This document shows, one piece after another, positions 1-64,000 of a DNA stretch of 64,000 bases. The stretch's first letter is position 1; the number at the start of each line of letters is the position of its first letter. The DNA is from Flavobacteriales bacterium (lineage in GTDB: Bacteria; Bacteroidota; Bacteroidia; CAIKAF01), in contig JAKRSD010000024.1 of NCBI GenBank assembly GCA_022402535.1, positions 1 through 64,000 of the forward strand, in the 5' to 3' direction. The notes beneath the pieces were generated by a model. The model was not told the DNA's origin and did not search any database. It saw only the letters and a program-made list of their open reading frames with translations. A program made the position numbers and the translations under genes.

Positions 1-101
1 GATTTATTTTTTATTATCAGCATGAAACTGTCAACTTTTTTTAGGCACTATCAAAAAATCTTGGTTCTTGGTTCTTGCATCTTGGCTCTATCTTACAATA
101 G
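1..101. repeat. Dispersed word-like repeat cluster, copy 1
   Basis: This stretch carries the motif AAATCTTGGTTCTTG at 56-70, followed by further TTCTTG and ATCTTGG words and ending in CAATAG at 96-101. The same 15-mer recurs exactly at 46317-46331 inside a larger cluster. The repeat words run into the last codons of the leftward gene that ends at 88. The cluster is probably cut by the window edge. Confidence 0.6.
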
Positions 102-1284
102 TTATCGTCCCTTTATACTGTTTTCCTTCCGGGGTGATGAGTACATAAAAATACGTGCCGTCGCTTACTTTAGTTTCGATTCCGAGGGTTTCGGTTGTGC
201 CCTGCCAGGTATTGTTGTAGTGGGCCGTGCGGAAAACCTCGCTGCCCCAGCGGTTGTATATGATGAGCGAACTGCCGGCAAGCAAGTTTTTTACAAAAAA
301 GGCATCGTTTACCCCGTCGCCGTTGGGGGTGATGATATTGGGGAACTCCGGCTCCGGCACCGTGCAGGGCGGTACGGTGAGCGTATCGGTAAAGGTGTAG
401 TTGCACAAAAAATACTCGGTAATGAGGCTCTCGCCGGATTGTATATCGGGGAGTAGTATGGTTGGCTGCTGCGAAAACAACTGCCCGTTGCGGTACCAGC
501 GCACGCTGTCGGCACCGGAAACGGAAGCGGCCAAGGCCGCACCCTCGCAGGTATGCGTATATTGAAACTCCGGACGGCTGATTTCCGTGAGCTGTAAATC
601 ATCGATGAGATGGTAGAATCTGACCGGATATACAAAAACCGGTCCATGAGGCACAAGCTGCATGTTTTGGGTAAAAGGCCTCATGTTGCCCATGTGAAAA
701 AAGCGGTAAGCATCCTGCGCCACAAAAGCCCCCGACATCAACTGCCACTGCGCCGAATCGGTAAAAACCCGGGTATTGCGCACCTGGGGCGTAAAATTGT
801 AAAGTGTGGGCGAAGAAAACGAATAAAAACTGAGGGTATCGGTTACAAAAAGTACATCCAATGCATCGGAATAAAACTCAAAGTCGTTGGCGGCCATTAT
901 CCTTGCCGTAAAGCAGTATAAACTCCCGCTCTGCAGGGGCTGGGTAAGCCGGCCTGTAAAAATTTCCCGGTAGGTATATGAGGTATCATTAAGAGGTATA
1001 TCAGGAGGAACCCCACCTGTTATAATCCCTGCATACCCCAATCCTTCGTAGGGTTCTGCCGGGTGGATGGCATTGGTGGGGGGGTAAGCCTGCCAGGCAT
1101 CGGTGCAATAGTGGAAGTAATCGCAGGTATAATGTTGGGTGTATCCGGACGCTTTATAAAGCTGGGACGCATAATCCGGGCAGGTATCATACTGTTCAAA
1201 ACCTCCGTTGAATATGAAGTTCTGCCCTGAGGCAAAGCCCGGGGCGGCGAACACGATTAACAGTATGTACAATACCCTTTTCAT
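88..1284 (-). CDS. Secreted protein with T9SS type B (gliding-motility-type) C-terminal domain
   Basis: Predicted extracellular protein of 398 residues. It opens with a signal peptide ending near GFASG and closes with the classic type B sorting domain: the NIITPNGDGVNDAF motif, then IYNRWGSEVF and a terminal TYFYVL...GTITIV strand, over about the last 85 residues. This tail is the known signal for export by the type IX secretion system. The central region (residues about 25-230) is probably a carbohydrate-binding-like beta sandwich with several Cys residues, but I cannot name its family. It lies 51 bp downstream of another T9SS cargo gene on the same strand, separated by a strong terminator, and its base composition is unusually GC-rich. 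The start is ATG, chosen because the signal peptide follows at once. The function beyond surface or secreted location is unknown. Confidence 0.85.
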   Translation of the reverse strand: MKRVLYILLIVFAAPGFASGQNFIFNGGFEQYDTCPDYASQLYKASGYTQHYTCDYFHYCTDAWQAYPPTNAIHPAEPYEGLGYAGIITGGVPPDIPLNDTSYTYREIFTGRLTQPLQSGSLYCFTARIMAANDFEFYSDALDVLFVTDTLSFYSFSSPTLYNFTPQVRNTRVFTDSAQWQLMSGAFVAQDAYRFFHMGNMRPFTQNMQLVPHGPVFVYPVRFYHLIDDLQLTEISRPEFQYTHTCEGAALAASVSGADSVRWYRNGQLFSQQPTILLPDIQSGESLITEYFLCNYTFTDTLTVPPCTVPEPEFPNIITPNGDGVNDAFFVKNLLAGSSLIIYNRWGSEVFRTAHYNNTWQGTTETLGIETKVSDGTYFYVLITPEGKQYKGTITIVR

Positions 1285-1289
1285 CTGTA

Positions 1290-1326
1290 TAAAAAATGCC
1301 GCAGGAGCCTGTAAAACTCCTGCGGC
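1290..1326 (-). terminator. Intrinsic terminator of the beta-helix protein gene
   Basis: A perfect 10-bp stem, GCCGCAGGAG (1298-1307) with CTCCTGCGGC (1317-1326), has a 9-nt loop. Read leftward it is followed by ATTTTTT, the form of a factor-independent terminator for the gene ending at 1336. Confidence 0.85.
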
Positions 1327-1335
1327 TTCGTTGTT

Positions 1336-4300
1336 TTATGGTTTTATCAGTATCAGTTTTCCGTTTTCGGTTTTGCCGTCCTCAAAAGTTATCTTGTACA
1401 GATATACCCCGTCGGTAAGTCCGTTCAGATACACCCCACGGTGTATATCGGCCTGCGAAACGGGACGCATCAGCAGACGCATACCGCTGAGGCTGAACAG
1501 TTCAAAGGTAAAGGCTCCGGGAGCATCATCTACCCGGAAACTCACCAGCCCCTGATTGGGGTTGGGGAATACCACCGCACGGGGTGCAGGATTTTCCGTG
1601 CCGGCATCCGCACTGCCTTTTTTGCTTTCAAAGTCAACCGCTTCACCTCCTAAGAGCACTCTTGCTCCCAGAACCGCAGGACCGCCTTCAGCATAGCTGA
1701 GTCCCGCAATCATGAGCAGTATATCCATCTCGGTGCTGTCAAATGAAGCGGTATCCCGCATCCAGCGGCGCAGATAAATATCCAGCACCGTTTTTTCAAA
1801 CTCTTCGTGCTGGGTAACGGCCGTTATGGAGCCCACCGCCCCCAGGGCTGCGGTTTTGTCGTCGGCCAATTCTTTGTCTGCGGCTTCTTTTATATAACCC
1901 ACGGTTTCGGTTTCCCTATCTAAAACGAATGTACGGAATTTATCGTCTTCGGGTTCCTGTGTGGCCCACAGGGCGCTGTCGTCTGCCAGTGCCAGATAAG
2001 CATATTTTTCGTCCATAAATTCCAGGGTGCCTTCCCCTTCCTCGTACACCAGAGCCGAGTCCACCACGGCACCGTACAGGGCCTCTCTTTCTCCGTCAGG
2101 CGGGGCTATGGTGGGTACACCCGTATTGAAACAGGTTATGTACTGCGCCGGGTTGCTGCCCTGCATAGAAAACCATATTTCAGGAAAAACCTGATGGGTC
2201 TGCGGGTTGAAGTTGGAATTCAAAATACCATCGTTTCTCCAGCGCCACACGGTAAAGGTGCTTATATTACCTTCAATCCGGCGGTTGGTATTCCCGCCCA
2301 CGATATTGCTCCATTCGTTGTCCCAGGGTATGGTGCCGTCAGTAGTGGGCTGGTTTATGTTTGCCTGATACAGGTTTACACCGGTATGGTCGGAGAACAT
2401 TTTATTGAGGCGTATGCGTATGCCGGCGTTGTTGAGCATAAAGCGCATGCCGGTGCCCAGGCGTTCCAGGGTGTTGTTGCATACGGTGGCACCCGGGCAG
2501 GCCGCCACGTTTATGCCCTGCAGGCGCAGGTAATTGGTGTTGCTGAATACCCCGCTGATGGTAGTGTTGGTGCGGCGCACCTGGTTGTCTATAATCTGTA
2601 GTCTGGAGCAACCCTCGGTGCGTATGCCATAGCGGGTAGTGCTGCCCATGGTATAAAAACCGACAGGAGCCGCCGTAAACTGCACCGTATTGGCCAGCAC
2701 TTTTGCCCTTGAGCAGTTTATAAGGTGTACCCCGTGGGTCATACGGTCGCCGGCTATGGAGTTATCCTGAATCAGATAGCCCGAGAACAAAGACGGTGAT
2801 GTTACGTTGCCAAAGTACACACCCTTGTGCCCCATGCCGGTAAAGGTGTTCTGCTGTACGGTAACACCGGCCCGGTTATACACCACGCCATATACCCCGC
2901 AGGAGTCAATATCGGTAAAGGTGGAGGTATTCACCAGCAGATTCATGCCATGTTGTGTTACCACATTTCCCGAAACGGACTGCCAGCCGGTGAGTTTGTT
3001 TACCACCACGCCGTATTTGAGTCTGGTAAACCCGCAGTTGCGCACCGTTACGTCTATATTGTTCATGGAAACAATGGCCGCACCCCTGCGCTGGTTAAAA
3101 TAAAACCCGTCAAACGAGCAGGCTTCGCCCCCCGGGCCGCCCACCAAAAGCTGCTGGGTGCTTGCCGTGCCGTCGGGTCCGTAGGCATAAATGGCCACGC
3201 CTTTGGTAATGTTTAAAATTCCGCCGGCCAAGGGCGAAGGCGGGGTCCAGTTCAGGGGCAGTTTAAATTCGGCATTTTTTACCTCCAGCCCGGTGTAAGC
3301 GGCCGATATATGTACATCGGCATATTCAAATTTGTTGGGCGTGCCCACCAGCACAAAGTTAACATCGCGGCCCACGGTAAGCCCCCCTGCGGCAAGCGCC
3401 GTAATCCCGAATGCGGTATGTTCGTTCTGCATGGGAGCCGGCAGGGTCTGCAGTACGCCGGTGGAGAGGTTCTTACAGGTAAATGTGTTGGCCGTTATAC
3501 GGGCCGGATGCTCCGTACCCGAATAAAACACGATGCCTATGTGGTTCCGGTTTCGGTTCAGGGTGGAGTTGTGTACCTGTATATCGGCGCCGTTTATGCT
3601 GTTTATGCCGGTGTAGGCATGTTCGAGCAGAGAGCCTTTGTAGAGCGATATTTTTTCGGAAGGGTGGTCGGCTTCGAGTCCTTCCCACATTTTGTCGCAG
3701 GCATACAGGTGCGATTTTTCTATGCTGAGGTGGATGTTGTTATTGAGTACCACTTTGGCGTTCTCTCCAAAAACCACATCCACTTCTTCCCAATGCATGT
3801 TAACATCTACGGTAAACAGTCCGTTAATAGCAATTTGTGCATAAAAAGGAACTGTACCGCCAAAGTGGGCAAGCATGTCGGAGGCTTTGTTGCTGCCGGG
3901 AGCCCCGGTGGCCAGGTAGGTGGTGGCATTGTTGCCGGTGTAGCCGTCAGGTACGCAGCAGCTTTTAATCTGCAGCTTGGTTTCGGCGGGGCAGCCGTAG
4001 GGCGGTGTGGCCGTAAGGGTAAGCAGCCCCCCGGCTGCGGTTTGTGACGCATTGAGCGAAAAACTTGTCCCCGAACCCGTTACGGGTGTGCCCCCGGGCA
4101 CGCTGTACGTCCAGGTAAACAGCGTCCCTGCCGGATACTGGCCTGCATTAAGCACCGTATAGGTATTTGCCGCACATCCGTTTTCGCTGCCGCCTATCTG
4201 GGGCTGCAGGGTATTTACCGTGGGGTAGGCACAGGGGGCAAAGCCCGTGTTTGATGATGCCTGACAACAGACCTCTCCGGTTTCAAAAACGGCTATATCG

Positions 4301-5205
4301 TCTATAAAGTAATACGCGAAAACCTGCTGCCCCGTTGATGCCGAAGGAGGCACGGTGGTAATTTCGCCATCTGAAGTAAGCTGCGCATCTGTTTTAAAGT
4401 TTCCGATGGTAATGTACTGCATGGGAGCACCCGTATGCGTGTACGAAAAGGTTACCGTCTGCCATGTGGTTTTGTTGCTTACCGCAGGAATAGACAAAAG
4501 GGTTCCTCCGGCTGTCGAAACCACACCCGTGTATCCGGTCTGTGCCGGATAATCGGGTCTGACAGGCGAAAACAGAATGCCCAGCGGAACCGCACGGTTA
4601 CTGTTTGTGCCCAGTTTAACCCGTATGTTTACCGTATAGGTTTTGCCGGCAGTCAACGGTGCAGAAAGTTTCTGCTGGATAAATTCACGGTAATCACTGT
4701 ATGAATAGGGTGTACCATCTAATCCGTTAATGGTAGTTGCATACCCGTACAATCCGGCATAAGCCTGTATGTTTCCCGACCCGTTATTGTAGTATTGATC
4801 ATCTTCGCCGCATACCGTGTTAGGCACTTCGTCGGTAGATGAACCCGCAAAATTCGCAGGAACAGAATTGGAAGCATAGGTTATGTCCTGATGAAAAACA
4901 TTTGGAGTACCGGCATGAATGTCAGAAGTATGGGTTTCAGCCGGGTTTGTTTTAATGGCCGTTGTCCAGGGGCAGGCTCCCGATATGTTGTGCAAAGCAT
5001 CCCACACGGGGCTTGTACCGGGCACATAAATAGAAAACGAAGGATTTCTGACCAGATTCATACATGGTTCAAAGGTAAACTGGGAATTGCACAAGGGCTG
5101 TATATTCGGTCCTGATTGCGCCCCTCCTTCCTGGGCATACAAAGTAAAGTCTGATATAAATATACAAACGGCCAATGTGGCTGCTTTAAAAATTTGATTT
5201 TTCAT
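1336..5205 (-). CDS. Large secreted parallel beta-helix protein with T9SS type A sorting domain
   Basis: About 1289 residues from the ATG at 5205. That start is preferred over an upstream in-frame ATG (5286) because it directly precedes a clean signal peptide (MKNQIFKAATLAVCIF...LYAQ). The N-terminal third looks like a carbohydrate-binding or jelly-roll region (residues about 80-310, ending in a YYFIDDIAVFE strand), followed by an Ig-like stretch. The middle (about 470-990) holds many short repeats with Asn and Gly turns (INGADIQVHNSTLNRN, VRNCGFTRLKYGVVV), typical of right-handed parallel beta-helix proteins. The last 75 residues (VVFPNPNQG...GVYLYKITFEDGKTENGKLI) are a T9SS type A sorting domain. 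It is probably an exported, cell-surface or secreted polysaccharide-binding or adhesive protein. No catalytic residues could be assigned. GC content is clearly above that of most of the window. Confidence 0.88.
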   Translation of the reverse strand: MKNQIFKAATLAVCIFISDFTLYAQEGGAQSGPNIQPLCNSQFTFEPCMNLVRNPSFSIYVPGTSPVWDALHNISGACPWTTAIKTNPAETHTSDIHAGTPNVFHQDITYASNSVPANFAGSSTDEVPNTVCGEDDQYYNNGSGNIQAYAGLYGYATTINGLDGTPYSYSDYREFIQQKLSAPLTAGKTYTVNIRVKLGTNSNRAVPLGILFSPVRPDYPAQTGYTGVVSTAGGTLLSIPAVSNKTTWQTVTFSYTHTGAPMQYITIGNFKTDAQLTSDGEITTVPPSASTGQQVFAYYFIDDIAVFETGEVCCQASSNTGFAPCAYPTVNTLQPQIGGSENGCAANTYTVLNAGQYPAGTLFTWTYSVPGGTPVTGSGTSFSLNASQTAAGGLLTLTATPPYGCPAETKLQIKSCCVPDGYTGNNATTYLATGAPGSNKASDMLAHFGGTVPFYAQIAINGLFTVDVNMHWEEVDVVFGENAKVVLNNNIHLSIEKSHLYACDKMWEGLEADHPSEKISLYKGSLLEHAYTGINSINGADIQVHNSTLNRNRNHIGIVFYSGTEHPARITANTFTCKNLSTGVLQTLPAPMQNEHTAFGITALAAGGLTVGRDVNFVLVGTPNKFEYADVHISAAYTGLEVKNAEFKLPLNWTPPSPLAGGILNITKGVAIYAYGPDGTASTQQLLVGGPGGEACSFDGFYFNQRRGAAIVSMNNIDVTVRNCGFTRLKYGVVVNKLTGWQSVSGNVVTQHGMNLLVNTSTFTDIDSCGVYGVVYNRAGVTVQQNTFTGMGHKGVYFGNVTSPSLFSGYLIQDNSIAGDRMTHGVHLINCSRAKVLANTVQFTAAPVGFYTMGSTTRYGIRTEGCSRLQIIDNQVRRTNTTISGVFSNTNYLRLQGINVAACPGATVCNNTLERLGTGMRFMLNNAGIRIRLNKMFSDHTGVNLYQANINQPTTDGTIPWDNEWSNIVGGNTNRRIEGNISTFTVWRWRNDGILNSNFNPQTHQVFPEIWFSMQGSNPAQYITCFNTGVPTIAPPDGEREALYGAVVDSALVYEEGEGTLEFMDEKYAYLALADDSALWATQEPEDDKFRTFVLDRETETVGYIKEAADKELADDKTAALGAVGSITAVTQHEEFEKTVLDIYLRRWMRDTASFDSTEMDILLMIAGLSYAEGGPAVLGARVLLGGEAVDFESKKGSADAGTENPAPRAVVFPNPNQGLVSFRVDDAPGAFTFELFSLSGMRLLMRPVSQADIHRGVYLNGLTDGVYLYKITFEDGKTENGKLILIKP

Positions 5206-5320
5206 AATAACGTATTGGTAAAATTTGTTTAATTGGAGCGGGCGTTTGACCAACATTCCATCATTGAAACACGAACGCCACCACATATTTCTGTGTGCTG
5301 CTTTCTTTTTCCTACCTTTA

Positions 5321-5395
5321 CGGCGCTTTGAGTGTGCAAATTTAAAGCGCCGGAGGGAGGTGTCAGTCTACGACTTGCACCTCCTTCTCTTTTTA
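5321..5395 (+). ncRNA. Candidate structured small RNA (two hairpins, terminator-like end)
   Basis: Hairpin 1 is a perfect 9-bp stem, CGGCGCTTT (5321-5329) with AAAGCGCCG (5344-5352). Hairpin 2 is a 7-bp stem, GGAGGTG (5356-5362) with CACCTCC (5378-5384), followed by TTCTCTTTTT, which resembles a rightward terminator. A TACCTTTA box (5313-5320), one base off the Bacteroidota -7 consensus, sits immediately upstream. GTGCAA in loop 1 (5334-5339) is complementary to TTGCAC (5375-5380), which allows a tertiary or alternative pairing. Alternatively these hairpins may be only part of the leader of the leftward gene: the loop of hairpin 1 holds CAAATTTA, a -7 box on the minus strand. Confidence 0.3.
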
Positions 5396-5726
5396 AGGGT
5401 ATATACCGTTCCGTTTAGGTGATAACACCCACACGAAGTAAAAGCGATAATAATATCAGAGTACAAAAGCCTGCCCCCAATAAATTCCGGTCTTGAAGTG
5501 TTGTCTATCAGAAAATTAACTCTCATAGGGTGTTGAAGTGATATTGGTTTGGCTAATATATGGCATGCATTTTATTTTTATCCGGACAAAATCAGCCGTT
5601 TTTAACATCTGCCTGACAAACGTAAGTATATCAATGCAAAAGAAAAATAACATTTTCATGCGTATGTCGGTAAATGGGGAGAATGATTGTTCTTTAGTTC
5701 AAATGTTGTGGATGGGTTGGCGTTAT

Positions 5727-5825
5727 CAGACAATAGGCAATAGGCAATAGTATCATCAGCACATCGTCAAATTGTCCGTAGCGTAATAAATTATCAAATC
5801 ACCAAATTATCACATTATCAAATTA
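5727..5825. repeat. Dispersed word-like repeat cluster, copy 2
   Basis: Contains overlapping GGCAATAG units (5736-5750), CATCAGCACAT (5754-5764), TCCGTAGCG (5775-5783) and AATAAATTATCAAATCA (5785-5801), followed by more ATTATCA/CAAATTA words. Each module recurs in the cluster at 46261-46520, in a similar order. It lies between the ends of transcription units, just beyond the rpmE2 terminator. Confidence 0.75.
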
Positions 5826-5853
5826 ATTCCTCATTCTTCTCGTTTATTTCGAC

Positions 5854-5888
5854 AAAAAAAAAAGAGAACCATTCGGTTCTCTTTTTTT
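5854..5888 (-). terminator. Intrinsic terminator of rpmE2
   Basis: A 10-bp stem, AAAGAGAACC (5861-5870) with GGTTCTCTTT (5875-5884), has the tetraloop ATTC and is flanked by an A-run on the left and a T-run on the right. Leftward transcripts end in a long U tract; rightward ones also gain a U tract, so it may work both ways. Confidence 0.85.
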
Positions 5889-5917
5889 AATAAAACTTTG
5901 GATGGGGACATCAAAGA

Positions 5918-6184
5918 TTATTCGGCTGTATTTTTCTTAAAGTTTTTGTACTTGTTCATGAATTTATCTACACGACCGGCAGTATCCACAAATTTCATTT
6001 TACCGGTGTAGAACGGATGCGAAGAGCTGGAAATCTCCACTTTAAACAAAGGATACTCGTTTCCGTCTTTCCATACTGTGGTTTCTTTAGTCTCCACACA
6101 TGAGCGGGTGATAAATTCGTAATCGCTTGAAACATCCTTAAACACTACAAAGCGATAATTTTCTGGGTGTATTTCCTTGTTCAT
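5918..6184 (-). CDS. rpmE2: 50S ribosomal protein L31 type B
   Basis: An 88-residue protein matching the type B form of bL31, a component of the large ribosomal subunit that helps bridge the two subunits. The conserved opening ([17 protein letters not shown]) and the [23 protein letters not shown] block are visible. It lacks the CxxC zinc-binding pairs of the type A paralogue, as expected for type B. Length is usual for the family. It is a single-gene unit with its own consensus promoter (6204-6234) and a strong terminator (5854-5888). In many bacteria the type B form is favoured under zinc limitation, but no Zur-like operator was recognised here. Confidence 0.96.
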
Positions 6185-6203
6185 TGCTTCTTTTTTGAGG
6201 GTG

Positions 6204-6234
6204 CAAATATAAGTTTTTATACTTCTCGCACAAA
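6204..6234 (-). promoter_or_regulatory. Consensus promoter of rpmE2
   Basis: On the minus strand, TTTG (6231-6234), a 19-bp spacer and TATATTTG (6204-6211) match the Bacteroidota primary sigma-factor consensus exactly. The predicted transcription start lies a few bases left of 6204, giving a leader of about 15 nt. Confidence 0.8.
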
Positions 6235-6247
6235 TACTTTTAAAAAA

Positions 6248-6715
6248 TTATTCTGCTGCTGAAAAAGCGATAAACATCAATCCCGTTTTCTTTTCATCCT
6301 GAAAAGCGGCTTCCACCTCGATTTTATTCACTTTCCAAACCCAATGTTCTCCTTTTTGAGTCGGCGAAGCCCCTAATTTCTTTTTAAGCGTTTCAGGAGT
6401 TTCAGTAAACGAAATGCCAAAAGGAATCGGTCCCGAATAGGCATTTACATTCTGCCCGTTCAATGTAGATTTATTAAAAAGAAAAATGTCGGTAACCGTG
6501 TTCCCATCATTAAAAAGCTGGATTCCTTTATCATAATTTAACCCCGTGGCTTTGTCAATTCCTTCATTCGTGTAAAAGGCCTGAATTTCAGACGAAGAAA
6601 CCGGCATTCCGATAAACCCTAAGAGTTTTTCAGCCGAAACTGACTGGGCCTGAACTCCCTGCATTAATCCGCCTGTAAAAACAAACATGAGTAAAAATAG
6701 ATTCTTGATTTTCAT
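6248..6715 (-). CDS. Small secreted protein of unknown function
   Basis: 155 residues with a clear signal peptide (MKIKNLFLLMFVFTGGLMQGVQAQ) followed by about 130 residues. I do not recognise the family. The mature part opens with an EKLLGFIGMPVSSSEIQAFY stretch and contains NYDKGIQLFNDGNTVTDIFLF, GPIPFGISFTETPETLKKKLG and WKVNKIEVEAAFQDEKKTGL. This alternation of short helices and strands is like many small periplasmic beta-sheet proteins. No lipobox Cys is present, so it is probably periplasmic or secreted. It stands 63 bp upstream of rpmE2 on the same strand, but rpmE2 has its own promoter in that gap. Confidence 0.75.
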   Translation of the reverse strand: MKIKNLFLLMFVFTGGLMQGVQAQSVSAEKLLGFIGMPVSSSEIQAFYTNEGIDKATGLNYDKGIQLFNDGNTVTDIFLFNKSTLNGQNVNAYSGPIPFGISFTETPETLKKKLGASPTQKGEHWVWKVNKIEVEAAFQDEKKTGLMFIAFSAAE

Positions 6716-6846
6716 AACGATGTGACAATTTTAGTGAATATGTTTCCTGTTAAACTTCGACGACGAAAATATCAATTATTATGCCATGGCAACCGCATCA
6801 AAATCCGATTTAAAGCCGGTAATGGAAATTTAGATAATTTCGGGGC

Positions 6847-7872
6847 GTGAAAAAACAGATATTGCTTACCGGCTTACTCATGGTTTCTGCCTGTGTTTTG
6901 CATGCTCAGAATACAAAGCTGGCTCAAGCTAAATATGAAGAAGGAATCAAACTTCTCCAATCGGGAGACAGAGAAAGGGCAATTCCTCTTTTTAAAAAGG
7001 CTTTGGATGCCGACTCCACGCATAAAAACTCACTTTATAACCTTTCCGTATTGCTGTTAGATGCCGGCGACGCGCCCCTGGCAATCCCCTATGCCAATAC
7101 GCTGGTTCGCAAATACCCGGATTTTCCAAAAGTATTTGCACTCAGAGGACGAATTAAGTTGGCTTCGGGTGATTTTGCCGGAGCATTCACTGATTTTGAA
7201 ACGCAGAATAGAATTGCCCCGAGTTCCGAAGCGTATTCAGGTCTAGGCGCAATCTCTATGCATGCAAATGATTATCCTGGCGCAGAAGCCTTTTTCTCTA
7301 AGGCCATTGATTTATTTCCTGAATCAGCCAATGCCCATAATGATCGTGGAATTGCCCGTATATTATTAAACAAAGACAATGAGGCTCTTTCGGATCTGCG
7401 ACATGCCTCATTGTTATCTCCTTTTGAAGGATTGATTCTCCAAAATTTTGCGCTGGCCTACGAAAAAACAGGAGCACTGTTACCTGCATCTAACTTACTG
7501 AAAGAGTCTGCCGACAAAGAAGGTACCGCTGTCAGTTCGCTGAATATGCTCGGCATTTTGGAACTGAACAGGGGATTTCCTGAAACAGCCATCAAACATT
7601 TTGAAAAAGCCATAGAAATAGAACCCGACTTTGTTCCCAGTTTAATCAATGCAGGTGCCGCCTATCTCATGGCTGACGATATCAGCAAAGCCAAAAAATA
7701 CCATGACCTTGCACTGAAAATTGAACCAGACAATGTGGAGGCGCTATTTAATCGTGGAGTTATCTACTATCTTGAAAATGAAGAACAAAAAGCCTGTCAA
7801 AACTGGCTGAAAGCGTCGGAAAATTCGCCAAAGGCATTTACATTTCATCAAATTTATTGCACTGAAAATTGA
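6847..7872 (+). CDS. Periplasmic tetratricopeptide-repeat protein
   Basis: 341 residues beginning with a GTG codon; the choice is supported by the signal peptide that follows (MKKQILLTGLLMVSACVLHAQ). The rest is a near-continuous array of about eight 34-residue TPR units, with typical A-x-Y-x-x-G and A-x-x-x-x-x-x-A-L-x-x-x-P signatures (for example AKYEEGIKLLQSGDRERAIP and NLGILE-like helices). TPR superhelices bind peptides or partner proteins; the partner here is unknown. It is the first gene of an operon with the PD40/OmpA-like gene (whose TTG start overlaps this stop codon) and mnmD. A TAATTTCG box, one base off the -7 consensus, ends 4 nt before the GTG, so the transcript may have almost no leader. 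Confidence 0.88.
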   Translation: MKKQILLTGLLMVSACVLHAQNTKLAQAKYEEGIKLLQSGDRERAIPLFKKALDADSTHKNSLYNLSVLLLDAGDAPLAIPYANTLVRKYPDFPKVFALRGRIKLASGDFAGAFTDFETQNRIAPSSEAYSGLGAISMHANDYPGAEAFFSKAIDLFPESANAHNDRGIARILLNKDNEALSDLRHASLLSPFEGLILQNFALAYEKTGALLPASNLLKESADKEGTAVSSLNMLGILELNRGFPETAIKHFEKAIEIEPDFVPSLINAGAAYLMADDISKAKKYHDLALKIEPDNVEALFNRGVIYYLENEEQKACQNWLKASENSPKAFTFHQIYCTEN

Positions 7873-9806
7873 AGTTTATCATTCACATATTATTCGCTAC
7901 TGTGTCACTTTTGATTTTACAGGAGGGACTTGCACAGACGCATACCGATTTTAAGTCGAAAAACTTTCCACCTGAGAAAAAAGGAGAATTTAGTAAAGCA
8001 TTAGCGGCATTTAAGGAAGGCGAAAAGCAGTATAAGCTTTTCAAAGAGGGTAAAATTGCTGATCCGGGTCAGGCCATTTCGCTCTTAAAAACAGCGTTTG
8101 ATTTTAACCCGAATCATATTGCCCTGAACCGCTATTTAACCGATTTAATGTTACTTAAACCCAAAAATCCCGAGGCTCTGCCTCATCTGGAAAAACTCTA
8201 TGACCTGAAGGCAGATTTGTCTCCCATGGAGCTTTTTCTGCTGGGTTCACTCCTGCAGATTAACGAACAGTTTTTTAGGGCAGAGTTTGTTTTCAAAGAA
8301 TTTCTGAATGAGTCAGGCGACAATATTTTTTGGACAGAAGGACGACTTCAAAAAGCCACAAAACGAATTGAAGAATGTGTTGCGGGCCAATCCTTATTGG
8401 AAAAGAAAAAACTGTTTTCTACCGGAAAAGGATTTTTAAACACGCCCATTCCTTCCAATGCAGAGTATCTTTTTTACAATCATTTCATTGGTTGGAGCTA
8501 TTTTTCAGAAGGTGAACTCACTTCCCTTTCTGAGAAGGCTAAAAAATCACTGCAGATTCCTATTGAACACAGCACCAAATGGGTGTATTCCGATATAAAC
8601 GGCAGAACATACATTTATTCTGACGATTCTGCTTTTTATGAAAAAACCGGGGTAGCTCATTTTGAACTCACTAAAATAAATGAATCAGGAATAAATAAAG
8701 ACCCTTTCATTACCAACGATTTAAGCAAAATCTACTTTTCATCGAATCGTCCTGGCGGATATGGCGGATTTGATATCTGGATTGCCTATTTTTCTGCAAA
8801 AGGAAAACTGGTAGAAATCAAAAATGCCGGAAAAGCGGTAAATGATGAATACGACCAACTTGCTCCATTTCTGTCCTCTGATGAAAAATACTTCTTTGTG
8901 TCTTCAAACGGTAAGGGCACTGTGGGCGGATTTGATATATTTTATGGAGAACAGACCGATTCAATTGCTATATTGAAAAATATAGGTTTTCCCCTGAACA
9001 GCGGATATGATGAAACGGGTATTGTATTCGACATAACCGGAACCAAGGGATTTATTCGCAGATTGATTTCTGATTCTGTTGCATATATTCCTTTTAAAGA
9101 AACGGCAGGCGTTAAAAATTTAATGTTGATTGGCAGCGGATTTGAAACCTTTTCGGGCGGTGAAATAAAATACAAAGACTACTCCGTAAAACCTAAGCAT
9201 ACATTTACATCAGAAATTTGTAAACTGAAAATATGGCTCCCCCAGCACGAGTTTGGTGAAACCACCATTGAGATTTATGATTTAAACACCGGAAAAACCT
9301 ATTTCAAGAATCAGTATAATGATTCCACCACCATCCAGTTACTGATTCCTTCAAACCGAAATTTTGGCATTTTTTCAACCTCTAAAAACGGTACTTTTTC
9401 TTCACAAAGCATTCAGTTTACGCCGGGTGAAATTTTCACTGAAAAAACGTGTACGATAAAATTTAAACCTTTAAAAAAGGGCAGCGATATCATTCTCGAA
9501 AACATCTTATTCAGCAGAGATTATGTTGAAATGCAGTCCGAATCAACATTTGAAATCAATCGCATAGCCCAGTGGCTGAAAGAGCGTCCTAAGGTAAAGG
9601 TGGAAATAGCGGTTCATACCGATCCGCTTTCCATGCACAGTGTAGCCATTGCGGCAGGAGAATCTGCCGCATTTCAGGTTACTGAAATCCTGAAATCTGA
9701 AGGTATTGAAAAAAAACGGTTAGACTGGATGTTTTACGGCTCTGAAAAACCTTTGAAAAATACTGAATCTTCAAAGCGAATTGAGCTGATCATCACAGAC
9801 AAATAG
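7869..9806 (+). CDS. PD40 beta-propeller / OmpA-like domain envelope protein
   Basis: 645 residues. The start is TTG at 7869, overlapping the TGA of the preceding gene, and is supported by the signal peptide (MKFIIHILFATVSLLILQEGLAQ). Residues about 30-170 are helical and TPR-like. Residues about 270-390 contain PD40 (WD40-like) repeats: SNRPGGYGGFDIW and SNGKGTVGGFDIFYG. The last 110 residues resemble an OmpA C-terminal peptidoglycan-binding domain (ILFSRDYVEMQSES...EIAVHTD...GIEKKRLDWMFYGSEKP...RIELII). This layout is common in Bacteroidota envelope and PorE-like proteins. In the OmpA-like part the usual LSxxRAxxV helix reads AAGESAAFQV, so the conserved diaminopimelate-binding Arg is replaced, and peptidoglycan binding is uncertain. 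It is probably an outer-membrane or periplasmic scaffold working with the upstream TPR protein. Confidence 0.85.
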   Translation: MKFIIHILFATVSLLILQEGLAQTHTDFKSKNFPPEKKGEFSKALAAFKEGEKQYKLFKEGKIADPGQAISLLKTAFDFNPNHIALNRYLTDLMLLKPKNPEALPHLEKLYDLKADLSPMELFLLGSLLQINEQFFRAEFVFKEFLNESGDNIFWTEGRLQKATKRIEECVAGQSLLEKKKLFSTGKGFLNTPIPSNAEYLFYNHFIGWSYFSEGELTSLSEKAKKSLQIPIEHSTKWVYSDINGRTYIYSDDSAFYEKTGVAHFELTKINESGINKDPFITNDLSKIYFSSNRPGGYGGFDIWIAYFSAKGKLVEIKNAGKAVNDEYDQLAPFLSSDEKYFFVSSNGKGTVGGFDIFYGEQTDSIAILKNIGFPLNSGYDETGIVFDITGTKGFIRRLISDSVAYIPFKETAGVKNLMLIGSGFETFSGGEIKYKDYSVKPKHTFTSEICKLKIWLPQHEFGETTIEIYDLNTGKTYFKNQYNDSTTIQLLIPSNRNFGIFSTSKNGTFSSQSIQFTPGEIFTEKTCTIKFKPLKKGSDIILENILFSRDYVEMQSESTFEINRIAQWLKERPKVKVEIAVHTDPLSMHSVAIAAGESAAFQVTEILKSEGIEKKRLDWMFYGSEKPLKNTESSKRIELIITDK

Positions 9807-9811
9807 CACTA

Positions 9812-10519
9812 ATGGATTCTATTGTTATCAAAACGACCGGAGATGGAAGCAAAACCCTGTTTCATGCCAAACTGAACGAGCATTATCACAGTATTCATGG
9901 AGCATTAACCGAAAGTCGGCATGTATTTATACAACATGGGCTTTCTCTATATTATTCTTCGGGAATGCGGAATGAAATTTCCATTTTGGAAATTGGTTTA
10001 GGTACTGGACTCAACGCCGCCCTGACCATGAGTAAAGCCGATGAATTAATCACCCGTGTGCATTACACCGCGTTGGAAACTCATCCAGTCAATAGCGATA
10101 TTTTATTCCAGATGGAATATGATAAAATACTTTCTACCAAAGAATTTGAAGCCCTTACACTTATACACAGTGCCGATTGGGAAAAACGGGTAGAAACCGC
10201 TCCGTTTTTTTCCTTTTTAAAATTAAACATACCTGTTCAGGATTTCGATTCCAAAGAACATTTCGACATCATTTACTTTGACGCCTTTGCGCCCGAAAAA
10301 CAACCCGAAATGTGGACAGAAGCCATTTTTAAAAGCTGTTTTGATTGGTTGATTCCAGGGGGAATTTTAGTCAGTTATTGTGCCAAAGGGCAATTCAAAA
10401 GAGACTTAAAAAGTGTTGGATTTGATGTAAAAAAATACCCCGGGCCACCGGGAAAAAGAGAAATGACCGTGGCGGTGAAGCCTATTTTTTCAGAGAGCCC
10501 AGATACCAATACAGATTAG
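9812..10519 (+). CDS. mnmD: tRNA 5-methylaminomethyl-2-thiouridine methyltransferase MnmD
   Basis: 235 residues, the stand-alone methyltransferase form of the MnmC N-terminal domain. The family uses S-adenosylmethionine to methylate 5-aminomethyl-uridine at the tRNA wobble position. Visible features are the N-terminal YHSIHGALTESRHVFIQHGL block, the SAM-binding EIGLGTGLNA motif (residues about 62-71), and the family motif YFDAFAPEKQPEMW (about 154-167), followed by GGILVSYCAKGQFKRDLK. The FAD-dependent oxidase domain of bifunctional MnmC is absent. It sits 5 bp after the OmpA-like gene, so it is probably co-transcribed although functionally unrelated. Its last 38 bp overlap the end of the convergent outer-membrane barrel gene. 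Confidence 0.93.
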   Translation: MDSIVIKTTGDGSKTLFHAKLNEHYHSIHGALTESRHVFIQHGLSLYYSSGMRNEISILEIGLGTGLNAALTMSKADELITRVHYTALETHPVNSDILFQMEYDKILSTKEFEALTLIHSADWEKRVETAPFFSFLKLNIPVQDFDSKEHFDIIYFDAFAPEKQPEMWTEAIFKSCFDWLIPGGILVSYCAKGQFKRDLKSVGFDVKKYPGPPGKREMTVAVKPIFSESPDTNTD

Positions 10520-11273
10520 CCGAAAGGTATCCGAAATGGTCAATTCCGCCGGTTTGACCCGGCAAAAAACGGTTGAGTAAAAATTGGTGAGAATAACCCA
10601 ATCCCAGATCGATAAAATCGTGCATTTTAAACCGCAATCCGGCTTCTACAGGAATGAGAAATGCATTACCGGAAGCAATTACCGTAGTTTCATACGTATA
10701 ATCTCTATCTAATTTTTGAGGATTGCCGTTAGTTGCGTTGCTTTGCGCCTGATCTCTGAGAATGCCGTCGTCCCACAAATAATAGGACAATTCATCCGCA
10801 TTTTTCATATCCGATTTTGAGCGAAAATTCATATAGCCTGCTCCCACGGAAAAATATGGCGAGACAGCTTGTCTTTTACCGACAATCTGATCAAAATGCA
10901 CCGAAAACCTTACATCGCCTGAAATTAAACGGCTTTGAAAATTATCAAATTCTGAAAATGTGTGCTTTTCTCCAGCTGTTTTTCCGTAGAAAATCCGTCC
11001 CTTCACTCCCACCCATTTGCCAAAACGTTGCTCTACTTCGGCATGTGTACCCCATCTTACTCCGCTGAACTTGGAAAGCGTACGGTCACTGTTGATATTA
11101 CCCGTGTAGAAAGTAGCTCCTCCTCCAATGGAAATAACAGGTAATGCATATCGATCATCGAAAGAAGGAGAAGCCATTCCTTCATCTGAAATATCGGTAT
11201 TCCCTTTTTGTGCTTTTGCCGAAAGCAGCAAAAAAACGGATGAAACCAGCAGCAGATTGCGATATAAAGCCAT
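10482..11273 (-). CDS. Outer-membrane beta-barrel protein
   Basis: 263 residues with a signal peptide (MALYRNLLLVSSVFLLLSAKAQ) and a mature part of alternating amphipathic strands: VISIGGGATFYTGNIN, WVGVKGRIFYGK, VSPYFSVGAGYMNFRS, IPVEAGLRFKMHDFIDLGLGYSHQF, and the C-terminal FGYLSANLYWYLGSLKK. This is the pattern of an eight-stranded OmpX/OmpA-type barrel. No specific function can be assigned. It follows the LOG-family gene by 27 bp on the same strand and may be the third gene of a uvrA-LOG-barrel unit. Its 3' end overlaps the end of mnmD by 38 bp on the opposite strand. Confidence 0.82.
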   Translation of the reverse strand: MALYRNLLLVSSVFLLLSAKAQKGNTDISDEGMASPSFDDRYALPVISIGGGATFYTGNINSDRTLSKFSGVRWGTHAEVEQRFGKWVGVKGRIFYGKTAGEKHTFSEFDNFQSRLISGDVRFSVHFDQIVGKRQAVSPYFSVGAGYMNFRSKSDMKNADELSYYLWDDGILRDQAQSNATNGNPQKLDRDYTYETTVIASGNAFLIPVEAGLRFKMHDFIDLGLGYSHQFLLNRFLPGQTGGIDHFGYLSANLYWYLGSLKK

Positions 11274-11300
11274 ACTATAAATTGAGGCTTAAATGTAAAA

Positions 11301-12026
11301 TTAAAAGTTTGGTTTCAGCATGTATTTGGAGTAAAAATCTGTAATGATTTTTACGGCTTCATCGGCAGTATCTGCTAAATGAAACAGATTCATGTCTTCC
11401 GGATTGATATATTTTTCCTGACCCAATACGGTCTGTTTAATCCAATCTATCAGCCCTTGCCAATAATCGCGGCCAACCAACACGATCGGAAACTTACCAA
11501 TTTTATGGGTTTGAATCAGCGTGAAGGCTTCAAACATTTCATCCAGCGTTCCAAACCCGCCCGGCAATACCACAAACCCTTGGCTGTACTTCATAAACAC
11601 CACCTTACGTACAAAAAAGTAATCGAAAGCGATGAGTTTATCCCGGTCTATAAACGGGTTGGCTTCCTGTTCAAATGGCAGATTGATATGAAGTCCTACC
11701 GATTTTCCGCCACCACGGTTAGCCCCTTTGTTTGCGGCTTCCATGATACCGGGTCCCCCACCGGATATAATTCCATATCCTTTAATGGTAAGTTTATGCG
11801 CAATTTCTTCAGCCATCACATAGTATGGATTATCCGAATGGGTTCGGGCGGAACCAAAAATAGAAACACAGGGTCCAATCCGCGCCATTTTATCAAATGC
11901 ACTTACAAACTCTCCCATCACTTTAAAGAGTTCCCAACTATCGTTTGATTTAATGTCGTTCCAATCTTTTTCCAGAAAGGCGTCTGCAATTTTGTTGTCG
12001 ATGTTTTTTTCAGGATTATTCATCAT
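11301..12026 (-). CDS. LOG-family protein (TIGR00730 Rossmann fold; possible nucleoside monophosphate phosphoribohydrolase)
   Basis: 241 residues with the two signatures of the LOG (lysine decarboxylase-like) family: GGGPGIMEAANKGA (around residue 100) and PGGFGTLDEMFEAF (around residue 160), which form the nucleotide and catalytic site. Family members cleave the N-glycosidic bond of nucleoside 5'-monophosphates, with cytokinin precursors or AMP as known substrates; the substrate here cannot be read from the sequence. An N-terminal extension of about 50 residues precedes the CVSIFGSARTHSDNPYY start of the domain. It lies 4 bp downstream of uvrA on the same strand and is surely co-transcribed with it. 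Two in-frame ATG codons (12026 and 12023) could serve as start. Confidence 0.92.
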   Translation of the reverse strand: MMNNPEKNIDNKIADAFLEKDWNDIKSNDSWELFKVMGEFVSAFDKMARIGPCVSIFGSARTHSDNPYYVMAEEIAHKLTIKGYGIISGGGPGIMEAANKGANRGGGKSVGLHINLPFEQEANPFIDRDKLIAFDYFFVRKVVFMKYSQGFVVLPGGFGTLDEMFEAFTLIQTHKIGKFPIVLVGRDYWQGLIDWIKQTVLGQEKYINPEDMNLFHLADTADEAVKIITDFYSKYMLKPNF

Positions 12027-12030
12027 ACGT

Positions 12031-14871
12031 TCAATTTAAAAATTCTTTATTCAGATATGGGGCTGTAAAGCCTTTGCCAAATTCCACCAATTTTTCGGGT
12101 GTGCCTTCAAAAACTACGTTTCCGCCGTTTCGTCCTCCTTCGGGCCCCATATCAATAATGTAATCGGCACATTTTATCACATCCATGTTATGTTCTATCA
12201 CAATGATGGTGTTTCCCTTATCGGCCAGTTTATTGAGTACATCCAAAAGGATTCGGATATCTTCAAAATGCAGGCCGGTTGTGGGTTCATCCAACACATA
12301 AACGGTATTTCCGGTATCTTTTTTATTCAGTTCGGAGGCTAATTTAATACGCTGGGCCTCTCCTCCCGAAAGAGTTACGGCATTTTGTCCCAGGGTAATG
12401 TACCCCAAACCGATTTCATGAATGGTTTGAATTTTACGGTTTATGTGTGGAATGGGTTCAAAAAAGGATACCGCTTCCTCAATATTCATATTGAGCACAT
12501 CGCTGATGGATTTGCCTTTATACCTCACTTCCAGCGTTTCGCGGTTATATCGTTTGCCCTGACAGGTTTCGCAATTCACATACACATCCGGCAGGAAATT
12601 CATTTCGATGCTTCGCAAGCCGGCCCCCTGACAGGTTTCGCAACGGCCGCCTTTCACGTTGAAAGAAAATCTTCCCGGTTTGTACCCCCGAATTTTAGCT
12701 TCGGGCAACTCGGAAAATAGAGTCCGTATATCTGAAAAAACACCCGTGTACGTGGCCGGATTGCTTCGCGGGGTTCTTCCTATCGGGGATTGGTCTATGC
12801 TGATTACTTTATCAATTTTGTCAAGCCCTTTTATTTTTTTAAAAGGCAACGGTTTTTTAAGGGCATTAAAAAAATGGGCCGAAAGTGCCGGCTGTAGCGT
12901 TTCGCGTATCAAAGATGATTTTCCGCTGCCCGATACACCCGTTACACAAATAAATTGCCCAAGCGGAAAACTCACCGACACATTTTTAAGGTTATGCCCC
13001 GTGGCGCCTTCAATTTTGAGAACCTCGCCGTTTCCTTTTCGTCTTTTGCTGGGGATTTCAATTGCCATTTTTCCCGAGAGATAGCGGGCAGTTACCGAAT
13101 TACTCTTTCTGATTTCATCAGGATTGCCATGAGCCACGATTCGGCCTCCGTGAATTCCGGCACCGGGACCGATATCCACTACATAATCGGCCATGTTTAT
13201 CATGTCCTTATCATGTTCCACAACTATGATTGAATTACCAGAGTCTCTGAGCTTTTTCAATGATTCTATCAAGCGGTCATTATCGCGCTGATGAAGCCCT
13301 ATGCTGGGTTCATCCAATATATAAAGTACTCCCGTCAGTCCGCTACCCACCTGGGTTGCCAGTCTAATCCGCTGACTTTCGCCACCGGACAGCGTTCCTG
13401 CGGGCCTGTCCAACGTCAGGTAATTCAGACCTATATCCATCAGGAAACCGATTCTTTTTCGAATTTCTTTCAATACTTCACGGGCAATCACATTCTGTTT
13501 TTCGGATAACTGAGGCTCAATATGGTCGAACCACACCTGAAGCTCCGAAATATCCATCCCGGAAAGTTCGTGGATATTTTTTCCCGCAAGCTTAAAATAT
13601 AAAGCTTCTTTTTTGAGCCTTGCTCCCCGACATTCGGGACACACTTTATCTTCCATAAAGCTGTTTGCCCATCTCACCAAAGGAGCCGAAGATTCTTCTT
13701 CGATACTTCGTTTGATGAAATTGGCAATCCCTTCAAAATTCATGGAAAAACTTTGAATTCCCGTGCTGTCTTCCACTTTCACCATTTCGTCGGTGCCATA
13801 TAAAATAGCGTTCATTCCTTCTTCAGAAATATCTTCGATGGGGGTGCTCAGCGTAAAATCATGAAGTTTACCGATGGCTTCAATCTGTTTGATGATCCAG
13901 GTTCCTCCCGTTTCCTGCAAGGGGGCCAACCCGCCCTGTTTGATTGATTTTTTGGGATCAGGAACCAATTTCGAATATTCAACAGACAATACTGTACCCA
14001 AGCCGTTACAATGGGTGCAAGCCCCATAAGGCGAATTGAACGAAAAGAGATTGGGAGCCGGTTCATCGTAAGAAACGCCCGAAGTTGGACACATTAAATG
14101 ACGGCTGAAATGGCGCGGTTCCTGAAGTTTTTCTACCAAAACCATCAGCGAACCCCTACCCGCCTTCATGGCTATTTGAATGGCTCTTTTAAGTCTGGAT
14201 TCGTTTTTCGCGTTTACTTCCAGCTTATCAATCAGAATTTCAATATCATGAATTTTGTACCGATCGAGCTTTAAACCGAATGCAATGTCTTTGATTTCAC
14301 CATCAATGCGGGCTCTGTTGTAGCCCTGTTTGCGAATTTTATCCAGTAATTCCCGGTAATGGCCTTTGCGGCCTTTCACAATGGGAGCCAAAATGGTAAT
14401 ATCCGAATTGATGTATTCGGTTTGGATAAGGTGCAGAATCTGTTCTTCCGTAAATCGCACCATTTTTTCGCCTGTTACGTAGGAATAGGCTTCCCCTGCG
14501 CGGGCATATAACAACCTGATAAAATCATAAATTTCGGTTACCGTACCCACGGTAGAACGCGGATTGCGGCCTACTGTTTTTTGTTCTATGGAAATCACGG
14601 GACTCAAACCGGTGATTTTATCTACATCGGGGCGTTCTCCCGAACCTAAAAATTTACGGGCATAGGCCGAAAAACTTTCTATGTAGCGCCGTTGGCCTTC
14701 GGCATAAATAGTGTCAAAAGCTAAAGAAGATTTTCCACTACCGCTCAACCCCGTAAAAACCACCAAACTGTCTCTGGGTATGGTTAAATCTACATTTTTA
14801 AGGTTATGTTCTCTGGCTCCAAATATTTCAATATGTCCTTCTTCGTAATCCTTCACTGCTTTTTTCTTCAA
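12031..14871 (-). CDS. uvrA: Excinuclease ABC subunit A
   Basis: 946 residues, full length for UvrA, the damage-sensing ATPase of nucleotide excision repair. It has two ABC ATPase modules: an N-terminal Walker A (GLSGSGKSS, residues 41-49), a first ABC signature with Walker B (LSGGESQRI...LDEPSIGLHQRDN), then a second Walker A (GVSGSGKSSL, near 645) and a second signature (LSGGEAQRIKLASEL, LDEPTTGLHF). Zinc-binding CxxC pairs are visible (CTHCNG, CPECRG, CETCQG twice). The start used is TTG at 14871, just upstream of the conserved IEIFGAREHNLKNVDL; a GTG five codons later is the alternative. The LOG-family gene follows by 4 bp. Confidence 0.97.
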   Translation of the reverse strand: MKKKAVKDYEEGHIEIFGAREHNLKNVDLTIPRDSLVVFTGLSGSGKSSLAFDTIYAEGQRRYIESFSAYARKFLGSGERPDVDKITGLSPVISIEQKTVGRNPRSTVGTVTEIYDFIRLLYARAGEAYSYVTGEKMVRFTEEQILHLIQTEYINSDITILAPIVKGRKGHYRELLDKIRKQGYNRARIDGEIKDIAFGLKLDRYKIHDIEILIDKLEVNAKNESRLKRAIQIAMKAGRGSLMVLVEKLQEPRHFSRHLMCPTSGVSYDEPAPNLFSFNSPYGACTHCNGLGTVLSVEYSKLVPDPKKSIKQGGLAPLQETGGTWIIKQIEAIGKLHDFTLSTPIEDISEEGMNAILYGTDEMVKVEDSTGIQSFSMNFEGIANFIKRSIEEESSAPLVRWANSFMEDKVCPECRGARLKKEALYFKLAGKNIHELSGMDISELQVWFDHIEPQLSEKQNVIAREVLKEIRKRIGFLMDIGLNYLTLDRPAGTLSGGESQRIRLATQVGSGLTGVLYILDEPSIGLHQRDNDRLIESLKKLRDSGNSIIVVEHDKDMINMADYVVDIGPGAGIHGGRIVAHGNPDEIRKSNSVTARYLSGKMAIEIPSKRRKGNGEVLKIEGATGHNLKNVSVSFPLGQFICVTGVSGSGKSSLIRETLQPALSAHFFNALKKPLPFKKIKGLDKIDKVISIDQSPIGRTPRSNPATYTGVFSDIRTLFSELPEAKIRGYKPGRFSFNVKGGRCETCQGAGLRSIEMNFLPDVYVNCETCQGKRYNRETLEVRYKGKSISDVLNMNIEEAVSFFEPIPHINRKIQTIHEIGLGYITLGQNAVTLSGGEAQRIKLASELNKKDTGNTVYVLDEPTTGLHFEDIRILLDVLNKLADKGNTIIVIEHNMDVIKCADYIIDMGPEGGRNGGNVVFEGTPEKLVEFGKGFTAPYLNKEFLN

Positions 14872-15023
14872 TAAACCGCTAAATTAATGGGAATGTTGTT
14901 TAGTCCCGAAATTATTCGGGTAAAACTCCTTTAATTTTATCAGCGAGTAAAATAAATCTTCTTCAAATAATGCAGTAACTGTTCTGAAAGTACATTGAAA
15001 ATTGCCGAGTTCATTGAAAAATA

Positions 15024-16112
15024 TTAAGAGCCTGAGAGATTTTCTTTGGATTTTCGGGTTTTAGTAGCATAAAATAAACCTCCCAGTACGGCTATAAAAT
15101 AAACTCCACATAGAATTGAATACAGTAATGACCATTCATAAATCCTGTTAATCAGAAAAATGATAATTACTGAGGATAAAAGCGGAATGGCTAAAAAAAG
15201 AAGCGAAACATTACCCTGCGAAACACCATTATATACTAAACAATGTGTAGTGTGGTCTCTTCCACCCACAAATGGCGATTGACCTCTCATAAGGCGGTTT
15301 ATTGTAACGGTTGTGGTATCAGCGATAGGCCCCAGAAAAAGCAACGCCGCCATGATAATCTGCTTAGCCTGCACGGGTTCACCATAATAATCTAAACCAT
15401 TCCAAAGAAATTTCACACCAATCCAGGCTAAAAACACACCAAGAAACTGACTACCCGTGTCGCCCATATAAATAACTGCGGGATGACGGTTATGATACAT
15501 GAAACCGATTAATGATGCTCCCACTCCCATGGACACCGCAAACCAGAATGAATCTGTTTGACCGTTATAAATCAATAAACTAATAATACCGGCAATAATT
15601 CCCAGAGAGGTTAAAGTAGTTACTCCGTCCATGTTATCCAGCATATTAATGCTGTTCATCAATCCCACCACCCAAAGCAGCGTGAGTGTATAGTTCAGCC
15701 ATTCAAAAGGAGAGGTTTTGATATAGTTTCCAGAATAAATAAAGAGAAAACCGCAGGCAAACTGCACCAAAAACTTCATAAAGGGACGCGTGTTATAGGC
15801 ATCGTCTGCAAGCCCCATCATAAAACCCATGGTACACACTACCATAAACACAAACAACAAGAAACGGTCTGTTTCAACCACCGGAAAATAGGCTAGAAAA
15901 CCGGCGGATGTAAGCAGAAACATCATGTAAAACGAGATGCCGCCCAATGCCGGTTTTACCTGAGTAGTCCACCGGACAACATTTTCATTTCTTGTGCCCA
16001 AATTGGTTGAAAACTTCAGTAATATTTTATTTACCAGCGTAGTAAAAAAAATCAGGACCGAAATTAAGATAGCATAAAATATAAATCTGTAGTTTAAGTA
16101 GAGTTCAGACAT
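15024..16112 (-). CDS. MraY/WecA-like undecaprenyl-phosphate sugar-1-phosphate transferase
   Basis: 362 residues, a polytopic membrane protein with about 10-11 hydrophobic segments. It belongs to the family that transfers a sugar-1-phosphate (often GlcNAc-1-P) from a UDP-sugar to undecaprenyl phosphate, starting glycan assembly. Conserved motifs are GLADDAYNTRPFMKF (the Asp pair on the first cytosolic loop), NSINMLDNMDGV (Asn/Asp catalytic loop), HNRHPAVIYMGDTGSQFLG, and GRDHTTHCLVYNG, the His-containing loop. It is last in the leftward polysaccharide cluster, 3 bp after rfbC. The context and the DHTTH loop favour a WecA-type role over MraY, since no other mur genes of the dcw cluster are nearby. 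Confidence 0.9.
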   Translation of the reverse strand: MSELYLNYRFIFYAILISVLIFFTTLVNKILLKFSTNLGTRNENVVRWTTQVKPALGGISFYMMFLLTSAGFLAYFPVVETDRFLLFVFMVVCTMGFMMGLADDAYNTRPFMKFLVQFACGFLFIYSGNYIKTSPFEWLNYTLTLLWVVGLMNSINMLDNMDGVTTLTSLGIIAGIISLLIYNGQTDSFWFAVSMGVGASLIGFMYHNRHPAVIYMGDTGSQFLGVFLAWIGVKFLWNGLDYYGEPVQAKQIIMAALLFLGPIADTTTVTINRLMRGQSPFVGGRDHTTHCLVYNGVSQGNVSLLFLAIPLLSSVIIIFLINRIYEWSLLYSILCGVYFIAVLGGLFYATKTRKSKENLSGS

Positions 16113-16115
16113 AGG

Positions 16116-16658
16116 CTAGAATGGGGATTTGAAGTCTTTTAAATACGGAGCTTGTAAATCTTTTTCAGAAAGAATCGGGTTTAATTCTCCCCAGTTAATA
16201 TTCAAATCAGGGTCATTCCATCGTATGGCTTTTTCAGCTTCTTTATTGTAGTATGAGGTACATTTATACGAAAAAATGGTTTGATCTTCGAGTACTAAAA
16301 AGCCGTGAGCAAATCCGGGGGGAATCCAAAATTGTTTTTTGTTTTCCCCGCTTAGTATTACTGAAACATGTTGTCCAAAGGTATCCGAATCTTTTCTAAT
16401 GTCAACCGCTACATCAAGTACGGAACCGGTAATAACCCGTACTAATTTCCCCTGGGCAAAAGGCGGAGTTTGAAAATGCAACCCTCTAAGCACACCTTTA
16501 TTTGAAAGAGATTCGTTATCCTGTAGAAATCGCCCTTCAATATTTAACTTTTCAAGCCAAGACTCTCGGAAAGATTCGAAAAACCAACCCCTTGAATCAC
16601 CAAAAACTGTTGGTTCAATTTCAAAAAGCCCTTTAATATTCGTCTCTTTAATTTGCAT
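16116..16658 (-). CDS. rfbC: dTDP-4-dehydrorhamnose 3,5-epimerase
   Basis: 180 residues, usual length for RmlC/RfbC, a cupin enzyme that epimerises dTDP-4-keto-6-deoxyglucose at C3 and C5 on the way to dTDP-L-rhamnose. Recognisable blocks are GLFEIEPTVFGDSRGWFFESF, QDNESLSNKGVLRGLHFQ (with the catalytic His), GKLVRVITGSVLDVAVDIRKDS, FWIPPGFAHGFLVLED and SYKCTSYYNKEAEKAIRWNDPDL. It overlaps the end of the Wzc-like gene by 11 bp and is followed after 3 bp by the WecA-like gene. Its pathway partners rfbA, rfbB and rfbD are not in the window. Confidence 0.96.
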   Translation of the reverse strand: MQIKETNIKGLFEIEPTVFGDSRGWFFESFRESWLEKLNIEGRFLQDNESLSNKGVLRGLHFQTPPFAQGKLVRVITGSVLDVAVDIRKDSDTFGQHVSVILSGENKKQFWIPPGFAHGFLVLEDQTIFSYKCTSYYNKEAEKAIRWNDPDLNINWGELNPILSEKDLQAPYLKDFKSPF

Positions 16659-19101
16659 TTTTATTCCCCCCTTTGCCTTTCAAAAAAGTGAGTATTGCCG
16701 AAGAAATTTTAGAGCTCTGCGTGTTTACGCCACTTTCTTCTTCATAATACCCGAACCCATATCCGTATCCATAACCATAATTATAGGTACCATACCCGTA
16801 ACCATATCCATAGCTTTTGTTTTTAGCTAAATCTACACTATTCAGAATACAGGATATGTTTGATATTTTATTTTCTTCTTTAAGTCGATTCAGGTTATTG
16901 ATGAAAAATTTTCTAGAGTAATCGGAGCGGAAAATATAAATCGGGTAATCGGCTCTCTGTAAGTTTACAATGGCATCTGATACAAGTCCTACAGGAGGGT
17001 TATCAATAACGACATAATCATATTCTTTTTTGAGCTCTTTAATAGTATCTTCCATTTTTTTATTGAGCAAAAGCTCCGCTGGATTAGGAGGAATTGGACC
17101 TGCGGTAATAAAATCCAGGTTTTCCATAGAGCTTTTGCGGATACATTCATTGATGGATGTTTTGCCAATTAAAATCGTACTCATCCCCAATTCATTGTCA
17201 ACCTGAAAACCCTGGTGGATTTTAGGTTTCCGCATGTCACAGTCTAAAATTATCACTTTACTTCCGCTAAAAGCCAAAATACCTGCCAGATTCATGGAAA
17301 CAAAGGTTTTTCCTTCTCCCGAAATGGTTGAAGTAAGCGTAATTACTTTGGGCCCTTCTTCGTTATAAATAAATTGAAGATTGGTTCTTACCGAACGGAA
17401 TGCCTCGGCAATAAGTCCCTTTGTTTTTTTATCTACAATCAACTGAGAAACAGGAATGTCTTCTTTGTATTTATGAATCATTCCCAATATCGGAGAAGAG
17501 GTGTATTTAGAAATATCATTAACCAATAGTATTTCATCGGTTAAAATATACCTGATTCCGACCAGCAGTACGGATAACAAAAACCACGCGGCCAATGCAC
17601 TGATTAAGATTATTTTTTTATCAGGAGAAATCGGACTTTCAGGCACGGCAGCATATTCCAAAATTTGATATTCGGGCGTAAATCCTTCCCTGGCTATGGT
17701 GTATTCGGCTTTCTTTTGTACCAGCTGATTAAAAAACTTCTCATTGATATCTTTGATTCTTTTTAAAATATTATAGTTCAGATTTATGGTATCAAGCGAA
17801 GAAGTGCCACCCATCATGAGTACCGGGCGGCTTTTCATAAGCTCCTGTATGCGCTCTTGAGTAACACCAATCATGGCATCTATGGCGGCATTCCATGAAA
17901 TTTTGTGCTGCTCTATCATGTAAATCATCTTCCTATACACCGGACTGTTTTCAGGAGCTGTATATTGCATCTCTTCAACTTGGTTGAATAGCTGTTCAAA
18001 TTTTCCAAGATAAGGAGTCAACGCACTTCCTACCCCAGTTCCAGACAAGTTAGCACTTACGACTACTAAATCTGCTTTATTATCTATTTTATATGACTTA
18101 ATTTTTTTGAGTACGTCAATGTCATATAGTAAAGTCCTTTGTGCTTCTTCGAATTTTACTTCTTTTTGAAATAATCCGGAATATTGGATTTGGGCGTAAA
18201 AAGGATCTATCGATTCGCCTTTATTGAATTTCAATAGTTCTTTTTCATTATCAGAAAGGCCTGTGGTTACAATGCCAAGAGTTTTATCAATATATGCAAG
18301 AAGTTTATTTGAGCTTTCCTGTTTTTTTTCGAGATTGAAAAATTCAAATTCTTTTGCAATACCATTGGCTATTTCTGCCACTTTCACCGGATTATAGCCG
18401 GTGTATGAGATTTCTATTGTTTTAGCCGCCTCATTTAAAACCCTGACATTTAATGAATTAATAATTTCTACTAAATTAACCTGCGGGTTAACTATTGTAA
18501 AATAAAAATTTTCTTCATTTAATGCAACTTGTTTTTTGGCTTCGTTTTTAGATATTTTTATGTTCATTTGGTCATAGGATACCCATTCGCCAAAGTTGAA
18601 CAATTGTTTATTTGATTTGTTACCAGAGCCTTGAATAGAAATATGATATTGTGTTTCTGAAAAAAAATCAACATCATATTTTTTGCCATAATTCAGATTG
18701 GTTACGTTTTCATACTCCACAAAAAAGGGAGTAGAACGATAAAGTTCAAAATTTAAAATAGCCCCTTTTGAATAATAATTCACACCCAAGGGTAAGCTTT
18801 CGGCTACTCTTTTTAAAAAGACCGGAGAACGCAATAATTCAATTTCCTTGGCCAGATTACTGCTTGCGTAGGGGTTAGATAAACTTTCGGCAAAAATATT
18901 TTTCTCAGGCTGCTCATTTTCTCCGGTAAGCTGAATAACAGATTTTGTTTTATAAACAGGTTTTGTGTAACGGATCAGCAGAAATGCGGAACTCAAACCA
19001 ATAACAAATAAAAATAAAATCCAGATGATGTTTTTTCCCAGTACATGCAGCAAAAGCCTGATGTCAAAATCTTGATTTATTTGTGGAATTTTATTTTCCA
19101 T
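16648..19101 (-). CDS. Wzc-like polysaccharide co-polymerase with tyrosine autokinase domain
   Basis: 817 residues. The N-terminal part is a Wzz-like chain-length domain with a membrane helix at about residues 24-44, a long periplasmic coiled region, and a second helix near 500-525. The cytoplasmic part is a BY-kinase: Walker A in STISGEGKTFVSMNLA (near 592), Walker A' in VIILDCDMRKP, and Walker B in YVVIDNPPVGLVSDA. The C-terminal tail (residues about 763-787, encoded at 16741-16815) is a striking Gly-Tyr alternation with about ten tyrosines, the expected autophosphorylation cluster. It controls polymerisation and export of a surface polysaccharide together with the Wza-like lipoprotein encoded 2 bp upstream. 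It overlaps rfbC by 11 bp. Confidence 0.95.
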   Translation of the reverse strand: MENKIPQINQDFDIRLLLHVLGKNIIWILFLFVIGLSSAFLLIRYTKPVYKTKSVIQLTGENEQPEKNIFAESLSNPYASSNLAKEIELLRSPVFLKRVAESLPLGVNYYSKGAILNFELYRSTPFFVEYENVTNLNYGKKYDVDFFSETQYHISIQGSGNKSNKQLFNFGEWVSYDQMNIKISKNEAKKQVALNEENFYFTIVNPQVNLVEIINSLNVRVLNEAAKTIEISYTGYNPVKVAEIANGIAKEFEFFNLEKKQESSNKLLAYIDKTLGIVTTGLSDNEKELLKFNKGESIDPFYAQIQYSGLFQKEVKFEEAQRTLLYDIDVLKKIKSYKIDNKADLVVVSANLSGTGVGSALTPYLGKFEQLFNQVEEMQYTAPENSPVYRKMIYMIEQHKISWNAAIDAMIGVTQERIQELMKSRPVLMMGGTSSLDTINLNYNILKRIKDINEKFFNQLVQKKAEYTIAREGFTPEYQILEYAAVPESPISPDKKIILISALAAWFLLSVLLVGIRYILTDEILLVNDISKYTSSPILGMIHKYKEDIPVSQLIVDKKTKGLIAEAFRSVRTNLQFIYNEEGPKVITLTSTISGEGKTFVSMNLAGILAFSGSKVIILDCDMRKPKIHQGFQVDNELGMSTILIGKTSINECIRKSSMENLDFITAGPIPPNPAELLLNKKMEDTIKELKKEYDYVVIDNPPVGLVSDAIVNLQRADYPIYIFRSDYSRKFFINNLNRLKEENKISNISCILNSVDLAKNKSYGYGYGYGTYNYGYGYGYGFGYYEEESGVNTQSSKISSAILTFLKGKGGNKNAN

Positions 19102-19103
19102 GC

Positions 19104-19913
19104 TTATTTAACAAACTGAATAAAAGCATATATTGAAAAAGCGGTACCGATAGTAGAAGTCACTAATCCTATCCATGGAGCGATGTCTCTGGCAAAGAAA
19201 GTTAAAGGCCTTTCCACTGCTTCGACATAAATAATATCATCGGCCTGTAAAATAAGATCTGCCGATTTAACAGTTTCAAGTCTTGATGCATCTATCAGAA
19301 ACACATAAGGTCTTTTTAAATTCCCTCTGATCAGTTTGATTTTGTAGGCTTTTCCGTTTTCAGAAATTCCACCTGCCATTGCCAATGCATCAAAGAGGGT
19401 CATATTCCTATTATCCAGATTCAGCACTCTTGCATTTCCCATACCGCCGGGAAAGATTGTAACACGTTTATTCGTTACTCTGAGCTGAACAAATGGATCT
19501 TTATAAATCGGAGAAAACAATTTTTCCAAAGTATCTTCAGCTTCTCTTATTTTTAGCCCGGCCATCTTAAATCTACCAATTATAGGTAGCTTAATAGTTC
19601 CGTCAAACTCAACCATATACATATTTCCTCCTCGGGATGCTGAACCTTCTCCCCCTCCATAAACGCTTTGTGCTGCACCTGATTCACCCGAAATATTTAA
19701 CACATCTATCATTCGCAATCCATCATTTGCCAATAAGTTAAAACGGATCATATCATCAATGGCAATCACATATTGACTATCGGGAATGGGTGGAAATGTA
19801 TCATATTGAAAGTTACGGGGTGTGCGAAGCATCACGCTTGGATTAGTATATCTGCAGCCTGCAAAAAGTACAGAAATAAAAAGTAGGGGCAGTGCAAGTT
19901 TTATCCATCTCAT
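19104..19913 (-). CDS. Wza-like polysaccharide export lipoprotein
   Basis: 269 residues. The signal peptide ends in a lipobox (LLFISVLFAGC, Cys at about residue 20), so it is a lipoprotein, expected in the outer membrane. Residues about 45-145 form the polysaccharide export domain (YVIAIDDMIRFNLLANDGLRMID..., VEFDGTIKLPIIGRFKMAGLKIREAEDTLEKLF). An SLBB-like segment follows (VTIFPGGMGNARVLNLDNRNMTLFDALAMAGG), and a hydrophobic C-terminal helix (IGLVTSTIGTAFSIYAFIQF) would span the outer membrane. Its partner is the Wzc-like kinase 2 bp downstream. A TATATTTG box ends 8 nt before the ATG. Confidence 0.94.
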   Translation of the reverse strand: MRWIKLALPLLFISVLFAGCRYTNPSVMLRTPRNFQYDTFPPIPDSQYVIAIDDMIRFNLLANDGLRMIDVLNISGESGAAQSVYGGGEGSASRGGNMYMVEFDGTIKLPIIGRFKMAGLKIREAEDTLEKLFSPIYKDPFVQLRVTNKRVTIFPGGMGNARVLNLDNRNMTLFDALAMAGGISENGKAYKIKLIRGNLKRPYVFLIDASRLETVKSADLILQADDIIYVEAVERPLTFFARDIAPWIGLVTSTIGTAFSIYAFIQFVK

Positions 19914-19921
19914 CTTGAGAA

Positions 19922-19929
19922 CAAATATA
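19922..19929 (-). promoter_or_regulatory. Possible -7 box upstream of the Wza-like gene
   Basis: TATATTTG on the minus strand matches the Bacteroidota -7 element exactly and ends 8 nt before the start codon, predicting a leader of only a few bases. No TTTG is seen at the usual -33 distance. It would give the wza-wzc-rfbC-wecA part its own transcript, separate from the GT4 gene. Confidence 0.45.
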
Positions 19930-19958
19930 CTAATCCCAATATGAAAAACTAAGGAATT

Positions 19959-21158
19959 TTAAACACTTACCAGAACAGACTCCAACATGCTTCTGTAAAG
20001 GTTTTCTGTGTCGGAAACTAAGCGCATATAATGAAAGCGGTCTTTTACAAATTCGCAACCTTTCCGAGAAAGTACTTTTCTCAGGTACTCGTCATCAATC
20101 ACCTTTTTTAAATTTTGCGTAAAAGACTCTAAATGATCATTTTCAGACAACAAAGCCGTTTCGCCATCCAACACTATATTTTGTATACCTCCTACCCGGG
20201 TACTCACAATTGGTTTTGAACAGGCCTGCGCTTCAATGAGACTAACGGGCGTTCCTTCGTTGAAAGAGGTAAGTGCAATAACATCTAAACCCGACATGGC
20301 CCAATCTACATTTTTAATCCATGAGGTGAATGTAACCTGATGTACTGAATTTATAGGCATATAAGCCGTTTTCAAGCCCAAACTTTCTGAAAGTTGCAAC
20401 AAATGGTCTTTACTTTCACCATCTCCTATAATAAAAAAACGAACCTTTTTATCTGTGGATTTTACAATTTTTGCGGCTGCTTTTAAGAATAAATCGTGAT
20501 TTTTAACAGGAACCAATCTTCCGATTATTCCAACGGCTATTTCATCTTCACCCACTTTGTATCTTGCTCTGAAATCAGCCCTTTTGTACTCATTTTCTGT
20601 CCAAAATTTTTCCAGGTCAAACCCTAAAGGAATTACTTCCACTTTGTCAGGATTACAGATTCCATGTTCTTCCGTAAGTTCTGCTTTCTGTTTATCGCTG
20701 ATGGCAATGATTCTATCGGTATAGGATGCCAGCTTCTTTTCTACCGTTTTATAAAAATAGGTTTGCGCTTTGCCAAAATAACTGTGAAACACATGTCCGT
20801 GAAACGTGTGCAAAATGAGCGGAACCCCTTCATTTTTAGCAGCCATACGGCCCAATGCACCTGCTTTGGAAGCATGGGTATGCACAATGTCCGGTTTAAA
20901 TTTGTGAATGATATACCGGAGTTTTCTGTACGCCATGTAATCCTCACGGATTCCGATAGCGCGTTTCATTTCACCGATGATTACCGGCTCTATGCCCATT
21001 TCCTCTAGTATGTGCGATGAGCCTTCTTCGGAGGCTTCGGGCACTCCACCCACTAACAAGGTTTCAAAATCTTGGGATAAATACTTGGTGAGGTAAGCCA
21101 CATTGTAGGTGGGGCCACCAATATTAAACCGATTTATTATCCTCAGGATTTTGGGCAT
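19959..21158 (-). CDS. Family 4 glycosyltransferase
   Basis: 399 residues with a GT-B fold of the GT4 type. The N-terminal half shows RIINRFNIGGPTYNVAYLTKYL and the HTHASKAGALGRMAA segment (around residues 93-107). The C-terminal half has GIIGRLVPVKNHDLFLKAA (nucleotide-sugar domain start) and TSFNEGTPVSLIEAQACSKPIVSTRVGG, which holds the EGTPVSLIEA form of the E-x7-E motif. It would transfer a sugar from a nucleotide donor to a lipid-linked glycan in the cytoplasm. It is first in the leftward polysaccharide cluster and begins 19 bp after lpdA on the same strand, so some read-through is likely. The acceptor and the sugar are unknown. Confidence 0.93.
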   Translation of the reverse strand: MPKILRIINRFNIGGPTYNVAYLTKYLSQDFETLLVGGVPEASEEGSSHILEEMGIEPVIIGEMKRAIGIREDYMAYRKLRYIIHKFKPDIVHTHASKAGALGRMAAKNEGVPLILHTFHGHVFHSYFGKAQTYFYKTVEKKLASYTDRIIAISDKQKAELTEEHGICNPDKVEVIPLGFDLEKFWTENEYKRADFRARYKVGEDEIAVGIIGRLVPVKNHDLFLKAAAKIVKSTDKKVRFFIIGDGESKDHLLQLSESLGLKTAYMPINSVHQVTFTSWIKNVDWAMSGLDVIALTSFNEGTPVSLIEAQACSKPIVSTRVGGIQNIVLDGETALLSENDHLESFTQNLKKVIDDEYLRKVLSRKGCEFVKDRFHYMRLVSDTENLYRSMLESVLVSV

Positions 21159-21177
21159 TAGTTTGGGAAATATGGGA

Positions 21178-22563
21178 TTACAAGTGTATCACTTCGCCAT
21201 AAGCGGCGGCGGCAGCTTCCATGATGGCTTCGCTCATGGTAGGATGCGGATGCACGGACGTTACGATATCGTGGCCTGTGGTTTCTAATTTACGAGCTAC
21301 CACGGCTTCCGAAATCATTTCCGTCACCCCTGCTCCTATCATGTGGCAACCGAGCCATTCCCCATATTTAGCATCAAAAATCACCTTCACAAAACCATCT
21401 TTTGCTCCGGCGGCACTGGCTTTTCCGCTGGCGGAAAACGGGAATTTACCCACCTTGATATCGTATCCGGCTTCTTTGGCCTGCTTTTCGGTCATACCTA
21501 CACTGGCTACTTCCGGTGAAGCATAAGTACAGGAAGGAATGTTCCCGTAATTTACAGGTTCAGGATTTTTACCGGCAATTTTTTCTACACATACAATGCC
21601 TTCATGCGAAGCCACGTGCGCAAGCGCAGGGCCAGTGGTTACATCGCCAATGGCGAATATTCCCGGTACATTAGTACGGTAAAATGCATCGGTTATAATT
21701 TTTCCTTTTTCGGTTTTCACACCGGCTTCTTCCAAGCCGATTCCGTCAATATTGGCAACAACCCCAACAGCCGAAAGTACCACATCACATTCCAGGGTTT
21801 GTTCACCTTTTTTGTTTTTAATGTGTACACGGCATCCTTTTCCGGTATCCTCAGCTTTTTCAACTGAGGTTTCGGTTAATATTTCAATCCCCGCTTTTTT
21901 GAAGGAACGCTCTAATTGTTTGGACACTTCTTCATCTTCCAACGGAAGAATATTGGGTAAATATTCAATCAGGGTAACTTTGGTACCCATCGTATTGTAA
22001 AAATATGCAAACTCACTTCCGATGGCTCCCGAACCCACTACAATCATGGATTTGGGCATTTCTTTTAAGCTCATGGCCTCACGGTATCCGATGATGTTTT
22101 TTCCATTCTGCGGAATGGCATCTACCACCCGTGAACGGGCTCCGGTAGCAATGATTATATTTTTGGCTTCAATTGTTTTTTTGGTTCCGTCGGCTGCCGT
22201 AACTTCCAGTTTTCCGGAACCTTTTACTTTTCCAAACCCTTGAATCACATCAATTTTATTCTTTTTCATCAGAAACTGAACTCCTTTGCTCATTCCTTCG
22301 GCAACGCCGCGGCTGCGGGTTATTACTGACGAAAAATTTACCACGGCTTCTCCCGACTCAATGCCATAATCGGCCGAATGGTCAATATACTCTTTTACAT
22401 TGGCGCTTTTGAGCAGGGCTTTGGTAGGAATACAACCCCAGTTTAGACAAACACCACCCAGTGATTCTTTTTCCACCACGGCAGTTTTCATGCCTAATTG
22501 TGAAGCTCTGATGGCGGCTACATATCCTCCGGGACCACTCCCTAAAACTATTAAATCGTACAT
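21178..22563 (-). CDS. lpdA: Dihydrolipoyl dehydrogenase (E3)
   Basis: 461 residues, usual length for the FAD-dependent E3 component shared by pyruvate and 2-oxoglutarate dehydrogenase complexes and the glycine cleavage system. Seen are the FAD-binding VLGSGPGGYVAAIRA at the N-terminus, the redox-active disulfide GGVCLNWGCIPTKAL (Cys39 and Cys44), the NAD-binding MIVVGSGAIGSEFAYF, the GIFAIGDVTTGPALAHVASHEG FAD motif, and the C-terminal HPHPTMSEA with the catalytic His-Glu. No other dehydrogenase-complex genes are adjacent. Confidence 0.97.
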   Translation of the reverse strand: MYDLIVLGSGPGGYVAAIRASQLGMKTAVVEKESLGGVCLNWGCIPTKALLKSANVKEYIDHSADYGIESGEAVVNFSSVITRSRGVAEGMSKGVQFLMKKNKIDVIQGFGKVKGSGKLEVTAADGTKKTIEAKNIIIATGARSRVVDAIPQNGKNIIGYREAMSLKEMPKSMIVVGSGAIGSEFAYFYNTMGTKVTLIEYLPNILPLEDEEVSKQLERSFKKAGIEILTETSVEKAEDTGKGCRVHIKNKKGEQTLECDVVLSAVGVVANIDGIGLEEAGVKTEKGKIITDAFYRTNVPGIFAIGDVTTGPALAHVASHEGIVCVEKIAGKNPEPVNYGNIPSCTYASPEVASVGMTEKQAKEAGYDIKVGKFPFSASGKASAAGAKDGFVKVIFDAKYGEWLGCHMIGAGVTEMISEAVVARKLETTGHDIVTSVHPHPTMSEAIMEAAAAAYGEVIHL

Positions 22564-22688
22564 ACTTTTTCTCTCTTAAATAGAGTGCGAATGTAGAAAA
22601 ATCTTTAGTTACATCATATTTTGAAGCAATGGCTTAATAATCGATTGATTTTCTTTTTATACTTGCACAAATCAATCTTAATCTTAAA

Positions 22689-23123
22689 ATGAGTGTAATT
22701 AAAGAATTTAAAGAGTTTGCCCTCAGGGGAAACGTAATAGATTTGGCCGTGGGTGTAATTATCGGCGGTGCATTCGGAAAAATCGTCGCCTCAGTGGTAA
22801 ACGACATTTTAATGCCTCCCATAGGAGTTTTATTAGGCGGTGTAGATTTTAAAGATTTGAAGCTTGAAATCAAAGAAGCTGCACCTGCCATAATGGAAGG
22901 AGATAAGGTAATAAAAGAGGCTGTAGCTGCTGTAACGTTGAATTACGGTTCTTTTATTCAGACCGTGGTGGATTTTACCATTGTGGCTTTTTGTATTTTC
23001 CTGTTGGTGAAGGGAATGAACAAACTCAAAAAGAAAGAACCGGCCCCGGCTCCCGAGCCCGAACCGGAACCGACCAACGAAGAAAAATTACTGACGGAAA
23101 TCCGGGATTTACTGAAAAAATAA
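22689..23123 (+). CDS. mscL: Large-conductance mechanosensitive channel
   Basis: 144 residues, a homopentameric inner-membrane channel that opens under membrane tension to release solutes on osmotic downshock. The N-terminal amphipathic helix and pore-lining TM1 are clear ([33 protein letters not shown], cited only in part as the GNVIDLAVG motif), followed by NDILMPPIG, a periplasmic loop longer than in E. coli, TM2 ([21 protein letters not shown]), and a charged tail. The tail contains a Pro-Glu/Ala run ([11 protein letters not shown]) before a final helix. It is a single-gene unit ending in a hairpin shared with the convergent bioF. Confidence 0.97.
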
Positions 23124-23142
23124 CTGTTTATATTCTTTGATT

Positions 23143-23176
23143 AAAAGCCTTATTTCTTATGAAGTAGGGCTTTTTT
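23143..23176. terminator. Bidirectional terminator between mscL and bioF
   Basis: AAAAGCC (23143-23149) pairs with GGCTTTT (23168-23174) across an 18-nt loop. A T-run follows on the plus strand and TTTT on the minus strand. It overlaps the bioF stop codon. Confidence 0.65.
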
Positions 23177-24272
23177 CTTGTATCAGTGTGCAAAGTTTTT
23201 CTATTTCTTCGGCAGTATTAAATGCATGAATCACCATACGGATTCGTTCCTGTCCTTGAGGAACCGTGGGCGAAAAAATAGGGCGTACCGCCATTCTGTT
23301 TTCCGAAAGAAAAGTAGCCAGGGCTTTCAACTGTCCAATATCTTTCCCTTTTAATATTTGAATGGGCGAAGAGTGGCAAGGCATCATTCCTTCAAACTTT
23401 TTTTGAAAAAATGAAATATTATCTGTGAGCGTTTTTCGTTGTTTATCGGCCTTTTGAACTGCTTCAACCGAGGCACGGATAGACGCAAAAAAATGAGGCG
23501 AAGGGGCCGTGGAATAAATGAACGGTCTGGAAAAATTAATCAGGTAATTCCGAAGTATTTCCGGTCCCAACACACAGGCACCTTCCGTGCCGAACGCTTT
23601 CCCAAACGTGATGATGCGGATAATATTTTCATTCCCCGCCCATGCATGAGCCAAGCCTCTTCCCTCTTCCCCTGTAATCCCTCCCGAGTGCGCTTCGTCT
23701 ATCAACAGTACAAAATCATATTTCTGCTGAAGCTCAATAATTTCTATCAAGGGTGCCGAATCGCCATCCATGCTGTACACCGATTCCACCACCACCCAGA
23801 TGCGACCTGTGGACTTTTTCAGTTTATCTTCTAAATCGTATAAATTGTTGTGTGAAAATGAAAAATTGCGGGCCATGGAAAGCCTGATTCCATCTCTGGC
23901 GGAAGCATGGACGAATTCGTCGTAAACAATGGTATCGGTGCGTTGCGGAATGCAACTCAAAACGCCCAAAAGTGCCGAATAGCCCGAATGATAAATCAAT
24001 GCCGATTCCGATTCAAAAAAATCGGCCATAAATTGTTCCGTTTTTTCGTAAAACGGCAGATTGCCCGATAAAAGCCGGGAACCGGAAGAACCGTTCACAT
24101 CGGCCAACTGCTCATGTTCAAGCAATTCTTTAATGCGCGATGAAACAAAGGCATCGTGGGATAATCCTAAATAATCATTTGAGAAAAAATCAATATGATG
24201 TGGAAAAGTCTGTAAGCTTCTCAGCGAACCGGACTGTTCCCTTTCCAGAAGTTTGTTATGCAGGAATTTCAT
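23157..24272 (-). CDS. bioF: 8-amino-7-oxononanoate synthase-type PLP enzyme (biotin synthesis)
   Basis: About 371 residues of the alpha-oxoamine synthase family, which condenses pimeloyl-thioester with L-alanine to give 8-amino-7-oxononanoate. Visible are SNDYLGLSHD near the N-terminus, the GSSGSRLLSG segment, YHSGYSALLGVLSC, the Asp-Glu-Ala-His motif (LLIDEAHSGGITGEEGRG), and the PLP-binding Lys in ITFGKAFGTEGA. The ATG at 24272 is preferred over a GTG at 24278. It overlaps the end of bioB by 17 bp. That pairing supports BioF rather than the related 2-amino-3-ketobutyrate ligase. No bioA, bioC or bioD is nearby. Confidence 0.93.
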   Translation of the reverse strand: MKFLHNKLLEREQSGSLRSLQTFPHHIDFFSNDYLGLSHDAFVSSRIKELLEHEQLADVNGSSGSRLLSGNLPFYEKTEQFMADFFESESALIYHSGYSALLGVLSCIPQRTDTIVYDEFVHASARDGIRLSMARNFSFSHNNLYDLEDKLKKSTGRIWVVVESVYSMDGDSAPLIEIIELQQKYDFVLLIDEAHSGGITGEEGRGLAHAWAGNENIIRIITFGKAFGTEGACVLGPEILRNYLINFSRPFIYSTAPSPHFFASIRASVEAVQKADKQRKTLTDNISFFQKKFEGMMPCHSSPIQILKGKDIGQLKALATFLSENRMAVRPIFSPTVPQGQERIRMVIHAFNTAEEIEKLCTLIQEKSPTS

Positions 24273-25263
24273 CGGCACTATTTACCGACTGACAGGTTTT
24301 ACCTTCTTTAAAAGGCGCTCTGTTTTTCATTCCGAACACCTGAAGCATCGCCAAATCAGAACTGAATTCCGGGTTGGGAGTGGTTAACAGTTTATCCCCG
24401 GCGAAAATGGAATTGGCCCCGGCCAAAAAGCATAAAAACTGTTCGGATTCCGACATTTCCTGTCTTCCGGCAGAAAGGCGAACCATACTGTCGGGCATCA
24501 CAATACGTGCCGTGGCAATGGTTCTCAAAAATTCCCAGAACGGAATTTTATCCTGATTCTCCAACGGGGTACCTTCAACCGCCACCAATGCATTAATGGG
24601 CACCGACTCGGGATGTTTGGGTAAATTGGATATGGTGAGCAATAAACCTATACGATCCATTTTCTCTTCACCCATGCCGACAATGCCGCCGCAACATACG
24701 CTGATGCCGGCATTTCTGACATTATCCAAGGTTTTCAGACGATCTTCGTAGGTACGGGTGGTAATGATTTTATCATAGTATTCCGGTGAAGTATCCAAAT
24801 TGTGGTTGTAGGCGTATAAACCGGCTTCTTTCAGTCTTTCAGCCTGTTTTTCGTTGAGCATGCCTAAGGTGCAGCAAACTTCCATACCCATATCGGTAAC
24901 AGTTTTTACCACATCCACCACCCTGTCGAACTGCACATTGTCTTTCACTTCGCGCCAGGCAGCACCCATACAAAAACGGCTTGATCCGTTGGCTTTGGCA
25001 ATCATGGCCGATTCAATGATTTCGTTCACGTTTACCATGGGTGTACCCTTTACATCGGTGTGGTAGCGGGCAGCCTGCGGACAATACGAACAGTCTTCGG
25101 GGCATCCGCCGGTTTTGATGGACAATAATGTACTCATCTGCACCTCGCGGTGATCAAAATGTTCGCGGTGTACTTTTGCCGCTTCAAAAACCAAATCAAT
25201 CAGGGGTTTATCGTAAATGGCCGCAATTTCTTCGCGGGTCCAATTATTTCTTACTTCAGCCAT
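24256..25263 (-). CDS. bioB: Biotin synthase
   Basis: 335 residues, a radical-SAM enzyme that inserts sulfur into dethiobiotin. The SAM cluster motif is GGCPEDCSYCPQ (Cys54, Cys58, Cys61), followed by the family blocks SSRFCMGAAWR, VCCTLGMLNEKQAERLKEAG, YNHNLDTS, CCGGIVGMGE, and the C-terminal RLSAGRQEMSESEQFLCFLAGANSIFAGDKLLTT. It is the first gene of a bioB-bioF unit, with a likely -7 box at 25286-25293. No BirA-type operator was recognised. Confidence 0.97.
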   Translation of the reverse strand: MAEVRNNWTREEIAAIYDKPLIDLVFEAAKVHREHFDHREVQMSTLLSIKTGGCPEDCSYCPQAARYHTDVKGTPMVNVNEIIESAMIAKANGSSRFCMGAAWREVKDNVQFDRVVDVVKTVTDMGMEVCCTLGMLNEKQAERLKEAGLYAYNHNLDTSPEYYDKIITTRTYEDRLKTLDNVRNAGISVCCGGIVGMGEEKMDRIGLLLTISNLPKHPESVPINALVAVEGTPLENQDKIPFWEFLRTIATARIVMPDSMVRLSAGRQEMSESEQFLCFLAGANSIFAGDKLLTTPNPEFSSDLAMLQVFGMKNRAPFKEGKTCQSVNSADEIPA

Positions 25264-25285
25264 AAGAGCGTTTTAAATATATCAG

Positions 25286-25293
25286 CAAAGTTA
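25286..25293 (-). promoter_or_regulatory. Possible -7 box of bioB
   Basis: TAACTTTG on the minus strand matches TAnnTTTG and lies 22 nt before the bioB start. TTTG at 25305-25308 is present but only 11 bp away, shorter than the usual spacer. Confidence 0.4.
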
Positions 25294-25354
25294 ATATTAG
25301 TTGACAAAATGAAATTTTAATCCCTTTGCATTTTTCAACAATACATCAGGGATT

Positions 25355-26161
25355 CTATTTTTTACTGTTTTCCACGGCATTTCGTACACTGCCGAATTGG
25401 AGCAGCAAACGGCGGGCTTCCTCTTCAGTAATTCCGGTCTGCTCCATGATCATCCGTGTACCGCGTTTTACCAGTTTTGCATTGGTGAGCTGCATATCCA
25501 CCATTTTATTTCCTTTAACATGGCCTGTTTTTATCATAGCCGTGGTAGAAATCATATTAAGCACCAGTTTTTGCGCTGTGCCCGCTTTCATACGTGTGCT
25601 TCCGGTTACAAATTCGGCGCCCGTAATCACTTCCACCGGAAAATCGGATTGTGCAGCCACCGGTGAACCTGTATTACAAACCACACATCCGGTTGCAATT
25701 CCGTGGTTTCGGCACCAAGCCAAGGCTCCTGCCACATACGGTGTGGTTCCGCTTGCGGCAATTCCGATAACCATATCCGCAGGACTTATATTATGTTCAG
25801 CCAATGCAGGCAAAGCGCCCTCGGGATTATCTTCTGCAAATTCCACCGCCTTGCGGATGGCAGAATCCCCTCCGGCAATCAACGCAATAAACAAACCGTG
25901 AGAAACGCCGTAAGTAGGCGGCAATTCAGAAGCATCCACCACCCCCAGCCTTCCGCTGGTGCCGGCGCCTAAATAAAAAATCCGTCCGCCGTTTTCCAGA
26001 ACGGAAATGACTTTATCCGTAATTTTTTCAATTTGGGGAAGTGCTTTTTCAATGGCCAATGGCACCGTTTTATCTTCCTCATTGATGGAAGCCAGCAATT
26101 CTGCCGTGGATTTGTGCTCCAGATTATCGTGTTTTCCCGAATCTTCGGTTGAATGAGACAT
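25355..26161 (-). CDS. murQ: N-acetylmuramic acid 6-phosphate etherase
   Basis: About 268 residues. MurQ cleaves the D-lactyl ether of MurNAc-6-phosphate to give GlcNAc-6-phosphate during cell-wall recycling. The SIS-domain fold is visible: IFYLGAGTSGRLGVVDASELPPT (substrate-binding), ALIAGGDSAIRKAVE, MVIGIAASGTTPYVAGAL, and ITGAEFVTGSTRMKAGTAQKLVLNMIST. The C-terminal UBA-like helix (EQTGITEEEARRLL) is typical. The ATG at 26161 is preferred to a GTG at 26185, which would add eight atypical residues. An MFS permease gene lies 61 bp upstream on the same strand, suggesting a shared salvage role. Confidence 0.96.
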   Translation of the reverse strand: MSHSTEDSGKHDNLEHKSTAELLASINEEDKTVPLAIEKALPQIEKITDKVISVLENGGRIFYLGAGTSGRLGVVDASELPPTYGVSHGLFIALIAGGDSAIRKAVEFAEDNPEGALPALAEHNISPADMVIGIAASGTTPYVAGALAWCRNHGIATGCVVCNTGSPVAAQSDFPVEVITGAEFVTGSTRMKAGTAQKLVLNMISTTAMIKTGHVKGNKMVDMQLTNAKLVKRGTRMIMEQTGITEEEARRLLLQFGSVRNAVENSKK

Positions 26162-26222
26162 GCCTTTTTTTATGCAAATAAACACGATTTATACGTTGAA
26201 AAGCGCACGTGAAATCTGCTCC

Positions 26223-27479
26223 TTAGGAATTTACTTCTGCTTCTGCGGTTTGGATATCGGATTTTTTCAAGGTTTCAGCCAATGGTACATCCACCCGTGA
26301 ACGCCAAAAATATAGGCCTCCGGCAAAAATCAGAAGCACCTGGGCAAACATAGCCACCGTGTAAAGCGAAGTGTAACCCACCTGATCGGCTAAGGCTCCT
26401 GAAAGGGGCATAAACAAAGAACCCACCAAAAATGCGGCAGCATTTTGCAGTGTAAAATCGGAACCTTCGGAACCGGGTCGGGCATGATCCATATATAGGG
26501 AGTAGCAAACCGCATGCACCGAACCTGAAAATCCGCCGCCAAATAAAACCGCGGCCCATAAAAAAGCAGAAGTCTGATAACCCAAAGTGGGGAAAATCAA
26601 AAACGGAAAAGCGGAAAGTGTAAGGAATAACAACCCCATCAAACTTTTGCGGATTCCGAATAATTTAATGAGATAGCCCGTAACCAACGAAAAAACGATA
26701 GCAGAAGCCATTCCCACGAGGCCGATATAGAATCCAATCTGTTCGTTAGAAAATCCGGCATCGGTCATAAAAGGCCTGAATTTATGATAGGCCATCTGCA
26801 GCGGAAGTCCTGTAAAGATGGCTAACAGAAAGGGTGCGATAATTTTTTTCCGCTGAAAAAAGGTGTATAATGTTTTGAAAGAAGCCCTTGATTTAACCGG
26901 TAAGGCCGGTTCATGGTAAAAGAATAAAGGAATTAAGGACAAAACCAGCAATCCCGACATGATGTAAATCGTATTTTGCCAACCTATACGGTTGTAATTC
27001 ATGAGCATGATTCCGCCGCCCACAAAGTAACCCACAAATGCACCGGCTGCCTGCAAACCGTTCCCCACGCCTCTTTCGTGCGATTTTAGTATCCGGGTGG
27101 CAATGGCATCTACGGCTATATCCTGGGTACTCAGAAAAAACAGCCCCACAAAGAGTAAAACAAACAAAAGCGGCATGTTTTCGCCCGGCAAAAACGTAGA
27201 AGCCGCCAGAGTAACCAATACATACAGCGAGGTAAGCAGAAAAACAATTTTCTTATAGTGATTGGCTTTTCCTGCGCCGCGGTCTATATACGGCGCCCAT
27301 AAAAACTTGAGCGCATACGGAATTCCCAGGGCATACAGATATCCGATCTGCTCCAGAGAATAGCCTTCTCTCCGCATGATGACGGGCAGTGCGGTGATAA
27401 AAAAGGCAAATGGCAAAAACTGGGTAAAATACAGAGAAGCCAACAACACATACTTGGATATACTTTCTCTGCCTGCCAC
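26223..27479 (-). CDS. Major facilitator superfamily permease (AmpG/RhtX-like)
   Basis: 418 residues, starting at a GTG codon, with about 12 hydrophobic segments. The LYALGIPYALKFLWAPYIDR block in the first cytosolic loop is typical of the AmpG, RhtX/FptX and acetyl-CoA-transporter subgroup of MFS proteins, followed by FFLSTQDIAVDAIATRIL. AmpG members import GlcNAc-anhydroMurNAc muropeptides, while RhtX/FptX members take up siderophores. Its position directly before murQ favours muropeptide or MurNAc salvage, but the substrate is an inference. A -7 box (27506-27513) lies upstream. Confidence 0.85.
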   Translation of the reverse strand: MAGRESISKYVLLASLYFTQFLPFAFFITALPVIMRREGYSLEQIGYLYALGIPYALKFLWAPYIDRGAGKANHYKKIVFLLTSLYVLVTLAASTFLPGENMPLLFVLLFVGLFFLSTQDIAVDAIATRILKSHERGVGNGLQAAGAFVGYFVGGGIMLMNYNRIGWQNTIYIMSGLLVLSLIPLFFYHEPALPVKSRASFKTLYTFFQRKKIIAPFLLAIFTGLPLQMAYHKFRPFMTDAGFSNEQIGFYIGLVGMASAIVFSLVTGYLIKLFGIRKSLMGLLFLTLSAFPFLIFPTLGYQTSAFLWAAVLFGGGFSGSVHAVCYSLYMDHARPGSEGSDFTLQNAAAFLVGSLFMPLSGALADQVGYTSLYTVAMFAQVLLIFAGGLYFWRSRVDVPLAETLKKSDIQTAEAEVNS

Positions 27480-27505
27480 CGGATTTTATTGTTTTTTTGA
27501 GGAAG

Positions 27506-27513
27506 CAAAAATA
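27506..27513 (-). promoter_or_regulatory. Possible -7 box of the MFS-murQ unit
   Basis: TATTTTTG on the minus strand fits TAnnTTTG, 26 nt before the GTG start. No TTTG is seen at the normal -33 distance. Confidence 0.35.
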
Positions 27514-27601
27514 CATGCAAACGGGTGGAAACCTCTACCCCAAAAAGGTGAAATACCTAATAAATACCTATTTCGGAGGATTTAATTAGATAGTGATTAC
27601 C

Positions 27602-29518
27602 TTACCGGCTCACCATTAATTTTCGGTATGCTGTTACCCCTTGGTAAGAAAGCCTTACATAATACAATCCTGCAGGAAATGAACTTACCGAAACTTCCGC
27701 ACCGGTGGGTACCTGTTCTGATGAAAAAACAGATTTCCCGTTCATGTCGAAGATTTCCACCTGTTGGCTCGGAAACGGACCGTACAACACAAAAGCAGAT
27801 TCCGTGGGATTGGGCGAAATAAACCATTCTGATTCTCCCGGTTCTTTTACCGTTACTGTTGAAATGTCATATACATAAATATCATCCAGGTAAAAGTGGT
27901 TTCCGCCGCCCGAAATCAGTTCAAAGCGCACCAGAATATTGTCTGTCCGGTACAACGAAGGAATTCCCGTAATAAGTACTTCATCCCAATCCCCGTTTCC
28001 GGGGACAAAATCACCGCTTACGGTATTGTCAACCGTAGGCAAATCAGCCGCAGAAATAGTTCTGCGGGTAATCCAGGTTTGTCCGCAGTCTTTGCTGAGT
28101 TTTATTAGAAGACGGTCTGTATTGGCGGTATCTCTTTGGGCAAATGCGTACTTGAAATAGATTACCGGATCGGGTGTCTGCGACAAATCTAAACGGGGCG
28201 TGGTGAGCCGGTAGGCATGATCGGGAGTGTTTCCGTTGCCTTCCAGTTTGATGGCATGCATACCCGTTGCCGCTACATTCTGCCATTCAAAACAATTGAA
28301 ATCGGGACAATCGCTATGCATGTTTCCTGCATTCATGGAGGTCCATGACTCAAACCCTTCGATATACGGCAAAGTAATAGGCGTATTTTCTACAATTTTA
28401 ATATAGCCTTCGCGGAGTATGGATAATTGTTCGGTTCCGTCGGAAACGTTTAGCGAAACATCGTATTTGCCCGATGCCGGATAGGAGTATGTGAATGAAG
28501 CCGCCGACGGGGGATTTCCGGAACCCACATTCCAATTCCACGAAACGGGGTCGTGATAGGATGCATCAAAAAACTGTATGGGCTGATTGATACAGGCTAT
28601 TTTTTTGTTTGTGTAAAAATCGGCGGCACATAAAGGCGCATCCACCGAAAGGCCCGTAGCAGCGAGATTAGCAGGCGTCCACAAATTATTCCGCTCGGCG
28701 GTGGCACTGTTCAGCGCATCGTGCACCCGTTGTTTCTGTCCTTGGGTAAACATGCGGGCACAATAGGCATAATCCATAAAATTCTGCACATTATCCAACT
28801 GCCCGTCGCACGATTCGGAATTGAGGTTACAACTGCTCCAGCCTATGGTCTGCGGCGTATCGGCCACACTGTCGCCCACTGTGCAGTTTATACTTTGGCC
28901 TACGGGCAGATAATAAAACTCGGGCACGTTATTTCCGCCCCAGATATGAAACAGATTGAGATAATGCCCCACTTCGTGCGATAACACCACCGAACGCAAA
29001 TCGTTGGAGGTGCCGATATTTCCAAAATAGCTGCCTTGAATCACAATGCCATCCCAACCGGGCAGCGAATCAGCCTGAAAAGGCATGAGGGCATGACCGG
29101 CTAATCCGGCGGCGTTTCGTACCACATACACATTCAGGTATTTATTCCGGGGCCAGTGAATCAGTGATTTCACATTATGCCCACCGGTTGTGGTGAGTTC
29201 AGAACGAATCCGGTTGATTCCATTGGTACAATTACCATCGGGATCAAATTTGGCCAGTTCAAATTCCACTTCCATATCGGCCGCAATGGGCTTAAAAACG
29301 GGAACAATCTCAGCCGTATCCGGATTTTGTTTGCGCCAGTTTCGGGTTAAAATCTGAATGCCATTTTTTATCTGTTCATCCGAAATATTTTCGCTTCCGT
29401 CGGCATGAATCACATGCACCACCACCGGAATTTTGTATGGATTCTGGGCCACAAGCGAATGGCCTAACAAAAGAAATAAAAGACTAAAAAAGGGTAGAGA
29501 AAGGATATGCTTTTTCAT
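27602..29518 (-). CDS. Secreted M43-family metalloprotease with PKD domain and T9SS sorting domain
   Basis: About 638 residues from the ATG at 29518, which directly precedes the signal peptide (MKKHILSLPFFSLLFLLLG); an upstream in-frame start would add a non-secretory leader. The pappalysin-type zinc site is HEVGHYLNLFH (residues 181-191 from this start) with Glu182 catalytic, followed by CTVGDSVADTPQT and NFMDYAYCARMFTQGQ containing the Met-turn. A PKD-like domain (about 310-375) includes SFTYSYPASGKYDVSLNVSDG, and a jelly-roll-like domain follows with YLDDIYVYD. The last 70 residues are a T9SS type A sorting domain (WFISPNPTESAFVL...FPAGLYYVRLSYQGVTAYRKLM). It is predicted to be exported and to degrade extracellular proteins. 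Confidence 0.94.
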   Translation of the reverse strand: MKKHILSLPFFSLLFLLLGHSLVAQNPYKIPVVVHVIHADGSENISDEQIKNGIQILTRNWRKQNPDTAEIVPVFKPIAADMEVEFELAKFDPDGNCTNGINRIRSELTTTGGHNVKSLIHWPRNKYLNVYVVRNAAGLAGHALMPFQADSLPGWDGIVIQGSYFGNIGTSNDLRSVVLSHEVGHYLNLFHIWGGNNVPEFYYLPVGQSINCTVGDSVADTPQTIGWSSCNLNSESCDGQLDNVQNFMDYAYCARMFTQGQKQRVHDALNSATAERNNLWTPANLAATGLSVDAPLCAADFYTNKKIACINQPIQFFDASYHDPVSWNWNVGSGNPPSAASFTYSYPASGKYDVSLNVSDGTEQLSILREGYIKIVENTPITLPYIEGFESWTSMNAGNMHSDCPDFNCFEWQNVAATGMHAIKLEGNGNTPDHAYRLTTPRLDLSQTPDPVIYFKYAFAQRDTANTDRLLIKLSKDCGQTWITRRTISAADLPTVDNTVSGDFVPGNGDWDEVLITGIPSLYRTDNILVRFELISGGGNHFYLDDIYVYDISTVTVKEPGESEWFISPNPTESAFVLYGPFPSQQVEIFDMNGKSVFSSEQVPTGAEVSVSSFPAGLYYVRLSYQGVTAYRKLMVSR

Positions 29519-29531
29519 GTTTGACTTCAAA

Positions 29532-30395
29532 TTAAAAAGAGTACGATATACCCGTGAGTTTTTCCGTGATTTCCCACAAACGGTGCGCATTTTCCAGGGA
29601 ATCGGCCAAGGGATTTATTTTACTTTCTTTACAGTTGGAAAAATATTTTCCCGTTACTCCCTCTACTTTTTCAGAAGTAGCCAGATAACAGGATGTCTGT
29701 GCCCCCTGCTCCACTGAAACTCCGGCCAGCATACTGAATACTTTCCATGCCGCGCCAAAAAAAACATGGTCACTCTTGCCGCCAATATTCGTTTTCACCA
29801 CTCCGGGATGCAGGGCATTCACCGTAATGCCCAGAGGCAATAGTTTTTCGGCAAGTGCTTTTGTAAACAACACGTTCATCAATTTGGTATTGCCGTACTG
29901 ACTCATGATGAAATATTTACGTTCGCCCTGCAGATTATCCCATTCCAATTTCCCCTGCAGATGCGAATTGGAACTCACGCACACAATCCTGGATTTACGG
30001 CCCTTTTTGAGCAGAGGCAACAAAGCCGCCGTAAGGGTATAATAGGCCAGATGATTCAGTGCAAAAGTTTTTTCAAACCCTTCATCGGTAAGCTCGCGGG
30101 AGGCAAAAACGCCTCCGGCATTATTGATCAGCACATCTATTTTATCAAGGGTTTTGAGCATTTCGTCAGCCGCCTGTAATATGCTTTTTTGCGAAAGCAA
30201 ATCACAAATAAAATAGCCGTATTCTTTAGCCGGATTGTCCTTTTTCCATCCATTCACCAGGTATTCACAAGCTTCCGAATTTCTGCCCAAAATATACACG
30301 TGATGGCCTTCTTCCACCATTTTTTGGGCGGTTGCCATGCCGATTCCCGACGTTCCGCCGGTTATCAGAATGGTTCTGGTTTCCATATTTTTCAT
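29532..30395 (-). CDS. Short-chain dehydrogenase/reductase (retinol-dehydrogenase-like)
   Basis: 287 residues with a Rossmann fold. The NAD(P)-binding motif TGGTSGIG is at residues 12-19, the NNAG motif is in DVLINNAGGVF, the catalytic serine is in VCVSSNSH, and the active-site YxxxK is YGNTK. The long insert between Ser and Tyr and the HPGVVKTNIGG segment are common in retinol dehydrogenase and WW-domain oxidoreductase-like SDRs. The substrate is unknown. It lies 13 bp upstream of the M43 protease start on the same strand. Start codons at 30395 and 30386 are both possible. Confidence 0.9.
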   Translation of the reverse strand: MKNMETRTILITGGTSGIGMATAQKMVEEGHHVYILGRNSEACEYLVNGWKKDNPAKEYGYFICDLLSQKSILQAADEMLKTLDKIDVLINNAGGVFASRELTDEGFEKTFALNHLAYYTLTAALLPLLKKGRKSRIVCVSSNSHLQGKLEWDNLQGERKYFIMSQYGNTKLMNVLFTKALAEKLLPLGITVNALHPGVVKTNIGGKSDHVFFGAAWKVFSMLAGVSVEQGAQTSCYLATSEKVEGVTGKYFSNCKESKINPLADSLENAHRLWEITEKLTGISYSF

Positions 30396-30463
30396 CGAAA
30401 AAACGTAATGAGAAAATTCTTTGATTAACCCCGTAAATCTAAAAAATTAAACCAATCAACCCT

Positions 30464-30471
30464 TACCTTTG
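30464..30471 (+). promoter_or_regulatory. -7 box close to the TonB receptor start
   Basis: TACCTTTG matches TAnnTTTG exactly and ends 6 nt before the ATG at 30478, predicting a nearly leaderless transcript. No TTTG at -33 was found. Confidence 0.5.
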
Positions 30472-30477
30472 CACGCC

Positions 30478-32907
30478 ATGCATTTGAGTAGATTGTTATT
30501 TGTACTGAGTTATGTGCTTTCCGCATGCGGTTTTGCTGTGGCGCAAAATGTGCTGATAACCGGCGTGGTTTCCAACAATGCGGGCGAACTGATACCATAC
30601 GCCAATATTTTTGAAGTAAAGAGCGAAACAGGAGCTTCAACCGATGAAACGGGCCGTTTCAAACTCAGCATACCGGCGGGTGATGTGGAAATTACGGCAT
30701 CTGCCGTGGGCATTGAAAAGACCACGTTGCGATTTAATGCGCTCCGCGATACATTCATCATTTTTTCGTGTATCGAAAACCGGCAATTAAATCTGGTGGA
30801 AATTGTATCGGACAAATCGGGTAGCCTGATTGAACGCGTGCAGATGAGTTCCATCACTTTAGATGCCGAACAAATCAATAAGATGCCATCCCTTTTTGGC
30901 GAAGCCGATTTAATCCGCACACTTACCTTTTTGCCCGGCGTAAGCAATGGAAATGAAGGGAATATGGGTTTTTATGTGCGAGGCGGAAGTGCCGACCAAA
31001 ACCTGATTCTGATGGACGGAGTTCCGCTGTATAATGCCGCACATATCCTGGGGTTTTTCTCGCTGTTCAACCCCGAAACCATGAAAAGCGTAAACCTGAT
31101 TAAAGGTGGATTTCCGGCGAGATATGGAGGCAGACTGGCATCCGTTACCGAAATCACCATGAAACAGGGCAATACGGAAAAATTTTCGCTCGAAGGCGGA
31201 ATCGGACTGCTTACGGCTAAAGCCACCATTCAGGGACCGATTTATAAAGGCAAAACTTCCTTTCTGGTGTCGGGACGCAGCGCCTATATCAACTTGTTGG
31301 CTAAGCCCATTTTGGGTATCATGAATAATAACAAAGGCGCCAATTCCATTGATGAAAAAATTTCACCGGGATTTTCTTTTTCCGATGTGAACGCGAACAT
31401 CCAACACATTTTCAACAATAAAACACGCATCTGGAGCACCAATTACTGGGGGCGCGACCGTATAGACAGCCGGGTTGAAAATCCGGGGCTCAACAAAACC
31501 GGGAATTACATTTTTGATATGAACTGGCAGACGCGCATCGCTTCGCTGCATCTGGAACATAAATTCAAAGAAAATGTGATTTTTTATACTTCAGCGTCCT
31601 ACACCGATTTTGATTATCGTACGCAGCAGGCCAACATTGATGTGTTCGACAGCGACGGAAGCATCAGCGGAGCTATCAACAATTATTTCAGCCGCATAAA
31701 AGACATAAACCTGAAAGCGCAGATACAGTGGAGGGCAGGAAAATCCAATCTGCTGAGAGCCGGCGTTAATGCCATTTACCACGATTACCTGTCCGATGCC
31801 AATATATTCAGCACCGATAAAATGCCCGGAAAAGCCCGTCCCGATGCCGATGCCGACCGGGTGTTTGCCACGGAACTGAACTTTTTTGCCGAAGATGAAA
31901 TATCGATTGCCGACCGGATTAAAATGGCACTTGGAATCCATGTGGGAAGTTACCGCCTGCCCCAGAAATGGTTTTGGAGTGTGCAGCCCCGCGCCGCACT
32001 GAATATTATTGCGTCTGAACACTGGAGCATCAAAGCCTCTTATGCCCGTATGATGCAACCCGTACACATGCTCACCAATTATGGCATCGGTTTACCTACC
32101 GATCTTTGGGTTCCCGCCACGGTGAAATTTGCGCCCCAATTATCGCACGATATGGCGGCCGGGCTCAATGCCGGCTACACCATTCTGGGTTCTCCTTTCG
32201 AGTTTTCGTTGGAAGGATTTTACAGACTCTCTGACAATGTTTTGGAATACAAAGACGGGGCTTCTTTCACGGGCAATCAAACCCGTTGGGAAGATGTAAC
32301 CGAGCAGGGAAAAGGAGAATCCTACGGTATGGAAGTGATGGTAAGAAAAGAAGGACAAAAAATTACAGGATGGGTGGGCTACACACTGAGTTGGTCGTGG
32401 CGAAAATTCGATAATATAAACGGTGGCGAAAAATTTCCCTACCGATACGACAGACGACATGCGGTGAATGTGGTGATTAACATAAAATTCCCGAAAGGAA
32501 TAAGCCTAACTGCTACCTGGCTTTATGGCACCGGAAATGCCATCACGCTGCCCACGGTACAATACGCATCGGCATACCCCGTTCCGGAATTGGCGTTCAG
32601 TCCGCTGAATCCGGGTACCGAAGCCGAGGACGTGAGCAAGCGTAATAATTTCAGAATGCAGGCGTATCATCGTATGGACATCGGATTGAATTTCGAAAAA
32701 GCGAAAAAATGGGGAAAACGCACCTGGAGCGTGGGCATATACAATGTGTACAGCCGACAGAATCCGTATCTGTACTACATCAATCAAAACGAAGACAACA
32801 CCAAATCGCTTCAAAAACTGTCACTCTTCCCGATTATTCCAACGGTTTCTTACCTTTTCACCTTTGATAGAATTCCGCCGAAAAGCGAACGAAAAAGAAA
32901 AAAATGA
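30478..32907 (+). CDS. TonB-dependent outer-membrane receptor
   Basis: About 809 residues from ATG at 30478. The signal peptide (ending GFAVAQ) is followed by a carboxypeptidase-regulatory-like domain (VLITGVVSNNAGELIPYANIFEV...DETGRFKLSIPAGDVEITASAVG), then a plug domain (LTFLPGVSNGNEGNMGFYVRGGSADQNLILMDGVPLYNAAHILGFFS, cited in part as YVRGGSADQNLILMDG), and a long beta-barrel of about 600 residues ending in TVSYLFTFDRI. This family imports large nutrients such as siderophores, vitamins or oligosaccharides using TonB energy. Its stop codon overlaps the start of a DUF4249 lipoprotein gene (ATGA), a common Bacteroidota pairing. The ligand is unknown. Confidence 0.95.
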   Translation: MHLSRLLFVLSYVLSACGFAVAQNVLITGVVSNNAGELIPYANIFEVKSETGASTDETGRFKLSIPAGDVEITASAVGIEKTTLRFNALRDTFIIFSCIENRQLNLVEIVSDKSGSLIERVQMSSITLDAEQINKMPSLFGEADLIRTLTFLPGVSNGNEGNMGFYVRGGSADQNLILMDGVPLYNAAHILGFFSLFNPETMKSVNLIKGGFPARYGGRLASVTEITMKQGNTEKFSLEGGIGLLTAKATIQGPIYKGKTSFLVSGRSAYINLLAKPILGIMNNNKGANSIDEKISPGFSFSDVNANIQHIFNNKTRIWSTNYWGRDRIDSRVENPGLNKTGNYIFDMNWQTRIASLHLEHKFKENVIFYTSASYTDFDYRTQQANIDVFDSDGSISGAINNYFSRIKDINLKAQIQWRAGKSNLLRAGVNAIYHDYLSDANIFSTDKMPGKARPDADADRVFATELNFFAEDEISIADRIKMALGIHVGSYRLPQKWFWSVQPRAALNIIASEHWSIKASYARMMQPVHMLTNYGIGLPTDLWVPATVKFAPQLSHDMAAGLNAGYTILGSPFEFSLEGFYRLSDNVLEYKDGASFTGNQTRWEDVTEQGKGESYGMEVMVRKEGQKITGWVGYTLSWSWRKFDNINGGEKFPYRYDRRHAVNVVINIKFPKGISLTATWLYGTGNAITLPTVQYASAYPVPELAFSPLNPGTEAEDVSKRNNFRMQAYHRMDIGLNFEKAKKWGKRTWSVGIYNVYSRQNPYLYYINQNEDNTKSLQKLSLFPIIPTVSYLFTFDRIPPKSERKRKK

Positions 32908-33803
32908 GCATGAACAAACCCCACATAAATCCGCTTTTGATTTTTCTGTTAGCCGCACTGACGGTGAGTTCCTGCATTAAAGACATCAGCAACGAAATTC
33001 CGCAAAGTGAACCTAAAATCACGGTGAACAGTTTCTTCAATCCGCGATTTCCGATTGTGGTAAGCATCAGCAAATCGGGCAGTATTTTAGACACATTGGG
33101 CAACAACTACCTTCCTTCAGCCAAGGGATATATTTTTGAAAATGAAGTGCTGGTTGACTCGCTTCAATATTACAGTGAATTCAATCTGCACATAGCGGCC
33201 AATTTATTCGTACCCCAATCCGGGAATCAGTATCGGATTCAGGTACAATCAGACGGTTTGCCCTCCGTAACCGGAGAAAGCTTACTTCCCGATTCGGTTC
33301 AGGTGGGAGCGGTTCAGTTGGACACGCTGTTTACACCCGCCATCGGAAAAAACACCTATCACCTGCGGATTACCCTGCCCGACCCGTCTACTTTGGGAGA
33401 TTTGTATCACCTGATGATTTATAGAAACCGCCTCAGACCCGACGGAAACTGGTATTTATCTCCACTTTGTTTTGAAACAGCCGACAATTCCATTCAAACC
33501 CTTTCCAGAAAAAACTGTTCGGGGGCGGTCTTTTCCGATGCTCAGTTTAACGGCCAAAACAAAGAAATACTCATCAACACGTTACAAAGAACAAAAGGTT
33601 CTTTATCCGATTCGCTGATGTTTGTGGTAGAATTACGCACCTGTTCGCAGCCTTATTACGATTACAACCGCACGCTGATTGAATACAAAAACGGACAGGG
33701 CGATATTTTTGCACAGCCGGCTCCCGTTTTGGGTAATATTCAGAACGGCTATGGAATTTTCGGCGGATATGCCCCCGTTACCGATACCGTAAAACTCAAC
33801 TGA
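32904..33803 (+). CDS. DUF4249-family lipoprotein, partner of the TonB receptor
   Basis: 299 residues. The signal sequence ends in a lipobox (ALTVSSCIKD, Cys at about 21), indicating a lipoprotein, probably on the outer membrane. The mature part opens with EPKITVNSFFNPRFPIVVSISKSGSILDT and continues as a beta-rich domain (YHLRITLPDPSTLGDLYHLMIYRNRLR), matching the DUF4249 family, which regularly follows TonB-dependent receptors. Translation is probably coupled to the receptor gene through the ATGA overlap. It may act as a substrate-binding or lid subunit, by analogy with SusD-type partners, but that role is inference. Confidence 0.88.
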   Translation: MSMNKPHINPLLIFLLAALTVSSCIKDISNEIPQSEPKITVNSFFNPRFPIVVSISKSGSILDTLGNNYLPSAKGYIFENEVLVDSLQYYSEFNLHIAANLFVPQSGNQYRIQVQSDGLPSVTGESLLPDSVQVGAVQLDTLFTPAIGKNTYHLRITLPDPSTLGDLYHLMIYRNRLRPDGNWYLSPLCFETADNSIQTLSRKNCSGAVFSDAQFNGQNKEILINTLQRTKGSLSDSLMFVVELRTCSQPYYDYNRTLIEYKNGQGDIFAQPAPVLGNIQNGYGIFGGYAPVTDTVKLN

Positions 33804-33810
33804 TACAAGG

Positions 33811-33843
33811 TTTTCGGTAAATTTAGAATCACAGAACCGAAAA
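33811..33843. repeat. Inverted repeat after the DUF4249 gene
   Basis: TTTTCGGT (33811-33818) pairs with ACCGAAAA (33836-33843) over a 17-nt loop, 8 nt after the stop codon. There is no strong T-run on the plus strand, so it is a weak terminator or an RNA-stabilising stem. Confidence 0.35.
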
Positions 33844-33860
33844 AATAAGTTTTCAACAAT

Positions 33861-33892
33861 TTTGCCCTCCCCGAGGCATTTTTTTACTTTTG
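33861..33892 (+). promoter_or_regulatory. Consensus promoter of the DUF3127 gene
   Basis: TTTG (33861-33864), a 20-bp spacer and TACTTTTG (33885-33892) fit the Bacteroidota promoter consensus exactly. The box ends 4 nt before the ATG at 33897, so the transcript should begin at or within a few bases of the start codon. Confidence 0.8.
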
Positions 33893-33896
33893 AAAC

Positions 33897-34286
33897 ATGG
33901 AAATATCAGCGAAACTTTACAAGATTTTACCTCCCGAAAGCATAGAAACCAAAACGGGAAACCCTTTGAAAAAACAACTTTTTGTAGTTGAAACACAAGA
34001 TCAGTATCCTAAAAAAGTATGTTTTGAAGTCATAAATGACCGTATCAATTTCGGCAATCTGCCTGAAGGAACGATGGTGAAAGTATTTTTTGATCCCGAG
34101 TCGCGTGAGTGGCAGGGCAAATGGTTTACCTCACTCCGTGCCTGGAAATTGGAAGTTGGCGGAGCTTCTCAGCCCAGCGGCGGTTCCTACGTTCCTAGTG
34201 AAGCACAGGCAGCAGCCATTCCTGCTCCTTCTGCCGGCGAAAGCTTTGACAGCTCTGGCGCTGAATCTGACGACCTACCATTCTAA
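33897..34286 (+). CDS. DUF3127 protein with SSB-like acidic C-terminal tip
   Basis: 129 residues. Residues 1-85 match the DUF3127 family, with an OB-fold-like beta pattern (EISAKLYKILPPESIETKTGNPLKKQLFVVE, PKKVCFEVINDRINFGNLPEGTMVKVFFDPESREWQGKWFTSLRAWKLE, cited in fragments such as GKWFTSLRAWKLE). Residues about 86-120 are a Gly/Ser/Pro/Ala-rich linker, and the protein ends in ESDDLPF. That layout (OB-like domain, flexible linker, acidic tip ending in PF) is the hallmark of single-stranded DNA-binding proteins, whose DDDIPF tip recruits repair and replication enzymes. A DNA- or protein-binding role in genome maintenance is inferred. It is a single-gene unit with a consensus promoter and terminator. 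Confidence 0.88.
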   Translation: MEISAKLYKILPPESIETKTGNPLKKQLFVVETQDQYPKKVCFEVINDRINFGNLPEGTMVKVFFDPESREWQGKWFTSLRAWKLEVGGASQPSGGSYVPSEAQAAAIPAPSAGESFDSSGAESDDLPF

Positions 34287-34309
34287 GAGAATGTTCACAA
34301 CCTTATATA

Positions 34310-34334
34310 AGCCTCCTGTCCGGAGGCTTTTTTT
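34310..34334 (+). terminator. Intrinsic terminator of the DUF3127 gene
   Basis: AGCCTCC (34310-34316) pairs with GGAGGCT (34322-34328) around a 5-nt loop and is followed by a run of T to 34334. Confidence 0.88.
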
Positions 34335-34400
34335 ATGCTGTTTTATGAATAAAAGCAGGATACAATTACATTTACAACCGATCATTTCAATTCCCCATGC

Positions 34401-35285
34401 ATGACCTCACAATTTATGTATTCCCTCAGTCGTAAATTGCCTCAAAAAAGAGCATTCATCACGGGTGCTGCTTCGGGTTTGGGGAAAGCGCTGTGTTTGG
34501 AATTGGCAAAAGACCGATGGCATATCGGGATGGCCGATATAAACCAAAAACTGCTGGAAACAACGGCCCGCGAAGTAGAATCCGCGGGAGCTTCGGTATC
34601 GGTTTATCCGCTTGATGTTTCGGATGCAGAGGCTTATCAAGTCTGTGTAGAAAAATTTCTACAGCAAAGTAAAGGCATCGATTTACTGATTAACAATGCC
34701 GGCGTAGGCGACGGTTCTGTATTTGAAGAATACAGCCTAGAAAACTGGAAATGGATGACAGGGATAAACCAGTTGGGTGTGGTGTACGGTTGTCACTTTT
34801 TTGTACCTGTAATGAAATCACAAAAAAGCGGACATATTATCAATATTTCCAGTGCTGCCGCATTTTCTAATGCGGGCGGCATGTCGATGTATAACGTAAC
34901 CAAAGCCGCCGTTTTATCTCTTTCCGAAAGTTTATACACCGAACTCAGCAGCAGCGGTATTCAGGTTTCGGTGGTGATGCCCACGTTTTTCAACACTCAG
35001 GTTACCCAGTACGGAAGAGGAACCGCCGATCAGTTAGAAACGGCCAAATACCTGCTGGGCACATCGGGACTGGAAGCCGATCAGGTAGCCCAAACGATTC
35101 TGAAAAAAGCCGGAAAAGGCCGGTTATATATCGTGGTTCCAGGAATTTCCAAGTTCCTTTTCATCACTAAACGCCTGTTTCCCGGGATATTTTTATACAT
35201 CAGCAGAAAATTATTTGATAATCAGGATAAAGTGCGCAACCGACTCCGTGCGAAATACGAAAAATTAAACCCGCCCAACGCATGA
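34401..35285 (+). CDS. Short-chain dehydrogenase/reductase
   Basis: 294 residues. The NAD(P)-binding TGAASGLG is at residues 21-28, an Asp after strand 2 (MADINQKLL) suggests NAD preference, LLINNAGVGDG is the NNAG motif, and IINISSAAA with the YNVTK active site completes the catalytic set. The C-terminal KFLFITKRLFPGIFLYISRK is hydrophobic and may touch the membrane, as in fatty-acid or sterol-acting SDRs. A second in-frame ATG at 34416 is a possible start. Its stop overlaps the start of a flavin monooxygenase gene (ATGA), so the pair is probably co-translated and may act on the same alcohol/ketone substrate. Confidence 0.92.
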   Translation: MTSQFMYSLSRKLPQKRAFITGAASGLGKALCLELAKDRWHIGMADINQKLLETTAREVESAGASVSVYPLDVSDAEAYQVCVEKFLQQSKGIDLLINNAGVGDGSVFEEYSLENWKWMTGINQLGVVYGCHFFVPVMKSQKSGHIINISSAAAFSNAGGMSMYNVTKAAVLSLSESLYTELSSSGIQVSVVMPTFFNTQVTQYGRGTADQLETAKYLLGTSGLEADQVAQTILKKAGKGRLYIVVPGISKFLFITKRLFPGIFLYISRKLFDNQDKVRNRLRAKYEKLNPPNA

Positions 35286-36736
35286 ACCCAACTGTTGAAA
35301 CAGCCATCATAGGCACCGGTTTTTCCGGCATTTGTATGGGAATCCGCCTCCGAATGGCGGAATCAGAAAACTTTGTACTGCTCGAAAAGTCAGACGAAAT
35401 TGGGGGAACCTGGCGCGACAATACCTATCCCGGGGCGGCCTGTGATGTAAAGTCGCATCTGTATTCCTTTTCCTTTGAACCCAATCCGCAGTGGAGCCGC
35501 GTTTTTTCCGGTCAGACCGAAATTTTAGCTTATCTGAAACACTGTGTGGATAAACACCAACTGCGCAAACACATCCGATTCGGTTGGAAAATGACCGGGG
35601 CAAGGTATGACGATCACAATTCGCTTTGGCATATTCAAAAAGATAACGGCGATACGCTGACCTGCCGTTTTTTAATTATGGGAAACGGAGCCTTACATAT
35701 CCCTCATATTCCTGCGCTCAAAGGGTTAGAAACTTTTCAGGGACCGGTTTTTCATTCGGCGGAATGGAATCACGAAGCCGAGCTTAAGAACAAACGCATC
35801 GCAGTAATCGGAACCGGCGCAAGCGCCATACAGTTTGTGCCCGAAATTGCACCCCAAGCCCGAAATTTATTTCTATTTCAGCGCACGGCTCCCTGGATTA
35901 TGCCCAAACCTGATGGCGAAATCAGTGCGTTCAGAAAAAAACTGTTTCGCGTATTCCCTTTTCTCCAAAAGCTCTACAGAAGCTTTATATACTGGTTCAA
36001 CGAAAGTCAGGTGATTGCCTTTGTCATAAACCGGAATCTGATGAAATTTCCTGAACGGATTGCCCTTTCCTATCTGAAGAAAAAAGTGAAAGACCCCGTT
36101 CTGCGTCAAAAACTGACGCCCAATTTCACCTTTGGATGTAAACGGGTGTTACTCACCAACAATTATTACGATGCTCTCACCCTTCCGCAAAGCGAAGTGA
36201 TAACCGAGGCTATCCACGAAATTACCCCCGATTCGGTGATTACCGAAAACGGCACCTACCCCGCCGATGTGCTCATTTTCGGCACCGGGTTTCATGTAAG
36301 CGACAGTTTCAGGGCTTTTCAGATTACCGGAAAAAACGGGCTATCGCTGAATGCTTTGTGGGACAAAGGACCGGAAGCTTATCTGGGAACCTGCGTGGCA
36401 GGTTTTCCCAACCTGTTTTTTATGACGGGCCCCAACACCGGACTCGGCCACAGCTCTATGGTGTATATGATAGAATCACAGGCTGCTTTTATCATGGATT
36501 ATCTCAAAAATGCGCAAAAGATGCAGGTTTCCGGTTTTGAAGTAAAAGTGGAAGCCCAACAACATTTTAACCGCGAAGTGGATAAAAAAATGGAAGCTAC
36601 GGTTTGGAAATCAGGTTGTAACAGTTGGTATCTGGCAGCTTCGGGGCGAAATGTAACTTTATGGCCGGGATTTACCTTTTCCTTCCGCCGCAAAACCCGA
36701 AAAATGAATCTGAATGATTTTGAGGTAGTGAAATAG
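35282..36736 (+). CDS. Baeyer-Villiger-type flavin monooxygenase
   Basis: 484 residues. An N-terminal FAD site (IIGTGFSGICMG, residues 9-20) is followed by KSDEIGGTWRDNTYPGAACD, the Baeyer-Villiger fingerprint F-x-G-x3-H-x3-W (Phe152 to Trp162, read as FQGPVFHSAEW), and the NADPH-binding VIGTGASAIQF. FGTGFHVSD and FMTGPNTGLGHSSMVYMIE complete the FMO family pattern. Such enzymes insert oxygen next to a ketone to give an ester or lactone, using NADPH and O2. The upstream co-translated SDR could supply the ketone from an alcohol. The substrate is unknown. The final proline in the family fingerprint variant is not seen. Confidence 0.92.
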   Translation: MNPTVETAIIGTGFSGICMGIRLRMAESENFVLLEKSDEIGGTWRDNTYPGAACDVKSHLYSFSFEPNPQWSRVFSGQTEILAYLKHCVDKHQLRKHIRFGWKMTGARYDDHNSLWHIQKDNGDTLTCRFLIMGNGALHIPHIPALKGLETFQGPVFHSAEWNHEAELKNKRIAVIGTGASAIQFVPEIAPQARNLFLFQRTAPWIMPKPDGEISAFRKKLFRVFPFLQKLYRSFIYWFNESQVIAFVINRNLMKFPERIALSYLKKKVKDPVLRQKLTPNFTFGCKRVLLTNNYYDALTLPQSEVITEAIHEITPDSVITENGTYPADVLIFGTGFHVSDSFRAFQITGKNGLSLNALWDKGPEAYLGTCVAGFPNLFFMTGPNTGLGHSSMVYMIESQAAFIMDYLKNAQKMQVSGFEVKVEAQQHFNREVDKKMEATVWKSGCNSWYLAASGRNVTLWPGFTFSFRRKTRKMNLNDFEVVK

Positions 36737-36863
36737 AGGAATAACCTTTAAGGGGATTGGGCAATACAAAAAAGCAGAAAGTAAGTTTACCAAAACTGTG
36801 AATATTTACCGTGAAATGTAGTACTTTTATAATGTTTTTCACGATAAGTTGGGCTAAATAAAA

Positions 36864-37754
36864 ATGATAAATCAAACCACAAAAAATAAAATTGAGGGCT
36901 TGCAAAAGCAATACGCTTTATTATCAAAGGGAAACGAAACCTTACTAAAAGAAATAGCCCTGGCCGAAATTCCCGAAATGGTTTACAACTCTAACGCTAT
37001 TGAAAATTCAACACTTACATTAGAAGACACTGAAAAGATATTAGCCGGCGGAGCTATAAATCGTAAAGTAAGTGTGCGGGAAATTTATGAAGCAAAAAAC
37101 CTGGCAAAACTAACCGAAACCTTGTTGGAAAAGGATAAACACAAACTTACTTTAAAACTGATTTTAAGTTTGCACAAAACCCTGCTTTCGCACATAGATG
37201 AAAACATAGCAGGGCGTTTCCGCAGAGGCAAGGAATTGGTAAGGGTAGGCAATCATCTGGGTGCAAATCCGCAGTTTGTGCCTTCACTCATGCAAGAATT
37301 GGTGGGCAGTTACAACCAACATAAAATCAACTATTTTTTAGATGCTATTGCTCAGTTTCATGCCGAGTTTGAAACCATTCACCCTTTTGTGGATGGCAAT
37401 GGGCGAATGGGCAGAGTGCTTATCAACCTGCAACTCATGAATGCCGGTTTTCCCCCTATCATTATTCAAAACAAAAATAAGGATACTGCATACTATCCGC
37501 TTTTTACACATTACCAGTCAACACTCAAATTTGGTGGTTTCACCGAATTGTTTGCACTGCTTTTGCAAGAAACATTGCACAAGCGAATTACCTTACTTAC
37601 GGCAAAGAAAGTAATTCCACTTTCAGTTTGGGCAAGTCAAAACCACATAAAAGGGAATGTGGCTGCCAACAAAGCCAATAGACAGACTATTCCGGCTTTT
37701 CGTATGAGAGAAAAATGGATGATTGCCGAAGAATATAAAGTTGAGATTGGATAA
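36864..37754 (+). CDS. Fic family protein with N-terminal inhibitory motif
   Basis: 296 residues. The Fic active-site loop is HPFVDGNGRMGR (His173-Arg184), a complete match to HPFx(D/E)GNGRxxR, which supports AMP transfer or a related nucleotidyl transfer. An inhibitory helix motif, S43-N-A-I-E47-N48, fits the (S/T)xxxE(G/N) pattern with the blocking Glu, placing the motif N-terminal to the Fic core (class II). The tail (KKVIPLSVWASQNHIKGNVAANKANRQTIPAFR, cited in part) resembles the small DNA-binding-like C-terminal domain found in chromosomal Fic proteins. No antitoxin gene adjoins it. It stands alone between the monooxygenase and the convergent PorU2 gene. The target is unknown. Confidence 0.94.
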   Translation: MINQTTKNKIEGLQKQYALLSKGNETLLKEIALAEIPEMVYNSNAIENSTLTLEDTEKILAGGAINRKVSVREIYEAKNLAKLTETLLEKDKHKLTLKLILSLHKTLLSHIDENIAGRFRRGKELVRVGNHLGANPQFVPSLMQELVGSYNQHKINYFLDAIAQFHAEFETIHPFVDGNGRMGRVLINLQLMNAGFPPIIIQNKNKDTAYYPLFTHYQSTLKFGGFTELFALLLQETLHKRITLLTAKKVIPLSVWASQNHIKGNVAANKANRQTIPAFRMREKWMIAEEYKVEIG

Positions 37755-37837
37755 TTGAAAGAGAGAAAATGTTTTTAAAAGTGAAGCGTTTTGCATTTAC
37801 TTTCAAAAACTACATGTTTCATAACACCTATTGCATA

Positions 37838-40800
37838 CTAACGCATCAAATACATCTTCCCAAATCCTTTTTTGAAGTATTGATCGGCCGAAGTAGCGGC
37901 TTTTTCAACCGTTTCGCCCTGATTTTTGGTAATCACGCGATACAGATACACGCCCGAGGCCAGCTTATCGCCAAACTCATCGGTACCGTCCCAGGCATAA
38001 TCGGTTATGTTTTTACCGATACGGATGGTTCCCAGTTCGTGCCCAAATATTTCACGAACTATACGCCCGTCAATCGTAAAAATTTGAATCTTCATAAAAT
38101 CAGGCACTTCCGAACCGGTGAGGGTAAACACAAACCGGGTAGAGGTAGAAAACGGATTCGGATAATTGAGCACTTCGGTAATGGTAGAGGCATTCACCAC
38201 TTCAAACGAAATGATATAATCAAATTCGCCCGAACCTTTTCCCGATGCATTATTGCTCACATCTCTGGCTCGAATCATGAGTTTATACTTTCCATCTTTT
38301 CCGGTAAAATCGGGGCGATACTCAATACGGGCGGCATTTTCGGTGGCGGAAGCAGGAATAAACGTAATTTCACTTCCCCCAAGGGTAATTCGTCGGGGGG
38401 TGGAAGAACCCGGTTCCTGCAAAAACAAATCAAACGTAGTGGTATCACTCAATAACAAAATCGGATTTTCGTCCTTGAGTTTAATATCAATCAGTGGCTT
38501 AGCCGATACAATTTCACCATCCATAATGCGAACTCCATCAAACATCACTTCCAGTAAGGGATTGATTTTATCGCGGTCGGTGTAAAAGCGTTTGTCGGCC
38601 AGGTTATTGAAATGATACTGTTCGCGCTGATGCTGCGGATGATTCAACGGATTCGCCTCTATCCATAAATAATTCAGTCCCGGAAAATTGATATTGGAAA
38701 CCGAAAAGGTATCCGTAATGAAAGCATCTACCCGGAGCGAATCGGCTTTTTGGTAAAAAGAAGTGATTTGGTTGGTTGAAGTAATGACAAAATACCGCAT
38801 CCAAAGGCTGTCCATCGGGTAATCGCCGATATTTTCCACCGCCGTAGCCAACTTCAGCGTTTTGCCCTGCTGCAGCGTGTCTGATTCAAAATAATATGCG
38901 ATAGATGGATTCAATGCAGCCTCCGGAACGCCTTCATACAGCACATGCCAGCGGTCGTGTTGAGAAGGTGTCTGATTGGTGTTATCGCGGGTAAAGAAGC
39001 GCAATTTCAGAAAAGGATACTGATTAGCATTCACAAGGCTTCCCAGATTTAAAATATCCGGGGTAGCGAGCGTAATTCCATCCAACAATGTAGTTTCCGC
39101 ACCTATTCCGTTTACACCGATTATGCTCACACTCACCGAATCGGTTGAAGGGGTTTCAACAGAACGGGAATTCCAATGGAACGAGCCCCACTCCGAAGCC
39201 GGTCCGATGAGCGGAGAACCCATAGTGCCAAAAATCCAGTCGTTTTCGAGTATGGCATTCAGTTCTACCATAGCTGCGGTGGACTCTCCCACCCGCTGTA
39301 CGGTGGTGGCCGGAAATCCTTTACGGGTAAAAAATGTATACGGTCTGTTCAGGTTATTCGCTGCCAAATAAGCTACCGAGTCGGCTCCTATAGCCGTAAA
39401 TGCATTGATTTGATCGGAACTGAACTGCTGAAAATTGGTACTCACCACGGTATAAATACCTACATAATACCCGTTGGGGATAAGGTTCAGGAAGTTTTTC
39501 AAATTTTCGCGGGAAGCCTGCACATTCTGACGAAAGATGAAATAATTCTCCACCCTGGGCCGACAGATACACGAGGCATTGGCATTTCCGAAATTATTAG
39601 CCGGATTGAATCCGTTACAATCGGTTCCCCAAGGTTGTAGCGTAATAGGATCAATCACAAACACATGCACCGAAGGAGCTGTGCCGCAGGCATTGGATTC
39701 CACAGAAACTCCATCAATGGTATAGTAACAATCGGCCAGCACCGTGGGGCTGTTGGTGTTACCATACGTTTGAATGCGAAGCTGTTTTTGATTGGGCACA
39801 AAATCAAATTTCCGCTGCGGACGGTTATAATTAATGTATGTAAAGGGGTTGTTTTTCAACTGAAAAAAGTGATCCTGTCCCCAGCCTCGTTTTCCGTTTA
39901 TGTATTGAAAAGAACTTTCTTTCCATTTGTGATAAATACCAGATTCAGCCGAATCCACGCCGGTTCTCCAGAAATAAACCATACTGTCGGTGAATGCAAA
40001 AGACGGTTTCCACTTCACCACACCGCCGGTCTGCGAAATAATGGTGTCCCGCTTGAACGGACTGTTGAACAAGTCGGTGGTATCAATTTCAAATTTGTAT
40101 TTCTTTTCAGCGGCAAAAGGATCGCCGGTGGTGGCTTTTAACCAGGAACGATTATTCGGTATTACGGCAAAATCATTCGGATACACGGGAGTTATATCTC
40201 CGGTAGAAATCAAGAGAGATTTGGTCAGGTTATTATTGGTATTGGTGAGTTCGTCAATAAAATCCGGCGGATCCACCGACACGGTAATAAAATTTAATCC
40301 CACGCCGCTCACCCGGTCTGTAGGCATTTTAATTTTCACGGTATCGCGATAATTAATCGGAGGCAATTGTAAAGAATACACATCGTCCGGCTTGCCGAAT
40401 TTGGCATATTTACGAATCACTTCCACCGAAAACGAATCCGTAAATGTGCGCCCGAAATTAGAAATCACAATCTGTAGGTCGAACGAATCCACATCAGCGG
40501 AAACCACCGTAGGAATATAGGAAACACTCTGGTCTGATATAGCCAGATCGGGTTTTCTGAGGTTATTGAGACGGCAACCGGGATCGCCATGCAGCGTCAT
40601 TTCCAGGGCTACAATTTTGGTGAATACATTCCCGGGAAATCCGCTGTATAATTCATTGGCGGTTCTGCGCATACAGGTTCCCACAGGTTCTCCGTAAGAT
40701 TTGTATGAAAAATGCTCATAGAGAATCCGCGTATATAAATTCATAAACGGAGGAAGCCCTGTACTTACGGTGGCAATAAATCCCCAGGCGGCTTTTTTGT

Positions 40801-42889
40801 TCTGCAGCACAAATTTCTCCGAAGTAGTTTCATAGGCTTGGAATAAATCGCCCGAAAAACAGGAATTGGCAATCACCAGCGGATACTTTCCGCGATTCTG
40901 GTATTCGGCAGGGTCATCTACATACACATCAAACCCTGTTCCTGAAGCATGCCCGAAAAAGGTCATCAATGCGGCCCCGCGGTTAATGGAATTGCGGATG
41001 GAATCCGCCACGGTATTTTGAAAAGGTACGTTGGACTGTTTTAAAAATGTGCTTACGTTCCCCCCGTACAGCGTATCTTCTATAACCGCTTTGTATCCGT
41101 TCAGATAATTGGCCAAAATGGTATTTTCATTCACATTTCCGCCTCCCCCAAAGTGTATGATATTTTTGGTGAACGGCTGGTTGGTATTGGTTTCCTGTTC
41201 GGAAACTTTTTGCAAATATTCAGACACCTGTTGTCCGCTCACGGCACTCAAACGCCCCACGGCTACATCCTGCCGTTTGGTGCCGGCAATATCAAATCCG
41301 TAAAGATTATCTGCCGGCGGAAAACCGATGGCCGGAACGGTAGAAGATACATAATTCTGGGCATTGGTTCTTACTGCCGTCGGGTATAACGATTTACCGA
41401 TGATAAACAAAAACTCGGGCTTCTGATTCCAACGGGCAAATGCAAATCGCAGAAAATTCTTCACGGCTGCAGGATGCCTGGGAATACCATATCCAAACTG
41501 ATAATAAAGCTGTTCGGCATCCACAGTCATGGCATTGTACCCGGTAAGTTTGCGATAGGCTTCGTAACTTTTGGCTTCATTCCAAAATTTGGAAACGGTT
41601 AAAATCAAATAATTGAAGTCTTTGTATTCATTCTCAAAATTCTTGAATCTACCCAAAGGAGAATCACTGAAACTAATGGGTTTTACTGTATTTACATTGA
41701 TTACCGAAGCATCGGACGTAAGAAAACATTGTTTGATTCCGCCTCCGTTTGCCACCACTCCCGTCCATACCGTGCCGGCTCCCTGCAATACAATGCGTCT
41801 GCCGTTGGTTACATCATACATTCTGGAAGGCGTATTCTGCGAATTAAATGCCGTGATGTTAAGCGTGTATTTAGGACCTGAAGGATTATCGGGAACATAC
41901 AGCACATGTCGGATGCGGTTGCTCAGGTTATAAGTCTGTGGAAGTTCAATTTCTACATATCCCAGGGCATTGCGGGTATTGGCGGCATACGTGGTTAACA
42001 ACTGCAACGTGAAAGCATTAGGCGAAGCCTGCAAAGCCGCCGCTGAAGCCGTAAGATTCAAAATGGAAAGGGCATAATCGGCAACCGAAGTATCGATGGA
42101 AACGTTTCCGAACGTGAAAATATAACGGTGATCCAACAAACCGGATGTTATGGGATCGTTGGCCCCGGCAATTCTTAGCTGAATTTTGGCATTCGGTCCT
42201 GCCGTGTACATGGTGGACTGAAACGAAGCCATAAACGAAGTCCAGTTTTGGTTTATGGTATTGGCCCCGTTGAAAATATTGGCGTATCCTTCGCCCTGCA
42301 TGTAAAAAGGATCCTGCGTATTGGCAGAGTATGAAGGGCCGTTGTTGTATGTGTTTTGGTATCCGTTGGTGATTTTAGCCATGTAGTATGGCGCCGAGGC
42401 ATACGCACCCGGATTGGGGTCGGAATCATTGATAAATCGTTTGTTTCCGATAATATTCGGTCCAAAAGTCAGGAAATAATGTATCGTATCTGAATAGAGA
42501 CCATACTTTTTGTTAATCTGCCCATCCTGCACAAAATAAAGTAGGCTGTCGAGTTCGGCAGCATTAGGTTCGCCCACAAATTCGATAAACTCTCCGGGTT
42601 CAAAAATTCCGTTGGCTTCGCCCTGCACAAAAATGGGAATTTCCACGCCGCGTGCATACATACGAAACGCCCGAGGGTCCGTTCCCATCGGAAAACCGGC
42701 ACTTTGCAGTGTAGCAAACGAAATACGGTGAACGCCCTGTGCCATCACGGGCACTTTGTAGTAAAACAGGTCATGATCTACCCACTCATTCCCAAAGGGA
42801 ATCTGCGCCTGTGCTTCAAACCGGCTTCCGAAAAACAAGCCGAAAAAAGCGATAAAGAGGCTATATATAAATCGTTTACTCACATTCAT
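37838..42889 (-). CDS. porU2: Type IX secretion C25-family sortase, PorU2-like
   Basis: 1683 residues with a signal peptide (MNVSKRFIYSLFIAFFGLFF...AQAQ). The gingipain-like C25 peptidase domain occupies about residues 430-770; its catalytic pair is His647 in TFFGHASG and Cys677 in IANSCFSGD. Long Ig-like and beta-sandwich regions follow. The C-terminus (EVLNYPNPFSTSTRFVFTL...GVYLYRVITKNQG, ending KGFGKMYLMR) has a FlgD-like Ig/CTD form typical of PorU2 proteins rather than of PorU itself. T9SS sortases cleave sorting domains from cargo and attach the products to the surface. Its start overlaps the end of a PorV-family gene (ATGA), consistent with a PorU-PorV type complex. The symbol rests on family resemblance, not a search. 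Confidence 0.9.
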   Translation of the reverse strand: MNVSKRFIYSLFIAFFGLFFGSRFEAQAQIPFGNEWVDHDLFYYKVPVMAQGVHRISFATLQSAGFPMGTDPRAFRMYARGVEIPIFVQGEANGIFEPGEFIEFVGEPNAAELDSLLYFVQDGQINKKYGLYSDTIHYFLTFGPNIIGNKRFINDSDPNPGAYASAPYYMAKITNGYQNTYNNGPSYSANTQDPFYMQGEGYANIFNGANTINQNWTSFMASFQSTMYTAGPNAKIQLRIAGANDPITSGLLDHRYIFTFGNVSIDTSVADYALSILNLTASAAALQASPNAFTLQLLTTYAANTRNALGYVEIELPQTYNLSNRIRHVLYVPDNPSGPKYTLNITAFNSQNTPSRMYDVTNGRRIVLQGAGTVWTGVVANGGGIKQCFLTSDASVINVNTVKPISFSDSPLGRFKNFENEYKDFNYLILTVSKFWNEAKSYEAYRKLTGYNAMTVDAEQLYYQFGYGIPRHPAAVKNFLRFAFARWNQKPEFLFIIGKSLYPTAVRTNAQNYVSSTVPAIGFPPADNLYGFDIAGTKRQDVAVGRLSAVSGQQVSEYLQKVSEQETNTNQPFTKNIIHFGGGGNVNENTILANYLNGYKAVIEDTLYGGNVSTFLKQSNVPFQNTVADSIRNSINRGAALMTFFGHASGTGFDVYVDDPAEYQNRGKYPLVIANSCFSGDLFQAYETTSEKFVLQNKKAAWGFIATVSTGLPPFMNLYTRILYEHFSYKSYGEPVGTCMRRTANELYSGFPGNVFTKIVALEMTLHGDPGCRLNNLRKPDLAISDQSVSYIPTVVSADVDSFDLQIVISNFGRTFTDSFSVEVIRKYAKFGKPDDVYSLQLPPINYRDTVKIKMPTDRVSGVGLNFITVSVDPPDFIDELTNTNNNLTKSLLISTGDITPVYPNDFAVIPNNRSWLKATTGDPFAAEKKYKFEIDTTDLFNSPFKRDTIISQTGGVVKWKPSFAFTDSMVYFWRTGVDSAESGIYHKWKESSFQYINGKRGWGQDHFFQLKNNPFTYINYNRPQRKFDFVPNQKQLRIQTYGNTNSPTVLADCYYTIDGVSVESNACGTAPSVHVFVIDPITLQPWGTDCNGFNPANNFGNANASCICRPRVENYFIFRQNVQASRENLKNFLNLIPNGYYVGIYTVVSTNFQQFSSDQINAFTAIGADSVAYLAANNLNRPYTFFTRKGFPATTVQRVGESTAAMVELNAILENDWIFGTMGSPLIGPASEWGSFHWNSRSVETPSTDSVSVSIIGVNGIGAETTLLDGITLATPDILNLGSLVNANQYPFLKLRFFTRDNTNQTPSQHDRWHVLYEGVPEAALNPSIAYYFESDTLQQGKTLKLATAVENIGDYPMDSLWMRYFVITSTNQITSFYQKADSLRVDAFITDTFSVSNINFPGLNYLWIEANPLNHPQHQREQYHFNNLADKRFYTDRDKINPLLEVMFDGVRIMDGEIVSAKPLIDIKLKDENPILLLSDTTTFDLFLQEPGSSTPRRITLGGSEITFIPASATENAARIEYRPDFTGKDGKYKLMIRARDVSNNASGKGSGEFDYIISFEVVNASTITEVLNYPNPFSTSTRFVFTLTGSEVPDFMKIQIFTIDGRIVREIFGHELGTIRIGKNITDYAWDGTDEFGDKLASGVYLYRVITKNQGETVEKAATSADQYFKKGFGKMYLMR

Positions 42890-43995
42890 AAAAGCGATGA
42901 AGTTTTGGGAGAAGCCGGGGCTTCTTTCTTTTTCACGTTAAAACCGATGCGCAGCGAAAACACATGCGAAAACAAAAACACCGAACGGTCGCCGATGGAA
43001 GCTAAGGCGTAATCCACCATCACGGTTTTAATTCTGAAGCCGGCGCCTATATTGGGTTTCACCAGCCACACTTTTTTGTCGGGTGTTTCTTTAGATTGTT
43101 GAATCTGTCCGCATCCGCCGCGTAAAAACACGATGTCTTTATAGCCGATTTCAATTCCGAAACGCGGATCTATAGAGATGGGATCCCAGGAAATGGGAGT
43201 ATTTCTGCGGCCATCGGTGGTAAATAAAATATCTACCGAAGGGGTGGCATGAAAGGCTTTGTTTTTATCGAAATGAATTTTGTAGCCCGCGCCCAGCGCT
43301 ATTTTAGGTAAGGCAATTTCCGATGATTTTCTCAGCACTTCATTTCCCGTGGCATTGAACACTTCTTCAAATTCCTCGGTGTTGTAGGTAAAGTTGGTGA
43401 TGGTGGTGCTGATGTCGCGCAGCATAAGACCCGCTCTCCAATTTTTATGTTGGTACAAAAATCCTAAATCTAATCCGAAACCCCAGCCTTTACCAAACTT
43501 TCCGATATTTCGGTGAAGCACTTTGGCAGTGGCTCCGTACGAAAGGCCGATTTTATTGATTTTTCGGGCATAGCTGAGCATAAAAGCATAATCGGCCACC
43601 GAAAAAGAAGTAATCCGGTCATAATTGATATTGCCGTCGGTATCGATTAATTCCAACGTATTGGGAATATTATCTACCCCGCTGCGGATAAGCCCGAAAC
43701 CCAATCCGCTGTTTTCGTTGATTTTTACACCCAATCCCCCAAAGTCATATTTCACGATGCCACCAAAATGTTCATTATGCATCAGATTAATATCCACCGT
43801 GTTTTTAAGGCCCGTAAGCCCTGCGGGGTTCCAATAAATAGAAGTGGCATCTTCGGGCAGGTGCGTGTAAGCGTTAGATAATCCGAGCGCTCTTGCTCCC
43901 ACTCCTATATCCAGATAGGCGTTTGCATATTTATTAAACTGCGCATGGGCAGTTATAACCACACATGCCAGCACAAGGCTTGCTAAAAATTTCAT
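42886..43995 (-). CDS. PorV/PorQ-family outer-membrane protein (PorV-like)
   Basis: 369 residues with a signal peptide (MKFLASLVLACVVITAHAQ) and the family opening YANAYLDIGVGARALGLSNAYTHLPEDATSIYWNPAGL. The rest alternates amphipathic strands of a FadL-like 14-strand barrel (YDFGGLGVKINENSGLGFGLIRSG, YGATAKVLHRNIGKFGKGWGFGLDLGFLY), ending IGFNVKKKEAPASPKTSSLL. PorV-type proteins carry T9SS cargo from the translocon to the sortase. It is co-transcribed with the sortase gene through a 4-bp overlap and has an exact consensus promoter at 44015-44046. Whether it is PorV itself or a PorU2-specific paralogue cannot be decided here. Confidence 0.88.
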   Translation of the reverse strand: MKFLASLVLACVVITAHAQFNKYANAYLDIGVGARALGLSNAYTHLPEDATSIYWNPAGLTGLKNTVDINLMHNEHFGGIVKYDFGGLGVKINENSGLGFGLIRSGVDNIPNTLELIDTDGNINYDRITSFSVADYAFMLSYARKINKIGLSYGATAKVLHRNIGKFGKGWGFGLDLGFLYQHKNWRAGLMLRDISTTITNFTYNTEEFEEVFNATGNEVLRKSSEIALPKIALGAGYKIHFDKNKAFHATPSVDILFTTDGRRNTPISWDPISIDPRFGIEIGYKDIVFLRGGCGQIQQSKETPDKKVWLVKPNIGAGFRIKTVMVDYALASIGDRSVFLFSHVFSLRIGFNVKKKEAPASPKTSSLL

Positions 43996-44014
43996 TCTTT
44001 CGATTAGGACTCAC

Positions 44015-44046
44015 CAAAAGTAAGATTCCTGACCGTATCAAACAAA
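44015..44046 (-). promoter_or_regulatory. Consensus promoter of the PorV-like/PorU2 operon
   Basis: On the minus strand TTTG (44043-44046), a 20-bp spacer and TACTTTTG (44015-44022) match the consensus exactly. The box ends 19 nt before the ATG at 43995. Confidence 0.8.
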
Positions 44047-44187
44047 TTGAGTATGAATCGGTTTTTAAAATTATATAAATTTGATTATCAATTAAATAAA
44101 ACTACTATTTACGCAAAAAGCAGACTTGTTCGCAGGAATTAAATTCAAAAAGTAACTACCGCGTTTTAAAAAGTATCTATTTTCGGC

Positions 44188-44889
44188 ATGGATATGTGGA
44201 AAAAAATCAAAAATCAGATTCCTAATATTTTCACCTCGGCCAATTTATTTTCAGGCACCGTGGGAATTCTTTTTGCCGTTGAAAATCAGTTCATACCGGC
44301 ATTTATCTGCATGCTTATTTCGGGTGTTTTAGATTTTTTTGACGGTTTTGTGGCAAGGCTTCTGGGGGTGGCATCTCCTATCGGCAAACAATTAGATTCT
44401 CTGGCCGATGTGGTCACATTTGGTGTTTTGCCAGGAATCTTCATGTACCAATTTTACTTTTATTCCGGCGGTGAAACCTGGAGTGCCTGGCCGGCTTATA
44501 CCGCTTTTCTGATTCCCGTTTTTTCGGCTTACCGGTTGGCCGTTTTTAATCTGGACGAAACCCAATCTGACCGTTTCAGGGGGTTAAACACGCCCACCAA
44601 TGCATTATTTATTGCCTCCATGGTGTGTTATTTTGTAAACCAACAAACTATTCCCGCGTGGATGCCTTATGTAATTCCTCCGGTTTCGTTGGTTTTATCG
44701 CTGCTGTTGGTTTCCCGGATTTCGCTTATTGCGTTCAAATTCAAAGGTAAACTACAAGGTCGCGAATGGCTGAAAATCATTTTTGTAATTATATCGCTGC
44801 TCTCAGTGGTTTTCCTTAATTTCGCGGCCGCGGGAATTATCCTTCCCCTGTATTTTATTATTTCATTCATATACTACAGAAAAGCATGA
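44188..44889 (+). CDS. pssA: CDP-diacylglycerol-serine O-phosphatidyltransferase
   Basis: 233 residues, an integral membrane enzyme that makes phosphatidylserine, precursor of phosphatidylethanolamine. The CDP-alcohol phosphotransferase motif is complete: D49-x2-D52-G53-x2-A56-R57-x8-G66-x3-D70-x3-D74 (LDFFDGFVAR then GKQLDSLAD). Six or so hydrophobic segments follow. The N-terminal IKNQIPNIFTSANLFSG is typical of PssA. A TATTTTCG box, one base off the -7 consensus, ends 2 nt before the ATG. Its stop overlaps the start of purS (ATGA). The phosphatidylserine decarboxylase gene is not adjacent. Confidence 0.95.
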   Translation: MDMWKKIKNQIPNIFTSANLFSGTVGILFAVENQFIPAFICMLISGVLDFFDGFVARLLGVASPIGKQLDSLADVVTFGVLPGIFMYQFYFYSGGETWSAWPAYTAFLIPVFSAYRLAVFNLDETQSDRFRGLNTPTNALFIASMVCYFVNQQTIPAWMPYVIPPVSLVLSLLLVSRISLIAFKFKGKLQGREWLKIIFVIISLLSVVFLNFAAAGIILPLYFIISFIYYRKA

Positions 44890-45140
44890 AATTCAAAGCT
44901 GAAATAGATGTAATGCCCTTGGAAGCATTATTGGATCCTCAGGGAAAAGCCGTAGGCAGCGGCCTGAAAAATATGGGTATGAACAACCTTACCGGAATCC
45001 GGGTAGGAAAACACATCACCCTGGAAGTAGAAGCAGAAAACGAAGAATCGGCCGGTAAAATGGTGGAAGAAGCCTGTACAAAACTGCTTGCCAATCCGGT
45101 GATGGAGTTTTTCCGCTTCACGCTTACCGCCCAAAACTAA
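44886..45140 (+). CDS. purS: Phosphoribosylformylglycinamidine synthase subunit PurS
   Basis: 84 residues, the small subunit that bridges PurQ and PurL in the fourth step of purine synthesis. The pattern KFKAEIDVMPLEALLDPQGKAVGSGLKNMG, with LDPQGKAV as the family core, and IRVGKHITLEVEAEN matches PurS, as does the short alpha/beta length. It overlaps pssA by 4 bp and is probably co-translated with it, although the functions are unrelated. purL and purQ are not in the window. Confidence 0.93.
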   Translation: MKFKAEIDVMPLEALLDPQGKAVGSGLKNMGMNNLTGIRVGKHITLEVEAENEESAGKMVEEACTKLLANPVMEFFRFTLTAQN

Positions 45141-45170
45141 TTTCAGTCCCACCTTCATTTACTTGTACAC

Positions 45171-46241
45171 ATGCGAAAAGAAAGCAAGAAATTTCTTGAA
45201 TCTTATTTGAACAATGCCTCCCCCACCGGCTTTGAATCAAAAGGCCAGCAACTTTGGCTGGATTATATAAAACCGAATATCGACAGTCATTTTACGGATG
45301 TATATGGCAATGCCGTGGGCATCATAAACCCTACCGCCAAATACAAAGTGGTGATAGAAGCCCATGCCGACGAAATTTCGTGGTTTGTGAATTATATCAC
45401 CGATAAAGGGTTGATTTATGTAATCCGAAACGGGGGCTCCGATCATCAGATTGCACCGTCCATGCGCGTGAATCTGCATACCAAAAAAGGAATTGTACAG
45501 GGTATTTTCGGATGGCCCGCCATACATGTGCGCAAACCGGAGCGCGAAGAATCGCCCACTCTCAAAAACATTACCGTGGATGTAGGCGCCGAAAGCAAAC
45601 AGGAAGTACTGGATATGGGCATTCATGTGGGCACGGTGATTACCTTCCAGGATGAAGTGACGTACCTCAACAAAAAATTCCTGACGGGAAGAGCGTTGGA
45701 TAACCGTATCGGCGGATTTATGATTGCCGAAACAGCCCGTTTAATCAAAGAAAGTAAGAAAAAACTGCCCTTTGGGCTATATATCGTAAACTCGGTGCAG
45801 GAAGAAATCGGACTACGCGGAGCGGAAATGATTTCGCGCCGTATTAAACCCGATGTGGCCATCATTACCGATGTGTGCCACGACACTTCTACCCCCATGT
45901 ACGACCCCAAAGAACAGGGCGAACAGCACTGCGGAAAAGGTCCCGTTCTCACCTATGGCCCTGCGGTACAGAACAACCTGTTGGATATGATTATCCAGAC
46001 TGCCGAAAAGAAAAAGATTCCCTTCCAAAGGGCCGCTGCATCGCGCAGTACGGGCACCGATACCGATGCCTTTGCGTATTCGGGCGAAGGAGTGGCTTCG
46101 GCATTAATTTCGCTTCCGCTCAAATATATGCACACCACGGTTGAAACCGTAAACCTGAACGATATAGACCATGTCATTCAACTGATGTATGAATTCCTGG
46201 TACAACTGAAAAGCGGACACGATTTTCGGTATATCAAGTAG
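45171..46241 (+). CDS. M42-family metallopeptidase (glutamyl aminopeptidase-like)
   Basis: 356 residues of the M42 family, cytosolic dodecameric aminopeptidases with two metal ions. Metal-binding and catalytic motifs are visible: VIEAHADEISWFV (His/Asp), GRALDNRIGG (bridging Asp), VQEEIGLRGAE (Glu pair), ITDVCHDTSTP (Asp), and LKYMHTTVETVNLND (final His). The start SKKFLESYLNNASPTGFE is typical. It lies 30 bp after purS and is probably in the same transcript. A repeat cluster begins 19 bp after its stop codon. Confidence 0.93.
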   Translation: MRKESKKFLESYLNNASPTGFESKGQQLWLDYIKPNIDSHFTDVYGNAVGIINPTAKYKVVIEAHADEISWFVNYITDKGLIYVIRNGGSDHQIAPSMRVNLHTKKGIVQGIFGWPAIHVRKPEREESPTLKNITVDVGAESKQEVLDMGIHVGTVITFQDEVTYLNKKFLTGRALDNRIGGFMIAETARLIKESKKKLPFGLYIVNSVQEEIGLRGAEMISRRIKPDVAIITDVCHDTSTPMYDPKEQGEQHCGKGPVLTYGPAVQNNLLDMIIQTAEKKKIPFQRAAASRSTGTDTDAFAYSGEGVASALISLPLKYMHTTVETVNLNDIDHVIQLMYEFLVQLKSGHDFRYIK

Positions 46242-46260
46242 GGAGTTGGTTAATGTTTAT

Positions 46261-46520
46261 CAGGCAATAGCGTTTAGGCAATAGTTTTTAAAGTAGCAGG
46301 TATCAAGATGTTCATCAAATCTTGGTTCTTGATTACTCCCGTTGGTCGTGCTCCGTTACACTTCGCTTGGTTCTTGGTTCCTTTCATCAGCACATTAAAT
46401 AGGCAATAGTTATTTGGCAATAGGCAATAGTTCCATCATCAAATTTTCAAATCATCCGGAGCGCAGCCCCGAACCCTTTCGTGGGCATGGAGCGCAGCGG
46501 AATAAATTACCAAATCATCT
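46261..46520. repeat. Dispersed word-like repeat cluster, copy 3
   Basis: The richest of three clusters. It has five GGCAATAG units (46263, 46277, 46402, 46416, 46423), AAATCTTGGTTCTTG (46317-46331, identical to 56-70), TTGGTTCTTGGTTC (46368-46381), CATCAGCACAT (46385-46395, identical to 5754-5764), TCCGGAGCG (46455-46463), two copies of GGAGCGCAGC (46458 and 46489), and AATAAATTACCAAATCA (46501-46517, one base different from 5785-5801). It fills the gap between two convergent genes and supplies the last bases of the leftward gene, including its stop codon. Confidence 0.8.
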
Positions 46521-48488
46521 CCCCGTATTCGCCAGCCCCTTCACAATGATTTTCAGGTCTTCGGAGGCGGAGTAATTTTTGGCGTACAAAAGGTTCAGAT
46601 GGCGAAGGGTTTCCGGTTCCAGCTTCTTGGAGGGAAAGGCATCTGCCGGACTCAAAATACCGGGTTTTATAGACGGTAATCCTTCAATGGCGTTGTGTTC
46701 GCTGAAGAAACTCACCCAGGAAATTTTACCCGATAACACCTGAAAAATATTGGAAAACCAACCTGCCTTGTTTTTCACTTTCCAAATCCAAAACGGAAAA
46801 AACAACAGAAAAAGCAGCGAAACCGAAACATCCACCACTCTTTTGGTTCTTTTATTTTCAGGACGGTTAATGCTGTTCAGGTCAATCATGTACAGCTCGC
46901 CGCGGGTGTTTACACTGCTGCTGCCAATGATGAATATACTTTCGGGTGGGGCAATTTTATATTCCGTATCCAAAGATTTCAGCCGGTCCATCTGAGCTAT
47001 GATATCGGCAACCGTTAAATCTTTGGACGAAAAAATGATCTCCGTAACCCCATAAATCTGAATAACCTCGCCCAACTGATCCATCATGCCGAGGTTGCCG
47101 GGCATTGGAGTATGCACGTTTACCACGCCGATTACATCGGCCGTATTGCCTGTCTGTTTCAGCAATTCGCCAATGCGGATATATTCATCTGCTTCGGCCA
47201 CAATCACGCAGCGTTTACGGATGCTTTTTTCAAAATTAAAAGAGCGGGTTCGTACAAACTGAGCCACCGAACGCGTAAGTATAAAAGCCGCCACGGCTCC
47301 TATGGCCCCCATTAAAATAATGGCCCGAGAATAACGGAACTCTTCACTGAGCAGGGCATACACAATGAGAATCAGTAAGGTTCCTCCTCCCACTCCCCTT
47401 ACAATCTGCGCAATGCGATAATTTTTTCCATATCCGCCCGAAACGGCAAGCCCCAACATCCATAACAGCGCATAGGCTGGCAATACATAGTATGAAAATT
47501 CGGGAGGATATGCTCCGCCTTCCACGTATTTATGGTTTTGTTCCCAATAGGTTTTCAGTAAAAAAAGGAAGGCATACAACACCGAAAAATCGAAAAAAGG
47601 AAGAGCCGCTTTGAGGATAAACCTTCTGAATATAGCCAATCCGGCCCTGAGCCAGATGGCGGAATTGATGAGAAAAGAGAATAAACCGGCGTGCCTTCCG
47701 GAGAAGTGTTTTCGGGCAAAAATGATCATGGCCCTGTAAAACACAAACACATAATTCACACTGCTTTTTTTGGTGCTTTCGCCTTTGTAGTGAATGATAC
47801 GGGTATCGGCAAAGTAGTAGTTTTTGTAACCGCCTTTAAGTATGCGGTACGACAGGTCTATATCTTCGCCGTACATAAAGTAATCTTCATCCAGCAGCCC
47901 CACTTTATCGAGCGCAGTTTTACGCATGAGCATAAACGCCCCCGACAAAATTTCCACTTCGTGGTTTTGGTCTTTATCCAGATAAGTAAGATGATATTTC
48001 CCGAAACGGCGCGAATTTTTGAACAGCGCCGAAATACCGAATATTTTATAGAACGCCACTTCGGGTGTAGGCAGTCCTCGTTTAGATTCGGGCAGAAATT
48101 TCCCTTTACCGTCGAGCATTTTCACGCCTAATCCGCCTGCTTCGGGATAAAGATCCATGAACTGCACAGTTTTTACAAACGTGTCGTTTTCCACCACCGT
48201 ATCCGGGTTCAAGAGCAGCATATACTCTCCCTTGGCAATCCGCATGGCCTGGTTATTGGCTTTAGAAAATCCGGTGTTTTCGCGGTTGGCGATTAAAATG
48301 ACTTCCGGAAATTTTTCGGCAACCATTTCGCAACTGCCATCCACCGAGTTATTATCAACCAGGTACACTTCGGTGCAGCCCTCACCATACACCTGTTCCA
48401 TAGCCGAAACTGCCGCCCTTACGCTGAGCAGACACTGCTCCACGAAGAACTTCACGTTATAGTTTACAATAATAACGGACAGCTTCAT
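46515..48488 (-). CDS. GT2 glycosyltransferase fused to a degenerate sugar-phosphate-transferase-like membrane region
   Basis: 657 residues. The N-terminal 230 residues are a GT2 enzyme (KLSVIIVNYNVKFFVEQCL, YLVDNNSVDGS, LLLNPDTVVEND, GAFMLMRKTALDKVGLLDEDYFMYGEDIDLSYR). Several membrane helices follow (about 280-420), then a Rossmann-like segment (RCVIVAEADEYIRIGELLKQTG...EVIQIYGVTEIIFSS) like that of undecaprenyl-phosphate glucose phosphotransferases. A last hydrophobic stretch (KRVVDVSVSLLFLLFFPFWIWK) resembles the start of a bacterial sugar transferase domain, but its catalytic core seems reduced. It probably builds a surface glycan at the membrane. Its 3' end lies within a repeat cluster. 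Confidence 0.85.
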   Translation of the reverse strand: MKLSVIIVNYNVKFFVEQCLLSVRAAVSAMEQVYGEGCTEVYLVDNNSVDGSCEMVAEKFPEVILIANRENTGFSKANNQAMRIAKGEYMLLLNPDTVVENDTFVKTVQFMDLYPEAGGLGVKMLDGKGKFLPESKRGLPTPEVAFYKIFGISALFKNSRRFGKYHLTYLDKDQNHEVEILSGAFMLMRKTALDKVGLLDEDYFMYGEDIDLSYRILKGGYKNYYFADTRIIHYKGESTKKSSVNYVFVFYRAMIIFARKHFSGRHAGLFSFLINSAIWLRAGLAIFRRFILKAALPFFDFSVLYAFLFLLKTYWEQNHKYVEGGAYPPEFSYYVLPAYALLWMLGLAVSGGYGKNYRIAQIVRGVGGGTLLILIVYALLSEEFRYSRAIILMGAIGAVAAFILTRSVAQFVRTRSFNFEKSIRKRCVIVAEADEYIRIGELLKQTGNTADVIGVVNVHTPMPGNLGMMDQLGEVIQIYGVTEIIFSSKDLTVADIIAQMDRLKSLDTEYKIAPPESIFIIGSSSVNTRGELYMIDLNSINRPENKRTKRVVDVSVSLLFLLFFPFWIWKVKNKAGWFSNIFQVLSGKISWVSFFSEHNAIEGLPSIKPGILSPADAFPSKKLEPETLRHLNLLYAKNYSASEDLKIIVKGLANTGR

Positions 48489-48536
48489 ATGGGCAAAGAT
48501 GCAAAATAGCTTTCGGAAACGGATGCACCGGGCATC

Positions 48537-50825
48537 CTAATTCCTGTCGAGCAGATAACGGAACTGCAAGGAATAGCTGATGGGCGAATTCATCATCCCC
48601 GGACGATTGGCATAATTGAGATTGGTGGCATTCTTCACGATAAAAGAAACCCTTGCCTGTTTGGTCAAATTATAGGCCAGCCTCAAATCCACAATAAAAT
48701 CGCCTTTGGAATTAGCCCGTTTTTTAAAGTAGGTATCCACATCAAATACATACAGTACCTGATCAAACGATTCCATAAAGGAGTTGTAATACAGCGTGGT
48801 GCCCAAAGTGAATTTATAATAATCGGCTTCCAGATCCAGACGAACCATGTGCCGGTTTCTGTATTTCAGCAACACGGTATCCTGCGGGCCGTAAGGTGTG
48901 GCAAAATTGCCAAACATTTCGCCCAGATAAAATCCGATGTTTCGGTATTTATCATTTTTCCCCAAATCTACCGGGAAGTTATAGGTGTACCCGAACATAC
49001 TGCGAATTGTTACGGGCCCTATGTTCCCCTGTCCGGTGATGTTTCCTTCAAACCCGGCAATACGGGCACGTTCCACATTAATCGGTTTAAAGAAAAACCC
49101 GTTATCGAACATGAAAGAATACTCCACCATATCCACATTTTCCATCCAGAAAACCGCGAAATCAAAAAAGCCTTTAAAATTAGAAAATCCGAATCCCTGT
49201 TTCACGGCCAATTCATAGTTCCATCCCCTTTCGGCTCTGAGTTCCGGATTGGGTTTTATGCCCACGCCCGCAAAACTGGCATCCAGGAAACGTTCCACTA
49301 CGGTGGGCACTCTGTATCCCTGTCCCCAAGAGGTTCTCAAGAACGTGTATTTAGCCGGCTGGTAGTTCAATCCCGCACGGAAAACGGGGCGCACATTGCG
49401 GTAAGCGGTATCTATCTGATTGTATTCTACCCGTGCTCCCACAAGGGCATTCCAGCGTTTGTGTTTAAACTCTAACTGAGAATATGCCGCCGCCATCAAG
49501 GTCTGCCGACTTTGAGGATATAAATTACTCGACATCCAGGCATAACTGGCATTTACCCCCGAACTGAGGGTGAAATATTTTTTAAAAGCCTTTCGATATG
49601 AATAGTCCAAATAAGCCAGATTGGAAATGGAATTAGGTGTTGTTTCGTTGCCATACCGATAGGTACGGAAATAGCGTGATCTAAGATTGTGGGTGCTTCC
49701 TTTATCGCCTGAATATTCGAGATAAGGATCCACACTGATGAAATAATATTGGTCGTTGGAGCCGTCAGAAATCCGGAGCGAACTGGTATCGCCGTCCTGC
49801 CAAAGGAAAAAACGGCCGCTGCGTTCCCACATAAAGTTACCGTTCACTCCCATCGCTAAATTGGGTTTCTTTTTCGGACGGTAACGGGTTTTTAGAGTTA
49901 CCCGGTAGCGAAACTGATCGTTTGATTCCAGGAAACTTTTTTCGTAATGATAATTTGCGCCCACCACCACATCAACCGGTCCTAAGCGCTGACGGTGAGA
50001 ACCAAATCCGCCCGTGAAAAACGGCTGCGAATAATCGCTCCACCACTTTTGATATTTATTGCGGGGAGTTCCCGTAATTCCCGAATAAAAAGTAATATCT
50101 GTTACCGGTTTTTCGCGGGCCCAGCCTGTACGAAGATTAATTACGCCGTTAAGTGCCGAAGAACCATACATAGCGGAAGAAGCACCTTTAAGGATTTCAA
50201 TTCCTTCGGCCAATTCCATGGGCATTACTTTCCAATAAGAACTGCCCATATCGGCCGAGAGCATGGGCAAATCATCCACCAAAATCATTACACGGCTGCC
50301 GGCACCATACGAAAATCCGGTTCCACCCCGAATCGTGGCCTGTCCGTCCACCACATTTACGCCCGGCGTTTTCTGCACGGCTTCGGCTAAATCAACGGAG
50401 TTGGTATTTTTAAAAATGGAAGTGCCCAATACCTCAATGGATACGGTTTCTTCAGCCGCATTTTTTTCGTAACGGCTTCCCGAAACCACTACCTGATTCA
50501 GCATTTTACTGCTTTCTACGAGGACAATATCCAGCGTTTGGGTTTCACCTGCTTTCAGGGTTACCGATTTTTTCTGGGTTTCAAACCCCAAAAATGAAAA
50601 CTTTACTTCGTGCGTTCCGGCATCCAACGAAAGGGTATATTTTCCGTTCATATCAGATGTGGAACCCGTCATACCGGAAACCACATTCACGCCGGGAATT
50701 GTCACTCCTTTGGCATCTTTTATCACGCCTTTCAGGGTGGCTTTCTGCGCACTAACCTCTGCTAAAAAACTTAGGAAGAATATAAAAATGAAAGTACTCT
50801 TAATGCCTAATACGATTCTGCTCAT
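48537..50825 (-). CDS. TonB-dependent outer-membrane receptor
   Basis: About 762 residues from the ATG at 50825; a TTG eight codons upstream is less likely. The signal peptide (ending AEVSAQ) leads into a carboxypeptidase-regulatory-like domain (KATLKGVIKDAKGVTIPGVNVVSGMTGSTSDMNGKYTLSLDAGTHEVKFSFLGFE, cited in part as VIKDAKGVTIPGVNVV), then a plug (LAEAVQKTPGVNVVDGQATIRGGTGFSYGAGSRVMILVDDLPM) and a large beta-barrel ending in PISYSLQFRYLLDR. The aromatic end and length fit the family. It may import a siderophore, metal complex or vitamin; the ligand is not evident. No lipoprotein partner gene adjoins it. Confidence 0.95.
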   Translation of the reverse strand: MSRIVLGIKSTFIFIFFLSFLAEVSAQKATLKGVIKDAKGVTIPGVNVVSGMTGSTSDMNGKYTLSLDAGTHEVKFSFLGFETQKKSVTLKAGETQTLDIVLVESSKMLNQVVVSGSRYEKNAAEETVSIEVLGTSIFKNTNSVDLAEAVQKTPGVNVVDGQATIRGGTGFSYGAGSRVMILVDDLPMLSADMGSSYWKVMPMELAEGIEILKGASSAMYGSSALNGVINLRTGWAREKPVTDITFYSGITGTPRNKYQKWWSDYSQPFFTGGFGSHRQRLGPVDVVVGANYHYEKSFLESNDQFRYRVTLKTRYRPKKKPNLAMGVNGNFMWERSGRFFLWQDGDTSSLRISDGSNDQYYFISVDPYLEYSGDKGSTHNLRSRYFRTYRYGNETTPNSISNLAYLDYSYRKAFKKYFTLSSGVNASYAWMSSNLYPQSRQTLMAAAYSQLEFKHKRWNALVGARVEYNQIDTAYRNVRPVFRAGLNYQPAKYTFLRTSWGQGYRVPTVVERFLDASFAGVGIKPNPELRAERGWNYELAVKQGFGFSNFKGFFDFAVFWMENVDMVEYSFMFDNGFFFKPINVERARIAGFEGNITGQGNIGPVTIRSMFGYTYNFPVDLGKNDKYRNIGFYLGEMFGNFATPYGPQDTVLLKYRNRHMVRLDLEADYYKFTLGTTLYYNSFMESFDQVLYVFDVDTYFKKRANSKGDFIVDLRLAYNLTKQARVSFIVKNATNLNYANRPGMMNSPISYSLQFRYLLDRN

Positions 50826-50853
50826 GCAAACTGATTTCTTTGAAAACAAAGAA

Positions 50854-50861
50854 CAAAATTA
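50854..50861 (-). promoter_or_regulatory. Possible -7 box of the second TonB receptor
   Basis: TAATTTTG on the minus strand fits TAnnTTTG, 28 nt before the ATG at 50825. No -33 TTTG is seen. Confidence 0.4.
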
Positions 50862-50937
50862 CCTTATTCAATTACGGATTTTAATCCCGTTCTAATAAGT
50901 TTTAAACAGGTTTATTGATAGAAATTTGTTAACACAG

Positions 50938-53900
50938 CTATCCTGTGATTTTCATTTTAACACCTTCCAACTGTTTGATCGAACGCATCAAATCATCGGT
51001 TAAGGCGACTTTATATTTTTTCACGATGGCTTCTGAAATTCTATCGGTGGAAGGGTCTGCAATTTTAAATCGCACATTCAGATTCCCGGGATTATGCTTA
51101 AAAACCTGCTCCAGTTCCATTATAGTCTGTGAAGTAAGATTTTCCAGAGAGGTTAAAAAAATGAGGTTTTTTGCCTTTTTATTACGAAGCGTATTGAGCA
51201 GTTCCATATTCTGCACACGCAGTTCGGGTTTTCCGTCGCGGTAGCCTTTAGTCACTTTGGCCGTAACAAACAGAAAATGATCGGGTTCCATATACGGACG
51301 GAAGTTTTTGTAATCTTCACCGAAAAGGCGCGTGGTAAACATCCCGGTAAAATCTTCCAACGTAACATCGCCATATGGTTTCCCGTTATTTTGCGATATT
51401 TTATGCGCCGAAGAGGTAACAATTCCTGCAAACTGAAACACTTTGTCAATCATTTTCTCGTCCAGCTCCAAATTTTTGATTTCGGCCAGCGAAATATTAC
51501 AAAACGCTTCAATATCCAGTTTGAAATCATCGAGCGGGTGCGCACTCAAAAACATTCCCACCACTTCTTTTTCGCGACCCAGCTCGTAGAGTTTATTCCA
51601 TTTTTCAACTACGGGCATCTGCGGTTCCACAATTTCAGTTTCCACCGAATCGCCAAAAAGGCTCACCACACTGCTTTCCGCATTCTGGCGGAAAGCATTT
51701 CCAAAGCGGAGAATTTTATCCAGCATATTTCCTTTGCCGGCTTCTTCTTCGTGAAAATAAACCGCACGATGTACCTCATCAAAACAATCAAAAGCACCCG
51801 CCAGTGCCAGGCTTTCCAATGATTTTCGGTTGGCGGCTTTTTGATTGATTCGCTTTACCAAATCAAACACGGAAGAAAACGGACCGTTTTTGCGCTCTGC
51901 AAGCAGACTTTCTACCGTAGCCTCTCCCACTCCTTTCACAGAGTTTAATCCAAAACGGATCTGCCCTTTGGCATTCACACTGAACTCTTTTTCCGATTCG
52001 TTCACGTCAGGCCCCAATACCGCCAATCCCATACGTTTACACTCTTCCATGTAGAAAGAGATTTTATCTATGTTTCCCTGGGCGTTTAATACAGCCGCCA
52101 TATATTCAGCAGGGTAATGCGCCTTGAGATACATGGTCTGAAAGGCAACAAACGCATAACAGGTAGAGTGCGATTTATTGAAGGCGTATGCCGCAAAGGC
52201 TTCCCAGTCGGTCCAGATTTTTTCCAGTTTTTCAATATTCAGCCCTTTGGCTCCCGCCTGTTCTATAAACTTAGGCTTCAGTTTATCCAGCGTGGCTTTG
52301 TCTTTTTTACCCATCGCCTTACGCAGGGTATCGGCTTCGCCTTTCGTAAAATCAGCCAGTTTTTGTGAAAGCAGCATCACCTGCTCCTGATACACCGTAA
52401 TTCCGTAGGTTTCTTCCAGGTATTCTTTAAGTTCGGGTAAATCGTACGTAACGGGCTCCTGACCGTGTTTCCGTTTGATGAAGTTTGGAATATACTGTAA
52501 CGGCCCCGGTCTGTACAGGGCGTTCATGGCAATCAGGTCTTCAAACTTGTCAGGTTTCAGGTCTTTCAGGTATTTCTGCATACCCGCGCTTTCAAACTGG
52601 AACGTGGCAATAGTATCACCACGCTGATACAATTCAAGTGTTTTGGCATCATCCAGCGGAATGGCATCAATATCAATTTTAACGCCGTGTTTGTTTTCAA
52701 TCAGTATAAGACTGTCGCGAATGATCGTGAGGTTTTTAAGTCCCAGAAAGTCCATTTTAATTACCCCGGCATCTTCCACCACTTTACCGTCGTATTGGGT
52801 TACCAGCAAATCCGACTCTTTGGAAGTGGCCACCGGCAAAATGTTCATGAGCGGCTCGGGAGCAATAATTACCCCGGCAGCATGAACACCCGTATTCCGG
52901 ACGGAACCTTCCAATAGTAGGGCTTCTTTCAGCACTTTAGCCCGGAGATCGTTGCCGGCGTATAATTCCCGAAGCTGCCGTACACCTTCCATATCTTCGG
53001 GGGCTAACTGCTCTTTAGAGGCCAGGCTTTTTTCCCCGGGTTTGCAATCCGCATCTTTCAAGGGAGCGGTAATCACTCTTTTGAGCGATATCCCCGGTTT
53101 ATCCGGAACCAGTTTGGCCAGAATATTACTTTCCTGCAGCGGTAAATCCATAACCCGGGCCACATCTTTAATACTGCTTTTGGCCGCCATGGTTCCGTAA
53201 GTAATAATTTGAGCCACCTGATTTTTACCGTATTTATCCACCACATAATCAATCACTTTCTGACGACCCTCATCGTCAAAATCGGTATCGATATCGGGCA
53301 TGGACTTACGATCAGGATTCAGGAAACGCTCAAACAGCAGATCGTATTTAATCGGGTCTATATTGGTAATTCCGATACAATAAGCCACTGCCGAACCGGC
53401 AGCCGAACCACGCCCCGGACCAATCAGAACGCCCAAATCGCGACCTGCGGCAATAAAGTCGGCCACGATCAGAAAGTAACCCGCAAACCCCATGGTTTTG
53501 ATGGTAAACAATTCAAACTCCAGACGCTCCACCGTGGACGCTTCTAATTCGCCATATCGCTTCCGGGCGCCTTCAAAGGTGAGATGTTTCAGGTATTCCC
53601 ACTGATTGAGCACATCGGCACCTTCGCCGTGGTGTATTTTAAACTCTTCAGGTACCGGGAAATTCGGCAGCATGATATCGCGCTTCAAATCCAGGGGTTG
53701 AATTTTATCCACGATTTCGCCCGTGGTATCCGTGGCAAAAGGAATATCCGCAAACAGGCTGTTCATTTCCTGCTGCGTTTTAAAATAAAACTGGTCGTTG
53801 TAAAAGGCAAAACGGCTGCCCTTGGGCATCCCTTCATCTTCCGAAAAATCTTTGGCTTTGGGTGTACTCTGCAATTCCCCCGTGTTGATACAAAGCAAAA

Positions 53901-54618
53901 TGTCGTGGGCATTGGAATCTGCCTGATCCACATAATGAGAATCGTTGGAAGCGATCACTTTTACGTTGTATTTGGCGGCAAATTTCAACAACACTTCATT
54001 CACCTTATTCTGGTCGGCAATGTCGTGGCGTTGAAGCTCGATATAGTAATCTTCACCAAACAGATCGAGCCACCACTTGAATTCCTCCTCCGCTTCAGCT
54101 TCGCCTTTTCTCAATATGGTTTTGGGCACTATGGCCCCCAGACAACAGGTAGTGGCTATCAACCCTTTGTGGTATTTGAGCACCAGTTCTTTATCAATTC
54201 GCGGATATTTTCCGTAAAGTCCCTCCATGTATCCCAGCGAGCACATTTTAGAAAGATTACGGTAACCTTCTTCATTTTTAGCCAAAAAAAGCTGATGATA
54301 CCTAACATCCTTTTCTTCGCGGGTAAAGGCCCGGCGGGTTCGGTCTTCCACCATGTAAAACTCACAGCCCACAATAGGTTTCACGTCGTATTGCCATTCT
54401 TTTACAATGGAACCATCAGGCGAAATGGCATCTACTTTTTTGCCGTATTTCTGGGCTTCAGCCACAAACTTAAACACCCCAAACATGTTTCCGTGGTCGG
54501 TAATGGCCATGCCGCGCATACCGTCATCCTTTGCTTTTTTAAACAGACGCGAAACATCGGCAGCCCCATCGAGCAGCGAAAACTGGGTATGTACGTGTAG
54601 GTGGTTAAATTCCGGCAT
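50938..54618 (-). CDS. dnaE: DNA polymerase III subunit alpha
   Basis: 1226 residues, the replicative polymerase catalytic subunit. The N-terminal PHP domain begins HLHVHTQFSLLDGAADV and continues MAITDHGNMFG. The polymerase core shows the LIGPGRGSAAGSAVAYC block, the catalytic PDIDTDFDDEGRQKVIDYV, and EQVMLLSQKLADFTKGEAD with FNKSHSTCYAFVAFQTMYLKAHYP, cited in fragments. A helix-hairpin-helix (KGVGEATVESLL) and an OB-fold (QFAGIVTSSAHKISQNNGKPYGDVTLED) lie towards the C-terminus. There is no inserted proofreading exonuclease, so this is DnaE rather than PolC. Length is normal for Bacteroidota. Confidence 0.97.
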   Translation of the reverse strand: MPEFNHLHVHTQFSLLDGAADVSRLFKKAKDDGMRGMAITDHGNMFGVFKFVAEAQKYGKKVDAISPDGSIVKEWQYDVKPIVGCEFYMVEDRTRRAFTREEKDVRYHQLFLAKNEEGYRNLSKMCSLGYMEGLYGKYPRIDKELVLKYHKGLIATTCCLGAIVPKTILRKGEAEAEEEFKWWLDLFGEDYYIELQRHDIADQNKVNEVLLKFAAKYNVKVIASNDSHYVDQADSNAHDILLCINTGELQSTPKAKDFSEDEGMPKGSRFAFYNDQFYFKTQQEMNSLFADIPFATDTTGEIVDKIQPLDLKRDIMLPNFPVPEEFKIHHGEGADVLNQWEYLKHLTFEGARKRYGELEASTVERLEFELFTIKTMGFAGYFLIVADFIAAGRDLGVLIGPGRGSAAGSAVAYCIGITNIDPIKYDLLFERFLNPDRKSMPDIDTDFDDEGRQKVIDYVVDKYGKNQVAQIITYGTMAAKSSIKDVARVMDLPLQESNILAKLVPDKPGISLKRVITAPLKDADCKPGEKSLASKEQLAPEDMEGVRQLRELYAGNDLRAKVLKEALLLEGSVRNTGVHAAGVIIAPEPLMNILPVATSKESDLLVTQYDGKVVEDAGVIKMDFLGLKNLTIIRDSLILIENKHGVKIDIDAIPLDDAKTLELYQRGDTIATFQFESAGMQKYLKDLKPDKFEDLIAMNALYRPGPLQYIPNFIKRKHGQEPVTYDLPELKEYLEETYGITVYQEQVMLLSQKLADFTKGEADTLRKAMGKKDKATLDKLKPKFIEQAGAKGLNIEKLEKIWTDWEAFAAYAFNKSHSTCYAFVAFQTMYLKAHYPAEYMAAVLNAQGNIDKISFYMEECKRMGLAVLGPDVNESEKEFSVNAKGQIRFGLNSVKGVGEATVESLLAERKNGPFSSVFDLVKRINQKAANRKSLESLALAGAFDCFDEVHRAVYFHEEEAGKGNMLDKILRFGNAFRQNAESSVVSLFGDSVETEIVEPQMPVVEKWNKLYELGREKEVVGMFLSAHPLDDFKLDIEAFCNISLAEIKNLELDEKMIDKVFQFAGIVTSSAHKISQNNGKPYGDVTLEDFTGMFTTRLFGEDYKNFRPYMEPDHFLFVTAKVTKGYRDGKPELRVQNMELLNTLRNKKAKNLIFLTSLENLTSQTIMELEQVFKHNPGNLNVRFKIADPSTDRISEAIVKKYKVALTDDLMRSIKQLEGVKMKITG

Positions 54619-54662
54619 AACTGAACAATTTTAAGCTGACAAAACCCGGTTCGACAGCCTCA

Positions 54663-54670
54663 CAAAGATA
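54663..54670 (-). promoter_or_regulatory. Possible -7 box of dnaE
   Basis: TATCTTTG on the minus strand matches TAnnTTTG and ends 44 nt before the dnaE ATG. No clear -33 element was found. Confidence 0.4.
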
Positions 54671-54840
54671 ACCAATGTCCCCCCTTTTTTCGCCGTTGTT
54701 AATATTTATGGATAAAGTGGAAAAATCCGTCAGAATGACCTGATTGCAGTTACTTCCGTAAAACAAACAGGACCATTTTCTCCCAGGTTTATTTACCCTT
54801 TACAGGGTTTTTCCTGTTTTCATTCGGCTGCTGAAAAAGC

Positions 54841-54848
54841 TACTTTTG
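54841..54848 (+). promoter_or_regulatory. Possible -7 box of the unrecognised 232-residue protein gene
   Basis: TACTTTTG matches the consensus exactly and ends 15 nt before the ATG at 54864. No TTTG is found at -33, so the promoter may depend on an activator or be weak. Confidence 0.4.
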
Positions 54849-54863
54849 GAAAAATAAATAATT

Positions 54864-55562
54864 ATGGCCAATCGAATCACCGCAGCTAACTTCAGAAAGC
54901 TATACAACAACGCAACTCTGTTAAATCCTTCACAGGCAAACTATAAGGCGGGTTGTCAGTTTGAATATGGGACCCGTGCCGGAAAAAAGACGTTCAAAAT
55001 CGGCGGATATTTTCATTCGTTTTTACCCCTGAACGAAACGGATGCTGATTTTCTGCATGATTATTTCGATAAAATTGCTCACAATACACCCGATGAAGCT
55101 CAATTTGGAGAACTCGATATTTCAACCGTTGCAGACATCAAACTGAATCTGAATATTCCCAATATCAATCTGAATTTAGGAGCTATGGTGGATTACACCA
55201 AGGTGACCAAAATCTCCTTCGACGAGGTCTGTTGCCGCTCATTGCTTCACGACAAGAAAGCGGTTGACAAAATGATCAGGTTATTAAAATCCCTGGAAAA
55301 TGAAAAGGATTTTAAGAAAAAACTGGCGCCCATCATGTTTTTACACGATGTGTATTATGCCCAAAAAGTACATATAGGCGTAGAAAGAGGATTGGGCGCT
55401 GAGCTGAAAGCGAAATTAGAAACCGCTGGTGTGGATGTGGGTGTTGAAGGAAATCTGGACACCAAATCTACTTTTACTTTTGAAGGAAACACCCGGGTTC
55501 CTTTTGCCGCAAGAGTAGAATCTATCGGAGATTTTATTAATCCGCTGAGAGGAAGAAAATAA
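54864..55562 (+). CDS. Unrecognised 232-residue cytoplasmic protein (gasdermin-like layout, speculative)
   Basis: I do not recognise this protein with certainty. It has no signal peptide. Visible are an N-terminal CQFEYGTRAGKKTFKIGGYF strand pair (residues 31-50), a helix ADFLHDYFDKI, the run DIKLNLNIPNINLNLGA (91-107), a strand with KVTKISFDEV, a Lys-rich helical middle (about 128-154), then IMFLHDVYYAQKVHIGVERG (157-176), a segment ending EGNLDTKSTFTFEGNTRVPFAARV (cited in part: GNTRVPFAARV, 208-218). The order of strands, the helical middle, and a final PFAARV where gasdermins have LAFRV recall the gasdermin N-terminal pore-forming domain. This is an inference from memory of family patterns, not a search result. 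It is a single-gene unit between dnaE and a convergent gene, with no protease gene beside it. Confidence 0.55.
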   Translation: MANRITAANFRKLYNNATLLNPSQANYKAGCQFEYGTRAGKKTFKIGGYFHSFLPLNETDADFLHDYFDKIAHNTPDEAQFGELDISTVADIKLNLNIPNINLNLGAMVDYTKVTKISFDEVCCRSLLHDKKAVDKMIRLLKSLENEKDFKKKLAPIMFLHDVYYAQKVHIGVERGLGAELKAKLETAGVDVGVEGNLDTKSTFTFEGNTRVPFAARVESIGDFINPLRGRK

Positions 55563-55627
55563 GTTATCGGAATAACTTCAGTTTATAAACACTTCATCCT
55601 AACTAAGACTAAAAACAAAGGAATACG

Positions 55628-56155
55628 TTAATCCGGTTTTGAAAAAAACAGCAAATCCCAAAACACTTCCAAGTGGCGGGTATAACTTTCGGGAACGGCC
55701 GTGAGCAGGAATATATAAAAGCGGTTATTCATGCAGATTGTACACATCACGTCTTTCCACATTTTACCATCTTCACGGAACGTAAATACGTTTTGTTTGA
55801 ATGTTTTTCCACCCACGAGGGTATCTCGCTCTATAACCGAATAAAAATCAGATAATTCGCGTAAACCTTCCGTTACGTTGCGGCGATACACCGTATTGCA
55901 GGTTTCTCCCGCCGGAATTTCAAATCCGTTGATGCTGATATTTTCACCTTCAAACGATCGCCCTTCTTCGTAAGGAGCATATAATATGATTTCGTTTTTA
56001 TACGATTTTATTTCCCAGGTGGCGGGCAATCGTCTCAATTGCAAGCGCAGATAAGGATGTCTGTACACCTGAACCGATGTGGTTTGGGCTGAAGCCGAAT
56101 CTGCAAGAAGAAATGTAAACAGGAAAAAGAAAAGACCGAATGTTCTTGAAATCAT
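55628..56155 (-). CDS. Small secreted protein of unknown function
   Basis: 175 residues with a signal peptide (MISRTFGLFFFLFTFLLADSASAQ). The mature part is one alpha/beta domain: YLRLQLRRLPATWEIKSYKNEIILYAPYE, then ENISINGFEIPAGETCNTVYRRNVTEGLRELSDFYSVIE, and FTFREDGKMWKDVMCTICMNNRFYIFLLTAVPESYTRHLEVFWDLLFFSK, cited here only as landmarks within that order. The strand-helix pattern, ending with a helix after a FYIFLLTA strand, is reminiscent of PsbP/Mog1-like folds, but this is only a shape argument. Three Cys residues are present. Its start codon overlaps the stop of the cysteine desulfurase gene (ATGA), so it is probably co-translated with it. Confidence 0.72.
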   Translation of the reverse strand: MISRTFGLFFFLFTFLLADSASAQTTSVQVYRHPYLRLQLRRLPATWEIKSYKNEIILYAPYEEGRSFEGENISINGFEIPAGETCNTVYRRNVTEGLRELSDFYSVIERDTLVGGKTFKQNVFTFREDGKMWKDVMCTICMNNRFYIFLLTAVPESYTRHLEVFWDLLFFSKPD

Positions 56156-57288
56156 ACCGTTTCTGCAATAAAAATTTTCTTAAGTACGGAAAGGGTAAAG
56201 TCTATTTCTTCGCGGGTGTTGTATTTACTGAATGAAAAGCGGATGGATGGACGTGTTGACGGCCCTCTTAAGGCAGCTATTACATGCGACCCTACATTTG
56301 AACCCGAAGAACAGGCGCTTCCGCCGGAAACCGAAACGCCTTCAATATCCAGACGGAAAAGCAGCATATCGGAATCGGGAGTTTCGGGGAAACACACATT
56401 CAACACGGTAAAGAGGCTATCCTCCGAAATATCACCGTTAAACTCCACACCCGGAATATCTTCCTTCAGGCGTGAAATCATGTAATTTTTTAAACTGCGC
56501 ACATACGCCGATTCCATTTCCAGATGGGCATCTGCAATTTCAAGGGCTTTAGCCAGACCCACAATACCATAGATATTCTCGGTTCCGGCGCGCATATTAC
56601 GCTCCTGTGCACCACCCGTAATCAGCGGGTGAAGCCTTACATCGGATTTTATATAACAAAAACCCACGCCTTTAGGACCGTGGAATTTATGAGCAGCACA
56701 ATTCGTGAACTGAATAGGCATAGCCGACAGACTGAACCGATGATGGCCCATCGTCTGCACGGCATCAGAATGAAACCAGGCTCCTGCTTTTTTACAGATT
56801 TCTGCCGCGGTTTCTATGGGAATTTTAGTACCCACTTCATTGTTGGCATGCATTAATGAAACCAAGGTTTTTTCTCCCGAAGCAAGCAGTTCTTCCAAAT
56901 GATTAAAATCGACCCTTCCCAACGCATCTAACTTTACCATATCTAATTTGACAGCTCCACTTGAAGCCAGTTCTTCTGCGGTATGTAAAACGGCGTGGTG
57001 TTCAATGGGAGAGGTAATGATGCGTTTCACACCCAAATCGGTAACGGATTTACGCAACACAAGATTATTTGCTTCTGTTCCTCCTGAGGTAAAAAATATT
57101 TCGGAAGGGGCTGCCCCCACAATTTCAGCCGCTTTTCTTCTCGCGCGGTCAATCACCGTGCGGGCCTCGCGGCCAAAGGTATGCACACTGGAAGGATTAC
57201 CATACACGTTGTCCATCACCTCTTTCATGGCTTCGGAAACTTCCGGAGCTAAACGGGTGGTGGCTGCATTATCCAAATACACTCTCAT
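56152..57288 (-). CDS. Cysteine desulfurase (NifS/IscS family)
   Basis: About 378 residues from the ATG at 57288 (a TTG three codons earlier is less likely). This PLP enzyme removes sulfur from cysteine to give alanine and an enzyme-bound persulfide for Fe-S clusters or tRNA thiolation. Features are VYLDNAATTRLAPEV at the N-terminus, GNPSSVHTFGREAR, FTSGGTEANNLVL, the aspartate/HSDAVQTMGH block, the PLP-binding Lys in CAAHKFHGPKGVGF, and the active-site Cys in SGGSACSSGS. The short loop fits the IscS/NifS class. It lies 80 bp after porQ on the same strand and overlaps the following secreted-protein gene by 4 bp. No iscU or other Fe-S assembly gene is adjacent. Confidence 0.95.
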   Translation of the reverse strand: MRVYLDNAATTRLAPEVSEAMKEVMDNVYGNPSSVHTFGREARTVIDRARRKAAEIVGAAPSEIFFTSGGTEANNLVLRKSVTDLGVKRIITSPIEHHAVLHTAEELASSGAVKLDMVKLDALGRVDFNHLEELLASGEKTLVSLMHANNEVGTKIPIETAAEICKKAGAWFHSDAVQTMGHHRFSLSAMPIQFTNCAAHKFHGPKGVGFCYIKSDVRLHPLITGGAQERNMRAGTENIYGIVGLAKALEIADAHLEMESAYVRSLKNYMISRLKEDIPGVEFNGDISEDSLFTVLNVCFPETPDSDMLLFRLDIEGVSVSGGSACSSGSNVGSHVIAALRGPSTRPSIRFSFSKYNTREEIDFTLSVLKKIFIAETV

Positions 57289-57368
57289 GGCGTTCAATTT
57301 CGGTGCAAATATCTTAATTTATGTTGGGCTGAAAAGGATTTTCTGCCCCGTTTATAAACAGCAAGGAT

Positions 57369-58454
57369 TTAATTGGTTGCCGGTGGCAGATTGGCCGGTT
57401 TTTTCTTTTCGCGCTTTTGATGCGGCCCCAGCTGAATATTCAATGTGAGCGTATTGGGCGAAGCCCCCGTAATGAAATATTCCGCCCGCGAATAATTGAT
57501 TTCAAATCGGTGAATACGGATTCCGACTCCGTACGAAAGTCCTACTACCCTGCCGCGCATTTCGGGTTTGAGCTCATAACGGCGCTGAAAATTATAGCCC
57601 ACCCGCAGCGAAATGATTTTTTTGAACGGATATAATTCGGCGCCTATGGAAAAATGGCTCAAGATTTTGGAAGCCAACGAAGGCCCTTTGTAGGTTTGTT
57701 CTCCTGCAAGGTTGGTTTGATTCAGTAACGCGGAATCTACGTAGGACATGTTGGGTTTTTGCAGATTATGCGCAATTACCGTAAGCCTGAGTGGAAGTTT
57801 ATCAAAATCGTGTGAAGCGGCCACCGCCAGTTCAAACGGATACGGCTCACGGTTTCCGTTGGAATAGGTAGCAAACTGCATTCCGACATTGCGAAGTACC
57901 ACGCTGGTTACAAACAGTTTGCTTTTGCTGATATACGCTGCCCCCAAATCGACGCCGAATCCCATGGAAAACAAATCGGCCATCTGCGAAAAACCCAGAC
58001 GGGCATTCATGCCCACATTAAAATATTTACCGAAAGAGCGTGAGGCACCGCCCGTAATGGCATAATCTCCTGCCGTGAAATTCCCGGTGATGTTCCCCGT
58101 TTCATCGGCTGCGGTAAACTTACCGTAGTTCACAAAGTGAACACCGCCCCATACATTAATTTTAGATTTATCGAGTGTGCGGGCATAAGATGCAGCACCC
58201 ATATTTATACCTTTAAAATAGTTCACATAGGTGAACGATGCCCGGTGATGCATAGATTCATTAAGCATGGCCGGATTTTGAAACACCAGGGAGACATCGT
58301 TATCATACACGGAATAGGCTTTTCCACCCAGCGCTTCGGCCCTTGCCGAAAAGGGCAACTGCTGAAATGTATAAGTATAATTACCTCCAATCTGCGCCCG
58401 TATAATGGGTGTTTGCAGCAATAATCCGATACAGAAAATGAAGATTTTCTTCAT
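57369..58454 (-). CDS. porQ: Type IX secretion system protein PorQ
   Basis: About 361 residues from ATG 58454. The signal peptide (KKIFIFCIGLLLQTPIIRAQ) is followed by a FadL-like barrel. The family opening GNYTYTFQQLPFSARAEALGGKAYSVYDNDVSLVFQNPAMLN and the end AEYFITGASPNTLTLNIQL, cited in part, match PorQ. PorQ is part of the attachment complex that anchors cargo with PorU, PorV and PorZ at the cell surface. The PorV-like gene in this window (42886) is a paralogue. A TACCTTCG box, one base off the -7 consensus, ends 5 nt before the ATG. A cysteine desulfurase gene follows after 80 bp. Confidence 0.93.
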   Translation of the reverse strand: MKKIFIFCIGLLLQTPIIRAQIGGNYTYTFQQLPFSARAEALGGKAYSVYDNDVSLVFQNPAMLNESMHHRASFTYVNYFKGINMGAASYARTLDKSKINVWGGVHFVNYGKFTAADETGNITGNFTAGDYAITGGASRSFGKYFNVGMNARLGFSQMADLFSMGFGVDLGAAYISKSKLFVTSVVLRNVGMQFATYSNGNREPYPFELAVAASHDFDKLPLRLTVIAHNLQKPNMSYVDSALLNQTNLAGEQTYKGPSLASKILSHFSIGAELYPFKKIISLRVGYNFQRRYELKPEMRGRVVGLSYGVGIRIHRFEINYSRAEYFITGASPNTLTLNIQLGPHQKREKKKPANLPPATN

Positions 58455-58534
58455 GCACACGAAGGTAATAATTCGACGGGGTTAACGAAGGTTTACACTA
58501 TTTATTTTGAAAAATGGACAGGTAATTCAAAAAA

Positions 58535-58933
58535 TCAAAGTCCGATATAAATAGCCCTGATCCAGTTAATGAGCACCAAAATAAAAATCAGACCGAGCCA
58601 TACAGTATTCATGGGCCTTTGAATAAAAGGTCTGAATGTGTCTTTTTTTATGATGATATCGCGGATAAGCCAGATAAGCGAAATCCAAACTAATATATGG
58701 AAAGGTATGGCCCACCAATGAAAATGAAGCGATTCGGCAATATTTCCTTTGAACAATTCGATGGATGCACGGCCCATACCGCAACCAGGACAGGGATATC
58801 CGGTTACATTTTTCACCACACAAAGGGTGTACGAATGGTCGGAATTGGTTTCGGCAGAAAACCATAAAAAAAAGTAACCTCCTGCTATCACAAGAATAGT
58901 CAGGAGGTTACGAAACAACAAGGTTTTCACCAT
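58535..58933 (-). CDS. DUF2752 membrane protein
   Basis: 132 residues with three hydrophobic segments. The family motif is GYPCPGCGMGRASIELFKGNI (cited as PCPGCGMGRA, with two Cys), followed by FHWWAIPFHILVWISLIWLI. The function of DUF2752 proteins is unknown; the Cys-rich loop suggests metal or redox contact, but that is inference. It begins 1 bp after the TM2 protein gene, a pairing seen often in Bacteroidota, so the two probably work or are expressed together. Confidence 0.9.
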   Translation of the reverse strand: MVKTLLFRNLLTILVIAGGYFFLWFSAETNSDHSYTLCVVKNVTGYPCPGCGMGRASIELFKGNIAESLHFHWWAIPFHILVWISLIWLIRDIIIKKDTFRPFIQRPMNTVWLGLIFILVLINWIRAIYIGL

Positions 58934-58934
58934 A

Positions 58935-59273
58935 TTACATGGCTACGCGCTGAAGCTGAGTAAAGTTATACTCTTTAGTTCTTTTAGTTACGGTAAACCA
59001 GTCGATAATTGTCCAGATACCACAACCACCGCTAGTAAGAAGTTTGGCAACGCCTAAACCGGTTTCACCCAGCATAAAACGGTCAATACCTAAACTTCCT
59101 GCTACGATAGAAATAATTAACAAGGTGGTTGGATCTTTATAAGATACCGCTTGTACCACATTAAATTTGCTATCATCCAGATTAGCTAACAATTCGCGAA
59201 CTGCCATTTGTTTTTCTTCTGGAAATTTGCTTCCGTTAGAAGCGATGAACATGTCGATCTTTGACTGATCCAT
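58935..59273 (-). CDS. TM2 domain membrane protein
   Basis: 112 residues. The N-terminal half is soluble and helical (MDQSKIDMFIASNGSKF...AVRELLANLDD). The C-terminal half is a TM2 domain: two membrane helices joined by a short loop, with the conserved DRFMLGETGLGVAKLLTSGG and GIWTIIDWF blocks. TM2 proteins are widespread but their role in bacteria is undefined. It is directly followed by the DUF2752 gene. The 100 bp upstream show no exact -7 box. Confidence 0.92.
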   Translation of the reverse strand: MDQSKIDMFIASNGSKFPEEKQMAVRELLANLDDSKFNVVQAVSYKDPTTLLIISIVAGSLGIDRFMLGETGLGVAKLLTSGGCGIWTIIDWFTVTKRTKEYNFTQLQRVAM

Positions 59274-59373
59274 AGGTTTGAATTTTTTGTTTAAAGAATG
59301 TCCAAAGAATGGAATTTTCTCTGAAACTTCAAAATATTTATTTTAACATCTGTTTAAAAAATCAAATAGTAAA

Positions 59374-59982
59374 CTAAAACGAATACTTTAAGTACAATCC
59401 ATTACCCGTAAAAGCCATTTCGGGATAGGGTTTACGGATGCGCTGACGAAAATGAATATGATGAGCCAAAAACATTCCCGTATCATACAGCAGTAAAAAT
59501 CCACCCTGCATCAGCAGCGAATTACCAAATCCCTGCATCATATCTTTTCGGTTAACTATTTTGTGGGCATACCCTTTGAGGGCAAATCCGGCCATGATGT
59601 ACCCCACATCCAGCCCGGCATTAAACAGGTATATTTTTTCGGCCCGGTTTTGATATTTCAGGGTTTTCACATACGAGAATCCGTCTGTTTTATCGCGGTA
59701 TGAACGTACTATACCCGGAATGGCCAAACCCAGATTTACCGTGTTCCAGAGCACATTACCCATGTGAAAGTATTTGTTGCTCCCCTCTCCGCGGGCCCAT
59801 CCTACTCCGCTTACCGCAAAATTCCCCAAAGCCCATCCGCCCAAGGCAAACATGCCACCCCGGGTAATCCGGTTGCGCTCTTGATTAAACCGATCCAACT
59901 CCTGTGCGGGTATATTTTGCGCATGCAAAGCGTTCACCTTCAAAAGGAAAGTCAAGGCAATAAATCCGATACGTTTTTTCAT
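59374..59982 (-). CDS. Hypothetical membrane protein with signal peptide
   Basis: 202 residues; not recognised. It starts with a signal peptide (MKKRIGFIALTFLLKVNALHAQ), then an amphipathic helix (AQELDRFNQERNRITRGGMFALGGWALGNFAVSG, landmark only) and further moderately hydrophobic segments (MGNVLWNTVNLGLAIPGIV, FGNSLLMQGGFLLLYDTGMFLAHHI), suggesting three or four membrane helices or an embedded domain. The end is GNGLYLKYSF. It is 9 bp downstream of the secreted EEP-family gene on the same strand, so the two are probably co-transcribed. Confidence 0.72.
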   Translation of the reverse strand: MKKRIGFIALTFLLKVNALHAQNIPAQELDRFNQERNRITRGGMFALGGWALGNFAVSGVGWARGEGSNKYFHMGNVLWNTVNLGLAIPGIVRSYRDKTDGFSYVKTLKYQNRAEKIYLFNAGLDVGYIMAGFALKGYAHKIVNRKDMMQGFGNSLLMQGGFLLLYDTGMFLAHHIHFRQRIRKPYPEMAFTGNGLYLKYSF

Positions 59983-59991
59983 TGTGTTACA

Positions 59992-61056
59992 TTAACGGGT
60001 CCAGATATCCAAATAAATAGGAAGGTGGTCGCTGAAACCTCCGTGATATTTCATACCAATATAGGTTCTGTAAGGTCTGTCACCCAGGTTGGTTTCGTCG
60101 GGCTCCACCAAAAAATCGGCTTTAAAAATGCGGGCATCTTCAGGACGGGTATAAATGCCTTCTTCGCGGGAAAGCAGATTACCACTGACAATAAACTGGT
60201 CTATAATACTCCAGGTTTTCTGAAATTTATGTGTGCCGCCTTCTTTAAAACGGAGCATAAGATTGTATAAACTTTTAGAAACTATTTTCTCATCGGGGTG
60301 CAGAGCTTTTAGGCCTTCACGGAGTGAAGGTTCTTCGGGTTCGTCGTTAAAATCGCCCATGAGCACCATGCCTGCCGTGGGGTATATTTGCATCAGGCTG
60401 TCCGTAATGCCTTTTAATTGTTTGGCCACATGCATTCTGCGGGGTTCGGTTTCTTTGGCTCCACCAAATTTGGAAGGCCAGTGATTCACAAATACAAATA
60501 AGGTATCTCTATTGAACACTTTTCCGCCCACCATGAGCAGATTCCGGGTTCGGTCGGTCGTATCGCCCGGAAAAATCACAGGAAACGCTTTGTGGGTAAA
60601 CGGCGTGTATGCCGAAGGTCGGTAAATCAAGGCCACATCAATGCCCCGTGCATCGCCCGACTCTTCATGAAAAATCTGGTAATTGAAACGCTGGAGCGGC
60701 GTGGTAGTAATCAGTTCATATATTACTTTGCGATTTTCCAATTCGCAAAAGCCTACGATGGCAGGAGGTTCAAATCCGCCCACGGCTGAAATTACTTTAT
60801 ATGATTTAACCAGCTTTTCCCGGTAACGGGCGGGAGTCCAATAATTTGAACCCTGAGGGGTAAATGCTTCGTCGCTTTTGAGCGGGTCGTCTTCGGGGTC
60901 AAATAAATTCTCTAAGTTATAAAACATCAGCCTTATGCCTGTTTTGCCGGCTGGGGAAGGCGTATAATCCGAAGGAAAACCCGAAAACTCAGTGTTGTTT
61001 TGGGCAACCGCACAAACCGCAACAAAATAAAAGATAAAAAGAAGGATCTTTCTCAC
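59992..61056 (-). CDS. Secreted endonuclease/exonuclease/phosphatase-family protein
   Basis: 354 residues starting at GTG, with a signal peptide (MRKILLFIFYFVAVCAVAQ). The EEP fold signature is complete: FYNLENLFDPEDDP (Asn/metal ligand), VGFCELENRKV (Glu), VALIYRP, FVNHWPSK (His), LMGDFNDEPEEPSL (Asp-Asn), and the final GFSDHLPIYLDI (Asp-His). EEP enzymes cleave phosphodiester or phosphomonoester bonds in DNA, RNA, lipids or inositol phosphates. With a signal peptide it would act in the periplasm or outside, perhaps to obtain phosphate or nucleotides. TACTTTTA, one base off the -7 box, ends 4 nt before the GTG. Confidence 0.92.
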   Translation of the reverse strand: MRKILLFIFYFVAVCAVAQNNTEFSGFPSDYTPSPAGKTGIRLMFYNLENLFDPEDDPLKSDEAFTPQGSNYWTPARYREKLVKSYKVISAVGGFEPPAIVGFCELENRKVIYELITTTPLQRFNYQIFHEESGDARGIDVALIYRPSAYTPFTHKAFPVIFPGDTTDRTRNLLMVGGKVFNRDTLFVFVNHWPSKFGGAKETEPRRMHVAKQLKGITDSLMQIYPTAGMVLMGDFNDEPEEPSLREGLKALHPDEKIVSKSLYNLMLRFKEGGTHKFQKTWSIIDQFIVSGNLLSREEGIYTRPEDARIFKADFLVEPDETNLGDRPYRTYIGMKYHGGFSDHLPIYLDIWTR

Positions 61057-61168
61057 GCCTTAAAAGTAGTTATTTTTAAAAATGACAGAGACTAAACGCT
61101 CTCTATTGACTATTCATACAATAGTTTTCAACGTATATTCGTTACACTTTTCATTAACTCATTTCATC

Positions 61169-61648
61169 ATGAAATCCCTGTCCCTCCCTTTTTTATGCGC
61201 CTCAGCGTTTCTTATTTTTTCCTGCGGAAACACTCCCGTTAAAGAAGATTTTTCGAACTATCGGTATTTGATGGAAGACACCCTAAATGTGTTTAAGGTG
61301 GGTGAACAATTTGTATTTACCGAATCAGAAAATTCCTGCTGCCAAAACGGTTGGATTGTGAACGGCCGTTTTGCCTCAGCTATGCAACACAAAGGATTGA
61401 TAAATCCCGTGCGCTCCGCTTCTGACATTGCCGACCCCGACTGTGCGGGTTGTTCCAGCTATTTTACTACGGTTTTTGAATGTATCAAACCCGGTAGAGA
61501 TACCTTGTATTATGCCTATGTACCCCATGGTGCCAATCTGGAAATGATGGATGATTCGCCCGATTCGGATACAGTTCCTGCAGATGATGTGGAAGTGGTG
61601 AACACCCTGAATGAATATACCCGCCGCTATATTTTTGAAATCAGATAA
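61169..61648 (+). CDS. Lipoprotein of unknown function
   Basis: About 160 residues from the ATG at 61169, the start that puts a lipoprotein signal (MKSLSLPFLCASAFLIFSC, Cys at 19) at the N-terminus; an upstream in-frame start would add 29 unlikely residues. The mature part contains a Cys-rich patch (ENSCCQNGWIVNGRF) and DPDCAGCSSYFTTVFEC, a total of at least five further Cys, then ETLYYAYVPHG-like strands and an acidic segment DDSPDSDTVPADDVEV. I do not recognise the family. It lies divergent from the EEP gene and 72 bp before lysA. Confidence 0.75.
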   Translation: MKSLSLPFLCASAFLIFSCGNTPVKEDFSNYRYLMEDTLNVFKVGEQFVFTESENSCCQNGWIVNGRFASAMQHKGLINPVRSASDIADPDCAGCSSYFTTVFECIKPGRDTLYYAYVPHGANLEMMDDSPDSDTVPADDVEVVNTLNEYTRRYIFEIR

Positions 61649-61695
61649 TCGATTCCGAAAAATATAAGCCCCTTAGGATAGCCCGTATTTTCTAT

Positions 61696-61703
61696 TAGTT
61701 TTG
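61696..61703 (+). promoter_or_regulatory. Possible -7 box of lysA
   Basis: TAGTTTTG matches TAnnTTTG and ends 17 nt before the lysA ATG. No TTTG is seen at -33, and no lysine riboswitch fits in the 72-bp gap. Confidence 0.45.
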
Positions 61704-61720
61704 CCGTCCATTCAAAAATC

Positions 61721-62947
61721 ATGGAACTAAATAACGGAAAATACGAAATCGGCGGGGTGGATGCCCTGGGTCTGGTGGAGCAGTTTGACTCTCCCCTGTA
61801 TGTGTATGATGCAGAAATTATGCGTGCCAAATATAAACGCATGACCGATGCATTTAAAGGCACTAGACTCAAGATTAAGTATGCCTGTAAAGCCCTCACC
61901 AATATTAATGTATTGCGTGTTTTTAAGGATATGGGCTCAGGGCTGGATACCGTTTCCATTCAGGAAGTGTGGCTGGGACTGAAAGCCGGTTTTGCGCCGG
62001 AAGACATTATTTATACGCCCAACTGTGTAAGTATGGAAGAAATATCCATGGCGGTAGATGCAGGCGTTCGCATCAATATTGACAACATTTCTATTCTGGA
62101 GCAGTTCGGAAACAAATACGGGTCTTCGGTTCCTGTCTGCATCCGCGTAAATCCGCATATTATGGCGGGCGGAAATTCTAAAATATCGGTGGGACACATC
62201 GATTCCAAATTCGGAATTTCCATTCATCAGATGCGCCATGTGGAACGTGTAGTAAAATCCATGGGGATAAAAATCGAAGGCATTCACATGCACACGGGAT
62301 CCGACATTCTGGATGTGGGCGTTTTCCTGGCTGCCGCAGATATTCTGTTAGAAACGGCCATGCGATTTCCCGATTTGAATTATATTGACTTTGGAAGCGG
62401 ATTTAAAGTGGCATACAAACCCGGTGATATCACCACCGATATTGAAGACTTGGGTAAACGAATGACCGAACGCTTTAATACTTTCTGCACCGAATATGGT
62501 AAAGAACTTGAAATTCATTTTGAACCCGGAAAATTTTTAGTAAGTGAATCGGGCTATTTTCTGGTGAAAGTGAACGTGATAAAACAAACTACCGCAACCG
62601 TTTTTGCTGGGGTTGACAGCGGATTGAACCATCTCATTCGCCCCATGTTTTACGATTCGTATCATCATATTCTGAATCTTTCAAATCCCACGGGAACACA
62701 ACGTGTGTATACCGTAGTGGGCTATATATGCGAAACCGATACGTTTGCCTGGGACCGCCCCATCAGTGAAATTCGAGAAGGCGATATTCTGTGTTTTTTA
62801 AATGCGGGAGCATACGGACATGTGATGAGCAGTAATTACAATTCCCGATTCCGGCCGGCAGAAGTGCTGGTGGATGGCGGTAAAGCCAGACTCATTCGCC
62901 GGCGCGAGAACCTGGAAGACCTGTTGGCCAATCAGATAGTCGAATAA
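61721..62947 (+). CDS. lysA: Diaminopimelate decarboxylase
   Basis: 408 residues, the PLP enzyme that turns meso-diaminopimelate into L-lysine. It has the fold-III barrel pattern: FDSPLYVYDAEIM at the N-terminus, the PLP Lys in KIKYACKALTN, the IHMHTGSDILDV segment, NYIDFGSGFKVAY, FEPGKFLVSESGYFLVKV, and the C-terminal ICETDTFAWDRP and LCFLNAGAYGHVMSSNYNSR with the catalytic Cys and Tyr. Other orders of the family such as arginine decarboxylase lack the CETDTF motif. No dap genes adjoin it. A 13-bp inverted repeat follows the stop codon. Confidence 0.95.
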   Translation: MELNNGKYEIGGVDALGLVEQFDSPLYVYDAEIMRAKYKRMTDAFKGTRLKIKYACKALTNINVLRVFKDMGSGLDTVSIQEVWLGLKAGFAPEDIIYTPNCVSMEEISMAVDAGVRINIDNISILEQFGNKYGSSVPVCIRVNPHIMAGGNSKISVGHIDSKFGISIHQMRHVERVVKSMGIKIEGIHMHTGSDILDVGVFLAAADILLETAMRFPDLNYIDFGSGFKVAYKPGDITTDIEDLGKRMTERFNTFCTEYGKELEIHFEPGKFLVSESGYFLVKVNVIKQTTATVFAGVDSGLNHLIRPMFYDSYHHILNLSNPTGTQRVYTVVGYICETDTFAWDRPISEIREGDILCFLNAGAYGHVMSSNYNSRFRPAEVLVDGGKARLIRRRENLEDLLANQIVE

Positions 62948-62963
62948 AACCAGACAAAAAACT

Positions 62964-63005
62964 TTGTTTTGTTTAACTTTTAAACTAAATAATTAAACAA
63001 AACAA
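62964..63005. repeat. 13-bp perfect inverted repeat between lysA and folE
   Basis: TTGTTTTGTTTAA (62964-62976) and TTAAACAAAACAA (62993-63005) are exact reverse complements, separated by 16 nt. It could be an operator for folE or an AT-rich terminator for lysA, though the stem has few G-C pairs. Confidence 0.6.
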
Positions 63006-63040
63006 GGGAATAAGGGTTTCTATGGGTAAATTTAAACAAG

Positions 63041-63751
63041 ATGAATACCCAAAACGGAAACACACTGGATATATCTGCCATACTGAACGGAAATACTAAA
63101 AACGGATACGATTTACACGATGAAATCGGCGATTCGCATGTGGGAACTTCGGCCGATACGCCTATGAGGCCCGATGCATTTGAAATATCTGACCAAGAAA
63201 AAATCAAACGGATTGAATTTCATTTTCGCGAAATCATGCATACGCTGGGCTTAGATTTAACCGACGACAGCCTGAACGGAACGCCCAAACGCGTAGCCAA
63301 AATGTATGTGGAAGAAATATTCAGCGGATTAAATCCGGCCAATAAACCGCAGATTGCCCTGTTTGAAAACAAATACAAGTATGGCGAAATGCTGGTGGAA
63401 AAAAATATCACCTTTTTCAGCAACTGCGAACACCATTTTGTACCCATTATCGGCAGGGCGCATGTGGCATATATAAGCAGCGGAAAAGTAATCGGGCTGA
63501 GTAAAATCAACCGTCTGGTGCAGCATTTTGCCAAACGTCCGCAGGTGCAGGAAAGACTCACCGTGCAGATTGCCGAAGAACTTAAAAAAGTATTACAAAC
63601 CGAAGATGTGGCCATAGTCATTGATGCCGAGCATTTGTGTGTTTCATCGCGAGGAATCAAAGATGTAAACAGCAGTACCGTTACTTCTGCATTTCATGGG
63701 GCATTTTTAGAATCGGACGTGCAAAAGAAATTTTTGCAGTTCATCGCCTGA
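63041..63751 (+). CDS. folE: GTP cyclohydrolase I
   Basis: 236 residues of the FolE family, which opens GTP to form 7,8-dihydroneopterin triphosphate for folate or pterin synthesis. An extension of about 55 residues precedes the core. The core shows GLDLTDDSLNGTPKRVAKMY, the zinc site NCEHHFVPIIGRAHVAYI, and KVIGLSKINRLVQHFAKRPQVQERLT, with a second zinc Cys in EHLCVSSRGIKD. FolE members of this length with an N-terminal extension are usual. It is flanked by the inverted repeat at 62964-63005. A TAAATTTA box, one base from the -7 consensus, lies near 63025. Confidence 0.96.
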   Translation: MNTQNGNTLDISAILNGNTKNGYDLHDEIGDSHVGTSADTPMRPDAFEISDQEKIKRIEFHFREIMHTLGLDLTDDSLNGTPKRVAKMYVEEIFSGLNPANKPQIALFENKYKYGEMLVEKNITFFSNCEHHFVPIIGRAHVAYISSGKVIGLSKINRLVQHFAKRPQVQERLTVQIAEELKKVLQTEDVAIVIDAEHLCVSSRGIKDVNSSTVTSAFHGAFLESDVQKKFLQFIA

Positions 63752-63775
63752 TAATCGGTTTCGGTTTATTTCCGA

Positions 63776-63783
63776 TACTTTTG
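63776..63783 (+). promoter_or_regulatory. -7 box close to the hutI start
   Basis: TACTTTTG matches the consensus exactly and ends 4 nt before the ATG at 63788, predicting an almost leaderless transcript. No TTTG is found at -33. Confidence 0.45.
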
Positions 63784-63787
63784 GGCT

Positions 63788-64000
63788 ATGTTACTTTTTG
63801 AAAACATAAAAGCCCTTCATGGAATTTATGCCGAAAACCCGGGACGGGTTGCGGGCAAAGACATGGCCCTTTGGCCCCATATTGAAAATGCCTATCTGGC
63901 AGTGAAAGATGGTAAAATACTGGACTTCGGCCCTATGGATTCTCTGTCTCAAACGCCGTTTGCTCAGCAATCTTCATCCATACAACGAATTGATGTAAGC
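63788..64000 (+). CDS. hutI: Imidazolonepropionase, N-terminal part (cut by window end)
   Basis: The first 71 codons run off the window. The translated start reads MLLFENIKALHGIYAENP, then GKDMALWPHIENAYLAVKDGKILDFGPM, which matches the opening of HutI, the amidohydrolase that converts imidazolonepropionate to formiminoglutamate in histidine breakdown. The family start usually has such an L-x-N-I-x-x-L opening and an AYLAVKDGKI strand before the metal-binding part. The metal motifs lie beyond the window, so the call rests on the N-terminal resemblance alone. Confidence 0.8.
   Translation, partial: MLLFENIKALHGIYAENPGRVAGKDMALWPHIENAYLAVKDGKILDFGPMDSLSQTPFAQQSSSIQRIDVS

Follow-up and report, generated by a model that had tools for sequence, protein, structure and literature searches.

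Gasdermins kill cells by opening pores in membranes, and the known bacterial members are switched on by a partner protease. Until then, a C-terminal peptide of about 20 residues keeps them inactive (PMC9612521). Most of them carry a palmitoylated N-terminal cysteine, and protease genes are closely linked to theirs (PMC9612521, PMC12547243). The gasdermin of Trichoplax adhaerens (TrichoGSDM, 250 aa) is a homodimer consisting of the N-terminal, pore-forming domain (NTD) only, and is opened by reduction in a cleavage-independent manner (PMC12547243). RCD-1 of Neurospora crassa (244-257 aa) is NTD-only as well, has no inhibitory domain, and fires when two alleles meet (PMC11760362).

A gene for a protein of this compact kind lies in a 64,000-nucleotide stretch of a Flavobacteriales genome (contig JAKRSD010000024.1, positions 1 to 64,000), referred to here as the window. 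Its product is very probably homologous to bacterial gasdermins. We consider it likely to be a bacterial gasdermin consisting of the pore-forming domain alone, which would open pores in the inner membrane and be regulated by some means other than C-terminal cleavage. It lacks the architecture of the canonical protease-activated proteins, as an earlier sequence-only reading of this DNA had remarked in part.

The gene and its surroundings

The gene, its neighbors, and the parts of its product are as follows.

50938-54618, running away from the gasdermin-like gene: dnaE, flanking it on one side
54841..54848, + strand: promoter-like box TACTTTTG, fitting the Bacteroidota -7 consensus TAnnTTTG, 15 bases before the ATG
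54864..55562, + strand: gasdermin-like protein, 232 aa, predicted to comprise the N-terminal (pore-forming) domain only (PADLOC bGSDM, ortholog, Foldseek of two models)
55113..55196, + strand: residues 84-111, a pair of strongly amphipathic strands that may form the first membrane hairpin (beta-moment)
55176..55514, + strand: residues 105-217, matching positions 97-211 of 257 of the bGSDM profile (PADLOC)
55332..55523, + strand: residues 157-220, strand-helix-strand(s) block ending in TFEGNTRVPFAARV (low-confidence model, alignment with the Vitiosangium gasdermin, beta-moment)
55509..55559, + strand: C-terminal tail of 17 residues, ARVESIGDFINPLRGRK, conserved in the ortholog and replacing the canonical autoinhibitory C-terminal region
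55628-56155, - strand: DcrB-like lipoprotein (secreted), 175 aa, converging on the gasdermin-like gene

The open reading frame starts with ATG and ends with TAA. As the sequence-only reading had stated, its 232-residue product has no signal peptide, and a transmembrane helix is absent too (top hydrophobic 19-mer 0.62 on the Kyte-Doolittle scale). It is more than a chance open reading frame, because it has a relative at 56% identity, a dN far below dS, and an excess of amphipathic strands. The relative (L003, 233 aa) is encoded by a different genus of the same family, on contig JACVCJ010000005.1 of 'Bacteroidia bacterium isolate Desfum bin_9'. Between the two genes dN is about 0.38 and dS 1.7-2.6; both evolve under purifying selection. 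Amphipathic beta-strand windows number 30 in the window protein against a mean of 4.6 in shuffled sequences, a count reached by 0 of 500 shuffles.

The gene stands alone beside housekeeping genes, in surroundings that are not a defense island. A cysteine desulfurase-type aminotransferase gene converges on it as the DcrB-like gene does, a TonB receptor is also among the neighbors, and the scanned neighbors include no PADLOC gene. The lack of an adjacent protease, already pointed out by the sequence-only reading, is borne out by the neighboring genes: the closest peptidase found, an M42 aminopeptidase, is encoded on the far side of dnaE at a distance of about 9 kb. The other 15 genomes of the order returned no match to the DcrB-like protein. 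The box TACTTTTG weakly suggests a single-gene transcript; its consensus has 63 matches in the window on both strands, or about one per 2 kb per strand. Adjacent TM2 and DUF2752 genes lie at 58535-59273 (-), about 3 kb from the gasdermin-like gene, with no sign of a link to it.

Similarity to bacterial gasdermins

Among the 5,027 PADLOC models, bGSDM (PDLC02986) was the sole match of the window protein (E 4.8e-6, residues 105-217). The ortholog L003 hits the same model at matching positions (E 5.3e-6), as does an independent 77-aa fragment from another genome (L008) in a matching region (E 2.8e-9). The NCBIfam gasdermin model NF051890 gives a weak match (E 0.0045; 16.8 bits, below its curated cut-off of 100). 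The comparison with Pfam that the sequence-only reading had proposed returned no match at all, PF04598 included.

Searches of the PDB depend on which relatives are in the profile. An alignment profile including the f54 group, a set of stand-alone gasdermins described below, retrieved the Vitiosangium gasdermin only (E 5e-4) up to E 10; the profile lacking that group gave chance matches only, and phmmer with the single window protein gave none. Direct comparison of the window pair (the window protein and L003) with the f54 gasdermins by hhalign gave a probability of 0.2%, so that the link between them rests on the PADLOC model. Reciprocal profile searches, from which the other members were left out, link the window pair with L008, with a further relative (L035), and with a group of four proteins (L021-L024, the f22 group). 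With the database size fixed at 1e5, a model of f22, L035 and L008 retrieves the window protein with an E-value of 3.5e-11 while 0 of 151 decoys are significant, and hhalign of the window pair with the f22 group gives a probability of 90%. Judged by these profile searches, the window protein is a member of a coherent family in the sampled Bacteroidia genomes.

Two AlphaFold models were built from separate alignments, each with a low-confidence mean pLDDT of 46. The alignment of the first included the f54 group, whose members are recognizable as gasdermins by sequence; that of the second contained no such sequence apart from the L008 fragment. In Foldseek searches of 350,542 PDB chains, the top 7 matches of the first model were all bacterial gasdermin chains (prob 0.63-1.00, best E 9.5e-5), the eighth match falling to prob 0.08. 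The top 6 of the second were likewise all bacterial gasdermins (prob 0.85-0.99, best E 8e-4). TM-scores are near 0.25 for both models, and the alignments show 9-18% identity to the solved structures. The structural comparison suggested by the sequence-only reading is therefore favorable as to ranking (bacterial gasdermins on top, prob 1.00 and 0.99) and poor as to pLDDT and TM-score: a gasdermin fold is the predicted one, supported by the ranking and not by a good model or superposition.

The order of elements in the window protein corresponds to that of the bacterial gasdermin pore-forming domain, and sequence similarity to gasdermins is weak across the N-terminal 100 residues. The strand run that had been cited as DxxxDIxLxL is present as DISTVADIKLNL (85-96), with the actual spacing D-x5-D-I-x-L-x-L. 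The dVxxAQK-type strand was found at 162-168 as DVYYAQK, and the final strand as TFEGNTRVPFAARV (205-218). Amphipathicity in segments 84-111 and 176-200 is strongly above that of shuffles, and the strand pairs are retained at the expected positions in both orthologs. The two segments appear to coincide with the positions of both gasdermin membrane hairpins. Residues 84-111 would form the first hairpin, and the block at 157-220 is a candidate for the second hairpin together with the last core strand.

An unrelated, amphipathic, beta-rich protein that matches gasdermins by chance would explain why Pfam is silent, why model confidence is low, and why the first profile match spans half of the protein. 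Against this very improbable reading, independent relatives match the same profile at the same positions, both models rank only bacterial gasdermins on top of the PDB chains, and the gasdermin hypothesis preceded the search. The gasdermin-like identity first put forward from sequence is upheld by PADLOC, the ortholog and fragment matches, the PDB profile search, and Foldseek of the two models.

Truncated ends and scattered relatives

The bGSDM match stops at residue 217 of 232 in the window protein, compared with position 211 of 257 in the PADLOC profile and 217 of 266 in 7n51. After the last shared strand, about 15 residues follow in the window protein versus 49 in the Vitiosangium gasdermin (7n51) and 46 PADLOC positions. 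Past the PxA motif, the window protein has 17 residues and L003 has 16, compared with 12 for the f22 proteins and 11 for L035. A search for the lost tail in all downstream frames found no continuation of the protein; in L003, a convergent radA open reading frame lies 10 bases past the gasdermin-like stop. No C-terminal autoinhibitory peptide with a cleavage site was found in the window protein, and in all 9 proteins examined the first 20 residues are free of cysteine. The only cysteines of the window protein are at 31, 123 and 124, of which 31 and 124 are kept in the ortholog. Reading of open reading frames revealed no dedicated linked protease at the window gene, at L003 or at the other full-length relatives. 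As far as sequence can tell, the short end, the missing N-terminal cysteine, and the lack of a linked protease or defense gene are common to all full-length relatives examined. The window protein, with its C-terminal domain apparently absent, would then be NTD-only and not part of a canonical bacterial gasdermin system.

The tail, conserved to its last residues between the two orthologs, might instead be a very short inhibitory segment ending in RGR, with the activating protease encoded elsewhere in the genome. The published inhibitory peptide is only about 20 residues long (PMC9612521), which would favor such a canonical system, but the segment past the last shared strand has only about 15 residues against 49 in the known structure, only 11-12 residues follow the PxA motif in other family members, and there is no N-terminal cysteine for a peptide to cover. 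Furthermore, published systems are closely protease-linked and the full-length relatives are not, so that we regard a canonical gasdermin with a short segment as improbable.

The f54 set of stand-alone gasdermins (L005:1498-2199, L025:7161-7862, L034:7363-8064) matches PADLOC with E down to 2e-28. Its members have neither an N-terminal cysteine nor a dedicated linked protease, and the bGSDM match of L005 reaches about model position 224 of 257, 33 positions short of the profile end. Because these matches also stand alone, and that of L005 ends early, all full-length gasdermin-like genes from the phylum samples would be pore-domain-only. A separate arrangement is seen at L008:1507-2799 (also L030), from a genome that is 83% complete, where the 77-aa C-terminal gasdermin fragment is divergent from an adjoining M6-type metalloprotease-like open reading frame; a gasdermin-protease pair may have been disrupted here, or the sequence may be misassembled.

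Within thin genome samples, the gene is carried by 2 of 16 genomes of the order, and clear cases number 5 in 395 genomes of the class. A scan of genome contigs found L003 only. Weak matches at L013-L015 and L041-L043 were rejected on reading as chance, being unrelated genes or non-coding frames. The neighborhoods of the window gene and L003 are unrelated and their base composition is roughly that of the respective hosts, which makes a recent transfer improbable. Relatives of the window protein were absent from plasmids, phages and viral contigs, as were those of the f22, f54 and L035 proteins from viral contigs and those of the f22 and f54 proteins from plasmids; these empty searches give no sign of a mobile carrier.

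The f22 group occupies a fixed locus and is vertically kept. In its four genomes (L021:7467-8564, L022:7824-8921, L023:6966-8054, L024:7403-8597) the gasdermin-like gene lies 61-75 bases 3' of a small, co-directional gene for a TM2-type membrane protein, and is convergent with hemB. The two genes likely form an operon, and the TM2-type protein could be a partner of the gasdermin-like protein. A further genome, G761, retains the TM2 gene at this TM2-hemB locus (L027:7800-8230), next to a decayed gasdermin remnant. Since the remnant is riddled with stops, G761 has lost the gene. Such decay at a fixed site, together with the patchy occurrence, indicates a dispensable accessory function, a pattern that fits defense, short of proof.

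In the main rival reading, the protein has kept the gasdermin fold but lost its killing activity. It would be a domesticated or otherwise non-lytic relative that serves as a scaffold bound to membranes, as a dominant-negative regulator, or in secretion or the formation of small pores. The solitary position of the window gene beside housekeeping genes and the vertical inheritance of the f22 relatives speak for this reading, as stable inheritance without an off switch is easiest if the protein is not toxic. We nevertheless hold it to be unlikely: amphipathic strand pairs persist at the expected positions in both orthologs, and the patchy occurrence and the decay in G761 resemble accessory defense and not housekeeping.

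Putative mechanism and comparison with known systems

In the favored model of a pore-forming, cleavage-independent gasdermin, active subunits would attach to the cytoplasmic membrane from the inside. Each would then insert two beta-hairpins, giving a large ring pore that kills or permeabilizes the cell. Pore formation is predicted here from sequence, and the most plausible role would be self-sacrifice on phage or other damage. Restraint would have to do without C-terminal proteolysis, because nothing is present to cut off. Subunits might associate with one another and thereby hide the face that binds the membrane, the way the Trichoplax gasdermin does. Alternatively, activity might depend on a partner or ligand, like that of fungal RCD-1, or expression might be tightly controlled. 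Restraint at the protein level is favored over expression control, since the gene is intact under purifying selection over deep divergence. A redox switch through Cys31 and Cys124 in the bacterial cytosol is speculation; Cys31 is near the probable beta1 region, and the f22 proteins have at most one cysteine.

Chances are about even that a gasdermin family scattered across Bacteroidota retains the pore-forming domain alone and is regulated without proteolysis. If so, cleavage-independent control, known to date from Trichoplax and fungi, would extend to bacteria. Prior reports of protease-free or tail-less bacterial gasdermins may exist, the literature having been covered in part. The puzzle is how a cell can survive with a protein that resembles a pore-former in its active form, and its answer would tell whether protease control was gained or lost in gasdermins. 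Genes of this kind are missed by Pfam, by the NCBIfam cut-off, and by searches keyed on a neighboring protease.

The canonical bacterial gasdermins of Runella (7n52), Vitiosangium (7n51/8sl0/9a84) and Bradyrhizobium (7n50) have a homologous pore-forming domain and are the top structural matches of the window protein. In contrast to them, it lacks the C-terminal autoinhibitory region, the N-terminal cysteine, the protease partner, and the defense-gene context. The f22 proteins match it significantly by profile (at the 90% probability given above) and share its truncated end and the missing protease, but are 20-24% identical to it and sit at a fixed locus 3' of a TM2-type gene. RCD-1 resembles it in being NTD-only without an inhibitory domain; two incompatible alleles are required there, whereas a single copy of the gasdermin-like gene was found in the window genome. 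TrichoGSDM is likewise a single NTD-only protein of similar size with no C-terminal domain. It differs in being eukaryotic and in using disulfides of the beta1-beta2 loop for control, whereas the window protein has Cys31 and Cys124, both conserved in its ortholog.
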